A DNA stretch of 47,497 nucleotides from Phycisphaerales bacterium (GTDB taxonomy: Bacteria > Planctomycetota > Phycisphaerae > SM23-33), in contig JABGPZ010000065.1 in assembly GCA_018644725.1 (NCBI GenBank), positions 1-47,497 of the forward strand, given 5' to 3'. A program made the translations under genes and the position numbers. This document shows positions 1 to 47,497 of the stretch, in pieces. The notes below the pieces were generated by a model. The model made no database searches, was not told where the DNA came from, and saw only the letters and a list, made by a program, of their open reading frames with translations. Each line of letters opens with the position of its first letter. The stretch's first letter is position 1.

Positions 1-54
1 TCCAGCGGGGGTCAGAATCGCGATTGCAATCAGCAGTGGGATGAGATGTTTCAT
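1..54 (-). CDS. 5' end of a secreted or membrane protein (partial)
   Basis: The first 18 codons of a minus-strand gene that continues beyond the left edge. The translation begins MKHLIPLLIAIAILTPAG, a short positive start followed by a hydrophobic stretch, typical of a Sec signal peptide or membrane anchor. The start is supported by an AAGGAG ribosome binding site about 8 nt upstream. A possible TATGAT -10 box lies at 102-107 on the minus strand. The gene is divergent from feoB. Nothing can be said about its function. Confidence 0.6.
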   Translation of the reverse strand, partial: MKHLIPLLIAIAILTPAG

Positions 55-185
55 GATGGTCTCCTTTATAAAGGGGTGAGGGGGAGGATTGATCTGCCCG
101 CATCATACAACCCACTAGACGAGAAGAGCATGAACCGCTCGGGCGGAGAGAAAAAAGTTCAAAAAAGGAGCGAAAATCGCGAAAG

Positions 186-224
186 CCTTGTTGACACCTC
201 GTCTCAACAAGGTATACTGCCGTC
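186..224 (+). promoter_or_regulatory. feoB promoter with overlapping palindromic operator
   Basis: A sigma70-type promoter is visible: TTGACA at 191-196, a 16-nt spacer, TATACT at 213-218, then 6 nt to the feoB ATG. A perfect 9-bp inverted repeat (CCTTGTTGA at 186-194, TCAACAAGG at 204-212, 9-nt loop) covers the -35 box and runs up to the -10 box. A dimeric repressor bound there would block RNA polymerase. Given the downstream gene, an iron- or manganese-responsive repressor of the Fur or DtxR type is a reasonable inference, but the sequence is not a textbook box for either. Confidence 0.75.
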
Positions 225-2771
225 ATGACTTCTTCATCTGCTCCCATCCGAATTGCTCTTGCGGGCAACCCCAACTCCGGCAAAAGCTCCCTGTTCAACG
301 CCATGACGGGCGAGCGCGTGACCATTGGCAACTATTCCGGCGTGACCGTCGAGATTGCCACCGCCCAGTGCGAACACGAAGGCCAGGCGCTCGAGCTGGT
401 CGACTTGCCGGGGACCTATTCGCTCACGCCGTACAGCGTGGAGGAAATCGTCGCGCGGAACTATCTGCTTGATGAGGCACCGGACGTGGTGGTCGCAGTG
501 TTGGACAGTTCGAACATTGAGCGCCATTTATATCTCGCGACGCAGTTGCTGGAGATCGGGATTCCGATGGTCGTGGCGTGCAACATGTGGGATTTGGCGA
601 AGGCGGCCGAGGGTGTGGACATCGACGCAAGCCGGCTGAGCGAATTGCTGGGCTGCCCGGTGGTTCCCACGGTCGGCTCCAGCGGCGAAGGCGCACAGCA
701 GTTGCTCGATGCGGCGTTGTCGCTGGCGAAGAACCCTGCCGGCGCATTGGCGAAACAGCGACACTGCACCTACGGCGAAGAAATCGAGCCCCACGTCGCC
801 GAGCTGGAAGCGAGCCTTCTTGCGGCGGGCGTTGCGGGCGAGCATCGCCGGTGGTTCGCGACGAAGCTTCTCGAAAACGATTCGGTCACCATCGAGCGTC
901 TTCAGCGTGAACGGCCCGATTCGGCCAGCGCGCCGGCCGCTCTGAGCGAAAAATTGCGCCATCACATCAGCGACATGCGCGGTGACGAGCCGGAAATCCT
1001 TCTCGCCGATCATCGCTACGGTTTCATTTCCGGCCTACTGGCGGAGGCCGTCCGCCGCAGCCGCACCGCCGCGACGTCCCGACGGGATCGCAGCGAGCGG
1101 ATCGACTCGGTCCTGATGCACCCCGTGTGGGGCCTGCCGATTTTCGCCGCGCTGATGTACATCACCTTCCAGATCACGTTCACCGTCGGCGATGTGCCGA
1201 TGGGTTGGATCGGCTCGGGCATCGACGCGCTCGGCGAGTGGGTCGCGCAGCTTTGGCCGAAGTCGTCCAACAGCTGGGTGCGCGATATGATCACCACGGG
1301 CATCATCCCCGGCGTGGGCGGCGTGCTGGTTTTCCTGCCGAACATCATGCTGCTGTTCCTCGCGATTGCCTTCCTCGAGGGCACGGGCTATATGGCGCGC
1401 GCGGCGTTTCTCACCGACCGGCTGATGCACCGCATCGGCCTCCACGGGCGAAGTTTCATCCCGATGCTCATTGGCTTTGGCTGCACGGTCCCGGCGATTA
1501 TGGCCACGCGCACCATCGAGAACAAACGCGACCGCCTGACGACGATTCTCATTTTGCCGCTGTTCAGTTGCGGCGCACGCTATCCGATTTATGCGCTGAT
1601 CATTCCCGTGTTCTTTCCGGTTGCCTGGCAGGGCGCGGCGTTCTTCGGGATCTATATTCTCGGCGCGGTGTTGGCGCTTGTTTTCGCGCGAATTTTCCGC
1701 AAGACGCTCCTCAAGGGCGACGCGGCCGAGTTCGTGATGGAACTGCCGCCCTATCGCATGCCGCCGATCCGCGGGTTGCTCGCACACATGTGGCTGCGAT
1801 GCTACGCCTACCTCAAAAAGGCCGCGACGATCATCTTCGCATTCTCCATGATCCTCTGGGTGCTTTCAAACTACCCCCACTTTTCTTCTGAAGCGCCGCC
1901 GAAGGACTTTTATCGGGATGACGTTGTCAAGATTGACCCCGCTCCCGCAGTAGAGAGATTGATTGATGCGGAAGAGGGATTTGCACAAGCGGCGGAGAGC
2001 CATTGGCCGGATGCGCCAGAATATAAAGCGGCCAAAAAGGCGTGGCACGACGCACAACAAGCGGCGGCCAAGGCTCATCCTTGGTATGAGATTGCCCAGA
2101 AGATGCACACCATTGACGAGCATTTCCAGAGAACGATTGATGAGCATGAATTGTGCGAATGGACGGTTGCGCCTGCGCTGGACATTGACGGCCATGTTGT
2201 CGAGCCCGGCAAGCCCAACCCTGAATACCATTATCTCGCCCAAAAGCGCGATAAAGAATTCGACGCGCTGAAGGCCGCCAACCCCGCCGCGTTTGTGTTG
2301 GCTGAAACCTATCTCGAACAGTGGACGGCGCATATTGATCGCCAGGAGTATTATCGCTCTGAAGCTCGACGGGTTTCGATTCAAGGAACCTTCTCGGGGA
2401 TGTTGGGCAAAACGCTCGAGCCCGCGGTTGAGACGATGGGATTTGATTGGAAGATTGCGACGGCGTTGGTGGGCGCGACGGGCGGGAAGGAACTGTTCGT
2501 CAGCCAGCTGGGGATCGTCTATGCCGTGGGCGATGCCGAGGGCGGCGGCCTGGACAGCCTGCGCGCGAAGCTCAAGGAAAACTATTCCCCGCTGATCGGC
2601 TGGTGCGTGATGATGTTCTGTCTGATTTCCATGCCGTGCGTGGCGACGGTTGCGATCACGATTCGCGAGGCCGGGTGGCGCTGGGCAGGGTTCCAGCTGT
2701 TCTACCTCACCGCTCTCGCGTGGGGCCTGACCACGGCCGTCTATCAAATCGGCACCGCGCTGGGGGGCTAG
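225..2771 (+). CDS. feoB: Ferrous iron transport protein B (FeoB)
   Basis: An 848-aa inner-membrane Fe(II) transporter with an N-terminal G-protein domain. The P-loop GNPNSGKS is at residues 14-21, switch motif DLPG at 60-63 and the NMWD guanine-specificity motif near 119. The two Gate-type membrane regions follow, including the characteristic GCTVPA segment and a late GGKE stretch. About 160 hydrophilic, coil-like residues (roughly 551-712) are inserted between membrane segments where FeoB normally has a short loop; the DNA there (about 1880-2390) looks richer in A+T. No feoA is seen within the window. The start is the ATG 6 nt behind a -10 box; there is no ribosome binding site, so the transcript is probably leaderless. 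Regulation is likely through the palindrome at 186-212. Confidence 0.95.
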   Translation: MTSSSAPIRIALAGNPNSGKSSLFNAMTGERVTIGNYSGVTVEIATAQCEHEGQALELVDLPGTYSLTPYSVEEIVARNYLLDEAPDVVVAVLDSSNIERHLYLATQLLEIGIPMVVACNMWDLAKAAEGVDIDASRLSELLGCPVVPTVGSSGEGAQQLLDAALSLAKNPAGALAKQRHCTYGEEIEPHVAELEASLLAAGVAGEHRRWFATKLLENDSVTIERLQRERPDSASAPAALSEKLRHHISDMRGDEPEILLADHRYGFISGLLAEAVRRSRTAATSRRDRSERIDSVLMHPVWGLPIFAALMYITFQITFTVGDVPMGWIGSGIDALGEWVAQLWPKSSNSWVRDMITTGIIPGVGGVLVFLPNIMLLFLAIAFLEGTGYMARAAFLTDRLMHRIGLHGRSFIPMLIGFGCTVPAIMATRTIENKRDRLTTILILPLFSCGARYPIYALIIPVFFPVAWQGAAFFGIYILGAVLALVFARIFRKTLLKGDAAEFVMELPPYRMPPIRGLLAHMWLRCYAYLKKAATIIFAFSMILWVLSNYPHFSSEAPPKDFYRDDVVKIDPAPAVERLIDAEEGFAQAAESHWPDAPEYKAAKKAWHDAQQAAAKAHPWYEIAQKMHTIDEHFQRTIDEHELCEWTVAPALDIDGHVVEPGKPNPEYHYLAQKRDKEFDALKAANPAAFVLAETYLEQWTAHIDRQEYYRSEARRVSIQGTFSGMLGKTLEPAVETMGFDWKIATALVGATGGKELFVSQLGIVYAVGDAEGGGLDSLRAKLKENYSPLIGWCVMMFCLISMPCVATVAITIREAGWRWAGFQLFYLTALAWGLTTAVYQIGTALGG

Positions 2772-2824
2772 CCTCGGCGGAGCGGCGGGGGAATCTTCCG
2801 TTGCTCCAGATGGGGAAAGTCGCT

Positions 2825-3550
2825 ATGATGGACGCGATGAGCAATGACGCGGACATTTTGATTTCGACCACGGGCCTCGAGCGTACCTTCCGCCTCGGCA
2901 AGGTCGACCTGCCCGTGCTGCGCGGCGTGGACCTGACGGTTCGTCGCGGCGAGTTCGTCGCGCTGTATGGCCATTCCGGCAGTGGCAAGAGTACGCTGCT
3001 GCACATTCTCGGCCTGCTCGACGCGCCCGACGGTGGCTCGATCATCCTCGACGGCGAAGACGTCGCCACGCTCTCGGCCGCGCGACGCAACCAGATCCGC
3101 TGCGAGGACATCGGCTTTGTGTTCCAGTTTTACCATTTGCTGCCGGAGCTGACTGTGCTCGAAAACGCGATGCTCCCGGCGATGATCGGCGCGAGTTGGC
3201 CGAAGTTCCGCCGCAACAAAAAAGAGATCTCCGCCCGCGCGACCGAACTGCTCGACGAGCTGGGCCTGGGCGAGCGGCTGAAACACCGCCCGCGGGAACT
3301 CTCCGGCGGCGAGCGTCAGCGCGTCGCGATTGCCCGCTCACTGCTGCACGGCCCGAAGCTGCTGCTGGCCGATGAGCCCACCGGCAACCTCGACAGCCAC
3401 ACCGGCCAATCGATCATGGACACGCTGTTGCGCTATCACCGCGACCACGGCCAGACGATTTTGATGGTCACCCACGACGACGACCTCGCCAGCCAGGTTG
3501 AGCGCGTGATCCACCTCCGCGACGGCCAAATCCAACCCCACCAAGGCTAG
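2825..3550 (+). CDS. LolD/MacB-type ABC transporter ATP-binding protein
   Basis: A 241-aa ABC ATPase. Walker A GHSGSGKST, Q-loop segment FQFYHLLPELTV, signature LSGGERQRVAIA and Walker B LLLADEPTGNLD are all intact. The FYHLLPELTVLENAMLP stretch is typical of the LolD/MacB/FtsE group that drives extraction of lipoproteins or export of molecules from the inner membrane. No partner permease (LolC/E type) is adjacent, so the substrate is unknown. It lies 53 nt after feoB on the same strand and may be cotranscribed. ATG 2825 has a weak GGGGAAAG upstream; ATG 2837 is an alternative start. Confidence 0.88.
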   Translation: MMDAMSNDADILISTTGLERTFRLGKVDLPVLRGVDLTVRRGEFVALYGHSGSGKSTLLHILGLLDAPDGGSIILDGEDVATLSAARRNQIRCEDIGFVFQFYHLLPELTVLENAMLPAMIGASWPKFRRNKKEISARATELLDELGLGERLKHRPRELSGGERQRVAIARSLLHGPKLLLADEPTGNLDSHTGQSIMDTLLRYHRDHGQTILMVTHDDDLASQVERVIHLRDGQIQPHQG

Positions 3551-3556
3551 CCTCCG

Positions 3557-4714
3557 CTAAAACGACTTTCCTTCGAGGGTTTGGCGGAGTCGGAGGTAGG
3601 ATTCGAATCGGTGGGCGGGAAGTTCGCCAGCCTCGACGGCGGCCTGGACCTGGCAATTCGGTTCGTGGATGTGTGTACAATTGCGGAACTTGCACTGCTG
3701 GGCGAAGGGCTCGAATTCCGGGAAATACCAGCCGACCTGCTCGAGCGGAATGTTCACGCCCAGCTCGCGGATGCCCGGCGTGTCCACGAGCAGCCCATCG
3801 CCCGGCACGTCATAGAGGCGCGACTGGCTGGTGGTGTGGCGGCCGCGGTCGTCTTTGCCGCGCACCTCGCGCGTGGCGGCGTCGGCGTTGGGAATCACAG
3901 CGTTGACGAAGGTCGATTTGCCCACGCCCGAAGCGCCCGCGAGTACGGCGCGATGGCCTTCGAGTTGGGCGAGTAGCTCGGCGGTGCCTTCGCCAGTGGC
4001 GGCCGACATGAGGACGATGTGCACGCCGCGCGCGGTCCAGTCTTCGATCCACTCGGCCGGGGGTTCGCCGAGGTCAATCTTGTTCACCGCGAGGATCGGC
4101 TGAAGCCCGCCGCGCTCTGCCGCGATCAAAAATCGCTCGACCAGTTCGCGACGCATCGTGGGTTGCGCGACGGCCGCGACGATCAGCAGCGTGTCCATGT
4201 TCGCCGCGATCACCTTTTCCAGCGCAGGCGCAGACGCGTATTCGTCGTTGCGCTTTTCACTGCGCGGCGCCGGGCGAGACAGCACGCTGCTGCGCGCCTC
4301 CCGCGAGAGGATGACGCCTTCGGAACGGTTGCGGTCCAGCTCGAGCTGGCCGGATGAATATTGCTCGTCGGGCCGCGCGACGATGACGAAGTCGCCCACG
4401 GCAATCGCGGACGTGTGGCCAAATTCTTCGGGCGGGCGGAACGTTTTGGCGATGCCGCAGAAGCGCATTTCGTCGCTGCCATCCGGCCGGACAAACACGC
4501 CGCGACGGAACACGCCCGCGACCATCCCGCGAAAACAATCCTCCGGGTCATAGGCCGCGTCGGCCGCGCTGTCTTCGCGCAGCTTCACGCCGGTCTGGCT
4601 ATAGGTCTGCGGCACATTGTGCTGGTCGAGGTCGCGCGACTCGTTATATTTACTGGTCCAGTGCTTCACGCGGCGCTTGGCCTTGCCCTTGGATTTGTTC
4701 TTGCGCTTGGCCAT
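3557..4714 (-). CDS. rsgA: Ribosome small-subunit-dependent GTPase A (RsgA/YjeQ)
   Basis: A 385-aa circularly permuted GTPase acting in late 30S subunit assembly. The permuted order is visible: NKIDL (G4) precedes the P-loop GASGVGKST (G1), followed by DTPGIREL (G3). The C-terminal zinc motif C-x4-C-x-H-x5-C is present (CKFRNCTHIHEPNC). The N-terminus is Lys/Arg-rich, consistent with rRNA contact. The start ATG at 4714 overlaps the miaA TGA by one base (TGATG), so translation is coupled. It converges with the LolD-like gene, only 6 nt separating their ends. Confidence 0.94.
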   Translation of the reverse strand: MAKRKNKSKGKAKRRVKHWTSKYNESRDLDQHNVPQTYSQTGVKLREDSAADAAYDPEDCFRGMVAGVFRRGVFVRPDGSDEMRFCGIAKTFRPPEEFGHTSAIAVGDFVIVARPDEQYSSGQLELDRNRSEGVILSREARSSVLSRPAPRSEKRNDEYASAPALEKVIAANMDTLLIVAAVAQPTMRRELVERFLIAAERGGLQPILAVNKIDLGEPPAEWIEDWTARGVHIVLMSAATGEGTAELLAQLEGHRAVLAGASGVGKSTFVNAVIPNADAATREVRGKDDRGRHTTSQSRLYDVPGDGLLVDTPGIRELGVNIPLEQVGWYFPEFEPFAQQCKFRNCTHIHEPNCQVQAAVEAGELPAHRFESYLRLRQTLEGKSF

Positions 4715-5640
4715 CAGCGGACCTCGACTTTCGCGAGCACGCGCGCGGCAACAGACTCGGCGGTGTCGTCTTCGGCGACGTCGAACCATTGGACATCTGC
4801 CCAGCGACGATGCCAGGTGCGCTGTTTTTTCGCGAGTTGGCGCGTGTTGATTTTGATGCGTTCGATGGCCTTGTCGAGCGTGGTCTTGCCCTCGAAATAC
4901 GGGAACAGCTCGGCATAGCCCACGGCCAGTCGCGCGGTTTCGCTCAGGCCTTGCGGGTCGTCATAGAGCGCGCGGACCTCGTCGACGAGGCCGGCTTCGA
5001 GCATCGCTTTGACGCGGGCGTTGGTCTTGCGGTTTTGCAATTCGCGTTCGCGGCGGATACCGATGCGGACGGCGTTGAGCTTTGGCCGGTTGGCTTCCCA
5101 CTGGGTCTGGAGTTCGCTCAGCGGTTTGCCCGCGAGGCGGTAGACTTCCAGCGCGCGGATGATGCGGCGCTCGTCGTTGGGGTGGATTCGCTCGGCCGAG
5201 GCGGGGTCGACGGCGGCGAGTTCGGCGTGGACGATTTCGGCGCCCTCGGTCGCGATGCGCGCAGCAAGCTCGGCGCGAAGGGCCTCGTCACTGCCCGGGC
5301 CTTCGAACAGGCCATCGTAGAGCGCCTTGATGTAGAGGCTCGTGCCGCCCACGAGAAGCGGAACGCTCCCCGCGGCGCGAATGTCGGCGATGGCGGAGTG
5401 CGCGTGCTTGACATAGTCGGCGACGGAATAGGTCTCCCACGGCTCGACGAGGTCGAGGCCGTAGTGGGGAATGGCCGCGCGGATTTCGGCCGAGGGCTTG
5501 TTCGTGCCGATGTTCATGCGACGATAGACCTTCATCGAATCGACGCTGAGGATCGACCCGGATGTCTGTCGCGCGATCTCTCGGCCGAGCGCGCCCTTGC
5601 CGCATCCCGTGCAGCCCAAAATGAAATAAACTGGTTCCAC
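4714..5640 (-). CDS. miaA: tRNA dimethylallyltransferase (MiaA)
   Basis: A 308-aa enzyme that adds a dimethylallyl group to A37 of tRNAs reading UNN codons. Family features: N-terminal P-loop region, VDSMKVYRRMNIGTNKPS, HYGLDLVEPWETYSVADY, LLVGGTSLYIKAL, and a C-terminal KTRQLAKKQRTWHRR-type segment. The Walker A is odd: GCTGCGKG has Gly where the family normally has Ser or Thr. The start is GTG at 5640: the homology begins there and a promoter lies 6 nt upstream. It is followed directly by rsgA with a one-base overlap. Confidence 0.93.
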   Translation of the reverse strand: MEPVYFILGCTGCGKGALGREIARQTSGSILSVDSMKVYRRMNIGTNKPSAEIRAAIPHYGLDLVEPWETYSVADYVKHAHSAIADIRAAGSVPLLVGGTSLYIKALYDGLFEGPGSDEALRAELAARIATEGAEIVHAELAAVDPASAERIHPNDERRIIRALEVYRLAGKPLSELQTQWEANRPKLNAVRIGIRRERELQNRKTNARVKAMLEAGLVDEVRALYDDPQGLSETARLAVGYAELFPYFEGKTTLDKAIERIKINTRQLAKKQRTWHRRWADVQWFDVAEDDTAESVAARVLAKVEVR

Positions 5641-5675
5641 GGCCCTATCATACACGCCCCGCGCAAATTTGCAAA
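5641..5675 (-). promoter_or_regulatory. miaA promoter, probably giving a leaderless transcript
   Basis: On the minus strand, TTTGCA (5670-5675), a 17-nt spacer, TATGAT (5647-5652), then 6 nt to the miaA GTG. No ribosome binding site is present. This is the same geometry as at feoB. Confidence 0.55.
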
Positions 5676-5833
5676 CCCGAGACCGCGATCCGCCGCGCAG
5701 GGCACAAAAAAGCGCAGCCTGCGGAATTCCGCGGGATGCGCTCTCACAGTCTCCCACTGTGATGTAGTTTCGTCGGTGTTCGAGCCAGGGGGCTGGCTGA
5801 ACAGGCAGAAGGTAGTGTTTATTAGAAAAAGTT

Positions 5834-5866
5834 TATACCCCACTTTGGTGGGGTTTGGGGTATACT
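5834..5866 (+). promoter_or_regulatory. Promoter and nested inverted repeats before the LuxR-type gene
   Basis: A -10 box TATACT lies at 5861-5866 without a good -35 box at the usual distance. Two nested inverted repeats occupy the -35 region: TATACCCC (5834-5841) with GGGGTATA (5857-5864), and ACCCCAC (5837-5843) with GTGGGGT (5848-5854). The outer repeat overlaps the -10 box. This looks like an operator, possibly for autoregulation by the LuxR-type protein downstream (inference). Confidence 0.55.
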
Positions 5867-5898
5867 GGTGTAAGGCCTCACTCTCAAAGGAAATACAC

Positions 5899-6684
5899 AT
5901 GCCCGATTTTTCACAAACGCCATCCAAATCTCTTTCCCCAGCCGTGCTGGCGGCCATGGCGTCGTTGTTGGGTGAACTTGCAGGCTCGGAGGCATCGCTG
6001 GAGTTTCGCCGACGGCAGCTGTGCGCCGGGCTGGCTGAGCAAATCGAGGCCGATGGCTGGATATGGACGTTTGGGGTGGTGGACCAGGAGCGGAAGATTC
6101 CGATCAACGCGGGCCTGCTCTATGGCGGGATCTCTGACCGCCAAGCGATGGTGATGCTCAATTCCATGTCGGACCAGGCCAACCCTTCGCCGCTCAACAG
6201 GGAGTTCGTCGCTTTGCTCGGCAAGGGCAAGCCTTTCACGGTGCGCCGCCGGGATGTGGTGTCTGATGAGGTGTGGTATGCCAGCGAAAACACCAAGGCC
6301 TATCGTTTGCGTGAGGGGATTGATGACTTGCTCTATTCGTTGCTTCCGAGCAAGGGCGGGTTTTCGGGGATGGCGTTTCTTCGCAAAGTGGAGCGGGAGG
6401 GCTTTTCGGCCAGGCATCGCGATATGGTTGCGTTTGCGCTGGGTAGTGCGTGGCGGCTTTGTTCGGTGGAGTCTGGCGAAATGCTTTCCGTTGATGCCAT
6501 GGCGTTGTCGCCGCGATTGCGGTCGGTACTCACGCTACTGCTGGAGGGGTATCTGTGTAAGGAAATCGCCGAGTGCTACAGCCTCAGCCCGCACACCGTC
6601 AAGGGCTACATTCGCGATATCTATCGCCACTTCAGCGTTCACAGCCAGCTCACCCTGATCCGCCATTTCCGCGGAAAAATGTAG
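5899..6684 (+). CDS. LuxR-family transcriptional regulator
   Basis: A 261-aa protein with a C-terminal LuxR/FixJ-type helix-turn-helix (about residues 203-258: LSPRLRSVLTLLLEGYLCKEIAECYSLS followed by PHTVKGYIRDIYRHF). About 200 N-terminal residues do not match a receiver or autoinducer domain that I recognise, so the signal is unknown. The start ATG has an AAAGGAAA ribosome binding site about 6 nt upstream. The gene stands alone behind its own operator-like repeats and converges with the beta-helix gene. Confidence 0.85.
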   Translation: MPDFSQTPSKSLSPAVLAAMASLLGELAGSEASLEFRRRQLCAGLAEQIEADGWIWTFGVVDQERKIPINAGLLYGGISDRQAMVMLNSMSDQANPSPLNREFVALLGKGKPFTVRRRDVVSDEVWYASENTKAYRLREGIDDLLYSLLPSKGGFSGMAFLRKVEREGFSARHRDMVAFALGSAWRLCSVESGEMLSVDAMALSPRLRSVLTLLLEGYLCKEIAECYSLSPHTVKGYIRDIYRHFSVHSQLTLIRHFRGKM

Positions 6685-6695
6685 GGCCGAGGGTT

Positions 6696-8351
6696 TTATT
6701 TCACTTCGATTGCGCCGAGGTCGGGTTGGCCGGTGATGGGAGTGCCGAGGATATCTGTTTTGACCTTCAGGCCGCCGACGAGGCCGACTTTGTCGCCGGG
6801 GAGCATCGGGATCGCCAGCCCTTTGTCTTTGACGAGTGCGCGATTGCGCGGGATGTAGTCCTTGATCGCCATGCCGCCAGGCTTGGCGAATTTCGCAGCG
6901 CCGAGGAGTTTTTTCGTGTCCTGGATGCGCACTTCGCTCGGCCAGTTGCTCGCGCGCAGATAGAGGTTGTTCTTGAAGAGGACGTTGGAGGGCTTGTTCA
7001 CGCTGGCCTGTTCGGGCCGGTGCTGGTCGCCCTTGACGCCCTTGCTGGTGCCGACAAAATGGAAAATGTTATTCATGATCAGCACGCCCGCGGCCTGGTG
7101 GTCGGCGGCGATTTTCGCGACGAGGCCCTTTTTGACGTAGATCGTATTGTTGTAGAAGTAGGAGTTGTAGGGCCCGTTGCGTTTTTGGCCCCGGCCACAA
7201 TAGCCGCTCAGCCAGAACACCTTGCCGTCCATGAACGCGCCGTCTTTGCCCTTGACGCGCCAGCCATCGTTGACGGAAACGTTGTAGCGGTAGGTGCAGT
7301 TGTGGTTGTTGCCGAGAATTTCGCAGAACCCGCCCGCGTTGTTTGCGGAAAAATTGTACTGCACGATGACGTTTTTGCAGTTGAAGTCGATATGACACCC
7401 GGCCGAATCGCCTGTCCCCTCGGCGTTGGTGAGCCGGTTGTATTCGATGAGGATGTCCTCGCTGCCCCACGTCCACAGCCCGCTGCCGCGGCCCCATTTG
7501 CGCTTGTCGCTGTAGTTGCCGCTTTGGTCGGAGTCGTTATTGCGGAACACGCCATTCTTGCCGCCGGAGACCTGCATGCCCGGCCCGCCGGTCTTGCGGA
7601 GCGTGTTGCCCGTGACGGCGAAGTCGGTGAGCCCCATCGGCCGTTTGCCGCCGCCGCAGGAGAACTTGATGCCGGTGTGGCCGACGTTTTCGACCCGGCA
7701 ATTGGTGACGCTTACGTTCGACAACGTCGCGACGGTAGAGCTCACCAGGACGCGAATGCCATAGCCGAAGGTGGCGTTTTCCTTCTTGCTGTCGCCGCGT
7801 TTTTCGCGCTCGAAGCCCTTGTCGTTGTAATAGACGTCGTGGATGGAGAGGTTATTGAGGTGAATGTCGTGGTATTTGCCTTTGGTCTTGGCCTCGACAA
7901 GTACGCCCGCGCGCAGGCGGGTGTTGGCCTTGTCGGGGAAGCCGCCGCCGTCGGCCGTGAGGGTGAGGTCTTGGACCGTCACGTCGCTACAATTGATCAG
8001 GTGTACGGCGGCCGTCTGGCCTTTGCCGTCGATGGTGGCGCGCGGTTTTATTTTCGCGGGCTGGGCCATTTTCAGGACGTAAGAACGGATCGTGATCGGC
8101 TTGATTTTCGTGCCGGCCGCGGCGGTGAGCTTGAGCGTGCCGGTATGGGTTTGTCTTCCCGCGAGAAGAATCTGGTCGCCGGGGGCGAGCTTGAGCGTGG
8201 ACACTCGCGCGAGAGTTTTGAAGGCGGACGTCGCGCTTGTGCCCGCGTTGGTGTCTTTGCCGGTGCGGGGATTAACGTAATAGTCCGTCGCCAGCAGAGG
8301 CGCGGCGAGGAGGGAGACAATCAAAAGTGGGGCAGAGAGAATGCGTGGCAT
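6696..8351 (-). CDS. Secreted right-handed parallel beta-helix protein
   Basis: A 551-aa protein. A signal peptide (about residues 1-21) is followed by DYYVNPRTGKDTNAGTSA and AFKTLARVSTLKLAPGDQI, the usual opening of pectate-lyase-like and DUF1565-type beta-helix proteins. Many short repeats rich in Asn and Gly (VTNCRVENVGHTGIKF, GVFRNNDSDQSGNYS, VIVQYNFSANNAGGF) are the turns of the helix. Such proteins act on or bind polysaccharides outside the cytoplasm. No catalytic residues can be assigned. ATG 8351 is chosen because the signal peptide begins there; the frame remains open further upstream. Confidence 0.82.
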   Translation of the reverse strand: MPRILSAPLLIVSLLAAPLLATDYYVNPRTGKDTNAGTSATSAFKTLARVSTLKLAPGDQILLAGRQTHTGTLKLTAAAGTKIKPITIRSYVLKMAQPAKIKPRATIDGKGQTAAVHLINCSDVTVQDLTLTADGGGFPDKANTRLRAGVLVEAKTKGKYHDIHLNNLSIHDVYYNDKGFEREKRGDSKKENATFGYGIRVLVSSTVATLSNVSVTNCRVENVGHTGIKFSCGGGKRPMGLTDFAVTGNTLRKTGGPGMQVSGGKNGVFRNNDSDQSGNYSDKRKWGRGSGLWTWGSEDILIEYNRLTNAEGTGDSAGCHIDFNCKNVIVQYNFSANNAGGFCEILGNNHNCTYRYNVSVNDGWRVKGKDGAFMDGKVFWLSGYCGRGQKRNGPYNSYFYNNTIYVKKGLVAKIAADHQAAGVLIMNNIFHFVGTSKGVKGDQHRPEQASVNKPSNVLFKNNLYLRASNWPSEVRIQDTKKLLGAAKFAKPGGMAIKDYIPRNRALVKDKGLAIPMLPGDKVGLVGGLKVKTDILGTPITGQPDLGAIEVK

Positions 8352-8431
8352 GGGATCTCGATTCGATAGGGTAGGGAAAGCGGGCGGAGTCGCATCCGCC
8401 ACACGCACAGGTTAACTTGGCTGTATAAAGA

Positions 8432-9250
8432 TTATTGCACCCGGATTCGTCGCCGGCGGAGCATTAACATGCCGCCGAGTGCCAACATGCTGAGCGCTGC
8501 GGGTTCGGGAACGGCGAGGATGGTTTGCCCTGCAAAGTCCCCGGTGGCATGGTAGGTAATCGTATAGTCCTCGCCGGGCGTCGCGCCAGTGATGTCGGCC
8601 CAGGCGGTGCCGGTCCAATATTGGATGTTGTCTGTGCCGGAAATTAAATCCAAAAACCCGGTCAGGTCGCTGGCATTGCCTGCAACTCCCAACATGCCGC
8701 CCGTGCGAAGCTGAATGACACCGGCGGAGATCAATGCGGAAGTTTCCACGTTGAGGAGCCCCCCGGTTTCAAGGGTGATGGCGCTGAACGTCCCGTCGAC
8801 GGAAAGATGATTCGTCGTCCAGGAACTGCCCGCGCCAGAGATGGTCAGTATGCCCGTGCCGCTGGTTCCCAGTGTGAGCCCTACGCTGGTGGGAACCGCT
8901 CCGGCGGAGACAACAATTCCTCCCGAGCCGAGGTAGCCGATGGTGAGATTGTTGTCGCATTTCCACGCCGAGCCGGCCCCGGAAATCGTCACATCTCCCG
9001 TGCCACCTTCGTAGCCCACGATGGGCGCGCTGGAAAGGACCACCGTGCCGCCATCGATCTGGAGCCAGCCATCGTTGGTGTCGCCGACGTATGGGCTGGT
9101 CGCGTCGGTCCATGTGAGCGGGTCGGTCATGGGGGTCACGAACCCTCCCTTGCTCACGGCCGCGTCGACCAATGCCGTGCCGCCGAAGAGCAGCAGCGCC
9201 ACAATCATACACACCATCATCCGTTTCGAGTCCCTACCCATTGAGCGCAT
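8432..9250 (-). CDS. PEP-CTERM sorting-domain surface protein with adhesin-like repeats
   Basis: A 272-aa protein with an N-terminal signal peptide, a middle of short beta-rich repeats of the autotransporter-passenger type (GDVTISGAGSAWKCDNNLTIG and GTGILTISGAGSSW), and a C-terminal sorting signal: VPEP near residue 247, a hydrophobic segment and an RRRR cluster. PEP-CTERM proteins are processed by an exosortase and delivered to the cell surface; no exosortase gene is in this window. The start has a strong AAGGAGG site 5 nt upstream. An internal ATG three codons later is a weaker alternative. Confidence 0.88.
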   Translation of the reverse strand: MRSMGRDSKRMMVCMIVALLLFGGTALVDAAVSKGGFVTPMTDPLTWTDATSPYVGDTNDGWLQIDGGTVVLSSAPIVGYEGGTGDVTISGAGSAWKCDNNLTIGYLGSGGIVVSAGAVPTSVGLTLGTSGTGILTISGAGSSWTTNHLSVDGTFSAITLETGGLLNVETSALISAGVIQLRTGGMLGVAGNASDLTGFLDLISGTDNIQYWTGTAWADITGATPGEDYTITYHATGDFAGQTILAVPEPAALSMLALGGMLMLRRRRIRVQ

Positions 9251-9410
9251 CGGAGCCTCCTTCGAGCGTTGAGCAGTCCCGCGACGCAGACCCTACATCC
9301 GCGTAAGGGGACCTCTTGGTATGCTGCCTATCTCTCTCGACAAATGGCGTCCCTACGAGGTAAGAATAGGGCTTCGAGGGCGGTAAAAACCACGAAATCT
9401 GAAAAAAAGG

Positions 9411-9445
9411 TTGCCTCATGGCGGCGGGATGTGGATGCTGTGGGC
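9411..9445 (+). promoter_or_regulatory. Possible leaderless promoter of prmC
   Basis: TTGCCT (9411-9416), a 17-nt spacer, GATGCT (9434-9439), then 6 nt to the prmC ATG. The -10 match is weak, but the spacing equals that at feoB and miaA, and no ribosome binding site precedes the ATG. Confidence 0.3.
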
Positions 9446-10456
9446 ATGACGAATCAAGAACCATGGACGGTGGGAAAGCTTCTTTCCTGGACGCAGGAGC
9501 ATTTTACCAGCAAGGGCCTCGACGCGCCGCGACTGTGTGCGGAGATGTTATTGGCCGAGGCGCTCGGCTGTGAGCGGCTGGGGCTGTATACCCGGTTCGG
9601 CGAGGAGCCCGAGGCCGCAGCGCTGGGGCAGTTTCGAGAGTGGGTTCGTCAGGCGGCGGCCGGAGAGCCGGTGGCCTATCTTGTAGGCCGACGGGAATTT
9701 TATTCGCTCGTGTTCGAGGTGTCCCCGGCCGTGTTGATTCCTCGGCCCGAAACGGAACTCCTCGTCGACCAGGCGATTGATTTTCTGCGAAGCGAAGCCG
9801 GCACGGTCGGCGGCTATACGCAGAAGTCGGACTTTGACGCGCTCGAGCCCGCACTCGAGCCTGCGCCGCAACCCGAATCGCCCGAAGCCGGAGCCCCTGC
9901 GCCGGGAGATGCCCCGTGGACCCCGCGCGAGCGCGCAGCCGTGGGAGGACGCGTGTGGGATGTCTGCACGGGCAGCGGTTGCATCGCGGCCGCCATCGCC
10001 AAAAACGTGCCCGACGCAACGGTCCTCGCGACAGACCTCTCGGCCGAAGCGCTCGAAGTCGCACAGCGGAATTTTGACGCGCTCGATCTCGGCGAAACCG
10101 TTTCTGCGCGCGAGGCCAACCTGCTCGACCTTTCGCCCGACGCCGCAGGCGGGCTGTTCGATGTGATCGTGTCCAATCCGCCGTACGTTGGCGCGGGCGA
10201 CGACCTCGGCTGGGGCGTGGATCGTGAACCGGCGATGGCGTTGTTTGCCGGCGATGATGGGCTGGACCTGATTCGCACGATGGTCGCCCAGGCCCCCCAG
10301 CACCTTCGCCCCGGCGGACTGTTCGCGATGGAATTCGGCCTCGGCCAGGCCGACGACATCCGCGACTTGCTTCTTGCGACCGGCCAATTTGCCGAACCCA
10401 TTTTCCTCCGCGACCACAACGACATCGAACGAATCGTCACCACGCAAAAACTGTAA
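9446..10456 (+). CDS. prmC: Release factor glutamine methyltransferase (PrmC/HemK)
   Basis: A 336-aa methyltransferase that modifies the GGQ glutamine of peptide-chain release factors. The N-terminal helical domain (GLDAPRLCAEMLLAEALG) is followed by FEVSPAVLIPRPETELLV, the SAM motif VWDVCTGSGCIAAAIA and the catalytic NPPY in VSNPPYVGAG. A low-complexity Pro/Ala/Glu-rich linker of about 45 residues between the two domains is longer than usual. ATG 9446 is chosen because recognisable sequence starts there; the open frame reaches further upstream but with no family similarity. Confidence 0.9.
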   Translation: MTNQEPWTVGKLLSWTQEHFTSKGLDAPRLCAEMLLAEALGCERLGLYTRFGEEPEAAALGQFREWVRQAAAGEPVAYLVGRREFYSLVFEVSPAVLIPRPETELLVDQAIDFLRSEAGTVGGYTQKSDFDALEPALEPAPQPESPEAGAPAPGDAPWTPRERAAVGGRVWDVCTGSGCIAAAIAKNVPDATVLATDLSAEALEVAQRNFDALDLGETVSAREANLLDLSPDAAGGLFDVIVSNPPYVGAGDDLGWGVDREPAMALFAGDDGLDLIRTMVAQAPQHLRPGGLFAMEFGLGQADDIRDLLLATGQFAEPIFLRDHNDIERIVTTQKL

Positions 10457-10471
10457 ATGAAAGTTAAATTG

Positions 10472-10539
10472 CGTTAAATTTAACGTTGCCTGCCAGTCCG
10501 CAGGGAGATAAGATTGGATTGGCTGTAAAATTTTATCTC
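10472..10539. promoter_or_regulatory. Palindrome and inverted repeat upstream of the serpin-like gene
   Basis: CGTTAAATTTAACG at 10472-10485 is a perfect 14-bp palindrome, preceded by another GTTAAATT copy at 10463. GAGATAA (10505-10511) and TTATCTC (10533-10539) form a second inverted repeat that encloses a TAAAAT at 10526-10531, a possible -10 box. This may be the control region of the gene starting at 10591; no convincing -35 box is seen. Confidence 0.35.
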
Positions 10540-10590
10540 TTGTGCTGCGGGGAAATGGCGCTTGCGGCGCGCAACGAAAGGGCGTTCAGG

Positions 10591-11949
10591 ATGAAAGACA
10601 GAGATGCACGGCTGATTCGGATTGTGATTTATATCATCATTGCGGTGGGGGGGTTTTTCGGCATGGTAAGGTATTCCATGCGCGACATTCCCAATGACCC
10701 GGCGACAATACATCCGCCGACCACCGAGGAACAGCCCGAGATGAGCCCCGAAGAGAAGGCCGAGGTTTCCAAGGCCGTGGCCGTATACCAGCAGAAAGGA
10801 GGGCCGCTTTTTCCCTTAGAGGAGGATTATGGAAAGTGGACGATTACTTTTTCGGGCGATAGCAACACTCCCGAGGAGTCGGAGCGTCCCAAGCCCGTCT
10901 TCGAGGGCAATGTTAGCGATCTCAAGTCCACCGTCGTCGTGGCGACGCTGGAGGCGCCGCTCCCCAAAGGGAGCAATACGGTTTGGTGTTCGTCGTTTGT
11001 GGCGTGTTGGAAATCCCTGGCCGACGAGTTGACCCAAGGCCCGCCGAAGCTTGTCGGTGCGCCCGCAATGGCAACGCGACTCAATGCCGCGACGGATGCT
11101 CGCAAGGAGATTCCCCCAGAGAATTTGTACACGGCTGCAGGTTGGGTGAACAAAGGCATCGGAGCGGAAATTCGCAAGGGCCTCAAGGAGAAGTTTCCTC
11201 AAAAAACTCCGCCACGCTTTGACGGTCTTTCGCCTGACAGTGTGGTGGCGTATGCCTATCTTGAAGCAAAAATAAAATTCGCCATTCCGTATGAGAAGGC
11301 GAAAACGCCGCTTGTGTTTACACCCTCGCAGGGCAAGGGGAGCGATGTGGATTCGTTTGGAATTGCGCACGGATCCGATTCACTATTTCTGCGCGACCAG
11401 CCAGCCGTGCTCTATATGGAGCCGGATGAAAAATCGCTCCAGCCGAAGGAGTGCGCGATTGATTTGGACCGGGGTTCCGAGTTGCAAGTCGTCGTCGCGC
11501 TGACGCCGCCGGGGACCACGTTGGCAGAAACGGTCGCGACCGTCGAGAAAAAGATTGCCCTTGCGGCCAGCAAAGACAAGACAAAGCGGCCCGGACTGAA
11601 GGATGCAGACGCGCTGCGCGTGCCGGTGACGGCGTGGCGCGTGATGCGCCGGTTTACAGAATTGGAGGGTCGAGGAATTGAGAATGCTCCGGCCATGCCA
11701 GAAGCGGAAATTCAACTAGCCCAGCAGGATATTTTTTTCCGGCTGGACCGCTCCGGCGCGGAGGTCTATTCCGAGTCGTTCACTGTGGTGGCGAGCGCAA
11801 ATGGGCACGGGCCGACGCCCAGGCCGGTATATTATATTTTCGACAAGCCGTTTTTGGTCTACATGAAGGCCCGCGGCGCGAAACAGCCATTCTTTGTGAT
11901 GTGGGTCGACAATCCCGAACTCCTCAACAAGTGGACCGCGAAGAAATAA
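10591..11949 (+). CDS. Membrane-anchored protein with serpin-like C-terminus
   Basis: A 452-aa protein with one N-terminal transmembrane segment (about residues 9-26) and a large outer domain. The C-terminal stretch YYIFDKPFLVYMKARGAKQ continuing into FFVMWVDNPELL resembles the last strands of serpins (pattern DxPFLfxIr...g.i.FmgxvxxP). NTVWCSSFVACWKSL would be the region after the first strands. A serpin-like protease-inhibitor fold is a tentative reading; a reactive-centre loop is not obvious. ATG 10591 is preceded by GAAAGGG; ATG 10555 is an alternative. The codons for Val-Gly-Gly-Phe-Phe contain a run of seven G and five T. Confidence 0.5.
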   Translation: MKDRDARLIRIVIYIIIAVGGFFGMVRYSMRDIPNDPATIHPPTTEEQPEMSPEEKAEVSKAVAVYQQKGGPLFPLEEDYGKWTITFSGDSNTPEESERPKPVFEGNVSDLKSTVVVATLEAPLPKGSNTVWCSSFVACWKSLADELTQGPPKLVGAPAMATRLNAATDARKEIPPENLYTAAGWVNKGIGAEIRKGLKEKFPQKTPPRFDGLSPDSVVAYAYLEAKIKFAIPYEKAKTPLVFTPSQGKGSDVDSFGIAHGSDSLFLRDQPAVLYMEPDEKSLQPKECAIDLDRGSELQVVVALTPPGTTLAETVATVEKKIALAASKDKTKRPGLKDADALRVPVTAWRVMRRFTELEGRGIENAPAMPEAEIQLAQQDIFFRLDRSGAEVYSESFTVVASANGHGPTPRPVYYIFDKPFLVYMKARGAKQPFFVMWVDNPELLNKWTAKK

Positions 11950-11976
11950 CGCGCCCGCATCCGCATTCACTGCGCA

Positions 11977-12005
11977 TAAAAAACTCCCGCCGAGTTGACG
12001 GGAGT
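11977..12005 (-). terminator. Intrinsic terminator of the outer-membrane protein gene
   Basis: On the minus strand, ACTCCCG, a 9-nt loop and CGGGAGT are followed by a run of six T. It lies between two convergent genes and serves the minus-strand gene ending at 12046. Confidence 0.75.
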
Positions 12006-12045
12006 GGGGTTGTGTGGGAGGTGGCGAGGCGGGCGCTGTCTGAAA

Positions 12046-12987
12046 CTACCAGCTCATGCCCACGGAGACACCGCCGTAGAAGTAGTCGTTGAGCATGGTG
12101 TCGTTGAGGGACTGGGAATAGTTCATGAACCCCGTGACCGTGCATTCGCCGCAGACATTGTCGGGGATCTTCAGCGCGGACTTGAGGTCGATCGTTGCGC
12201 TCAGGCCCCAGTTCATGTAGTCCATTTGCGAGCTGTTCGCCGAGCCGTTGCCGGTGTAGGTCCCCATCGAATTGTGGTCCCAGGCCATCGCCCAGCTGGG
12301 GGTGATCGTCACGTCGCCGCAGGCAAAGTCGTGGCTGAGGCTGAACTCGTAGAAGCTCGATCCCTTGGCCGCGTCGAGGTTGACATACGCCGTCAGCGAC
12401 GGATTCAGCACGGGCTCGGTGCAGTCGAACCCAAGCGCGCGCCACAGGCGGCTGTCGTCATAGCTCAGGCAGAGGTAGAGGTCCTGGTCGCCATCGTCGC
12501 CGGACCCGACGGCCGGGAAGGCGTAGTAGATAAACCCGAGCTCGACGTCGAGGCCGATGGACTCGAACGTGTAGCCGTAGTAGGCGGTGAAGTCGACTTC
12601 CTGCAGGTTCGTGCCGCCCGCAGGGGTAAGCTGGTCCTGGGCGCTGAACCATTCCAGCCAGACGCTACCGCCGAGCCGGCCGGCCTGGCCGAGGTCGAGT
12701 TCCGCGCCGATGTTGAGCTGGTGGTTGACACCTTTGCGTGCGCCCGAGGGCGACTGGGACAGGTTGATCCCGCGCCAGATGTAATCGCTTACGAGCGTGT
12801 ATTCGACGCTGAAGGAAATCGGCAAGGGTTTCGCGAGCGGGGCGGAGGAGCCTGCGGCGGTGGAGTTGGCGGAGGACAATTTCTGTCCCTCAGCGAGCCA
12901 GTCGTCAGCCAGCACGGCCGGCGCGGTGGCCAAGAGCAAAATCAGTATTGCGGCAATTCGTCGCGGGGCGGAACGGAACGTCTTCAT
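12046..12987 (-). CDS. Outer-membrane beta-barrel protein (TorF/gcw_chp-like)
   Basis: A 313-aa protein with a signal peptide (to about residue 27, LLLATAPAVLA) and alternating beta-strand sequence ending in aromatic residues (SVGMSW). The segment VEYTLVSDYIWRGINLSQS matches the signature of the TorF-family putative porins (SxYxxRGxxxS). It is expected to form a small barrel in the outer membrane; the substrate is unknown. The start has AGGAGA upstream. The presence of an outer-membrane barrel supports a Gram-negative envelope. Confidence 0.72.
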   Translation of the reverse strand: MKTFRSAPRRIAAILILLLATAPAVLADDWLAEGQKLSSANSTAAGSSAPLAKPLPISFSVEYTLVSDYIWRGINLSQSPSGARKGVNHQLNIGAELDLGQAGRLGGSVWLEWFSAQDQLTPAGGTNLQEVDFTAYYGYTFESIGLDVELGFIYYAFPAVGSGDDGDQDLYLCLSYDDSRLWRALGFDCTEPVLNPSLTAYVNLDAAKGSSFYEFSLSHDFACGDVTITPSWAMAWDHNSMGTYTGNGSANSSQMDYMNWGLSATIDLKSALKIPDNVCGECTVTGFMNYSQSLNDTMLNDYFYGGVSVGMSW

Positions 12988-13143
12988 GGTGAGGTCTCCT
13001 GGAAAAGGGGCGGCTGCGCGTTTGGTCCAATGCGGTCAGTATTCCCTTTTGCAATCGCCGTGCCAAACCACGAATGGGCACAAAAAGGCCAAAAACCGGA
13101 ACCAATTGCGCGGAGAATTACGAAAACGAGTCGTTGCAACATT

Positions 13144-13185
13144 CAAATTTGTAGGCTCCAGGCCTCGTCGGAACAAATTTGTAGG
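13144..13185. repeat. 12-bp direct repeat, CAAATTTGTAGG
   Basis: Two identical copies at 13144-13155 and 13174-13185, 30 bp apart, between the outer-membrane protein gene start and the end of the VTT gene. The purpose is unknown; a regulator site is possible. Confidence 0.4.
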
Positions 13186-13193
13186 GGGTCGGG

Positions 13194-13907
13194 TTAGCCG
13201 AGATAGCGCGCGGCCATGAAGCCGCCGACGAGGAGCACCGTAAATGCCAGTGCCAGCAAGTTGAAATATTTGTCGACGAAAGGCGTGATTTTCGGCCCGA
13301 ATTTGTGCATCAGGAATGAGACTAGGAAGAATCGCGCGCTGCGGGAGACGGTTGCGGCGACCACGAAGACCGCGAAGTTGATTTTGAAGACCCCGGCGGT
13401 GATGGTGATGAGTTTGAACGGTAGTGGCGTAAAGCCGGCGGTGAACACCAGCCAGAAATCCCACTGCTGGTAGGCGGCCTGGACCGAATCGAAACGCTCC
13501 TGCGTAAAGCCGCAGGCGGAAAGGTGGGTCATGGCCCATGGTCCGATCGCATCCCACGCAAACATGCCGATGCAGTAGCCCGCGATGCCGCCGAGGACGC
13601 TCGCCGAGCTACAAATCGTCGCATACCGGAGCCATTTATCACGCCGGCCAAGCACCAGGGGCATCAGTAGCACATCGGGCGGGACGGGGAAAAAGCTGCT
13701 TTCGGCAAAGCTCATCACGAATAGCGCGATCGCCGCCGTCGGGCGATAGGCCCACGCGAGGACCCAGTCGTACATCCGCCGGTGGAGGTGGTACCATGGC
13801 ACGGGCTTGTGGTGGCCTAGCTTCGCGCCGCAATGTTCACAATAGGCCGCCTCGTCGCTGCAGGCGAGGGTGCATTGTGGGCATTGAACGGTGTTGGCGT
13901 GGGCCAT
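13194..13907 (-). CDS. VTT/DedA-family membrane protein with N-terminal zinc ribbon
   Basis: A 237-aa protein. A zinc ribbon is formed by C9/C12 and C23/C26 (CPQC, CEHC). It is followed by a YqaA/VTT (SNARE-associated) domain with membrane segments; the stretches FAESSFFPVPPDVLLMPLVL and GFTPLPFKLITITAGV are diagnostic. VTT proteins are linked to lipid scrambling or membrane homeostasis. The fusion of a zinc ribbon to this domain is less usual and suggests a metal- or partner-dependent step. The start ATG has GGAGACACC upstream. Confidence 0.85.
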   Translation of the reverse strand: MAHANTVQCPQCTLACSDEAAYCEHCGAKLGHHKPVPWYHLHRRMYDWVLAWAYRPTAAIALFVMSFAESSFFPVPPDVLLMPLVLGRRDKWLRYATICSSASVLGGIAGYCIGMFAWDAIGPWAMTHLSACGFTQERFDSVQAAYQQWDFWLVFTAGFTPLPFKLITITAGVFKINFAVFVVAATVSRSARFFLVSFLMHKFGPKITPFVDKYFNLLALAFTVLLVGGFMAARYLG

Positions 13908-14096
13908 GGTGTCTCCAGGGGTTGGTGGTGCGAGCGAATTGTACCGAAAAATGAACAGAATCTCAACTCACCCGCCGCCGCGGGAGGGAAAGTGCTTGCA
14001 AAAGTCGTGGATTCCCCGCACAATGCTTGGCCGCAATAGAATCAGAGAAATCCCGTTTTACAGGGACACTCTACATTTTCTCACAGGAGACAAACC
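13908..14096 (+). promoter_or_regulatory. Promoter region of the beta-propeller gene
   Basis: A divergent intergenic region. TTGCAA is followed after 17 nt by CACAAT (about 13996-14024), a moderate sigma70 match reading towards the beta-propeller gene. A ribosome binding site, CAGGAG, lies just before the ATG at 14097. Confidence 0.35.
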
Positions 14097-15902
14097 ATGC
14101 GATTTGGACTTTTTCTTGTACTGGTGCTGAGCCAGCTTGCCTCGGCCGCAATCCAGCACGAATTTATCGCCTCGGACGAGTCGGGCCATCAGATCATTTA
14201 CGTCAACGAAAAAACCGGCAAGCGCTGGGCCAAGCCCGTGCCGCGCCTTGCTCGCGATCTCCAGCTGATTGGCGACGGCAAGGTTCTTCACACCACACTG
14301 ACAGGCTTCCGCGAATACAAAATCGCCGATGGCACGATGACTCGCGAAGTGACCGTCCCCGGCGCGAAGCGGATTTTCTCGGCCTATCGTTTTGTCGATG
14401 GCCGAACCATGCTGATCGAAAGCGGCAGCGGGAACGGGTATTTCGTCGACACCGCCGGCAAGGTCACCAAGACCTTCTGCATCGGCAAGAACGACCTGCG
14501 CCTCGTGCGCCCCACGCGTCGCGGCACACTGTTGGTGGGCGGGTACTACGCCGTCAAAGAAATGACGCTCAACGGCGTGGTGCTGCGCGAATGGAATTGG
14601 CCGAACAAAGCCGACAAGAAGGCGCACCTGTTCAAGGTCCTCGAGATGCCCAACGGCAACTGGGCCTCGACGGTCGGCTTTCGGCCGGAGTTTGTCGAGA
14701 TCAAGCATGAACCCAAACCCAAGACCAAGGGCAAGCCCAAGGGCAAACCCAAACCCAAGGCCAAGGTCGAGGCCCAAGGAAAAATTGTTACGCGTTTGGG
14801 GTATAAGCCCAAATTGCCCGCCGGCCAAGACACCCACTTTTATGCCGACTGGCAGCGCCTCGACAATGGCAACACCGTCGTCGCAAGCTGGCTTGGCCAC
14901 AAGAAAGAGGACAGTAAAAAAGGCCCGCAGCTTCTCGAGTTTGACAAGGCCGGCAAGCTGGTGTGGACCTGGAACACCCCGAGCTTCAATGGCTCGCTTC
15001 ATACGGTGATTATCCTCGACGGCCTGGATACGTCGAAGCCTCACTCCGACGCATTCGCCGGCAAGCAGGCACCAATTGACGGCACGGAATTCGGCATGAT
15101 TGGCGACCCCGGCTGCGACATCGCATTTCTCGGCAGCGGCACGATCGGCATCCTTGATCGCTCGGGCCTGTTCCTGCGGAAATATGCGGGCACCGGCAAC
15201 CTGACCGACCTGAGGCTGTTGCCCAACGGCAACATGCTCTACACCGACCCGGACGTGATCGAAGTCACACCAGCGGGCAAGCAGGTCTTCGTGTATGGCC
15301 CGCGCCCGGCCAAGGGCGGCGTGAGCTTTGGGTGCGAGCGTTTGGCGGATGGCCGGACGATCGTCGCGGAAAATCTCACCGGCAAGATCGTCTTTCTCGA
15401 CACCGCCGGCAAGGTGGAATCGTCGTTCATGACCATTCCCAACCCCAAGGGCAACCATGGCCACATGCGCCACCTGATCGCCACGCCGCGCAAAACGATT
15501 TGGGTGGCATTCAAGGATGCCAAACAGGCTCGTGAATATACCTTTGACGGCAAGCTGCTGCGGACGATCAAAAACAAGGAAGGGGTCTTTGGCGTTGCCG
15601 AGCGCCCCAATGGCAACATCGTCCTGGGCTGCCTCGGCGGTCTCTACGAATATGACAAATCCAGCAAGGTCGTCTGGTCGATGAAGAAGTCGGAATTTCC
15701 CGCTGGCGTGATTACGGGCTATATGACGGGCGTGCGCGTTCGCAAAAACGGCAACGTCATCGTCGGCATGTATCGCGCCTATGATAGGCAGGGCAAGGGC
15801 TCGGCGATTGTCGAAGTGACGAAAGAGAAAAAGGTCGCTTGGCGCTATGCCAATCGCGCGACGGCCTCGACGATCATGGGTTTCGAGATGCTGGAGAAGT
15901 AG
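14097..15902 (+). CDS. Secreted beta-propeller-like protein
   Basis: A 601-aa protein with a signal peptide (to about residue 17, LSQLASA). The body has repeated blade-like units such as GNGYFVDTAGKV, LPNGNMLYTD, ADGRTIVAENLTGKIVFLDT and RPNGNIVLGCLGGLYEYD, pointing to a PQQ/NHL-like or arylsulfotransferase-like beta-propeller. A Lys/Pro/Gly-rich tract of about 20 residues (about 204-224) interrupts one blade. No catalytic residues can be assigned. The start is supported by CAGGAG. It is followed after 65 nt by the oxidoreductase gene and is probably in one operon with it, which suggests a role in sugar or surface polymer metabolism. Confidence 0.75.
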   Translation: MRFGLFLVLVLSQLASAAIQHEFIASDESGHQIIYVNEKTGKRWAKPVPRLARDLQLIGDGKVLHTTLTGFREYKIADGTMTREVTVPGAKRIFSAYRFVDGRTMLIESGSGNGYFVDTAGKVTKTFCIGKNDLRLVRPTRRGTLLVGGYYAVKEMTLNGVVLREWNWPNKADKKAHLFKVLEMPNGNWASTVGFRPEFVEIKHEPKPKTKGKPKGKPKPKAKVEAQGKIVTRLGYKPKLPAGQDTHFYADWQRLDNGNTVVASWLGHKKEDSKKGPQLLEFDKAGKLVWTWNTPSFNGSLHTVIILDGLDTSKPHSDAFAGKQAPIDGTEFGMIGDPGCDIAFLGSGTIGILDRSGLFLRKYAGTGNLTDLRLLPNGNMLYTDPDVIEVTPAGKQVFVYGPRPAKGGVSFGCERLADGRTIVAENLTGKIVFLDTAGKVESSFMTIPNPKGNHGHMRHLIATPRKTIWVAFKDAKQAREYTFDGKLLRTIKNKEGVFGVAERPNGNIVLGCLGGLYEYDKSSKVVWSMKKSEFPAGVITGYMTGVRVRKNGNVIVGMYRAYDRQGKGSAIVEVTKEKKVAWRYANRATASTIMGFEMLEK

Positions 15903-15967
15903 GACTCGGCCACCTGGAATGAAGAAAATCGAACTTACAAAACAAACGAAATAGAAGGAGTCAAGAG

Positions 15968-16987
15968 ATGGCAAAGATTGGAATTATCGGATTGGGCATG
16001 ATGGGCACGACGCACCTCGACGCGTACCAGAAAACCGCCGGCGCCGAAGTCGTCGCGATTGCCGACAAGAGCCCGGCATTGCTGTCGGGCGAGGCGACCG
16101 CGAGTGGCAACATCGAAGGCCAGGCCGCTGCTGGCGTCGCATCGCTCGGTGAGGGCGTCGCGCGCTATTCCGAAGCGAGCGAGCTGATTAACGACCCCAA
16201 CGTCGAAGTGGTGGACATCTGCCTGCCCACGCCGCTGCACACCGAATATGCCCTTGCTGCTCTGGCGGCGGGCAAGCATGTGCTGCTGGAAAAACCGATG
16301 GCGCGTACAGCCGCCGATTGCCAGACGATTCTCGACGCGGCCAACGCAAAGCCCGAGCTGATTACCATGCCGGCAATGTGCATGCGATTCTGGCCGGGCT
16401 GGGACTGGCTGAAAACTGCCGTCGACGAAGGCCGCTATGGCAAGGTGATCTCGGCGACGTTCCGCCGCATCGCATCGCTGCCGCCGGGCGGATTCTATGC
16501 CAACGCGGAAGCGTCTGGCGGGGCGATTCTCGACCTGCACATCCACGACACCGACTTCGTTCAATACTGCTTCGGCATGCCGAGCGAAGTGACCAGCTTT
16601 GGCAGCTCGTCGGTCACCAACGGGATTGACCACGTCGTCACGCGGTACACCTGTGACAACGGTGCGCTGATTGTGGCTGAGGGCTCGTGGGCGATGGCCG
16701 ACGGCTTTGGCTTCCAGATGCAATACCAGGTGAACTTCGAGAACGCGACAGCCGTGTTCGACCTCGCGGCCGAGAAGGTTCTCACCCTGATCGAAAAAGG
16801 CAAAGACCCCGTCGGGATCGAACTCGACAGCGCAATGGGCTATGACCTCGAAATCGAATACTTCGTCAAGTGCCTCGAAGCAGGCACCCAGCCCACGCAG
16901 GTCACGATGGAAGATGCGGCCAACACCGTCCGCATTGTCGAAGCGGAAGTAAAATCCATTGAAACGGGACAGCCCGTCAAACTGTAA
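15968..16987 (+). CDS. Gfo/Idh/MocA-family oxidoreductase
   Basis: A 339-aa NAD(P)-dependent oxidoreductase acting on sugars, inositols or their derivatives. The N-terminal Rossmann motif GIIGLGMMG (residues 4-12), DICLPTPLHTEYALAAL, the LLEKPMA motif near 108 and the active-site region DLHIHDTDF near 191 are intact. The substrate cannot be predicted. The start has AGAAGGAG upstream. It lies 54 nt before the first selenoprotein gene, separated by a small hairpin without a T-run, so read-through is possible. Confidence 0.92.
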   Translation: MAKIGIIGLGMMGTTHLDAYQKTAGAEVVAIADKSPALLSGEATASGNIEGQAAAGVASLGEGVARYSEASELINDPNVEVVDICLPTPLHTEYALAALAAGKHVLLEKPMARTAADCQTILDAANAKPELITMPAMCMRFWPGWDWLKTAVDEGRYGKVISATFRRIASLPPGGFYANAEASGGAILDLHIHDTDFVQYCFGMPSEVTSFGSSSVTNGIDHVVTRYTCDNGALIVAEGSWAMADGFGFQMQYQVNFENATAVFDLAAEKVLTLIEKGKDPVGIELDSAMGYDLEIEYFVKCLEAGTQPTQVTMEDAANTVRIVEAEVKSIETGQPVKL

Positions 16988-17003
16988 TGCGCGGGAACGC
17001 GCA
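16988..17003 (+). other. Hairpin with GGAA tetraloop
   Basis: TGCGCG, GGAA, CGCGCA directly after the oxidoreductase stop codon. There is no T-run, so it is more likely an mRNA stabiliser or a processing site than a terminator. Confidence 0.4.
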
Positions 17004-17041
17004 ACGGTTAGAACACACTGTTTCCAGAAAGGAACAGACAC

Positions 17042-18310
17042 ATGATCGGACAACTCACAACACGAGTGAGGCTGGTTGGACTCGCCGCGATGCTGTTGGC
17101 GGGCCCTGCTTTGGCGGGGGTACTCAAGCCCGTCCCTCCAGGCAAAACGACGCCCGTTCCGCCGCGAATGCGAAGCATCCCGACGAAACCCGCGCCTGAA
17201 GGTTCCGGCCTGACGTGGGCCAAGGCGCAGGTGTCCAAGATCGACAATTTGTATGTTGCCACCGATGCTGCGACGGCCGACGCGCCGCGGCCGACGTTGC
17301 TGAAAGTTGCGATTGGCAAGCCTGATTTCGCCAAAGCAATGTCCGTGCCGCTGACGCTCAAGGGAAAAAAACTACGCACCTCTCGCGGCAAAAAAACGGC
17401 GACCTCTCTATGGCAAGGGTCGGCCCGCATTGCTGTGCCGCAAACGATCGACGGGGAGTCTATCACGACGACCCTTTTCGTGAATTATTCGGAACGCGGA
17501 ACCCAGAAGCCGAGCCTCTGGCTGGGGACTCTAACCACGCTGCAAGGCAAGGTTCTCGTCAAGGGCGAGGCTTGCACGATTCACGTGTATGATTCCAACG
17601 GAGACCTGAAGCTCTCCGGTACCGATCGGGTGGTGTTGATCAAGGGGACGGCCAAGATCCCGCTCTCTCCTCGCGGCCTTTCGCAAATTGGGAATTCGTT
17701 CTACAAGACTCTCTATACCGCCAAGACCAATGACGTGTCCATCGAGGCCTACAAGGGCAAAACGGGCATCGTCAAATCGCCCCTTCCCGCATTTCAATAT
17801 CGCCTGCAGTCCAAGGCCGTGGGGACGCTGGTTCTCTCTGGCAAGGCCGACACGCCGCTGACCGTTCCGGCGGGAGAGTATCAGGTCCAAGTCTATGGCC
17901 TGATCCTGAATGACAAGGGCATGGGGTATTCCGGCGCCACCAGCAAAAAGATCAAGGTTCCCGCTGGCGCAACGACGACTCTGCCAACACCGAGCACCTT
18001 CACGGCACTTTTCCAGATCTCTCTGGCAAAGGGCAGCGTGCGATTCAAGATCAAAATGAGCGATAGCTTGGGTGGCCGCAGTCTTCGACTGACGAAAAAC
18101 GGCAAGAAATGCCCGCCCGCCTTTGAGGTGGTGGATTCTGGAAATAAAGTAATCTACTCCAACAAGTTTGAGTATGGCTGAGGCGGCACTTGCTCGCACA
18201 CGTGGCGTGTGCCCAACGAATTGACCGGTACCTTTACGATTCGCTTGAAGGACTTCGAGTCCAAGACGGTGAAGATTCTCTACCCCAAAAAGACGTTTAC
18301 CCTCAAATAG
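17042..18310 (+). CDS. Novel secreted selenoprotein, paralog 1 (Sec380)
   Basis: A 422-aa protein read through TGA at 18179-18181 as Sec380; a naive call stops at 18181. The signal peptide is MIGQLTTRVRLVGLAAMLLA and onward to GPALA. The domain begins with the family motif GLTWAKA, contains an EF-hand-like loop DSNGDLKLSGTD (184-195) and ends in a beta-rich region. Around Sec: EYG-U-GGTC-SHTWRVP, giving a U-x3-C redox-type motif. Exactly 42 codons follow to a TAG, then a terminator. Support for Sec: the same 42-codon extension in three paralogs, a SECIS-type hairpin, and selC/selA/selB/selD nearby. ATG 17042 has AGAAAGGA upstream. It matches no selenoprotein family that I recognise; an extracytoplasmic thiol or selenol redox role is inference. 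Confidence 0.88.
18182..18218 (+). promoter_or_regulatory. SECIS element of selenoprotein 1
   Basis: The hairpin starts 15 nt after the TGA: stem GCACAC (18196-18201), loop GUGGC (18202-18206), stem GUGUGC (18207-18212). The distance fits bacterial SECIS elements, in which SelB binds an apical loop shortly downstream of UGA. It lies inside the coding sequence. Confidence 0.8.
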
Positions 18311-18333
18311 GGACGTCCCATTAAGATCGTATC

Positions 18334-18368
18334 ACCGGCTGAGGCAGTTTGCCTTGGCCGGTTTTTTT
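18334..18368 (+). terminator. Terminator after selenoprotein 1
   Basis: ACCGGC (18334-18339) pairs with GCCGGT (18357-18362), with an inner AGGC/GCCT pairing, followed by a T-run. It lies after the second stop (18310), not after the TGA. Confidence 0.85.
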
Positions 18369-18522
18369 ATGCAGAGAGGCGGGGCGGGAAAACAAAAATT
18401 GCGAAAAAGAGAGGCCGAAAGTGGCTCCAAGGCGTTACACTTAGTAGGCGACTCGCGGTTGGTGTGTGCCCATGGCCGAGAATTTCGGCCGGGACAGATC
18501 GGCGGCGAGAGCGTTGACATCA

Positions 18523-18570
18523 CCATAAAACGGATCGAATTCGTACACTTATTGCTTCCAGAAAGGAGCA
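18523..18570 (+). repeat. 48-bp leader repeat, copy 1
   Basis: The 48 bp ending in the ribosome binding site of selenoprotein 2 recur at 20015-20062 before selenoprotein 3, with two differences. It includes a possible TACACT -10 box (18544-18549) and the TTCCAGAAAGGA segment also found before selenoprotein 1. A TTGACA lies at 18514-18519 but is not kept in copy 2. Confidence 0.7.
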
Positions 18571-18575
18571 ACCAG

Positions 18576-19826
18576 ATGATTAGACAACTCTCAGGGAGGG
18601 TTGGGCTGGCATGTCTCGTTGCGTTATTTGCGGTGGAGCCACTGTTGGCAGGCGAACTCAAGCCTGTAAACAGGGGCATCGAAGCCAGTAACGTCTATCC
18701 GAGAATCGCCCCCCTCAAACCCGCCCCCAAAGACGCAGGCCTGACTTGGGCCAAGGCGATGATTGGCACTCTAAGCAAGAGCAGTAAGACGAAAGTCGCT
18801 CTCGATGCTGCCACTGCCGATGCGAAGATCCCCAGCGTGGTGAAAATCACAGTGGGCGACAAAACGACACCCATTCCGCTGGCCTTTAAGGTGGTAACCT
18901 ACACCTCCCGCGGCAAGGCCGGCTCTTACCAGTATGGGTATGGATCGGCAATTGTCACCGAAACGATCCAGGGCAAGGCGGTTCCCATGTCCTATATCGT
19001 GAGCTGCTATCTTCTTGCAGGCAAGGCTCCGAGGGTGGAGATCGCCCGGAGAGTGCGCATGGAGACCAAGGTTCAATTTGGCGACGAGGCCGGAACAATA
19101 CATTTCCTGGACACCGATGGCAACTTCAAGCTGTCCAGGCACGAGAGTCTCGATGCGAGCGTGGGCAAAACCACCGTGCAGATCGTGCCCAATGCTCCTG
19201 CGAACATTGGCGGGACACTGTACCATGTGAAGTTTAACGAGAAAACCAATGTCGCGACCGTTAAGGCCTATGAAGGAGAGCAAGGCAAAGTTGCGTCGAA
19301 CTTGTCGGCGTACAGCTACGTTCTCGCGTCCAAGACTCTCGGCACGCATCTGGTGACGAATGAAACAGGAACGATGACCCTGCCTGCTGGCGAATACAAG
19401 ATCAACCGCTACCGCGTCACGCCGGAGAAATCGGAACTGGCGATTGTAGGCTATGGAGCCAAGTCCGTGACGGTTGTTGCCGATAAAACCACGACGCTTC
19501 CCGTACCCGAAACCCTCACCGCAACGTTGTCGGCGAGCCGCTACAAGAGCAGGGTCAGGATCGGCCTGAATATGACGATCTCCATCGGTGGCCGGGGCAT
19601 TCAGCTTGTGAAGGACAATGCCTCTTACAGGCCGACGTTTGAAATCGTGGATTCGGAGAACAAAGTGGTCTACACCAACACTCTGGAGTATGGCTGAGGC
19701 GGCACCTGCTCGCGCACATGGCGTGCGCCCGAAGGACAGACCGGTACATTCACGCTCCGACTCAAGGCAATGGACACGGGTGCGATGAAGGTAAACGCGA
19801 AAGAGATAACCTTCACGCTGAAATAA
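18576..19826 (+). CDS. Novel secreted selenoprotein, paralog 2 (Sec374)
   Basis: A 416-aa protein read through TGA at 19695-19697. Signal peptide MIRQLSGRVGLACLVALFA and onward, cleaved after about LLAG. It shares with its paralogs GLTWAKA, the EF-hand-like DTDGNFKLSRHE (179-190), the GEYKI segment and the C-terminal EIVDSENKVVYTNTLEYG before Sec. Around Sec: U-GGTC-SRTWRAP, that is U-x3-C. Exactly 42 codons follow to TAA, then a terminator. ATG 18576 has AAAGGAG upstream. It is most similar to paralog 3, indicating a recent tandem duplication. Function unknown; an exported selenol protein with a Ca-loop-like motif. Confidence 0.88.
19698..19734 (+). promoter_or_regulatory. SECIS element of selenoprotein 2
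   Basis: Stem GCGCAC (19712-19717), loop AUGGC (19718-19722), stem GUGCGC (19723-19728), again starting 15 nt after TGA. Compared with paralogs 1 and 4 the third stem pair changes from A-U to G-C, a compensated change although the encoded residues differ (S-R-T-W-R-A against S-H-T-W-R-V). Confidence 0.82.
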
Positions 19827-19852
19827 CCCACGGATCCCGTTTTATGGAACCC

Positions 19853-19886
19853 GCTGGCGCGATTCAATTCGCGCCAGCTTTTTTTT
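19853..19886 (+). terminator. Terminator after selenoprotein 2
   Basis: A perfect 10-bp stem, GCTGGCGCGA with TCGCGCCAGC, and a 6-nt loop, followed by eight T. It lies 26 nt after the TAA that ends the read-through product. Confidence 0.9.
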
Positions 19887-20014
19887 GCCTGGGCAGAAAA
19901 AGGAGAGAATCCAGATGCCGCGCCCGGCATTATATTTGTATATGCTTTGCGGTCGGGGTTTGCCTGGTGTACACTGTTGCTTCGGGCTCCTGTTGTGAGG
20001 AGCGTTTTGGCATA

Positions 20015-20062
20015 CCATAAAACGGATCGAATCCGTACACCTATTGCTTCCAGAAAGGAGCA
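20015..20062 (+). repeat. 48-bp leader repeat, copy 2
   Basis: The second copy of the repeat at 18523-18570, ending in the ribosome binding site of selenoprotein 3. Two positions differ. Confidence 0.7.
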
Positions 20063-20067
20063 TGCAG

Positions 20068-21315
20068 ATGACTAGACAACTCTCAAGGAGGGTTGGGCTG
20101 GCATGTCTCGTTGCGCTGTTTGCGGCGGGGCCATTGTTGGCAGGCGAACTCAAGCCTGTGGACAAGGGCACCGAAGCCGTCGGCAACTATTCGAGATATG
20201 TCAATCTCTCCCCCGCCCCCAAAGACGCCGGCCTGACTTGGTCCAAGGCGATGGTCGGCACCCTCGGCAAGAGCAAGATAAAAGTCGCCCTCGATGCCGC
20301 CACCGCCGATGCCGAGATCCCCAGTGTGACGAAAATCACAGTGGGAGACAAAACCGTTTCCATTCCGGTGACCTTTACGGACAGGTCGTATGTTTCTCGT
20401 GGCAAGACCTTCACATACAAGAAAGGCTCTGGATCGAAAATGGTTTCCGAAACGATTCAGGGCAAGGCGGTTCCCGTGGCCTATGTGGTGAACTGTTATC
20501 TCTCCAAGGGCGAAACTCCGGACCTCGACATCGCCCGGTGCGTGAGCATGGAGGCCAAGGTTCAATTTGGTGACCAGGCCGGGACGGTACACTTTGTGGA
20601 TGCGAACTGCAATTTCAAGCTGTCTCGGCATGAGAGCATGAAAGCAAGTGTAGGCAAAACCAGCGTTGAGATTGTGCCCAACAGGCCTGCCAACATTGCC
20701 GGGAAACTGTTCCGCGTGAACTTTGATGCGAAAACCAATATCGTGACCGCCAAGGCATACGAAGGAGAGCAAGGCAAGGTTACGTCGAAATTGTTGAAGT
20801 ATAGCTACATTCTTGCGTCCAAGACTCTTGGCACACATTGGGTGACGGAGAAAACTGGAACGATGGCCCTGCCTGCTGGCGAATACAAGATAAGCCAATA
20901 TACCCTCACGGTGGACAAGTCCGGGCTGATCGTTGAAGGCTATGATGCCACGCCCATGACGGTTGCTGCCAACAAAATCACGATGCTCCCCATGCCCGAA
21001 TCCATCACCGCAACGCTGTCGGCGAAGCTTCGCAAGGGCTCGGTTACGATCAGTCTGAAAATGACCGATTCGATCGGTGGCCAAGGCGTTGAGTTTGTCA
21101 AGAACAACGATTATGTCAATCTATCGTTCGAAGTCGTGGATTCGGAGAACAAAGTTGTCTACACCAATAGCCTGGAGTATGGCTGAAGCGGTTCCAGTTC
21201 GCGCACATGGCGTGCGCCCAAGGAACTGACCGGTACATTCACGCTCCGACTCAAGGCAATGGACACGGGTACGCTGAAGGTGAACGCGAAAGAGACAACC
21301 TTCACGCTGAAATAA
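20068..21315 (+). CDS. Novel secreted selenoprotein, paralog 3 (Sec373, downstream Cys lost)
   Basis: A 415-aa protein read through TGA at 21184-21186. Signal peptide MTRQLSRRVGLACLVALFA and onward. The sequence tracks paralog 2 throughout. Two departures stand out. The residue four after Sec is Ser instead of Cys (U-SGSS), so the U-x3-C pair is gone. The EF-hand-like loop is degenerate (DANCNFKLSRHE, 178-189, Cys at the usual Gly position). The 42-codon extension to TAA, the SECIS hairpin and the terminator are intact, so it looks functional, perhaps with changed chemistry. ATG 20068 is chosen by alignment with paralog 2; ATG 20062 is too close to the ribosome binding site. Confidence 0.85.
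21187..21228 (+). promoter_or_regulatory. SECIS element of selenoprotein 3
   Basis: Stem GCGCAC (21201-21206), loop AUGGC (21207-21211), stem GUGCGC (21212-21217). Here a second, outer helix also forms: CAGUUC (21195-21200) with GAACUG (21223-21228), leaving CCAAG unpaired on one side. Confidence 0.82.
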
Positions 21316-21341
21316 CCCACGGATCCCGTTTTATGGAACCC

Positions 21342-21373
21342 GCTGGCGCGATTCAATTCGCGCCAGCTTTTTT
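21342..21373 (+). terminator. Terminator after selenoprotein 3
   Basis: The same 10-bp stem as after selenoprotein 2 (GCTGGCGCGA with TCGCGCCAGC), followed by six T. It is part of the duplicated unit. Confidence 0.9.
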
Positions 21374-21460
21374 ATGTCGTCGTAAATTCTCGAAACAAAT
21401 TGCTGCCGAAGTGGTTATACTTTGTAGTCGCAGGCGGAGAGTCTGCAGAAAGGAACGATG

Positions 21461-22744
21461 ATGAATTCATCCAAATGCCATTGGGCGCTGGGGATGCTGG
21501 CGGTCTTGGCCGTCGGGGCGTGTCTCGAAGCGAGTGAGCTTCGGCCGGTGAAATTCGGCAAGCACTTCCCGAAATTAGCATTCGAGCCCGTCCAAGGGTT
21601 TGCGGCCGCTCGCAAGACCATGGGCTTGACCTGGTCCAAGGCGATCGTGGCCAAGTCCGGGCGGAGCTATATTGCGCTTGATGCCGACAAAGCCGATGCG
21701 CAATTTCCCTCGACGCTGAAGATCGTCACGGGATTTGTCCCCGCCTTTGCCAAGGGCGTGACGATCCCGCTGAAGTTCGTGAAGATGGACGTCAAAACTC
21801 TAGACCGCAAAGGAGCCACCACGACGATTCAGGTTGACACGGCCATGATCGCTCCGATGGCGGTTTCTGTTCGCGTCGGTACCAAAACCGTTGAACAGAT
21901 GATCGCCGGGACCGTGCAAGTGTACAAAGGCCGGCCCGTTGTGAATCTGATTATCGCTTCGCGCATGGCCGCGGTCGCGACGGTGGCTGGCAAGAACTAC
22001 GCGCTGCTGGCGTATGACACCAATGGCGACATGAAGATTTCCGACAAAGAACTCGTCGAGCTGTACGACCGCAAAACCCGCACGCCCGTGCCGCTTAACA
22101 GCCTGTTCAAGCTGGGCGAAACCTGGGTCACGTTGAAATATGACGCGGCGAGCAGTTCGGTCACGACGGTGGAATTCAAAGGCAAGGAAGGCACGATTGT
22201 CTCCTCGGCCGACATCGCCCACCTGTCGCTGATGAGCAAAGAGGCCGGGCGCTTCGAAATTTCCGGCAAGGCCGGCACGAAAATCCCTGCCCCCGCAATG
22301 GCGTACAACATTGGCCAGTTCAATCTGATCTTGAACCCCAAATCGGGCGCAGGCTATCAAGGCGCCGTGCCGGACAAATTGTCGCTGAGCGTGGCTGAAG
22401 GCAAAGAGACCACTCTTCCGCTGCCCAAGACGTTGATTTCGACCTTCGCAATTAGCCAGGGCTCCGGCACGGTCCGCTTCAGCGTCGCGCTTGCCGACGA
22501 CGCTGGGTCGCGCAATGTGACGCTCACGAAATTCGGCAAAAAGACGCCGCCGGAGATCGAGGTCCTGGACAAGGCCGGCAAGGTCGTTCACACGGGCCGA
22601 CTGGAATATGGTTGAGGCGGCACCTGCTCGCACACGTGGCGTGTGCCCAAGACCCTCAAAGGCGACTTTTCGCTTCGACTCAAAGACTACGTCATCGACC
22701 CCGTCAAGGTGGCTTACAAGAAAAACACATTTACAGTGAAATAG
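21461..22744 (+). CDS. Novel secreted selenoprotein, paralog 4 (Sec385)
   Basis: A 427-aa protein read through TGA at 22613-22615. It has a signal peptide and then the family pattern: GLTWSKA, EF-hand-like DTNGDMKISDKE (186-197), IEVLDKAGKVVHTGRLEYG, then U-GGTC-SHTWRVP and 42 codons to TAG. It is the most diverged member of the tandem array, so conservation across the TGA is informative. Its likely promoter has TATACT at 21416-21421 with no clear -35 box. ATG 21461 gives better spacing to AAAGGA than ATG 21458. Function unknown. Confidence 0.87.
22616..22652 (+). promoter_or_regulatory. SECIS element of selenoprotein 4
   Basis: Stem GCACAC (22630-22635), loop GUGGC (22636-22640), stem GUGUGC (22641-22646), starting 15 nt after TGA. 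The sequence is identical to that of paralog 1 although the surrounding coding sequence has diverged. Confidence 0.82.
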
Positions 22745-22792
22745 TCTCTTCCGCGGAATTTGATGCAGGAGATACAACACATTGAATCGAAT

Positions 22793-22828
22793 CCGCCAGC
22801 AGGGACGCGTTCTCGCTGGCGGTTTTTT
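22793..22828 (+). terminator. Terminator after selenoprotein 4
   Basis: CCGCCAGC (22793-22800) pairs with GCTGGCGG (22815-22822), followed by six T. It lies after the TAG at 22742-22744. Confidence 0.88.
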
Positions 22829-22998
22829 ATGAGGCCTAGGAGAGGGTTCGGGTTTCGCCTCGCAAAAAAAAGAAAAAAGAGCAACAAATCCTGTTAGCAA
22901 ATAGCTATTATACGGGCGTGGCACGGGTCCGCCTGTGTCTGTTGTAGCGGAACAAAGGGACAAAGGGAACAAGGGAACTTGAAGAAGGAGATTGAATT

Positions 22999-24294
22999 AT
23001 GAAGACACCCAAAGAAACGACTCGCCGACGGCTGATGTCGGTTGTGCTGGGCGGAGTGATGGTCTTGACCGTCCTCGGCTTTTCGTGTCCTGCAAGTGGA
23101 GGCTGATGCCCTCCAGGCGGGGGCCAAGGTGGCTCCATTAAAGTAATCATTCGACCGGTTTCATTCAGTGGCAAAATGCGCTTGATGGACTGGACGTATC
23201 ACAAGGGACAGTACTACATCCAACTTCTCCAGACGGACGGCAGGTTTGCCGGCAAGCTGGAAACGGTCAAGACGACTCCGGGTCAGATCAAGCTGATTGC
23301 GGATACGAAGCTTTATACCTTGCTGGACATCACATTTTCTTCGTTGGGCGGAAAGAATTCACTTCGCTCTTCGATGATCAACCAGCTACACCTTTCGTGC
23401 AGGGCAAAACCCGGGCCATACGCAAACCCGTTCCTTACGCGCGCCAAGGAAGGATCAAGCGGGACCGAAAAATTGATCCTTCAGGAGATCAACAAGAAGA
23501 CTCCGGTGAGGATGAAAGTTCCGGGCAAAGACACCGCGGGACAAGTCTTCTCATTCCGCGGACTCAAAACGGCAAAAAGGGATGGTGTTACTTCGCTGTG
23601 GATTCGTGTCGGGCTCGATGGGATCAAATCCGGCAAGAGCTGGACGATGCGCCTTCCGCGTACGAATTACAAGAAGGGGACCGACAAGGACCGCGACCAG
23701 TATGCCACCAAAGGCAAATCGCACAGCAAAAGGGATCTTCTGTTTGCGAAAAGCTTGAAACCCGGTGATACGATCTATGTGGAATACGCAGGCGCCATCA
23801 GCACCGCTGGTGTGGTCTATCGTATGACGACGTTTAAACCGGCAAGCTTCAAAGTTCCGTGTGAGATTCTCAGCAGTAGAGAGACCACGCTTCTCGAGAA
23901 GACGACGCTGATTTCTAAGGTGAAGATTGCGGGCCTGGGCTCTGCGCTGACGATGTACGTTCGCCCGAAGGACTCTGGTGTTTTCCCCGTCCAGGGCGCG
24001 ATGGACTTTGGCCAGCTGATCAAAGGGGTCGACTTGATGAAAAAGGGTGACACTCTTTCCTATAGTCGTCTCGGCGGGAAACTGTGGATCAATACCGTTG
24101 GCGGTGACAAGAAGGCGCCGCCCAAGAAAAAAGCGGGGCCAAAGAAGGGTCCCAAGAAGGGGCCAAAGAAGCCGCCCAAGAAAAAGGAACCTGCTGGGGG
24201 GGACCAGCCCGCGACGGCCCTCAACGAGAAGGGGGAACTGGTGCTGGAGCCGGTAGAGAACGAAGAGACAGAGAACGAATTGGAGCTGGAATAA
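22999..24294 (+). CDS. Exported selenoprotein with vicinal Sec-Cys (Sec36)
   Basis: A 431-aa protein if TGA at 23104-23106 is read as Sec36. The N-terminus has TRRRLM and a hydrophobic stretch (VVLGGVMVLTVLGFSC), resembling a Tat signal. It is directly followed by PASGG-U-C-PPGGG, so Sec and Cys are adjacent at the mature N-terminus. The body (about 60-370) is soluble and has no family that I recognise; the C-terminus is a Lys/Pro-rich tract then an acidic tail. Without read-through the upstream part would be a 35-codon orphan with a good ribosome site (AAGGAG) and signal peptide, and the rest would start without one at ATG 23176. The two parts are in the same frame with no other stop. Function unknown; a metal- or redox-active selenol is inference. 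Confidence 0.78.
23107..23133 (+). promoter_or_regulatory. Candidate SECIS of the Sec-Cys selenoprotein
   Basis: GCCCUC (23108-23113) can pair with GGGGGC (23119-23124) around a CAGGC loop, whose GGC end matches the loops of the other four. It starts only 1 nt after TGA, closer than usual. A longer alternative pairs 23108-23110 with 23131-23133, with an inner U-G and C-G, placing a GG-containing loop further downstream. Confidence 0.45.
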
Positions 24295-24321
24295 AGCGGC
24301 CAATCGATTTGACGTAATACA

Positions 24322-24358
24322 AACGCCCGACGAGAGTGAATCTCGCCGGGCGTTTTTT
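24322..24358. terminator. Terminator between selenoprotein 5 and selD
   Basis: AACGCCCG (24322-24329) pairs with CGGGCGTT (24347-24354), with an inner GAGA/TCTC pairing and T6 on the plus strand. It sits between convergent genes. Confidence 0.85.
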
Positions 24359-24375
24359 ATTGGAGGGGCAAAGGC

Positions 24376-26019
24376 CTAGCAACATCCGCTGTCGGAGCAA
24401 CATCCGCCCGAGGGCGCGGCGGATTTGGCGAGGGCCTGTTTTTGTTCGAGGTAGAACATGCGGACCACGGCCCCGCCGATGGCGGTTGCCAGCCAGGCGG
24501 CTTCGTCAAGCTGGGCATCGGTCAGGCCGAGGTCTTTTGCGCGTTTGTAGTGGTGCGCGAAGCACGGCGCGCAGCGGCCTTGGACGACGAGGGCGAAGGT
24601 GATGAGTTCTTTGGTTTTCGCATCAATGGCACCATCGGCCGTGGCAGAGGCCATCAGCGCGGCAAAGGCATCGAGGCTGGCTGAGGTGGTAGAACTCGAG
24701 CAGCAGGATGGCTCGGCCGGGGCATCGGCGCAGCAATCGCCTGTGGCGGGAGCGGGTTCTTCCGAGCAGCAGCATGGCGAGGAGACGGGGTCGGCGTCGT
24801 CGGCCGGGCGGGCCTGGCGCAGATGGATCGCGCCGTGTTCACCGTCGAGGATGCGCCCGATGGTCCAGGCGGTTTGATTGCGCTCGGCGAGGGCGGCCGC
24901 GAGGGCGGGAAACTGTTCCTGCGAGACCGCGATCAACAGCCCGCCGGAGGTCTGCGCGTCGAAGCCGAGATATTTCTGCGCGTCGGATACGCCGTCTTCG
25001 ACCGTGAGGTCGTCACCGACATATTCCATATTCCGTTCGACGCCGCCGGGGACGACGTCTTCGGCAAATTCTTCCAATGCCATCGGCAGTGCGGGCAAGG
25101 CCTCTGCCCAGATTTCAGCCGACGCGCCCGACGCGCGCAGCATCGACGCGAGGTGTCCAAAGAGTCCAAAGCCTGTCACGTCGGTACAGCCTGCCGCGCC
25201 CGCGTCGCGCATGGCTTCGGCGGCCAGGTTGTTCTGCTGGGCCATCGTCTCGACGGCTGCGGCGAACACGTCGTCATCGACCCGACCGATGCGATGGCTG
25301 AACCCCAGCACGCCCGTGCCGAGAGGCTTGGTCAGCACCAGCAGGTCGCCAGCCTTGGCGGCATTGTGTTCGGCGAGATCCTCGGGCGCAATGGTCCCCG
25401 TGATCGCAAAGCCGAGTTTGATTTCCGCGTCCTTGACCGAGTGCCCGCCGAGCAGTGCAACGTTTGACTCTTCGAAGACTTCGAGCGCGCCCGCGAGCAT
25501 TTCGTACATCGCGTCGCCGGGCAGCGTTTCGATCGGAAAGCCCACCACGCTGACGGCGGTTTTGGGCGTGCCGCCCATGGCATAAATGTCGCTGAGGCAG
25601 TTCGCCGCGCAGATCCGCCCGAATAGCCGCGGGTCGTCCACACAGGGGGTCATCACGTCGACGGTTTGGACGAGCAGCGTACCGTCATCGAGACGGTAGA
25701 CCCCCGCGTCGTCGCTCGCGGCCATGCCGACCACGACGTTGGGATTCTCGGGTTCTTTGAGCCGATGGAGAATTGCTTCGAGATCGGCGGCGGAAATTTT
25801 GCTCGCGCACCCTGCATTGTGAACCAGCGTGGTCAGCGGCGGAATATCGCCCTTGGGCGCGGGGCGCTCGCCCGCACAGGGGCAGTGCCCGTCGTTGCGA
25901 AAAATGTCGCACGGGCAGCCGCGCGAAGGGTCGCAAATGCAGTGGCCAAGCTTCAGTGAGCGGCGCATGATGCGTTTGCGTTTTTCCAGATCGTAGGAGC
26001 GTTTGGGGGTGTCGGTCAT
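24376..26019 (-). CDS. selD: Selenide, water dikinase fused to Cys-rich and AhpD-like domains (SelD)
   Basis: A 547-aa enzyme that makes selenophosphate from selenide and ATP. Three parts are visible. Residues 27-48 have three Cys pairs (HCIC, GCPC, HCPC) not found in E. coli SelD. The kinase core starts with LVHNAGCASKISAADL, giving catalytic Cys71 and Lys74; the active residue is Cys, not Sec. After a Cys-rich linker, residues about 445-530 form a carboxymuconolactone decarboxylase/AhpD-like domain with CAPC (483-486) and a nearby His, then a GGCC/SGCC tail. The extra parts suggest selenium delivery or reduction on the same chain (inference). Usual SelD length is about 350 aa. The start ATG overlaps the selB stop by 4 nt (ATGA). 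Confidence 0.93.
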   Translation of the reverse strand: MTDTPKRSYDLEKRKRIMRRSLKLGHCICDPSRGCPCDIFRNDGHCPCAGERPAPKGDIPPLTTLVHNAGCASKISAADLEAILHRLKEPENPNVVVGMAASDDAGVYRLDDGTLLVQTVDVMTPCVDDPRLFGRICAANCLSDIYAMGGTPKTAVSVVGFPIETLPGDAMYEMLAGALEVFEESNVALLGGHSVKDAEIKLGFAITGTIAPEDLAEHNAAKAGDLLVLTKPLGTGVLGFSHRIGRVDDDVFAAAVETMAQQNNLAAEAMRDAGAAGCTDVTGFGLFGHLASMLRASGASAEIWAEALPALPMALEEFAEDVVPGGVERNMEYVGDDLTVEDGVSDAQKYLGFDAQTSGGLLIAVSQEQFPALAAALAERNQTAWTIGRILDGEHGAIHLRQARPADDADPVSSPCCCSEEPAPATGDCCADAPAEPSCCSSSTTSASLDAFAALMASATADGAIDAKTKELITFALVVQGRCAPCFAHHYKRAKDLGLTDAQLDEAAWLATAIGGAVVRMFYLEQKQALAKSAAPSGGCCSDSGCC

Positions 26020-28019
26020 GAGGATTCCTCGTTGAGTATCGCGGCGGCTTTGGCGCCGATGCGGCGGAGATTGGCGTTGCGAACGGTCCATTTTTGCAGG
26101 TCGAGATAGTCCAGCAGCGGGACGGCGTATTTCCGGCTCACGCCGAGAGCGGTGCGAAATTCTACGGTTTCAAAGTGGGAGGCGTTTCGGAACAAGTCGA
26201 GCACGACGGGAATCGCGAGGGCCACGCCGTCGGTGTGCATGACGACTTTTTTGTCCAGGCGCACCGCCAGCGCCATGCGGATGAGGTTGTCCAGCGCACG
26301 GTCGATGGCGACCTGAGGCCGGCGGAGCGAATCGGCGATTTGGTCGGGTCGGGGGGGTGTCAGGGGAGCTTCGCGCAGAATCGCTTCCACGGCGGATTCG
26401 AGTTCGTTGAGTTTTGGCCCGGCGGAAAATCCGGGCGCGTGATAAACATTGCCGCGCAGTGCGATCTGTCCGGCCTCTTTCGCGCAGGCGATCACGCGCT
26501 GAGAAAGCACAGCATCGAGGGCGAGGGCTTCGGCGAGTTCGGCTTCGCTTGCGCCGGGCGAGTCGGGGTGGTCTTCGTGATAGCGCGCCAGCGCGTCGGC
26601 GGCCTGTTGGGCGAATTGGGAGAGAACGTCGCGATGGACCACGCGCCCTTCGCCAGCGTCCACGATTTCGTCGCGGCCCAGAAGCTCGGCCAAGATTTCT
26701 GCGCCGGCGGTTTCTGCCAGAGCGAGTTCGGAACGGATTTGTCCGGCGGTCATTGCCGCAGGGTGGGTTTGGAGATAGCACGCCACGAGCTTGGCCGGCG
26801 ATTCGTCGAGGACGGCCGCGAGTTTCGTAAGGCGATCCCGCAGATCCGCCTGGCGGCATTTTTGTTTGTGCCGGGAGACCGTCACCACACGCCCGCCGCC
26901 GAGAGTGGTCAGCATTCCGCCGTCTGGCCCGCGCAGAATGTAGCGCTCGCCGGGGATCACGGGCAGTTCGCTTTCGAGGCGAAGCTGGACGAATTGGCGC
27001 GCGCCCTGAGCGAGCGGGGCGGGGTCCTCGAGGAAGACCACTCGCGCATTGACGTGCGTCGTGCCGACGTGGAGCTGGACTTGCGTGTGCGTTTTGAGCG
27101 GCCTGGCCAGGCGCGGCAGCAATTCGAGATCGGCTTCGAAAAAGGTGGACGCTTCGACCTTGACGGCCGAGAGGAACGTGCCCTTGTCGAGCTGGTCGTG
27201 GCCCGACCCGGAGAGGTTCATCGCGACACATTGGCCGGAAAACGCTTCCGTCGCATCGCGGCCATAGACTTCCATCCCGCGCACGCGCACTTCGGCGCGG
27301 CCGGGGAACGCCCACAGAGTATCGCCGAGGGCGAGGCGTCCCGAGCGCGGAATGCCAGAGACCACCGTGCCGAATCCGTGAACGCCGAAGCGCCGTTCGA
27401 CCCACATGCCGAACACGCCGGCGGGGTTTCGGGGTTTGGCGCGCTGGACTTCTTCGTCGAGCGCGGTGCGGAACTCCCAGTAGCCCTCGCCGGAAATGTT
27501 GGACATCGGGCAGATGGCCTTGCCTTCGAGGAACGTGCCCTTGAGGAAATTTTGCACTTCCGCGACGACGTCTTCGCGGCGCTGGTCCGAGACGAGGTCG
27601 GTCTTCGTGAGAACGACCAGCCCGAAGCGCGTGCCCATCAGCCGAAGGATGTCGAGGTGTTCGTAGGTCTGGGGCATGATGCCGTCGTCGGCCGCGATCA
27701 CGAGCATCACCACGTCCACGCCCTGGGCGCCCGCGACCATGTTGCGGATGAAGCCGACGTGCCCGGGGACGTCAACGATGCCGACGATGTCGCCGTTGTC
27801 GAATTTGCACGGCGCAAAGCCGAGTTCAATCGTCAGCCCGCGCTGTTTTTCTTCGGCGAGGCGGTCGGTTTCGCAGCCGGTAATCATGCGCACCAGCGAG
27901 GTCTTGCCGTGGTCGACGTGCCCAGCCGTGCCGAGCATCACCGGGTGGCGCAGCGGCGTGGGGGCGGTTTCGCGCGGGCCGTCGCCGCAGGGCGAACAAG
28001 GTGAACCGCACTCGGTCAT
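26016..28019 (-). CDS. selB: Selenocysteine-specific elongation factor (SelB)
   Basis: A 667-aa GTPase that carries Sec-tRNA to UGA codons and binds SECIS hairpins. GTPase motifs: [13 protein letters not shown] (G1), DVPGHVGF (G3), TKTD (G4). EF-Tu-like domains 2 and 3 follow, then winged-helix repeats; the end ([20 protein letters not shown]) is the typical last SelB winged helix that contacts the SECIS. A short N-terminal extension carries three Cys ([14 protein letters not shown]). It overlaps selA and selD by 4 nt (ATGA) on both sides, so translation is coupled. Confidence 0.96.
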
Positions 28020-29443
28020 GCTTGGGCTCCGCCGGAAAGGACGCGCGCGAGGGCTTCGGCGATGCGGGACAGGTCGGGTTCGGTGACGCAGCGCATTTCG
28101 AAATAGATGCTGCCGTCGTGGAGGCGCGTGAAGACGTGTTCGCTGTCGAGGCGCAATCCGCGCGCGACATCATCGGCCGAGAGGCCCGCCGGTGGGGTCG
28201 CCGCAACGGCGATGCCTTTCATCGCTTCCATGGGCATCGTGCCCGAGCCGAGGAAGTTTTCACTCTCGACGGTTTCGAGTGTCCAGCCCGCCAGCAGCGG
28301 CGCAACGAGCTTGCTGAACGCGTCGGCGGTCTCGCGCAACTCGGCCATCGTCAGCGAAATCATGCGGTACAGCGGGTGGGTTTTGGCAAGCGCTTCGGGG
28401 TTGCGGAACAGGTGCAGTGTGCGCTCGAGGACCATCAGGCAGGTTTTGTCCACGCGTAGAACGCGGTAGAGCGGATGTTTGCGACAGCGGGCGATGGCGT
28501 CTTTGCTGCCGAGAAGCAGCCCGCCTTGGCCAGCGCCGATGAGTTTGTCCGTCGAGACCATCACGACATCCGCGCCGGTAGCGAGCGAGTGTTGCACGGT
28601 GGGCTCGTGGGGGATGCCGAAGTCGGCGAGGTCGACCAGTGCGCCCGCGCCGAGATCGTCGAGCACCAGCAGGTCGTTGTCGTGGGCGAGGGTGACGAGG
28701 TCGTCGAGGGAGACTTCCTTGTGGAAGCCGACGACGCGGTAGTTGCTCGGGTGGGCGCGAATGATCGCGGTGGTGTCTTCGGTGATGGCGTTTTGGTAGT
28801 CACGCAGGTGGACGCGATTGGTCGCGCCGATTTCGCGGAGCGTCACGCCCGAAAGCTCCATCACTTCCGGCAGGCGGAAGCTGCCGCCGATCTCGATGAG
28901 CTGGCCGCGCGAGACAATGCCTTCGCCGCCGCCCGCGAGTGCCATCAGCGCGAGCATCGTCGCGCCGGCGTTGTTGTTGACGACGAGGGCGGCTTCGGCG
29001 CCGGTGATTTCGCAGAGCAGGTCTTCCACGCGGAGGGAGCGCTCGGAGCGTTTGCCCGTTTCGCAATCGACCGCGAGGGTCACATAGCCGTCGAGCGCGC
29101 TGGAGATCGATTCGACCACGGCCGGGGCATAAACGCTGCGGCCGAGGGCGGTGTGCATGATGATGCCCGTGGCGTTGATCGCACGGTTGATGTTGGGCTC
29201 GGCACGCTGGGCAAACATTGCTTGCGTCGCGTCGACAACCCACGCCAGCAGGCCCGCTTCGACATCGCCATCGACACCGGGCGGGGTGAACGATTCGTCG
29301 AGCAGGTTCGCGCGCATCTCGTCGATGGCAGCGCGGATCAGCGCGACCAGGTCGTCGTGGCCAGCACAGGCGCGGGTGTCCGCCAAGGCGGGCGCGGCGA
29401 GTACGGCATCGACGCTGGGCAACAGTCGCAATGAATTTGACAT
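28016..29443 (-). CDS. selA: L-seryl-tRNA(Sec) selenium transferase (SelA)
   Basis: A 475-aa PLP enzyme that converts Ser-tRNA(Sec) to Sec-tRNA(Sec) using selenophosphate. Family blocks: [47 protein letters not shown], and the PLP lysine K300 in [12 protein letters not shown]. The length agrees with E. coli SelA (463 aa). ATG 29443 has GGAAGG about 8 nt upstream; the frame is open further upstream but that part would run into selC. The stop overlaps selB by 4 nt. Confidence 0.96.
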
Positions 29444-29465
29444 GGTACAGTCCTTCCGAAGGGCG

Positions 29466-29489
29466 CCGCCGCCGGAGATTCGGCGACGG
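29466..29489 (-). promoter_or_regulatory. GC-rich hairpin in the selA leader
   Basis: On the minus strand CCGTCGCCG and CGGCGGCGG form a 9-bp stem around AATCTC, between selC and the selA ribosome binding site. It could protect the mRNA end after selC processing or modulate selA translation. Its loop does not resemble the SECIS loops. Confidence 0.4.
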
Positions 29490-29515
29490 TCGCAAAGAGG
29501 GCCGCAAGTGCGGCA

Positions 29516-29609
29516 CGGAGGCGAATAGGAATCGAACCTACCAAGGACGCGTAAACGCCCTTCATTGGTTTTGAAGACCAAGGGCACCACCAGGTTACCA
29601 GGCGCCTCC
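29516..29609 (-). tRNA. selC: tRNA-Sec (anticodon UCA)
   Basis: A 94-nt tRNA on the minus strand. The acceptor stem is GGAGGCG with CGCCTCC. The anticodon stem-loop is TTGGT, CTTCAAA, ACCAA, giving anticodon TCA, which reads UGA. A long variable arm (AGGGCG with CGTCCT) is diagnostic of bacterial tRNA-Sec, and the T-arm is TAGG, TTCGATT, CCTA. The discriminator is G, as in known tRNA-Sec. CCA is not encoded. It lies 73 nt upstream of selA on the same strand. Confidence 0.95.
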
Positions 29610-29705
29610 GAATTTCTTACAATGCTCAAGTTGTCAAAGCCCCGCGAATGGGGCGAGTATTATACCAAACCCGATGCGAGAGTCAAAGGGTTGGCGAATT
29701 TTGGG

Positions 29706-30443
29706 TTACGACGGCGCGTTGGCCAGCTCTGCCCGCACGGTCAGCAGGGCCTGTTCGAATTCGCGCCCAAGGCGGTTGCGCGGGTGGGGCAGGTCGATGC
29801 GGGTGCGCGTGGTGGTCCCGCCGTGGCGCATCACGACCAGCACATCCGCGAGGGAGAGCGCTTCTTCGATGTCGTGGGTGACCAGCAGGATTGTGCGGCC
29901 TTGTTGCTTGCAGAGCTCGAGGGTTTGGCCGACGAGCTTGGTGCGCGTGGATTCGTCGACGCCTTGGAACGGTTCGTCGAGCAGGAGCATGGTCGCTTCG
30001 GCCGCAAGGGCGGTCGCGAGCGACGCGCGCTGGCGCATGCCGCCGGACAATTCGTGGGGAAAACTCATCGCCACGTCGGCGGGAAGGTGGACGGCTTCGA
30101 GGATTTCCATCGCTCGTTTGCGACGCTGGGCGCGGGGGAGTTTGCGCAGGGCCAGGGGCAGTTCGATATTTTCGATCACGCGCCGCCACGGCAAAAGCGC
30201 ACCTTCTTGGGTCAGGAGCATCGTCCGCGTTGCACCGATCTGGATGGTGCCGGCGGAGGGTTGGTCCAGCCCGGCCGCCAGGCGCAGCAGCGTGGTTTTG
30301 CCGCAGCCGCTGGGGCCGACGATGCAGGTGATTTCTCCCTCGTGGCATTGCAGCGAGACGTTGTTCAGAGCGCGAACTTCGCCGCGAACGGGAGTTTGGA
30401 ACACGCGGGAAACCGCGTCGAATTGGAGCAGGGGCGTGGTCAT
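29706..30443 (-). CDS. ABC transporter ATP-binding protein (nitrate/taurine-type), next to the sel genes
   Basis: A 245-aa ATPase of the SsuB/TauB/NrtD family. Walker A GPSGCGKTT, Q-loop LLTQEGALLPWRR, signature LSGGMRQRASLATAL, Walker B LLLDEPFQGVD and the switch His in LVTHDIEEAL are intact. The start ATG overlaps the permease stop by 4 nt (ATGA) and has AAAGGAG upstream. It is followed on the same strand by selC and selA-selB-selD. The substrate is unknown; the location suggests a selenium compound (inference). Confidence 0.9.
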   Translation of the reverse strand: MTTPLLQFDAVSRVFQTPVRGEVRALNNVSLQCHEGEITCIVGPSGCGKTTLLRLAAGLDQPSAGTIQIGATRTMLLTQEGALLPWRRVIENIELPLALRKLPRAQRRKRAMEILEAVHLPADVAMSFPHELSGGMRQRASLATALAAEATMLLLDEPFQGVDESTRTKLVGQTLELCKQQGRTILLVTHDIEEALSLADVLVVMRHGGTTTRTRIDLPHPRNRLGREFEQALLTVRAELANAPS

Positions 30444-31273
30444 CCGCGCTCCTTTCGCCGCCAGTGATTCGTGCGGGTTTCCCACAGGCGCAGCAGCGCG
30501 TCGAGGCCCAGGCCGATCGCGGCGATCGCGAGGATGGCAGCGAAGGCGTATTCATATTTGCCGACCTCGTGGGCGCTGGAGATCATGCAGCCCAGGCCGG
30601 ATTGCGTTCCGGGGAAGATTTCGGCCGCGACAATCACGCGCCAGGCAATCGCCGTCGCCAGGCGCAAGCCCGTGACGATCGAGCCCATTGCGCCGGGCAA
30701 TACAGCATGGCGGAACACCTCCCATCGTCCACCGCCGAGCAGGCGGACTTGCTCGCACCAGCTTTCGCGAACGTGGCGCACGCCAGCGGAGGTGTTCAGC
30801 AGGATCGGTCCGAGCGACCCCAGTGCAATGATGGTGACCACGGCAAATCGCAGTCGGTCGAGTGTGTCATATTCCCAGGCGTCGTGTCCGGCGAGGAGCG
30901 TCGCGGGGCTGGTGAGGCCAAAAATCAGGATCGAAATCGGCAGCCACGCGATGGGGCTGACCGCGACCATGACCGACACCATCGGCGAGAGCGCATCGCG
31001 CACAGAGCGCGAAATTCCCATTGCCACACCCAGCGGGATTCCCACCACCACCGCCAGTCCCAGCCCCAGCGCCACGCGCAGCAGGCTGATCGCAACGCCG
31101 TGGCCGAGACTGGTGGTGTCGAGGAATTTGGGTGCGGCAAAGGGGTCGCACAACACCGCCCACACCTCGCCCATCGCGGGGATGATCGGGCTACGATCCG
31201 CCGCGACCACCCACACCGCCACGATGGCGGCGGGGAGGATCGAGGCAATCAAAATGCGTGGGAGGTGTTTCAT
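30440..31273 (-). CDS. ABC transporter permease (SsuC/TauC/NrtB type)
   Basis: A 277-aa inner-membrane permease with about six hydrophobic segments and the cytoplasmic EAA-like loop (EQVRLLGGGRWEVFRHAVLPGAMGSIVTGLRLATAIAW). It forms the channel with the ATPase that follows (4-nt overlap) and receives substrate from the lipoprotein encoded 3 nt upstream. The gene order porin, binding protein, permease, ATPase is consistent with import. Confidence 0.9.
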   Translation of the reverse strand: MKHLPRILIASILPAAIVAVWVVAADRSPIIPAMGEVWAVLCDPFAAPKFLDTTSLGHGVAISLLRVALGLGLAVVVGIPLGVAMGISRSVRDALSPMVSVMVAVSPIAWLPISILIFGLTSPATLLAGHDAWEYDTLDRLRFAVVTIIALGSLGPILLNTSAGVRHVRESWCEQVRLLGGGRWEVFRHAVLPGAMGSIVTGLRLATAIAWRVIVAAEIFPGTQSGLGCMISSAHEVGKYEYAFAAILAIAAIGLGLDALLRLWETRTNHWRRKERG

Positions 31274-31276
31274 GGG

Positions 31277-32425
31277 TTATTTGGCTTGGAGCTCTTTCGC
31301 GGCCTGTTCACAGAGGCTGAATTGGCAGAGGTCGGCGAGAATGGCCTCGGCGGATTTGTCTTTGTAGCGGCCTGTGTAGAGCTTCGCGTCGGCCATCATC
31401 GCTGCCCACGTCGTCATGCCCGTTCGCCAGGCATCGGTCGGCAGGGCGCTGTAGGCGATGGTCGGCACGGAGGCCTGTTCGACGGCGAGGGGCTTTTTGG
31501 TCCACTCGGCGGCGCGCTTGGCCGCGGCTTCGGTGTCGGCGGTGATGAATTGCGTGCCGAGATGAATCACTTTGAGGAACGCCTTGATCGCGGCGGGGTG
31601 CTTGGCGAGCAGGTTTTCTCTCGCGCAGACGCAGCAGCAGGGATGGTGCTGCCATGTGTCCGCCGGCGGCAGGTCCTTGAGGTCCGCGACGGTATGGCCG
31701 AGGTCTTTGGCTTCGGCGAGCGCGACGACGGGCTGGTTCATTACGAACCCGTCAATCGTCTTGCTCGAGAGAAGCGGGATCGCGTTTTTGCCGCTCTTCA
31801 TGTTGTGGAGGATCACCTTCACGCCGTCGCCGTTGGCGGTGGCCCATTTGATTCCCTCGTGGTCGAGGGCGCGCTGGAAGATCAACTTCGCAACCGCCAT
31901 CGGGGCTTTATAGCCAATCGTGACGGGCTTGTCGGCTGCGCGAAGTTGGGCGACGAAGTCGGCCCAGGTTGTCGCGGAATTACCTTTGGCGAGTACCAAC
32001 ATATCGCCGTCGGTCTGGAGGGGGCAGATGATCTTGACGGGGTTTTCGGTTTGACCGTCGGCGAGATTTGCCACGGCCGGCACGCCGCCGAGGCCAATTT
32101 GGATATCCCCGCGAGACAGTGCCGTCGGCATTTTCGATCCGCCGCCGACTTTCACCAGTCGCAGGCGTGCGAGAATTTTTCCGTTCTCAACGAGGTCATA
32201 GACTTCACGGTCTTTGACCATGCGCAACCCGACATCGTGTTGGGTGATGAAGGCCTCGCCTTCCAGCGCGGCGATGTAGAGCGCGATCTGGTGGTCGTGG
32301 CCAACGTGGCCGACGGTGATGGTCGGCGGCGTGTCCGCGTCGTTTTTGTTCGGCGCGAAGGGGCGGCTGCATCCCACGAGTAGTCCTCCCGCGAGGCACA
32401 GCATTGCAATGGATTTGAGTTTCAT
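31277..32425 (-). CDS. ABC transporter substrate-binding lipoprotein (NMT1/SsuA-like) with CCCVC motif
   Basis: A 382-aa periplasmic binding protein. A lipoprotein signal ends in LLVGC (Cys19). The fold resembles NMT1/SsuA/NrtA proteins (ITVGHVGHDHQIALYIAAL, VGGGSKMPTALSRGDIQIGLGG). Unusual is HHPCCCVCARENLL near residues 262-267, four Cys in five positions, at a place where such proteins normally have hydrophobic or small residues. These thiols could bind a soft ligand such as selenium or a metal (inference). ATG 32425 has AAAGGAACA upstream. Confidence 0.85.
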   Translation of the reverse strand: MKLKSIAMLCLAGGLLVGCSRPFAPNKNDADTPPTITVGHVGHDHQIALYIAALEGEAFITQHDVGLRMVKDREVYDLVENGKILARLRLVKVGGGSKMPTALSRGDIQIGLGGVPAVANLADGQTENPVKIICPLQTDGDMLVLAKGNSATTWADFVAQLRAADKPVTIGYKAPMAVAKLIFQRALDHEGIKWATANGDGVKVILHNMKSGKNAIPLLSSKTIDGFVMNQPVVALAEAKDLGHTVADLKDLPPADTWQHHPCCCVCARENLLAKHPAAIKAFLKVIHLGTQFITADTEAAAKRAAEWTKKPLAVEQASVPTIAYSALPTDAWRTGMTTWAAMMADAKLYTGRYKDKSAEAILADLCQFSLCEQAAKELQAK

Positions 32426-32443
32426 GGTGTGTTCCTTTCGGGG

Positions 32444-33919
32444 CTAGAGTTTGATGACAACTTGGGTCTGGACATAGGTGCCGACGTCGTTGTTCTTGCC
32501 GTAGTAGTTCCCCGGCAGCATCGTGTCGACGAGCAGGCGCAGGGCGACGTTTTTGCTCAACTTGTATTTTACTTGCGCGGTGAAGAGGTGGCCGCGGAAG
32601 CTGCCCTGCTCGATGGCGGGGTTGGTGTTGCCGCGGATCGCATGGGCGCGGAACATCAAGTTGTAGGCCAGCGAGACGTAGAGGTCTTTGGTCGGCTTGA
32701 ATGCAACGCCCGGCCCGAAGCGATGGAAGTTGCTGCCGTTGGCGCCGGTGCGCCCTTCCAGCGACGCGACGGTATAGCTGTAGAGGTTGCTGAACTGCGT
32801 GTAGCGGCCCCAGAGCATATCGAATTGCCCGTCGACGTGGTCGTCGCCGCTGCGATATTCGTAGTCGAAGAACACTTTCGTCGCCCAGTCGTCGCAGAAG
32901 CAATAGGACACGCGGTTATTCGTCGCCAGAGCGCAAACGCGCGTGTCGTTTTTCTTGCCAAATTGCCCGGCGATCTCGACGTCATATTCCCAATGAGGCG
33001 AAGGCTTGCCGGCGGCGCGCAGCCCGAAGGTGTAGAGGTCGGAGTCGTTGCCCTTTTTGAGCTTGCTATCGCTGAAGCCACGAATTTTTTCGTCGTGCTT
33101 GTAGATGAAGTAGCCTTCGAGGGTGGTGTTCTTGAGGGACGTGTTCGACGCGTAGAGAATCACGCCGGTTTCGTCCTGTTCGGTGAGGTGGACGTTGCGG
33201 TCGTTGAAGGGCTTGATGATCTTCGCGCTGTCGGAGTATTGCTTGAGGTAGACCAGATCAAATTTCGTCTGGATCGACTTGGCGACATAGGTTCCGCGTA
33301 CGGCATCGAAGAAGAACGAGCGGCCACCGTCGAGGGGCGTGCCTTCGCGGATCAGCCAGCCCCTGCCGAGTTCGATGTCCTGGCGCCCGGCGGTGATCGT
33401 CAGCGGCAGGCCCAGCGCGTTGGACCACTTCAGGTAGAGCTGGTCGAAGAACGCTTCGTTGTGGGTGAACTGCGGGTCGATGTCGGGCTTGCACCAGTAG
33501 CGCGGTTCGTAGACCAGGCGTGCGGCGATTTCGAGGTCTTTGGCGGGACGGATTTTCGTCCAGACGCGCACGCGCGGGCGATGCCAGAAGCGCTGGGCGG
33601 TTTTCTTGTCGCTGGAGGTGAGCTTGGCGTTGGATTCGCTGTAGTGGCGATAGCGCAGGTCCGCACCAAAGGCGAACCAGTCGCCATTGAGGTTGTGGGG
33701 CGTGTCGGCGAGGTCTTTGTCGGCGCGAAGAATGGCAATGCACTTGGTGCATTCGGCATGGCCGGCGGCGAGACATTTGGCGCAGAGACAGGCTTTTTGT
33801 TTGGCTGTGAGTGTTGGCGCGGGGGCAGCATTGGCCGCCGGAACAGCAGTGGCCAACAGGGCCAGCGCGAGAAGAACGAGTTTGGGACAGTCAATGAGAC
33901 GAGGGCGAAGAATTCGCAT
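32444..33919 (-). CDS. Outer-membrane porin, alginate-export type, with Cys-rich N-terminus
   Basis: A 491-aa outer-membrane protein. After a signal peptide (to about residue 31, PAANA) comes a Cys-rich plug-like segment with CLCAKC and CTKC, then a beta-barrel with family sequence of alginate-export porins (FGADLRYRHYSES, PRVRVWTKIRPAKDLEIAARL, ITAGRQDIELGRGWLI), ending YVQTQVVIKL. ATG 33919 is chosen because the signal peptide starts there and CAGGAG lies upstream. It is the first gene of the minus-strand cluster and probably admits the ABC substrate through the outer membrane. Confidence 0.82.
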   Translation of the reverse strand: MRILRPRLIDCPKLVLLALALLATAVPAANAAPAPTLTAKQKACLCAKCLAAGHAECTKCIAILRADKDLADTPHNLNGDWFAFGADLRYRHYSESNAKLTSSDKKTAQRFWHRPRVRVWTKIRPAKDLEIAARLVYEPRYWCKPDIDPQFTHNEAFFDQLYLKWSNALGLPLTITAGRQDIELGRGWLIREGTPLDGGRSFFFDAVRGTYVAKSIQTKFDLVYLKQYSDSAKIIKPFNDRNVHLTEQDETGVILYASNTSLKNTTLEGYFIYKHDEKIRGFSDSKLKKGNDSDLYTFGLRAAGKPSPHWEYDVEIAGQFGKKNDTRVCALATNNRVSYCFCDDWATKVFFDYEYRSGDDHVDGQFDMLWGRYTQFSNLYSYTVASLEGRTGANGSNFHRFGPGVAFKPTKDLYVSLAYNLMFRAHAIRGNTNPAIEQGSFRGHLFTAQVKYKLSKNVALRLLVDTMLPGNYYGKNNDVGTYVQTQVVIKL

Positions 33920-34007
33920 GGGAGCTCCTGTGAGTCGAAGAGGAGAGTTCGCACAGCTGGCGCGTGTGGCGGCATAGACGGGCCGCAGGCGCAGCAAAAA
34001 TGGCGAT

Positions 34008-34028
34008 GCGCACACCCCATGTGTGCGC
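34008..34028 (-). promoter_or_regulatory. SECIS-like hairpin in the leader of the porin-ABC-sel cluster
   Basis: On the minus strand an 8-bp stem (GCGCACAC with GUGUGCGC) closes the 5-nt loop AUGGG, 88 nt upstream of the porin ATG. The stem and loop closely resemble the selenoprotein SECIS hairpins (GCGCAC, AUGGC, GUGCGC). No UGA lies 15 nt upstream, so it would not direct Sec insertion. In E. coli a SECIS-like element in the selA leader lets SelB repress selAB; a similar feedback role is inferred here. Confidence 0.5.
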
Positions 34029-34244
34029 GGGAGCAAGTTCGACGTGGAACGTTACTCGACTAGACGGGGCCTCACGTGCAGCCTTGGAGCTGGAAGTGAA
34101 CCACCACGCCGCAACGAAGGGCGGCGGTGACAGAACGGTCAACATGGCGGTCGGGTGAAATCATTAGAGTATCTTTACCCCATTGAACACGAAAATGCAA
34201 GAAAAGGCTCGAAAAAACGGGCCCAATTTCATTCAGCGCGTCAC

Positions 34245-34254
34245 CCCCCCCCCT
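34245..34254 (+). repeat. Homopolymer of ten C
   Basis: A C10 tract 26 bp upstream of the -35 box of the gene at 34413. Such tracts can vary in length by slippage; it may also be prone to sequencing error. Confidence 0.5.
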
Positions 34255-34279
34255 CGTTCGAGTGGCCTAACAAATTTTA

Positions 34280-34307
34280 TTGATTCAATTGTGCTGCCAT
34301 GTACAAT
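34280..34307 (+). promoter_or_regulatory. Promoter of the secreted alpha/alpha-barrel-type gene
   Basis: TTGATT (34280-34285), a 16-nt spacer, TACAAT (34302-34307). The transcript would have a leader of about 100 nt before the AAGGAGG site and ATG 34413. The remainder of 33920-34412 holds the hairpin at 34008 and the C tract and shows no gene. Confidence 0.6.
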
Positions 34308-34412
34308 AATCTCACCGCCTCTGCGTTTTCAATACATGCAGAGGGTCCCGTCGATCAATAGTCGGTCGGCGCGAAGGCTTTTCAGTGAAACAAAAACAAG
34401 AAGGAGGCTTCA

Positions 34413-36818
34413 ATGCCATACCGATTCGGAACGAAAACCGTATTACTCGCGCTGCTTACTGTAACCATGGCCGGCATGACCTGTCTTGCCAACGAGTTGA
34501 GTTTTACAACAACCAAGACGGGACGGATTCGTGAGTTCAAAGTGAAAAAAGGCGACAAGGTGGTGTCTGTGCCATTTCGAACCGATGCCACCGGAACCTC
34601 ATGGTATATTCGGGACAAGGCGGGAGAGAAGAAAACGGTCATCCTGAGAAAAGCCCGCCATTCCGAAAACTATATTGGTAAGGTGGGTGATGTTAATTTC
34701 GCTTTAGGCTATACGGTCGAGGGCGAGAGGCTGAAAATTACGGCGACGATACGAAATAACGGAGAAACAGAATTCAAACCCATGACCGCCGGGTTGCATA
34801 TTGGTGTTGACAGTTTTCAGCCAAAATATCCCGAATGGAACGACAAGCTGGTCCCCAAGGCGATGCGGTGTGAGCCAACCCACCACTGGGGACACGCCTT
34901 AAGTCCCAATGGGCAAATCCTCGGCTGGGTGTGCCCGTCGCCGGTGGCCTCCTATACCATTGAGTATGCCAGAGGCCCGGGGCTCAAGGGGATCTATACG
35001 GCCAATATCGATTTCATCAATCAGCTGCCTTTGCCCTCGCGTCATCCGCAGAACTTGAGTGTTCTCAAGTCAGGCGAAACAAAAACCTGGGAAGTGTATC
35101 TGATGGAAATCGATTCCCTGAAGGATGTAAAATCCAAACTGGCCAATTCCGGAGAGGTGCCGATTTTTGATGCGGAGTATTACACGATCGCTCCGAACCA
35201 GGAAACGCGGGTGACGATTTTTGGCCCGAAGGTAAAGACGTTGTTGGTAACCAACTCACAAGGGAAAGAGATCACTCTCTCGCCGGTTACAATTGAAAAT
35301 GGAAAAACAGAGTACGCGTTCAAACAAGAAACCCCGGAGCTGTACACGTTTCGGGCGGAATGCGAAAACGGAAAAATTGCGGAAGGATCGATCTTTGTCC
35401 GTCACCCGTGGTCGTGGTACCTCAAGCGCGCAAGAATTGAGGGGTTGCGGGTTCAACCGACGCGGAGTCATCACGCCGAGTGTGTCTTGCCGTTCTACAG
35501 CTATTTCCTGGCGAGAAAACATTTTCCCGATGCGAACTTGGACAAGCAGTGCGAAGACGTGTTCCAGAAGATCTTCCCGCTGCATTACGATTTCGAAAAG
35601 AAAAAGCTGAAGATTGACTTTCGGACGCAGGACACGCCGTATTGGGCGTCCATCCTGACGGATCGATACGCCGCCACAGGCGACGAGAAGGACCTGGAGT
35701 ACGCTTCGAACCTGCTGGACTTTTTGATGACACGGCAGGACGAAGGCGGTGGGTACTATCGCTATACCTTCGGGCTGAGGAACGAACGAAAGGGCAAAGT
35801 GCTCTACACCAGTGTTGGCTATATGGCAAAAGCGGCCATGGAGGTCTTGGAGGCAGAAAAGAAGCTTGCCGAGACTTCGCCCGTATGGAAGGCGCGTTAT
35901 GAGCGGCACAAAAAGTCGATCGACAGAGCTCTCGCGCACCTGCTTAGCAAGGGCGGTGATCTGGAGACCGAGGGCCGTCAGATGTATGAAGACGGTATGA
36001 TCTCCTGCTCCATGAGCCAGCTGGCGTTCTATGCACTGAAAAGCGAGAATGACCAAGAGCGGGAAAAATTCCTCAAGGGCGCGGAATACCTGTTCGAAGG
36101 CCACCGCAGCTTGACGTTGAATCTTCATCCAGACGCGCGAGTCAACGGCTCGACGATCCGGTACTGGGAAACTTGGCCGACGATCTGTCTCCGCGCGTTC
36201 AATTACAACTCTCCCTGCGGCTGGTCCGCCTGGAAACTGTACGGAGACTACTACCTCTACCTGCTCACCGGCGAAGAGCACTACCTGCGCGATGCCTTTA
36301 ATGGATTGGGCGCATGTGTTCAGTTGATCGACCACACCAGCGGCCGTCTTCGCTGGGGGTTTACTCCGGAACCATTTATTTACACGAAATATCCCGTAAA
36401 AGCAAAAACACCCACCGCAGAAAAAGAGCACGACTGGGTGACAGGGGTTCGCGGGGAAGAGTATTTCGAACAGATTTCTGACTGGAATAGAACCAAGCCG
36501 ATTTGGAGAGAAAAGTGGGGCGTCGACAACTTCCCGCACGAAATCTTCAAGTGCATGGAGGAGTTCGCTCTATGCAATGCGTATGTGATCGAACGGGAAG
36601 ATGGTACGGTTGTTGGGTATAACTGCGAGGTGACAAATGAAAACGGAACCCTTCGCATTCTCCCCCTGGAAAAGGAAACCTGCCGGATTCATCTCAACTT
36701 GAAGAAAGCGTCTTCGATCCATCTTGAGATCATGGGCAAGACGATCAAAGGGACATATAAAAAAGGCATGCAATGGATCGGACCGGGCGGTGCTCCCAAA
36801 GAGGTGTTGCCGCTGTAA
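34413..36818 (+). CDS. Secreted protein with glycosidase-like alpha/alpha-barrel region
   Basis: An 801-aa protein with a signal peptide (to about residue 26, CLANE). An N-terminal beta-rich part (about 30-320) is followed by a helical region with the repeating layout of six-hairpin (alpha/alpha)6 glycosidases or lyases (YWASILTDRYAATGD, YASNLLDFLMTRQDEGGGYYRYTFG, LYTSVGYMAKAAMEVL, YLYLLTGEEHYLRDAFNGL). No catalytic residues can be named, so polysaccharide degradation is only probable. The start has a strong AAGGAGG. The gene appears lower in G+C than its neighbours and may have been acquired. It ends 95 bp before the tmRNA remnant. Confidence 0.65.
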   Translation: MPYRFGTKTVLLALLTVTMAGMTCLANELSFTTTKTGRIREFKVKKGDKVVSVPFRTDATGTSWYIRDKAGEKKTVILRKARHSENYIGKVGDVNFALGYTVEGERLKITATIRNNGETEFKPMTAGLHIGVDSFQPKYPEWNDKLVPKAMRCEPTHHWGHALSPNGQILGWVCPSPVASYTIEYARGPGLKGIYTANIDFINQLPLPSRHPQNLSVLKSGETKTWEVYLMEIDSLKDVKSKLANSGEVPIFDAEYYTIAPNQETRVTIFGPKVKTLLVTNSQGKEITLSPVTIENGKTEYAFKQETPELYTFRAECENGKIAEGSIFVRHPWSWYLKRARIEGLRVQPTRSHHAECVLPFYSYFLARKHFPDANLDKQCEDVFQKIFPLHYDFEKKKLKIDFRTQDTPYWASILTDRYAATGDEKDLEYASNLLDFLMTRQDEGGGYYRYTFGLRNERKGKVLYTSVGYMAKAAMEVLEAEKKLAETSPVWKARYERHKKSIDRALAHLLSKGGDLETEGRQMYEDGMISCSMSQLAFYALKSENDQEREKFLKGAEYLFEGHRSLTLNLHPDARVNGSTIRYWETWPTICLRAFNYNSPCGWSAWKLYGDYYLYLLTGEEHYLRDAFNGLGACVQLIDHTSGRLRWGFTPEPFIYTKYPVKAKTPTAEKEHDWVTGVRGEEYFEQISDWNRTKPIWREKWGVDNFPHEIFKCMEEFALCNAYVIEREDGTVVGYNCEVTNENGTLRILPLEKETCRIHLNLKKASSIHLEIMGKTIKGTYKKGMQWIGPGGAPKEVLPL

Positions 36819-36875
36819 CGGATTCAAGATTGGGGATTGCGCATCGCGGCGGTTTGCACGGGGTTCGGTCTCCAA

Positions 36876-36912
36876 TTGAAAAAAAGAACCCGGCAGAAGC
36901 CAAGTTCTTTTC
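36876..36912 (-). terminator. Native terminator of the disrupted tmRNA gene
   Basis: On the minus strand, directly after the tmRNA 3' end, AGAACTTGGC pairs along its length (two G-U) with GCCGGGTTCT around TTCT, followed by seven T. Confidence 0.75.
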
Positions 36913-36913
36913 G

Positions 36914-36940
36914 TGGAGCTGCGGGGACTCGAACCCCGCA
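36914..36940 (-). other. Displaced 3' end of tmRNA (ssrA), attachment site at the element's left end
   Basis: On the minus strand this reads as a T-arm (CGGGG, TTCGAGT, CCCCG) followed by CAGCTCCA, the hallmark 3' end of bacterial tmRNA; E. coli ssrA ends CCAGCTCCACCA. No matching tmRNA 5' half is found in the next few hundred bases, so only the 3' tip remains here together with its terminator. This is the expected remnant when an element integrates into the ssrA 3' end; the intact gene should lie at the other end, beyond this window. Confidence 0.7.
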
Positions 36941-37033
36941 AGGGGGTTTTTGTAACTTTTTAGTAATCAACATGTTACGCGCACAAGTCGCTTTGGGTGC
37001 TTGAGTTAAATTCATCGCTATGATCTCAGAAAA

Positions 37034-37093
37034 TCTTCAATATTCTTCAATTTTTGCCCAAATTCTAGTTTTGTGAAACCATTTTGTGAAACC
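37034..37093 (+). repeat. Direct repeats near the attachment site (possible integrase arm sites)
   Basis: TCTTCAAT occurs at 37034-37041 and 37044-37051. TTTTGTGAAACC occurs at 37069-37080 and again at 37082-37093 with one base between. Their closeness to the attachment site suggests recombinase or excisionase binding sites. The stretch 36941-37319 contains no gene. Confidence 0.45.
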
Positions 37094-37236
37094 TCTCCAG
37101 CAAAGCCCACGGATATTGGCCAAAACCATATCCCTCGATTTGGGGCACCCCCGAGCTTTTCAGCCGATGCCTTCTGGGGTGAAATTGGCCGAAAACTGCC
37201 CTAAAACCGCACCCCTAACACATTCCGAAAAAACAT

Positions 37237-37265
37237 TTGACAGGGGAGACGGTTGCCGATAGAAT
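37237..37265 (+). promoter_or_regulatory. Strong promoter of the 67-aa phage gene
   Basis: TTGACA (37237-37242), 17-nt spacer, TAGAAT (37260-37265). Confidence 0.75.
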
Positions 37266-37319
37266 CTGCTGCTCAAGGAAGATGAATCGGCCAGGGATCA
37301 GCCGTACAAAAGGACGCAG

Positions 37320-37523
37320 ATGATGGACCAAAACGAATTGCGCACAGAGGATGTGCGGAGCGATGTAGCGAATGAAACTCTTACCTCTAAAAAGCTTACA
37401 GCCAAGGAAAAACAGCAACTCGCCACTTATATCAACGCGGGGAACCTGATTTATAATACGCAGACCAAGGGGCTTCGGATTACCCTGAATATCTGGGAAG
37501 CCTTTGAAAAACACAGGGGCTGA
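37320..37523 (+). CDS. Small phage protein of unknown function
   Basis: A 67-aa, charged, probably helical protein (SKKLTAKEKQQLATYIN in the middle). It has its own strong promoter and an AAGGA site, and ends 3 nt before the convergent repressor gene. Expression opposite a repressor would suit an early regulator or anti-repressor, but no domain is recognised. Confidence 0.55.
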   Translation: MMDQNELRTEDVRSDVANETLTSKKLTAKEKQQLATYINAGNLIYNTQTKGLRITLNIWEAFEKHRG

Positions 37524-37526
37524 CCT

Positions 37527-37874
37527 TTACTCGTCGCCCTCTTTTTCACGCCGGGCGAGTTCTCTAGCGACCATGCCGAGAATTTCGGCACGGACGTGCT
37601 CGGGTTGCCCTGCGATCAGCTGGTTGAGACGTTCTGTGTACATATCTTGGATCACATCTGTGGCCAGTTCTTCGCCGATGAGTTCACTGGCACTGACCTC
37701 GAGCACCTTTGCAATTTTTTTGATATTGGCCATTCGTGCGGGCTGACCATTTTTGATTCGGGACAGTGTGGTGCCCGTGATCCCGATCATCTTCGCAATT
37801 TCCCCTTCGGTAGAGGGATGCTGGTGGAGCAGGGCTGCTAGCCTGGCCGTATTAACGTTGTGTCCTCGGGGCAT
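37527..37874 (-). CDS. XRE-family phage repressor
   Basis: A 115-aa protein with a Cro/CI-type helix-turn-helix (about residues 20-58: STEGEIAKMIGITGTTLSRI and NGQPARMANIKKIAKVLEV). The C-terminal half is helical and may dimerise (QLIAGQPEHVRAEILGMVARELARR). The start has GGAGACGC upstream. It is divergent from a strong rightward promoter carrying repeated AAAACTAT boxes, so it is probably the lysogeny repressor of this element. Confidence 0.85.
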   Translation of the reverse strand: MPRGHNVNTARLAALLHQHPSTEGEIAKMIGITGTTLSRIKNGQPARMANIKKIAKVLEVSASELIGEELATDVIQDMYTERLNQLIAGQPEHVRAEILGMVARELARREKEGDE

Positions 37875-37890
37875 AATGCGTCTCCATGAA

Positions 37891-37958
37891 AAAACTATAT
37901 TTTCCCATTGACAGGAAGTAGTTTTGCAGTTATATTCTGATTATCGCGTTAAAACTAT
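37891..37958. promoter_or_regulatory. Divergent operator and promoter region of the phage repressor
   Basis: A rightward promoter TTGACA (37908-37913), 17-nt spacer, TATATT (37931-37936). Three copies of one box surround it: AAAACTAT at 37891-37898 and 37951-37958, and the inverted form GTAGTTTT at 37918-37925 inside the spacer. The first copy overlaps a TATAGT that could be the repressor's own -10 box. This matches the operator layout of lambdoid switches. Confidence 0.65.
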
Positions 37959-38383
37959 AAGCGTGTTCGTTGGATGATAGGTTCAACGGTCGGTTTTTTG
38001 AGAAGCCAGAACAGCGGAAGAGTTTGAAAGATTCCTTCTTTGGATCGATCAAAATCCCCTCATCGGGGAATTTCGCTGCCTTATGTAAAGGAATTGTAGC
38101 ATAGGCACCTTTACGACGCAATATAAATCTGGAGTAAATCAAAAAATACAATAACACAATAAACCATGTTGCCCCGGCCGAAATTCGGCCCAAGCTGTTC
38201 TGAAACATAAGGCACACGAGTCTTCATCTCGTCGCGCGGCCGTCAATTGATGGCCGCTTCTCCAAGCCCCGTCAGTTCAGAACCTGGCGGGGCTTTTTAT
38301 CGCCAACCGGATCAGAACCCGGTTAGGGCGGCGGGAGTCCTAAGCTCCCGTCGCCCGAGGCGACCTTTACCGTAGGAGACAGA
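37959..38383 (+). other. Structured phage leader with terminator (38265-38298)
   Basis: No convincing gene. A near-palindrome GCGGCC...GGCCGC spans 38236-38257. A strong terminator follows: AGCCCCGTCA (38265-38274) with TGGCGGGGCT (38285-38294) and a T-run. Three further hairpins lie between it and the next gene: AACCGG/CCGGTT (38305-38324), CGGGAG/CTCCCG (about 38332-38349) and CGCC/GGCG (about 38351-38362). Transcripts from 37936 would need to pass the terminator, so antitermination or a short RNA is possible. Confidence 0.5.
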
Positions 38384-38620
38384 ATGAATCATCAAGAACA
38401 ACTCGCGCCCACCGATTCCGCCAACACGGCGGAAATGCCGTATCAGGTCACCGTCCCCGCCGTCGTAAGCACCGCCGACATTGCGGCTTGGTTCGGCATT
38501 ACGAGGACGAAGGCCTACCAACTGCTGACGAAGATGCGGGCGGCGGGCCTGAAAACCATCGGCATGCGCGGCCGTTACTTCTCGGCTGACGTGCGGAAGT
38601 TCGCCACCAAAATTGGCTGA
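38384..38620 (+). CDS. Excisionase-like helix-turn-helix protein
   Basis: A 78-aa protein with a winged-helix/MerR-like motif near residues 28-62 (VSTADIAAWFGITRTKAYQL followed by LTKMRAAGLKTIGMRGRYFS). This is the form of phage excisionases and small DNA-binding regulators. GTAGGAGA precedes the ATG. It begins the rightward early gene cluster. Confidence 0.7.
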   Translation: MNHQEQLAPTDSANTAEMPYQVTVPAVVSTADIAAWFGITRTKAYQLLTKMRAAGLKTIGMRGRYFSADVRKFATKIG

Positions 38621-38652
38621 CACACCATTCAACGATAGACGAAAGGATCATC

Positions 38653-39138
38653 ATGAACTGGAACGCAAACGACACCACGCAGCTTGTCCGTGCTGCGCTG
38701 ATCGACCGGCAGGGCTCGGACGCGGTCGCAAAGATTTTCAACACCTCCGCAGAAGAGTGCGGCCGACGGCTGATCGAGCTGGCGGATATGACGGTCGAAG
38801 AACTCGGCCGAATCATCCCGCCGGATTGCATCTTAGCTGTCCACAAATGGGCCGCAAGCAAAGAAAATGCTCGTCTGCACGAACACATAGAGTTAGCTCC
38901 CGACGAGGAAATTCCCCCGGCCGAAGAACTGGCAGTCGCACCGGAGCCGATCACGGCCGGGCCTGCCCAGGTCGTGCGTGTTATCGAAGAGGCCTCCGCG
39001 AAAGTCGCGGGCCGTGGCGCGGTGTGCTGCTCGTTTTGTTGCGGGGCGAAGGTGACGATTTACAAGGATTGCCATTTCTCGCAAACGATCATTGTGCAAA
39101 CTGGAAACGAACCGGTCGCTGATGCCGTGATGACCTAG
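38653..39138 (+). CDS. Phage protein of unknown function with CC-x2-CC motif
   Basis: A 161-aa protein in the early cluster. The N-terminal part is helical and acidic; the C-terminal part has CCSFCCGAK and a later Cys (KDCHFS), perhaps a zinc-binding knuckle. GAAAGGATCATC precedes the ATG. No family is recognised. Confidence 0.6.
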   Translation: MNWNANDTTQLVRAALIDRQGSDAVAKIFNTSAEECGRRLIELADMTVEELGRIIPPDCILAVHKWAASKENARLHEHIELAPDEEIPPAEELAVAPEPITAGPAQVVRVIEEASAKVAGRGAVCCSFCCGAKVTIYKDCHFSQTIIVQTGNEPVADAVMT

Positions 39139-39429
39139 CCCGCGTCTTGGGCCTGTAGTCGGTCGGGGCGGAAACGTCCCGGCTGGCTTTTACGGCGGAG
39201 CGGGGAACGATTTGATCCCTGAATCTGAACCTTCCGGGCTGGGCGGTCCAGCCTGCCTCGTTCCGCCGCGCAATAATTTTGAGCATCGTGCTCACCTACG
39301 AAGGATTCTCACAATTGCATGGGATTGATTTCCATGCGCACAGATAACTCGCTTCGGCGGCGGGGCGGGGGAGGTCGGGACACCACTGGCCAAACCTGTC
39401 CCCGCCAGCCGCTTTGAAAAGGAGATGCA
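39139..39429 (+). other. Intergenic region with hairpins
   Basis: No gene is seen. GGCTGG and CCAGCC form a perfect stem at 39237-39253, and GGAACGA (39204-39210) can pair with TCGTTCC (39258-39264) around it. No T-run follows; it may be a structured leader of the exonuclease gene. Confidence 0.35.
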
Positions 39430-40125
39430 ATGAAGACCACGTCGAACCACGCCCGGCCGGATTGGCTGATGATTGAACCTGAGGCGGGGTACCACGCCAA
39501 AACCCATCGTGGGGAGTTCCTCAGTTCGGGCCTCCTGAAAGAAGCCCTTCGCGGCGGGCGGTTTGCTTATCAAGCGAAGCTCACCGCATATGGCGCAGGC
39601 GAAACCTTTGACAGCCGGGCGTTTCGGATCGGCCGACTAGTTCACGCCGCGACCCTTGAAGGGTACGAGGCCTATGAACGGGAACTCGTTCGCCAGGGCT
39701 ACGCCGGGACGACGATGACTGACCAGCAGCTCGCGCGAATGAGTGCCGAGCTTGTTCATGCCGACCGCCTCGCGGGATCCCTTCTCGCTGATGGCTGGGC
39801 GGAGGGGGTTGTCGAGACCACGCTCCACGGTCTGCCGTGTCACGCGCGAATCGATTGGTTCAACCCCTACGCAGGAATAGTTGATCTAAAAACCACCCGG
39901 AGCCTCGACACGTTTGAGGCGGATATGATCCGCTATGGCTATCTCCACCAGCTCGCGTTTTACCGCGCTCTCGTCGAGGTTGTCATTGGCATTGCGGTCC
40001 CGTGCAAGATCATCGCCATCGAAAAATCGGTCTACCCCCGCGTCAAGGTCTACAACATCGATCCCGCCCGGATCGACGCGGCCGCTGCCGAAAACACCCG
40101 CGCCATCAAGGAGCTTGTGGCCTGA
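39430..40125 (+). CDS. RecE/exonuclease VIII-like PD-(D/E)XK nuclease
   Basis: A 231-aa phage recombination nuclease. The fold is recognised from FRIGRLVHAATLEG near the start, HARIDWF, the catalytic VDLKTT (D-x-K, about residue 151) and HQLAFY, the Q-x3-Y motif of RecB-like nucleases (DUF3799-type). Such enzymes resect double-stranded ends for single-strand annealing. AAAAGGAGATGC precedes the ATG. No annealing protein is recognised beside it. The stop is separated from the next ATG by one base. Confidence 0.82.
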   Translation: MKTTSNHARPDWLMIEPEAGYHAKTHRGEFLSSGLLKEALRGGRFAYQAKLTAYGAGETFDSRAFRIGRLVHAATLEGYEAYERELVRQGYAGTTMTDQQLARMSAELVHADRLAGSLLADGWAEGVVETTLHGLPCHARIDWFNPYAGIVDLKTTRSLDTFEADMIRYGYLHQLAFYRALVEVVIGIAVPCKIIAIEKSVYPRVKVYNIDPARIDAAAAENTRAIKELVA

Positions 40126-40126
40126 G

Positions 40127-41014
40127 ATGAAACCTCAGTTGTTCAAATTGTTTGACATCATCAGTCCAATGTCATTTTCACAGACGACCAAGATGGTCCT
40201 GCTGTATTACGCGAACCGCGCTAATAAGGCTTCGTGTGCCTATCCCTCTGTAGAGACAATTGCAAGGCAGATTAACGCCAGCGAGTCGCAGGTGGAAAAG
40301 TCTCGTGCTTTACTTGTCAAGCAGGGGATTTTGCGCAAAGATCATACCTACAAGCGTCCAGGCTGCTACGAAATTATCTGGGTCAATATTTGTCCTTCTC
40401 TCGCGGAATATTCGGAGGAAGAAATTCGCACTATCTGCGATTTGGATTCGCAAAATATGCCAATTGAAATAGCAGAATCTGCGATTGAAAATAGCATTAT
40501 CTGCGATTCAAGTTCGCAGAATCTGCGATTGGAAGTAGCAGAATCTGCGATTTCAAAAACTTGTATAAGGAAGAACCAGAACAATGAACCAGTACAAGAA
40601 TTAGTACATGAACCAGTACAGTGCAAGAGAGAGAAGAAATCAAAGTTTTCAAAGCGGAAGAGGGATGCGTATTTCGACCGGTTCTGGAAACTCTACCCCC
40701 GCAAGGTCTCCAAGCAAACAGCACGTCGTAAGTTCGAGACGATCATCGAGACCGTCGAACCCGAAATCATTATCGCCGCAGTCGAAAAACAGCGCGAGAC
40801 AATTTGGGCGGATCGGCTTGGCACACCCGAGGAGCAATTCATCAAGCACCCCAGTACCTGGCTCAATGGCGGATGTTGGGAGGACGAATATTCACCCCCT
40901 CCGTCGTTGTCCGATTCTACGCCCAACTCGTCCGCGCCGCTGAGTATCGCCGAGCGTGCCGCCCGGATGATCGATAGTCGAACCGCTGCTTCCAACTTTG
41001 CCCAGAAAGGTTGA
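40127..41014 (+). CDS. Phage replication initiator-like helix-turn-helix protein
   Basis: A 295-aa protein. The N-terminal winged helix-turn-helix (SFSQTTKMVLLYYANRANKA, PSVETIARQINASESQVEKS, ALLVKQGILRK) resembles initiator or replisome-organiser proteins such as lambda O. The middle is encoded by six 22-bp iterons and contains 22-residue repeats (DSQNMPIEIAESAIE and SSQNLRLEVAESAIS). The C-terminal half (FWKLYPRKVSKQTARRKFE) is of the type found after replication helix-turn-helix domains. The start ATG lies one base after the exonuclease stop. Confidence 0.7.
   Translation: MKPQLFKLFDIISPMSFSQTTKMVLLYYANRANKASCAYPSVETIARQINASESQVEKSRALLVKQGILRKDHTYKRPGCYEIIWVNICPSLAEYSEEEIRTICDLDSQNMPIEIAESAIENSIICDSSSQNLRLEVAESAISKTCIRKNQNNEPVQELVHEPVQCKREKKSKFSKRKRDAYFDRFWKLYPRKVSKQTARRKFETIIETVEPEIIIAAVEKQRETIWADRLGTPEEQFIKHPSTWLNGGCWEDEYSPPPSLSDSTPNSSAPLSIAERAARMIDSRTAASNFAQKG
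40433..40564 (+). repeat. Six tandem 22-bp iterons, probable replication origin
   Basis: Six consecutive 22-bp units start at 40433, 40455, 40477, 40499, 40521 and 40543. Five begin with exact ATCTGCGATT; the second is degenerate (ATATGCCAAT). Many end in GCAGA or GCA. An A-rich stretch follows, with two GAACCAGTACA copies. The unit length is not a multiple of 3, so selection acts on the DNA and not only on the protein. The placement inside the initiator gene is as in the lambda origin. Confidence 0.75.
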
Positions 41015-41016
41015 CC

Positions 41017-41505
41017 ATGAACGAAGAACAAAACCAACAGTCGCCCAAAGAAATAGTCGCTTACATCGAGTCGATCTTTCCTCGCTGGATAGCCACCGAG
41101 GCAGAAATTGAAATCTGGATTGAGACCATTGAAGCGATCAAAAGCCCGACGGTCTGGATTGAGGCCGTCAAAGAGCACTACAAAGCCAGTCCGTACAACC
41201 AGCCCAAGATTGCCAAAATCCTGGAGTTCTATCGTCAGCGGAATCATGGCGCGGAGAAGCGGGAAGTAAAAATCGGCCGTACCGGAATCTCCATCCGTTG
41301 CGTGGAACCGCCGCCGGGCAAGTCGAGCTATCTGAAATTCGAGCGTGAGCTGATCTTCCCGTGCGAGGATCAAATCCCCGGCGACCGCAATGAGCTTCGC
41401 CGCATTGCTGAGAACATGCGGGATTTCCACCAGCAAACCTATGGCGGCCGTTGGATGGTTTTCTGGCCCACCGAGGAATCAGATTACACCTACAGGGGAC
41501 TGTAA
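41017..41505 (+). CDS. Phage protein of unknown function
   Basis: A 162-aa protein, two bases after the initiator gene stop, with AGAAAGG upstream of the ATG. The N-terminal part is helical (PKEIVAYIESIFPRWIATE, AVKEHYKASPYNQPKIAKI), the rest mixed. Its position after an initiator suggests a helicase loader or another replication accessory, but no motif (such as a Walker A) supports that. Confidence 0.6.
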   Translation: MNEEQNQQSPKEIVAYIESIFPRWIATEAEIEIWIETIEAIKSPTVWIEAVKEHYKASPYNQPKIAKILEFYRQRNHGAEKREVKIGRTGISIRCVEPPPGKSSYLKFERELIFPCEDQIPGDRNELRRIAENMRDFHQQTYGGRWMVFWPTEESDYTYRGL

Positions 41506-41509
41506 CACA

Positions 41510-42508
41510 ATGGCAAACTGGAATGACATTACCCCGGAAATGCTACTCGTGAATCACTACTCGCGATTTTCTGAACACACCGCGCAAAGCTACCGCCGCG
41601 CGATGGCGTTGTTCTGCAAGTACATCGAGCAAGCGGTTGACTTAGGCGATGACAAAATTGATGCCGAGGCTGCGACGCGCCGGTTGATGGATTGCGGCCC
41701 GCATCGCGCGAAGTATCACCTCGGGCTGTTCGCCAAGTGGCTTCACACGCAGTGCGGCTATGCCGCCAATACGGTCCGCCCGCGCGTGGCATCAATTCAG
41801 GGATTGATTACTTCCGCGTTTGAGTTGGAGGTGATTGGCTGGCTCGCGCGGATCAAGCTCCCCGCGCCGGTGCCCGTCCGCGATACGCGAGGGCCAGATG
41901 CCGGTGTGGTCCGCGCCTTGCTCACTCACGTTGAATCGGTGGATCGTTTGCGAGCCTGCCGCGATGCCGCCATCATCGGCCTGTTGTTTGAATCCGCGAT
42001 GCGCTGCGACAGCGTGTTGAGCATCGATGTTCAGAATATAGATTTCTACCGGCGGGAAATTAAGGCCAGGCGCAAGGGCTATTGGGGCCAGCTCTTCGAG
42101 TTTTCCATGTCAAAGCGAACCGCGCGGAATCTCCGCCGATGGATTGAGCTGGGTGAAGTGGCCAAGGGCGCGGCGTTTTGCTCGCTGGGCTCACGTCGTC
42201 GCGGGCAGGCAATGAAATACAAGGACGTAAATCGCGCCTTGAAATATTGGGCGAAACAGGCTGGACTTGATGGCCGGTTCACCCCGCACGGCCTGCGGCA
42301 CAGTGGCACGACCGAGCTTCTGAATTGCACCGGGGGGGATGTAACACTCGCGATGAACTATGCCGGTCATCGCGATCCTAAGACGACGATGCTCTATGAC
42401 GACCGTAGGGCGGCGGCCATCTCCGAAGCCGTGGAAATCGTCTCTCGCGGCCTCCTGACGGCGAATGCAAAGCGGACCATCAGGCCCAAAAGAGGGCGGG
42501 GCTCATAA
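41510..42508 (+). CDS. Tyrosine recombinase/integrase
   Basis: A 332-aa site-specific recombinase. The N-terminal SAM-like core-binding domain (SEHTAQSYRRAMALFCKYI) is followed by the catalytic domain with Arg in LLFESAMRCDSVLS, HGLRHSG (H-x2-R), the YAGHRDPKTTMLY block and the nucleophile Tyr in MLYDD. It probably moves the element, although it lies about 4.6 kb from the attachment site, further than usual. There is no ribosome binding site directly before ATG 41510, which lies 4 nt after the previous stop, so coupling is likely. Confidence 0.88.
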   Translation: MANWNDITPEMLLVNHYSRFSEHTAQSYRRAMALFCKYIEQAVDLGDDKIDAEAATRRLMDCGPHRAKYHLGLFAKWLHTQCGYAANTVRPRVASIQGLITSAFELEVIGWLARIKLPAPVPVRDTRGPDAGVVRALLTHVESVDRLRACRDAAIIGLLFESAMRCDSVLSIDVQNIDFYRREIKARRKGYWGQLFEFSMSKRTARNLRRWIELGEVAKGAAFCSLGSRRRGQAMKYKDVNRALKYWAKQAGLDGRFTPHGLRHSGTTELLNCTGGDVTLAMNYAGHRDPKTTMLYDDRRAAAISEAVEIVSRGLLTANAKRTIRPKRGRGS

Positions 42509-42849
42509 CTACTGTGGTGCCCCCCAATCTCTCTTTAGCTGTCGGCCGCTTATTCAGTCTCTAGAAAGGGCTTACAACGAAAAATTGCCCCAAAAATCCA
42601 GAAGGGTCAGCTATTTTGGCTAGGATAAAATACTCAATAAATCCGGGGGCTTCCGGCTCTGCCCAACATCAAGCCTGTATTGCCCCCAAACGCCTCTGCA
42701 TAAACCGGCCCAGCGAGAAAAAGGTACTGTTCCAGAACAAAACCACCATAAGGGCGAGGGGAACAGGGCTGTCCCCGGAGAGACTTTCTTTCCCGCTGCC
42801 GGGCCGAATCAAACCGAACCTCAACCTCCTTTGAAAGGAACAAACGACT
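42509..42849 (+). other. Intergenic region before the ParB-like gene
   Basis: No convincing gene. A TAAAAT near 42627 could be a -10 box. A GAAAGGAACAAACGACT leader gives the ribosome site of the next gene. The codon pattern of the short open frame at 42616-42834 does not look coding. Confidence 0.3.
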
Positions 42850-43461
42850 ATGACCAAAATGAACCTCGAAACCCGAAACATCGACGCAATTCAACCCTAC
42901 GAAAAGAACCCTCGGATCAATGAGCATGCCGTGCAATCGGTGGCTGATTCGATCAGCGCGTTCGGCTTCCGCCAGCCGATTGTCGTGGATGGTGACGGCG
43001 TGATTATCGTCGGCCACACGCGATGGAAGGCTGCGCAACTTCTTGGGCTTGATTCCGTCCCCGTGATCGTCGCGGCCGACCTCACCCCCGAGCAGGCCAA
43101 AGCCTATCGTCTGGCCGACAACAAAACCGGCGAGCTGGCCGAATGGGATATGGAATTGCTCCCCGTCGAGCTGAGCGAACTGCAAGCCTGCGGCGAGATC
43201 GATCTCACCGCGCTTGGCTTCAACCTCGATGACCTTGACGATTTATTGTCAGGTATGGACGAGAATGAGCCCGATCCGCAAGCCGTCAACGGCGAATCTT
43301 CGGGTGGCGCATCGCAGGGCGCGAAGTACATGCGGCTGGATGAATTCACCATCCCGCTCACTGATGCGGAAGTGGACCTGCTCAAAACGCGCTTGGCCGA
43401 TTATCTGGATGCCAACGGTACGCTCTATGGCTTCATTGGGGAGGTGTTCGATGTGGCATGA
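42850..43461 (+). CDS. ParB N-terminal domain protein
   Basis: A 203-aa phage protein. The ParB/Srx-like nuclease domain occupies about residues 10-110 (PYEKNPRINEHAVQSVADSI, FGFRQPIVVDGDGVIIVGHT, RWKAAQLLGLDSVPVIV). In phages such domains often accompany DNA methyltransferases or act as CTP-dependent DNA binders. An acidic tail follows (DDLDDLLSGMDENEPD). Its end overlaps the next gene by 11 nt, and the next gene starts with a second ParB domain, so the two proteins may work together. Confidence 0.85.
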   Translation: MTKMNLETRNIDAIQPYEKNPRINEHAVQSVADSISAFGFRQPIVVDGDGVIIVGHTRWKAAQLLGLDSVPVIVAADLTPEQAKAYRLADNKTGELAEWDMELLPVELSELQACGEIDLTALGFNLDDLDDLLSGMDENEPDPQAVNGESSGGASQGAKYMRLDEFTIPLTDAEVDLLKTRLADYLDANGTLYGFIGEVFDVA

Positions 43462-44866
43462 ACACTATCCAATCACCCGCCTTAGGCCCGCGAGTTACAA
43501 CCCCCGCGAAATCAGTGACAAGGCCATCGAGAGACTTCGCGCCTCGATCACCACCTGCGGGATGCTCAAGCCGATCATCGCCACCAGTGGCGGCACCATC
43601 ATTGCAGGTCATCAACGCACCAAAGCGATGACCGCCCTCGGTATGGAAACCTGCCCGGCGCATATTCTTGGCAAGGTGAGCTTGCAAGATGAAATCCGCT
43701 TCAACCAGTTGCACAACGCGTCCGACCTTGAACTCACCGACGGCGAGATCCGTGTCCCCGCAGGCCTTGCGCTCGGCTGGCAGACCGTGGGGCATAAAGA
43801 CATCCATACCAATCGTCGCGATTCCAAGGTCGCGGCCATGCAAAATGAGATATGTCGCCTGCTCAATAGCCATGGCGCATGGGGAGGATCGGTTGCGGAT
43901 GATACTGGCCGTGTGATTGTCTCGACGTTGTACGCAGACTGTTGCAGGATACTCAGGCTCCCGCTTCAGGTTTGCATTGTCCCACATGCTCTTGTCGCCA
44001 CGGTCTGCGAGTTCTTTGGCCTGAAGTATGGGGAGTTCAGCTACGGCCACATTGAGCGCACAACGTGGGCGCAGTCGGCGGCGCAGATGAACCGTCTCGA
44101 AGGGACCAAGCAGCTCAAATCAACCTGCTACGAAAAAGCGGTCATGCCCTTGCTCGCCAAACATCCTCACTGGTCTATTCTTGATTTTGGCTCGGGCAAA
44201 GGTGCCTACGCCAAACGATTGCAACGCCAAGGGCGCGATTGTTTTGATATTGAGTTCTACCGGCTTTTGCGCGGCTCGAAACAGGTGGACGTTGCGGGGG
44301 TCCAACGTCGCATCGGCCTGCTCTGTACTCGGCTCCGCAAGCGAGGCCGGGTCGATCTTGTCGTTTGCGATTCGGTGCTCAATTCCACTGACCGCCAGCA
44401 GGCGCAAACCGATGTGATGCGGACGATCAATGCGTTCTGCAAGCCGGGCGGGACGGTGGTGTTTTCGGGGCGGGCGACGGAGCATGATCTGAGGATCAAA
44501 TTCTCCAAGCTCGGCAACGGCAAGGCGCGGCACATCTTTTTTACCGATGAGGAAGGCTACACCGCCATGTTCCGAAGCGGCAACTGGGAATACCAACGGT
44601 TCCACACCAAAGCCCAAGCCCTTGCTCTTGCTCGAAAATTTGTTGGCGACAATCCTGCCTATAAGCGTTCTTCAACCTCTTGGCAGATCGTCTGCCGAAA
44701 AACCCGCGAGCTTCCCGTCGTCGATGTTGAAGCGTCCCTTGCCCGCGAGTTTGATTTACTTCTTCCCAAGGGCTCCTACAACCGTTCTGGCGATATGGTT
44801 GCGGCTTGGCGAAAGGTGCTGGCCATCGAAAGAGGTGAAGAAAGAATCGCACCCCCTGACAGCTAG
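43451..44866 (+). CDS. ParB domain-methyltransferase fusion
   Basis: A 471-aa protein. Residues about 5-100 form a second ParB-like domain (SYNPREISDKAIERLRASI and GTIIAGHQRTKAMTALGME). A middle part is followed by a Rossmann methyltransferase (WSILDFGSGKGAYAKRLQRQ near residue 243, then FKPGG-like CKPGGTVVFSGRAT). The target is probably DNA, protecting phage DNA from host restriction (inference). No NPPY or DPPY is seen, so the chemistry is uncertain. The ATG lies inside the end of the preceding ParB gene. Confidence 0.8.
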   Translation: MWHEHYPITRLRPASYNPREISDKAIERLRASITTCGMLKPIIATSGGTIIAGHQRTKAMTALGMETCPAHILGKVSLQDEIRFNQLHNASDLELTDGEIRVPAGLALGWQTVGHKDIHTNRRDSKVAAMQNEICRLLNSHGAWGGSVADDTGRVIVSTLYADCCRILRLPLQVCIVPHALVATVCEFFGLKYGEFSYGHIERTTWAQSAAQMNRLEGTKQLKSTCYEKAVMPLLAKHPHWSILDFGSGKGAYAKRLQRQGRDCFDIEFYRLLRGSKQVDVAGVQRRIGLLCTRLRKRGRVDLVVCDSVLNSTDRQQAQTDVMRTINAFCKPGGTVVFSGRATEHDLRIKFSKLGNGKARHIFFTDEEGYTAMFRSGNWEYQRFHTKAQALALARKFVGDNPAYKRSSTSWQIVCRKTRELPVVDVEASLAREFDLLLPKGSYNRSGDMVAAWRKVLAIERGEERIAPPDS

Positions 44867-44877
44867 ATGTCAGGGGG
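44852..44877. other. 10-bp perfect hairpin spanning the stop codon
   Basis: CCCCCTGACA and TGTCAGGGGG with the loop GCTAGA, which contains the TAG stop of the methyltransferase gene. No T-run follows; it could block exonucleases or serve as a protein-binding palindrome. Confidence 0.55.
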
Positions 44878-44878
44878 G

Positions 44879-45123
44879 TAGGGATAGACTACCAGCATGG
44901 CATCGCCATGGGTAGCTGCGACGGGGCCTGGCCGAGAAGTCGGCCGGTGGTTCTCTGCCGCATGGCATTTGTAGGCGGCTGGCGAGAAATCGTTGGCCGC
45001 TTTGTGTTCCTTAATGCGTCTTGGGATACATTAAGCAAAATCGGAGCTGGCGATAGCGAATCAGCTTGACTGGAGTTTCGTGGGTGGTAGAGTCGTGCCA
45101 CCATTAACCGCGAAAGGATTTTT
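44879..45123 (+). promoter_or_regulatory. Intergenic region with promoter for the methylase-like gene
   Basis: No gene is seen. TTGACT, a 16-nt spacer and TAGAGT (about 45067-45094) give a plausible promoter, followed by a CGAAAGGA ribosome site before ATG 45124. Confidence 0.45.
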
Positions 45124-46050
45124 ATGCCCGCGACACAAACCCCGACCCGGCGCACGGCCGAGGAACTTGATGCGATCACGTCTGAGAAAGGCTGGCTTCG
45201 GCCAGTCCTTTTTGCTATTGAAGCCCAGCTCAATGGCCGCTGGGCCTACTGGCAAGCGATCCGCCTGAATGGAACATTCGGCCAGGCCGACGATCCGACA
45301 TGGCGAATCCCCCAGCTGACATTCACCGCCAACCCCGCCAGCGCGAGCGGAGCAATGCCGACCTGCCTCAACGCCGCCAACCTCCCGGCCGAGATGTTGG
45401 AACTCATCGGCGGACCGGCCACCGCCTGGCGACATTTGCAATCCGTCCTCGATCCAATCTTCCGCGACGGCCAGTGCCGCCTCGACGATGTGATCGAATG
45501 GCTCCTCTGGGCGTTTGGCTCGCGCACCATCGAAAACCGACCCGCTCTCCCGCCCAAGGCTGTGGATCGACTCTACCACGATCTTCAACTCGAACGCCTC
45601 GTCGCCAATCCCGCCGATTGGGGCAGTCTGATGGTCATGGAATGGGGCGCGGCCTACGGGCGACAGAAATACAACGCATGGTTCCCCACACCTCTCCACG
45701 TTGTCGAGCTGATGACAAGCCTCACCTTCGGCAACCCAGGCGGCGACGAAGATATTCGCCGAAAAACCTTTAACGATCCCTGTGCTGGAACGGGCGTAAT
45801 GCTCCTTTGTGCCAGTAATTACTCCCTGCGACTTTCGGCCTGCGATATCGACCGGCTCATGTGCCTCCTTTGCGAGCTGGCGGGGTGGCTTTATATCCCA
45901 TGGCTCGTCATGCCCTCCGATATCCTCATCGCCGAATTTCAGGCAGATCGCTTCCGGTCGATGATTTCCAATCAAGACACCCTTCGCGCCTCGACAGAAC
46001 CTGCCACGCCCGAGGAAACAGAAATTCCCGTCTTGCCCCTCTTTACATAG
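45124..46050 (+). CDS. N6-adenine methylase-like protein lacking the catalytic motif
   Basis: A 308-aa protein. An N-terminal helical part precedes a SAM-binding fold with motif I DPCAGTG (218-224) and a following acidic loop (SACDIDRLMC), as in N6-adenine methylases of type I systems. PTPLHVVELM before it is also typical. The NPPY-type catalytic motif expected after the next strands is absent, and the protein ends soon after. It may be a SAM sensor, a partner subunit or a decayed enzyme. Confidence 0.7.
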   Translation: MPATQTPTRRTAEELDAITSEKGWLRPVLFAIEAQLNGRWAYWQAIRLNGTFGQADDPTWRIPQLTFTANPASASGAMPTCLNAANLPAEMLELIGGPATAWRHLQSVLDPIFRDGQCRLDDVIEWLLWAFGSRTIENRPALPPKAVDRLYHDLQLERLVANPADWGSLMVMEWGAAYGRQKYNAWFPTPLHVVELMTSLTFGNPGGDEDIRRKTFNDPCAGTGVMLLCASNYSLRLSACDIDRLMCLLCELAGWLYIPWLVMPSDILIAEFQADRFRSMISNQDTLRASTEPATPEETEIPVLPLFT

Positions 46051-46076
46051 CCAGGCCTTCGTGCTACGATTTGTGC
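46045..46076 (+). promoter_or_regulatory. Leaderless-type promoter of the 61-aa gene
   Basis: TTTACA, a 17-nt spacer, TACGAT, then exactly 6 nt to ATG 46077, with no ribosome binding site. The -35 box overlaps the end of the methylase-like gene. Confidence 0.5.
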
Positions 46077-46262
46077 ATGAACCTACAAGCATTATCCTGT
46101 GATGAGTTGGCCGAGTTGATGACCGCCGCAAGCAAAGCAACGGACAAGCCCAAAGTAACAGTTGAGCATATCGCCAAACTGGTAGCCGCAGGCTTGCCTC
46201 AGAATGCGGATGAAACATTCAATCTGATTCACGTCAACGCGTGGCTGGCGGAGCGAGTGTAA
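46077..46262 (+). CDS. Small phage protein, probably translated from a leaderless mRNA
   Basis: A 61-aa, mostly helical protein (CDELAELMTAASKATDKPK, VTVEHIAKLVAAGLPQNADE, FNLIHVNAWLAE). The part VTVEHIAKLVAAGLP resembles a short helix-turn-helix or a small-terminase-type DNA-binding segment, and its place just before the terminase fits a terminase small subunit or packaging regulator, but this is not firm. Confidence 0.55.
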   Translation: MNLQALSCDELAELMTAASKATDKPKVTVEHIAKLVAAGLPQNADETFNLIHVNAWLAERV

Positions 46263-46328
46263 GAATAAAGCGGAGCTTGCAATTGAGGCACATCTTCGAG
46301 TAAAATCATAAGCACAAAAGCACCCAAG

Positions 46329-46375
46329 ACGCTGGAGGGGCGGAGTGAAAACTCTGTCCTGAATGGCGTTTTTTT
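46329..46375 (+). terminator. Two-helix terminator with GAAA tetraloop
   Basis: GGGGCGGAGU (46337-46346) and ACUCUGUCCU (46351-46360) pair along ten positions around a GAAA tetraloop. An outer helix ACGCU/GGCGU and seven T follow. It separates the small gene from the terminase gene. Confidence 0.7.
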
Positions 46376-46461
46376 GTACGCAGATCGAGCGGTGAAGCTC
46401 GGTGAATAGCGTCCAAGGCGCGGGCTAGTGAACAACTAGACCCTGTATTGGACAGCTATAC

Positions 46462-47497
46462 TTGACTGAAAACGATCAATCTAAACGCCCGGCAACGCAA
46501 GCTGGCAACGGCCAAGCGGTGGGGGATACTCCTGCCGGGAAGAGTTCGCGGCCGGGTGGGAAAGACCCGCGTCGGCTTCGCCCGGCGGAGTTGATTCGTC
46601 TGCTCAACTCCACGCCGCAGGGGACGGTGATCGACGAGCGGAAGCTCTACCGCCATCGCCAGGCGGCCGGGGCGCACATTTCGGCCGACGGCCAAACGGT
46701 TGATCTTCTTCGTTACACTGCGTGGCTGTTTCACCAGCGGCGCGAAAAGCTCGAAGCCCAGCGCGACCCGTTTCTCAACCCCAGCGGCCAGTCCCATGAC
46801 ACTCGCGGCGATGCCTACGCCCGCAAGCGGTCCGCCGAAACCCTCAAGCAGCGCCTCGCCGTCGATGAGGCCAGCGAAATTTCTCCTCTCCCGGCTGTGG
46901 GGGATCCGCTTCGCCGCGCTCGGTGCGAGTTCGATTTCCGCGAGTTCTGCGAAACATATGCCCCGCGCGTGTTCTATTCGCCGTGGAGCGAGCACCACCT
47001 CACCGCCATCGAGCGGATCGAATCGGCCGTCCTGCACCAGCAACTCTTCGCGCTCGCGATGCCGCGCGGCTTCGGCAAAACCCAGCTCTGCCGCTGGGCG
47101 GTGCTGTGGGCGGTCCTCTACGGCCACCATCATTACGTCTGCCTGATCTCCGCGACCGAGCAGAGTTCCAAGCGCATCGAAGCCTCGATCCGCCGGGCGC
47201 TGGAGACCAACCGCGCGATCTGCGAGGACTTTCCCGAGGCGGCATATCCGCTGGGGTGCCTCGACCGCTCGACGGTACGCGGCCGCAAGCAACGCTGTTT
47301 CGGCGAGCACACCAACGTCGATATCTCCAAGGGCATTTTGCGCCTCGGCGGGCTGTATCTCCCGCCGGATCACCCGAGCTTCGGCGGCGACAACCGCGCC
47401 GTGATCCACCTTCCCCAGACCCGCGACGGCGCGTTCGACATCCCCCGCGACTGGCGGCTCTCGAAATCTTCCGGCGCGATCATCACCTCGTGCGGCA
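46462..47497 (+). CDS. Phage terminase large subunit (partial)
   Basis: The first about 345 residues of a protein that runs off the window. After a basic, low-complexity N-terminus and a helix-turn-helix-like part come FREFCETYAPRVFYSPWSEH, typical of terminases, then Walker A AMPRGFGKTQL and the following strand YVCLISATEQSSKRIEASI. It powers DNA packaging into the capsid. No ATG is available; TTG 46462 is the first in-frame start after the stop at 46429. It overlaps a TATACT (46457-46462). GTG 46519 is an alternative. Confidence 0.8.
   Translation, partial: MTENDQSKRPATQAGNGQAVGDTPAGKSSRPGGKDPRRLRPAELIRLLNSTPQGTVIDERKLYRHRQAAGAHISADGQTVDLLRYTAWLFHQRREKLEAQRDPFLNPSGQSHDTRGDAYARKRSAETLKQRLAVDEASEISPLPAVGDPLRRARCEFDFREFCETYAPRVFYSPWSEHHLTAIERIESAVLHQQLFALAMPRGFGKTQLCRWAVLWAVLYGHHHYVCLISATEQSSKRIEASIRRALETNRAICEDFPEAAYPLGCLDRSTVRGRKQRCFGEHTNVDISKGILRLGGLYLPPDHPSFGGDNRAVIHLPQTRDGAFDIPRDWRLSKSSGAIITSCG

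Follow-up and report, generated by a model that had tools for sequence, protein, structure and literature searches.

Can an in-frame TGA that recurs at the same place in four neighbouring genes specify selenocysteine (Sec), and to what kind of protein would such genes belong? The question arose in a 47,497-nucleotide stretch of DNA from a Phycisphaerales bacterium (contig JABGPZ010000065.1; hereafter the window), in which an earlier note, made from the sequence alone, had proposed a tandem family of four undescribed secreted selenoproteins. The evidence presented below leaves us with little doubt that UGA is read as Sec in this family, with the proviso that it is sequence evidence, without selenium labelling, proteomics or biochemistry.

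Four paralogous genes with a conserved extension past a TGA codon

The four genes are located on the forward strand, at positions 17042..18310 (gene 1), 18576..19826 (gene 2), 20068..21315 (gene 3) and 21458..22744 (gene 4). Read through the TGA, they code for proteins of 422, 416, 415 and 428 residues, respectively. Genes 2 and 3 closely resemble each other, and the remaining paralogs show about 36-40% identity to gene 1. In all four, a single in-frame TGA is found directly after the sequence EYG (18179..18181, 19695..19697, 21184..21186 and 22613..22615, all on the forward strand) and is followed by 42 further codons and a TAG, TAA, TAA or TAG stop (genes 1 to 4). Standard ORF calling truncates all four genes at the UGA. 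The four 42-residue tails align without gaps, and their invariant positions include U380, G382, S385, T387, W388, R389, P391, an RLK motif and a final FTxK. The region around the UGA reads EYG-U-GGTCSHTWRVP in genes 1 and 4 and EYG-U-GGTCSRTWRAP in gene 2; a U-x3-C pair is present in three of the four paralogs, gene 3 having kept the U and lost the Cys at +4 (U-SGSS). In the tails of the more distant paralog pairs, nonsynonymous changes per site are about half as frequent as synonymous changes per site in the coding frame, a difference that is absent in the other two frames. Thus, the sequence read-out and the tail alignment bear out what the earlier note had claimed about the position of the TGA, the 42 conserved codons and the three Sec-x3-Cys pairs. 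Intrinsic terminators had also been claimed past the real stops; terminator-like hairpins with T runs were found after genes 1-3 (18334..18362, 19853..19878 and 21342..21367, forward strand), by pattern matching only.

The N-termini of the four proteins are hydrophobic and signal-peptide-like, as judged by eye, and an AlphaFold2 model of the gene 1 product (mean pLDDT 90) has a helix at residues 5-20, both in line with the claim that all four carry signal peptides. The claim of an EF-hand-like loop held only in part. A DxNGD loop resembles an EF-hand in sequence alone: the Pfam EF-hand match (E=0.16, gene 4) is below the curated cut-off and the model places strands, not helices, around the loop, so that a helix-loop-helix EF-hand is not supported.

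The genes required for Sec insertion had been said to lie nearby, and they do: selD, selB, selA and a tRNA-Sec gene adjoin the four genes on the opposite strand, at 24376-29629. The product of selD (24376..26091) matches Pfam AIRS, AIRS_C and CMD, with a Cys-rich N-terminal extension and a C-terminal CMD (AhpD-like) domain. It is followed by the genes for the Sec-specific elongation factor SelB (26016..28019) and the selenocysteine synthase SelA (28016..29629; Pfam SelA, E=1.3e-121), the TGA stop of selA overlapping the start of selB, and by tRNA-Sec (29517..29609; anticodon tca), detected with Rfam RF01852 (71 bits) and ARAGORN. As both selA and selB terminate in TGA, this codon also serves as a stop in the window's genome. 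The alpha subunit of formate dehydrogenase, the only known selenoprotein family looked for in that genome, was not found there.

The UGA is followed by a conserved SECIS-like hairpin

In the family alignment, a hairpin resembling a bacterial SECIS (bSECIS), with a 6-bp stem and a 5-nt loop, is located 20 nt past the UGA. In the window it maps to 18196..18212 (GCACAC-GUGGC-GUGUGC), 19712..19728 (GCGCAC-AUGGC-GUGCGC), 21201..21217 and 22630..22646 (genes 1 to 4, forward strand), and where genes 1 and 4 have an A-U pair gene 2 has G-C, a compensatory change. Because the motif is free of gaps, nucleotide sequences could be aligned directly, and the stem was found using RNAalifold and pair statistics. 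Counting the UGA as nucleotides 1-3, the stem extends from pair 18-34 to pair 23-29 and encloses a GUGGC or AUGGC loop; pairs 19-33, 20-32 and 22-30 covary. All six pairs are formed by 96% of 154 sequences, as against 72% (sd 1.8%) under a null in which codons were permuted among sequences sharing the same amino acid, and none of 2,000 permutations reached the observed value. Moreover, six of six pairs are formed in 218/238 members with U at the site but in only 1/11 members without it. The published bSECIS model calls for a loop of 3-9 nt, a stem of 4-16 bp, a spacing of 16-37 nt, an MFE <= -7.5 and a G in loop position 1 or 2. Stem, loop size and spacing fall within these ranges, and the 50-nt MFE is <= -7.5 in 154/154 sequences. 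The first base of the loop is G in 112/154 and A in 42/154, the latter including genes 2 and 3, and loops starting with A violate the published G rule. We conclude that the hairpin is probably conserved beyond what the protein sequence imposes and in this way supports Sec decoding, bearing in mind that the permutation null ignores relatedness and that the evidence is from sequences.

The four genes belong to a large family with several architectures

Of 100 genomes, 22 (G000 among them) contained matches to a profile built from the four genes, nearly always with one TGA, and in the homologous loci that were read out the motif recurs and about 40 residues past the TGA are conserved. That dozens of independent homologs share a single TGA in this place goes beyond chance. 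The earlier note would have been refuted by homologs stopping at the TGA and showing no conservation beyond it; the homologs we see keep both the TGA and the tail. A DNA pattern containing the TGA matched many records in the genome collection, with titles naming Planctomycetota (Phycisphaerae, Sedimentisphaerales, Pirellulales), Verrucomicrobiota, Lentisphaerae, Hydrogenedentota, Sumerlaeota/BRC1, Riflebacteria and a few more. This phylum spread rests on record titles, many of them of metagenome assemblies, and such titles can be wrong. A few matches to the pattern lack the domain and are apparently due to chance (e.g. L090, L096, L113, L168, L171 and L193). A peptide-pattern search of genome contigs, derived from the window alignment, found no relatives.

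Several architectures were recognised. The window-type proteins have about 400 residues followed by a tail of 41-42, and small proteins have 140-190 residues and the tail. In a further group the tail extends to about 75-120 residues, several of these ending in a hydrophobic stretch like a transmembrane (TM) anchor, and in a membrane-bound group a tail of about 290 residues contains about seven TM helices. Other members bear LamG; these accessory domains, in two relatives, are the sole Pfam matches above cut-off. The four window genes are thus likely to be a tandem local expansion of a large, multi-phylum Sec-domain superfamily. The proposal of a new secreted selenoprotein is, as a whole, well supported, without proteomic proof, and the family has many more members than the four genes on which it was based.

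Family members co-occur with, and are linked to, the sel genes

SelA was detected in 37/42 family-bearing genomes versus 104/298 genomes of the class overall (odds ratio 21, Fisher p=1.7e-14; the p value is nominal, the genomes being related). Of the family genomes lacking a SelA match, the three that bear the TGA are incomplete assemblies (83-88%), and in each a tRNA-Sec scores above the Rfam cut-off; the remaining two, 96-99% complete, carry Cys where the others have Sec, and no tRNA-Sec in them reaches the cut-off. Among the genomes with titles other than planctomycete that were picked via the TGA pattern, 18/21 have SelA. In 24/24 genomes whose family and selA genes share a contig, a member is at most 12 kb away from selA, and in L061, L068 and L069 the order selA-selB-member-selD is found on one strand. 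Both the strong co-occurrence with selA and the proximity of members to the sel genes support Sec decoding.

Cysteine rarely replaces selenocysteine at the site

We searched three genome samples with a profile of the Sec domain only (A3; 36 members), with Cys put in for U so that the search was not biased toward TGA. The class sample gave 134 matches in 42/298 genomes, 124 of them with exactly one TGA (matches without a TGA were counted by hand). In the phylum sample, which shares two genomes with the class sample, 41/42 matches had exactly one TGA. In 21 genomes (22 loci) with titles such as Verrucomicrobiota, Hydrogenedentota and Sumerlaeota, exactly one TGA was found in 57/58 matches; as these genomes were picked via the TGA pattern, the family is bound to be present in them, which does not hold for the TGA state of their further members.

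In a larger aligned set, itself biased toward TGA, 239/251 members have U. Homologs with Cys at the TGA position, which the earlier note had proposed to look for, number only three of the 251, and Cys(+4) is absent from all three; two of them are in genomes with neither selA nor a tRNA-Sec over the cut-off. No C-x3-C in place of U-x3-C was found among the members examined. Cys(+4) is present in 196/206 distinct U members and missing from most non-U members. The 10/206 distinct U members without Cys(+4), like gene 3, indicate that a U-C bond is not universal in the family.

Known bacterial selenoproteins (PMC13188914) share with this family the in-frame UGA, a downstream hairpin, whose 6-bp stem, 5-nt loop and 20-nt spacing in this family are inside the published ranges, and Sec machinery in the genome. 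They differ in that nearly all selenoenzymes have Cys homologs, which are the more abundant form (PMC13188914), whereas in this family a Cys form is hardly ever seen.

The tail completes a predicted β-sandwich domain

In the gene 1 model, a β-sandwich is formed by residues 316-422, a stretch that takes in U380 and the tail, and the tail is modelled with confidence. The tail is predicted to complete a C-terminal Ig/macroglobulin-like β-sandwich that holds the motif EYG-U-GGTC-x2-[ST]W-R. Foldseek with the Ig-like domain gave no match at E < 0.001, and a sequence search of the PDB gave no usable match. The best fold match (VIA, Z 7.0) is of a generic Ig/Fn3/MG type and possibly reflects just a common arrangement, as the tool itself warns. 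With no close solved relative of the Ig fold, function cannot be transferred from structure. The multi-TM relatives were modelled as an Ig-like domain with about seven helices, and a fold search with them gave no clear relative. A DsbD-like or SoxYZ relationship was considered and not established, the fold searches giving generic matches only.

The family appears to be new

The window proteins have no Pfam or NCBIfam match above the curated cut-offs, nor do 47 aligned members have an NCBIfam match above cut-off. The U-GGTC/U-x3-C motif is absent from the 119-family selenoprotein table of a May 2026 review (PMC13188914). Literature searched with the motif letters returned unrelated matches only; coverage was incomplete and a prior mention is not excluded. 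That no known selenoprotein family had been recognised is thereby supported, and the Sec-domain family is likely to be new and apparently undescribed.

Three known systems deserve comparison. The DUF1573 selenoprotein (PF07610; Table 1 in PMC13188914) also has a Sec-containing domain, and DUF1573 domains are also Ig-like; its motif is UGC, as opposed to UGGTC, and no Pfam match to PF07610 was found in the family proteins. In DsbD, an N-terminal redox domain of Ig-like type precedes a membrane domain of several helices, an arrangement that resembles the membrane-bound relatives. However, no Pfam match to DsbD was obtained, DsbD was not among the fold matches shown, and no conserved intramembrane Cys pair was noted in the about seven TM helices of these relatives, so that DsbD remains a lead only. 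Lastly, the macroglobulin MG2 domain (PF01835) and the β-sandwiches of complement C3/C5 have their strands arranged in a similar way to those of residues 318-422 (Z ~6), which we regard as a common fold only. Weak MG2 matches (E 0.001-0.07) were below the curated cut-off, and these domains are not known to contain Sec.

Methods for finding selenoproteins rely largely on Cys homologs, and the near-absence of Cys forms makes it plausible that the family was missed; according to its authors, deep-Sep may miss or filter out families without Cys homologs (PMC12013277). Such methods would overlook a Sec-only family, and its genes would be annotated as truncated. An earlier survey found Sec-using bacteria without known selenoproteins (PMC5029168), and for some of these the family offers a directly testable answer. 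Resistance to replacement by Cys also makes the domain a natural experiment on the retention of selenocysteine.

A possible redox role in the cell envelope

In the mechanism we propose, SelB and the hairpin 20 nt downstream would recode the UGA as Sec, a step supported by the sequence evidence, in a domain that is often encoded inside or beside the sel operon. The Sec and Cys(+4) would then form a reversible selenenylsulfide in the cell envelope, making the domain a thiol/selenol redox module, and the membrane-bound relatives, with an Ig domain and about seven TM helices, may pass electrons to a membrane partner. The redox role is inferred from the Sec-x3-Cys pair, kept in 196/206 distinct U members, from export, itself inferred, and from general selenoprotein chemistry; in the absence of biochemistry, we consider it as easily wrong as right. 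The reading as a whole, of exported selenoproteins in a tandem expansion of a superfamily with an inferred envelope redox role, seems to us probable. It also seems possible, more boldly, that in many bacteria of several phyla this Sec-obligate exported domain, rarely seen with cysteine, is the chief client for selenium and the reason why the Sec machinery is kept, its soluble, anchored and multi-TM versions forming a selenol redox relay across the envelope.

Alternative explanations

The main rival to the redox role accepts that the proteins are selenoproteins and assigns to the Sec-x3-Cys site the binding of a soft metal or metalloid, or the storage or trafficking of selenium. This is a possibility: members occur inside or beside the sel operon, hardly any Cys form keeps the site, which fits a selenium-specific role, and no catalytic fold was recognised. 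Against it, conservation is limited to a single Sec and a single Cys, the motif having no further conserved Cys or His, and some members have no Cys.

That a tRNA(UCA) charged with Cys instead decodes the UGA as cysteine is very unlikely. A Cys-like role would equally account for the conserved position, but tRNA-Sec, SelA, SelB and SelD adjoin the genes, the presence of the family follows selA, and the SECIS-like hairpin is under selection. We find it just as hard to accept that the UGA is an ordinary stop and the tail an untranslated relic or a product of low-level readthrough. ORF calling does halt at the UGA; however, the tail is conserved as protein across several phyla with its second stop intact, shows frame-specific constraint, provides strands of the modelled domain, and in some members is a 290-residue multi-TM region. 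Finally, a sequencing or assembly error, which the many metagenome assemblies might invite, is all but ruled out, as the same TGA is found in many unrelated assemblies and in G087, a single-contig genome from the same class as the window.

Genomic context of the family members

In other genomes, the homologous loci L061, L068 and L069, and also L043, have a family member placed between selB and selD, and the resulting selA-selB-member-selD arrangement appears to be an operon. At L021/L071, a SelD start resembling that of the window SelD was found downstream of a family member. The window SelD itself (24376-26091, − strand) combines a Cys-rich N-terminal extension with a C-terminal CMD/AhpD-like domain, which bears a Cys-rich tail.

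Genes 2 and 3 of the window are preceded by near-identical sequences (about 18520-18575 and 20010-20067, respectively), and their terminator-like sequences are also near-identical. This likeness may reflect a recent tandem duplication; it is also compatible with the two genes forming separate transcription units.

Additional TGA-containing, paired and disrupted genes

A fifth ORF with an in-frame TGA (22999-24294, + strand; TGA at 23104-23106) is unrelated to the four selenoprotein genes of the window. The TGA lies close to the N-terminus, in the context SCPASGG-U-CPPGGG, and its readthrough would give a protein of 431 aa. Because no homolog was found among the 100 relatives searched, Sec coding at this TGA is unsupported.

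At L102, L106, L116, L163 and L178, a multi-TM member (about seven TM helices in the tail) is found near a shorter-tailed member on the same strand. Their proximity and shared strand suggest that the two could form a functional pair. Finally, at L218 (G225:C175) a family member is disrupted by a frameshift or a TAG close to the motif, possibly a pseudogene or an assembly error.
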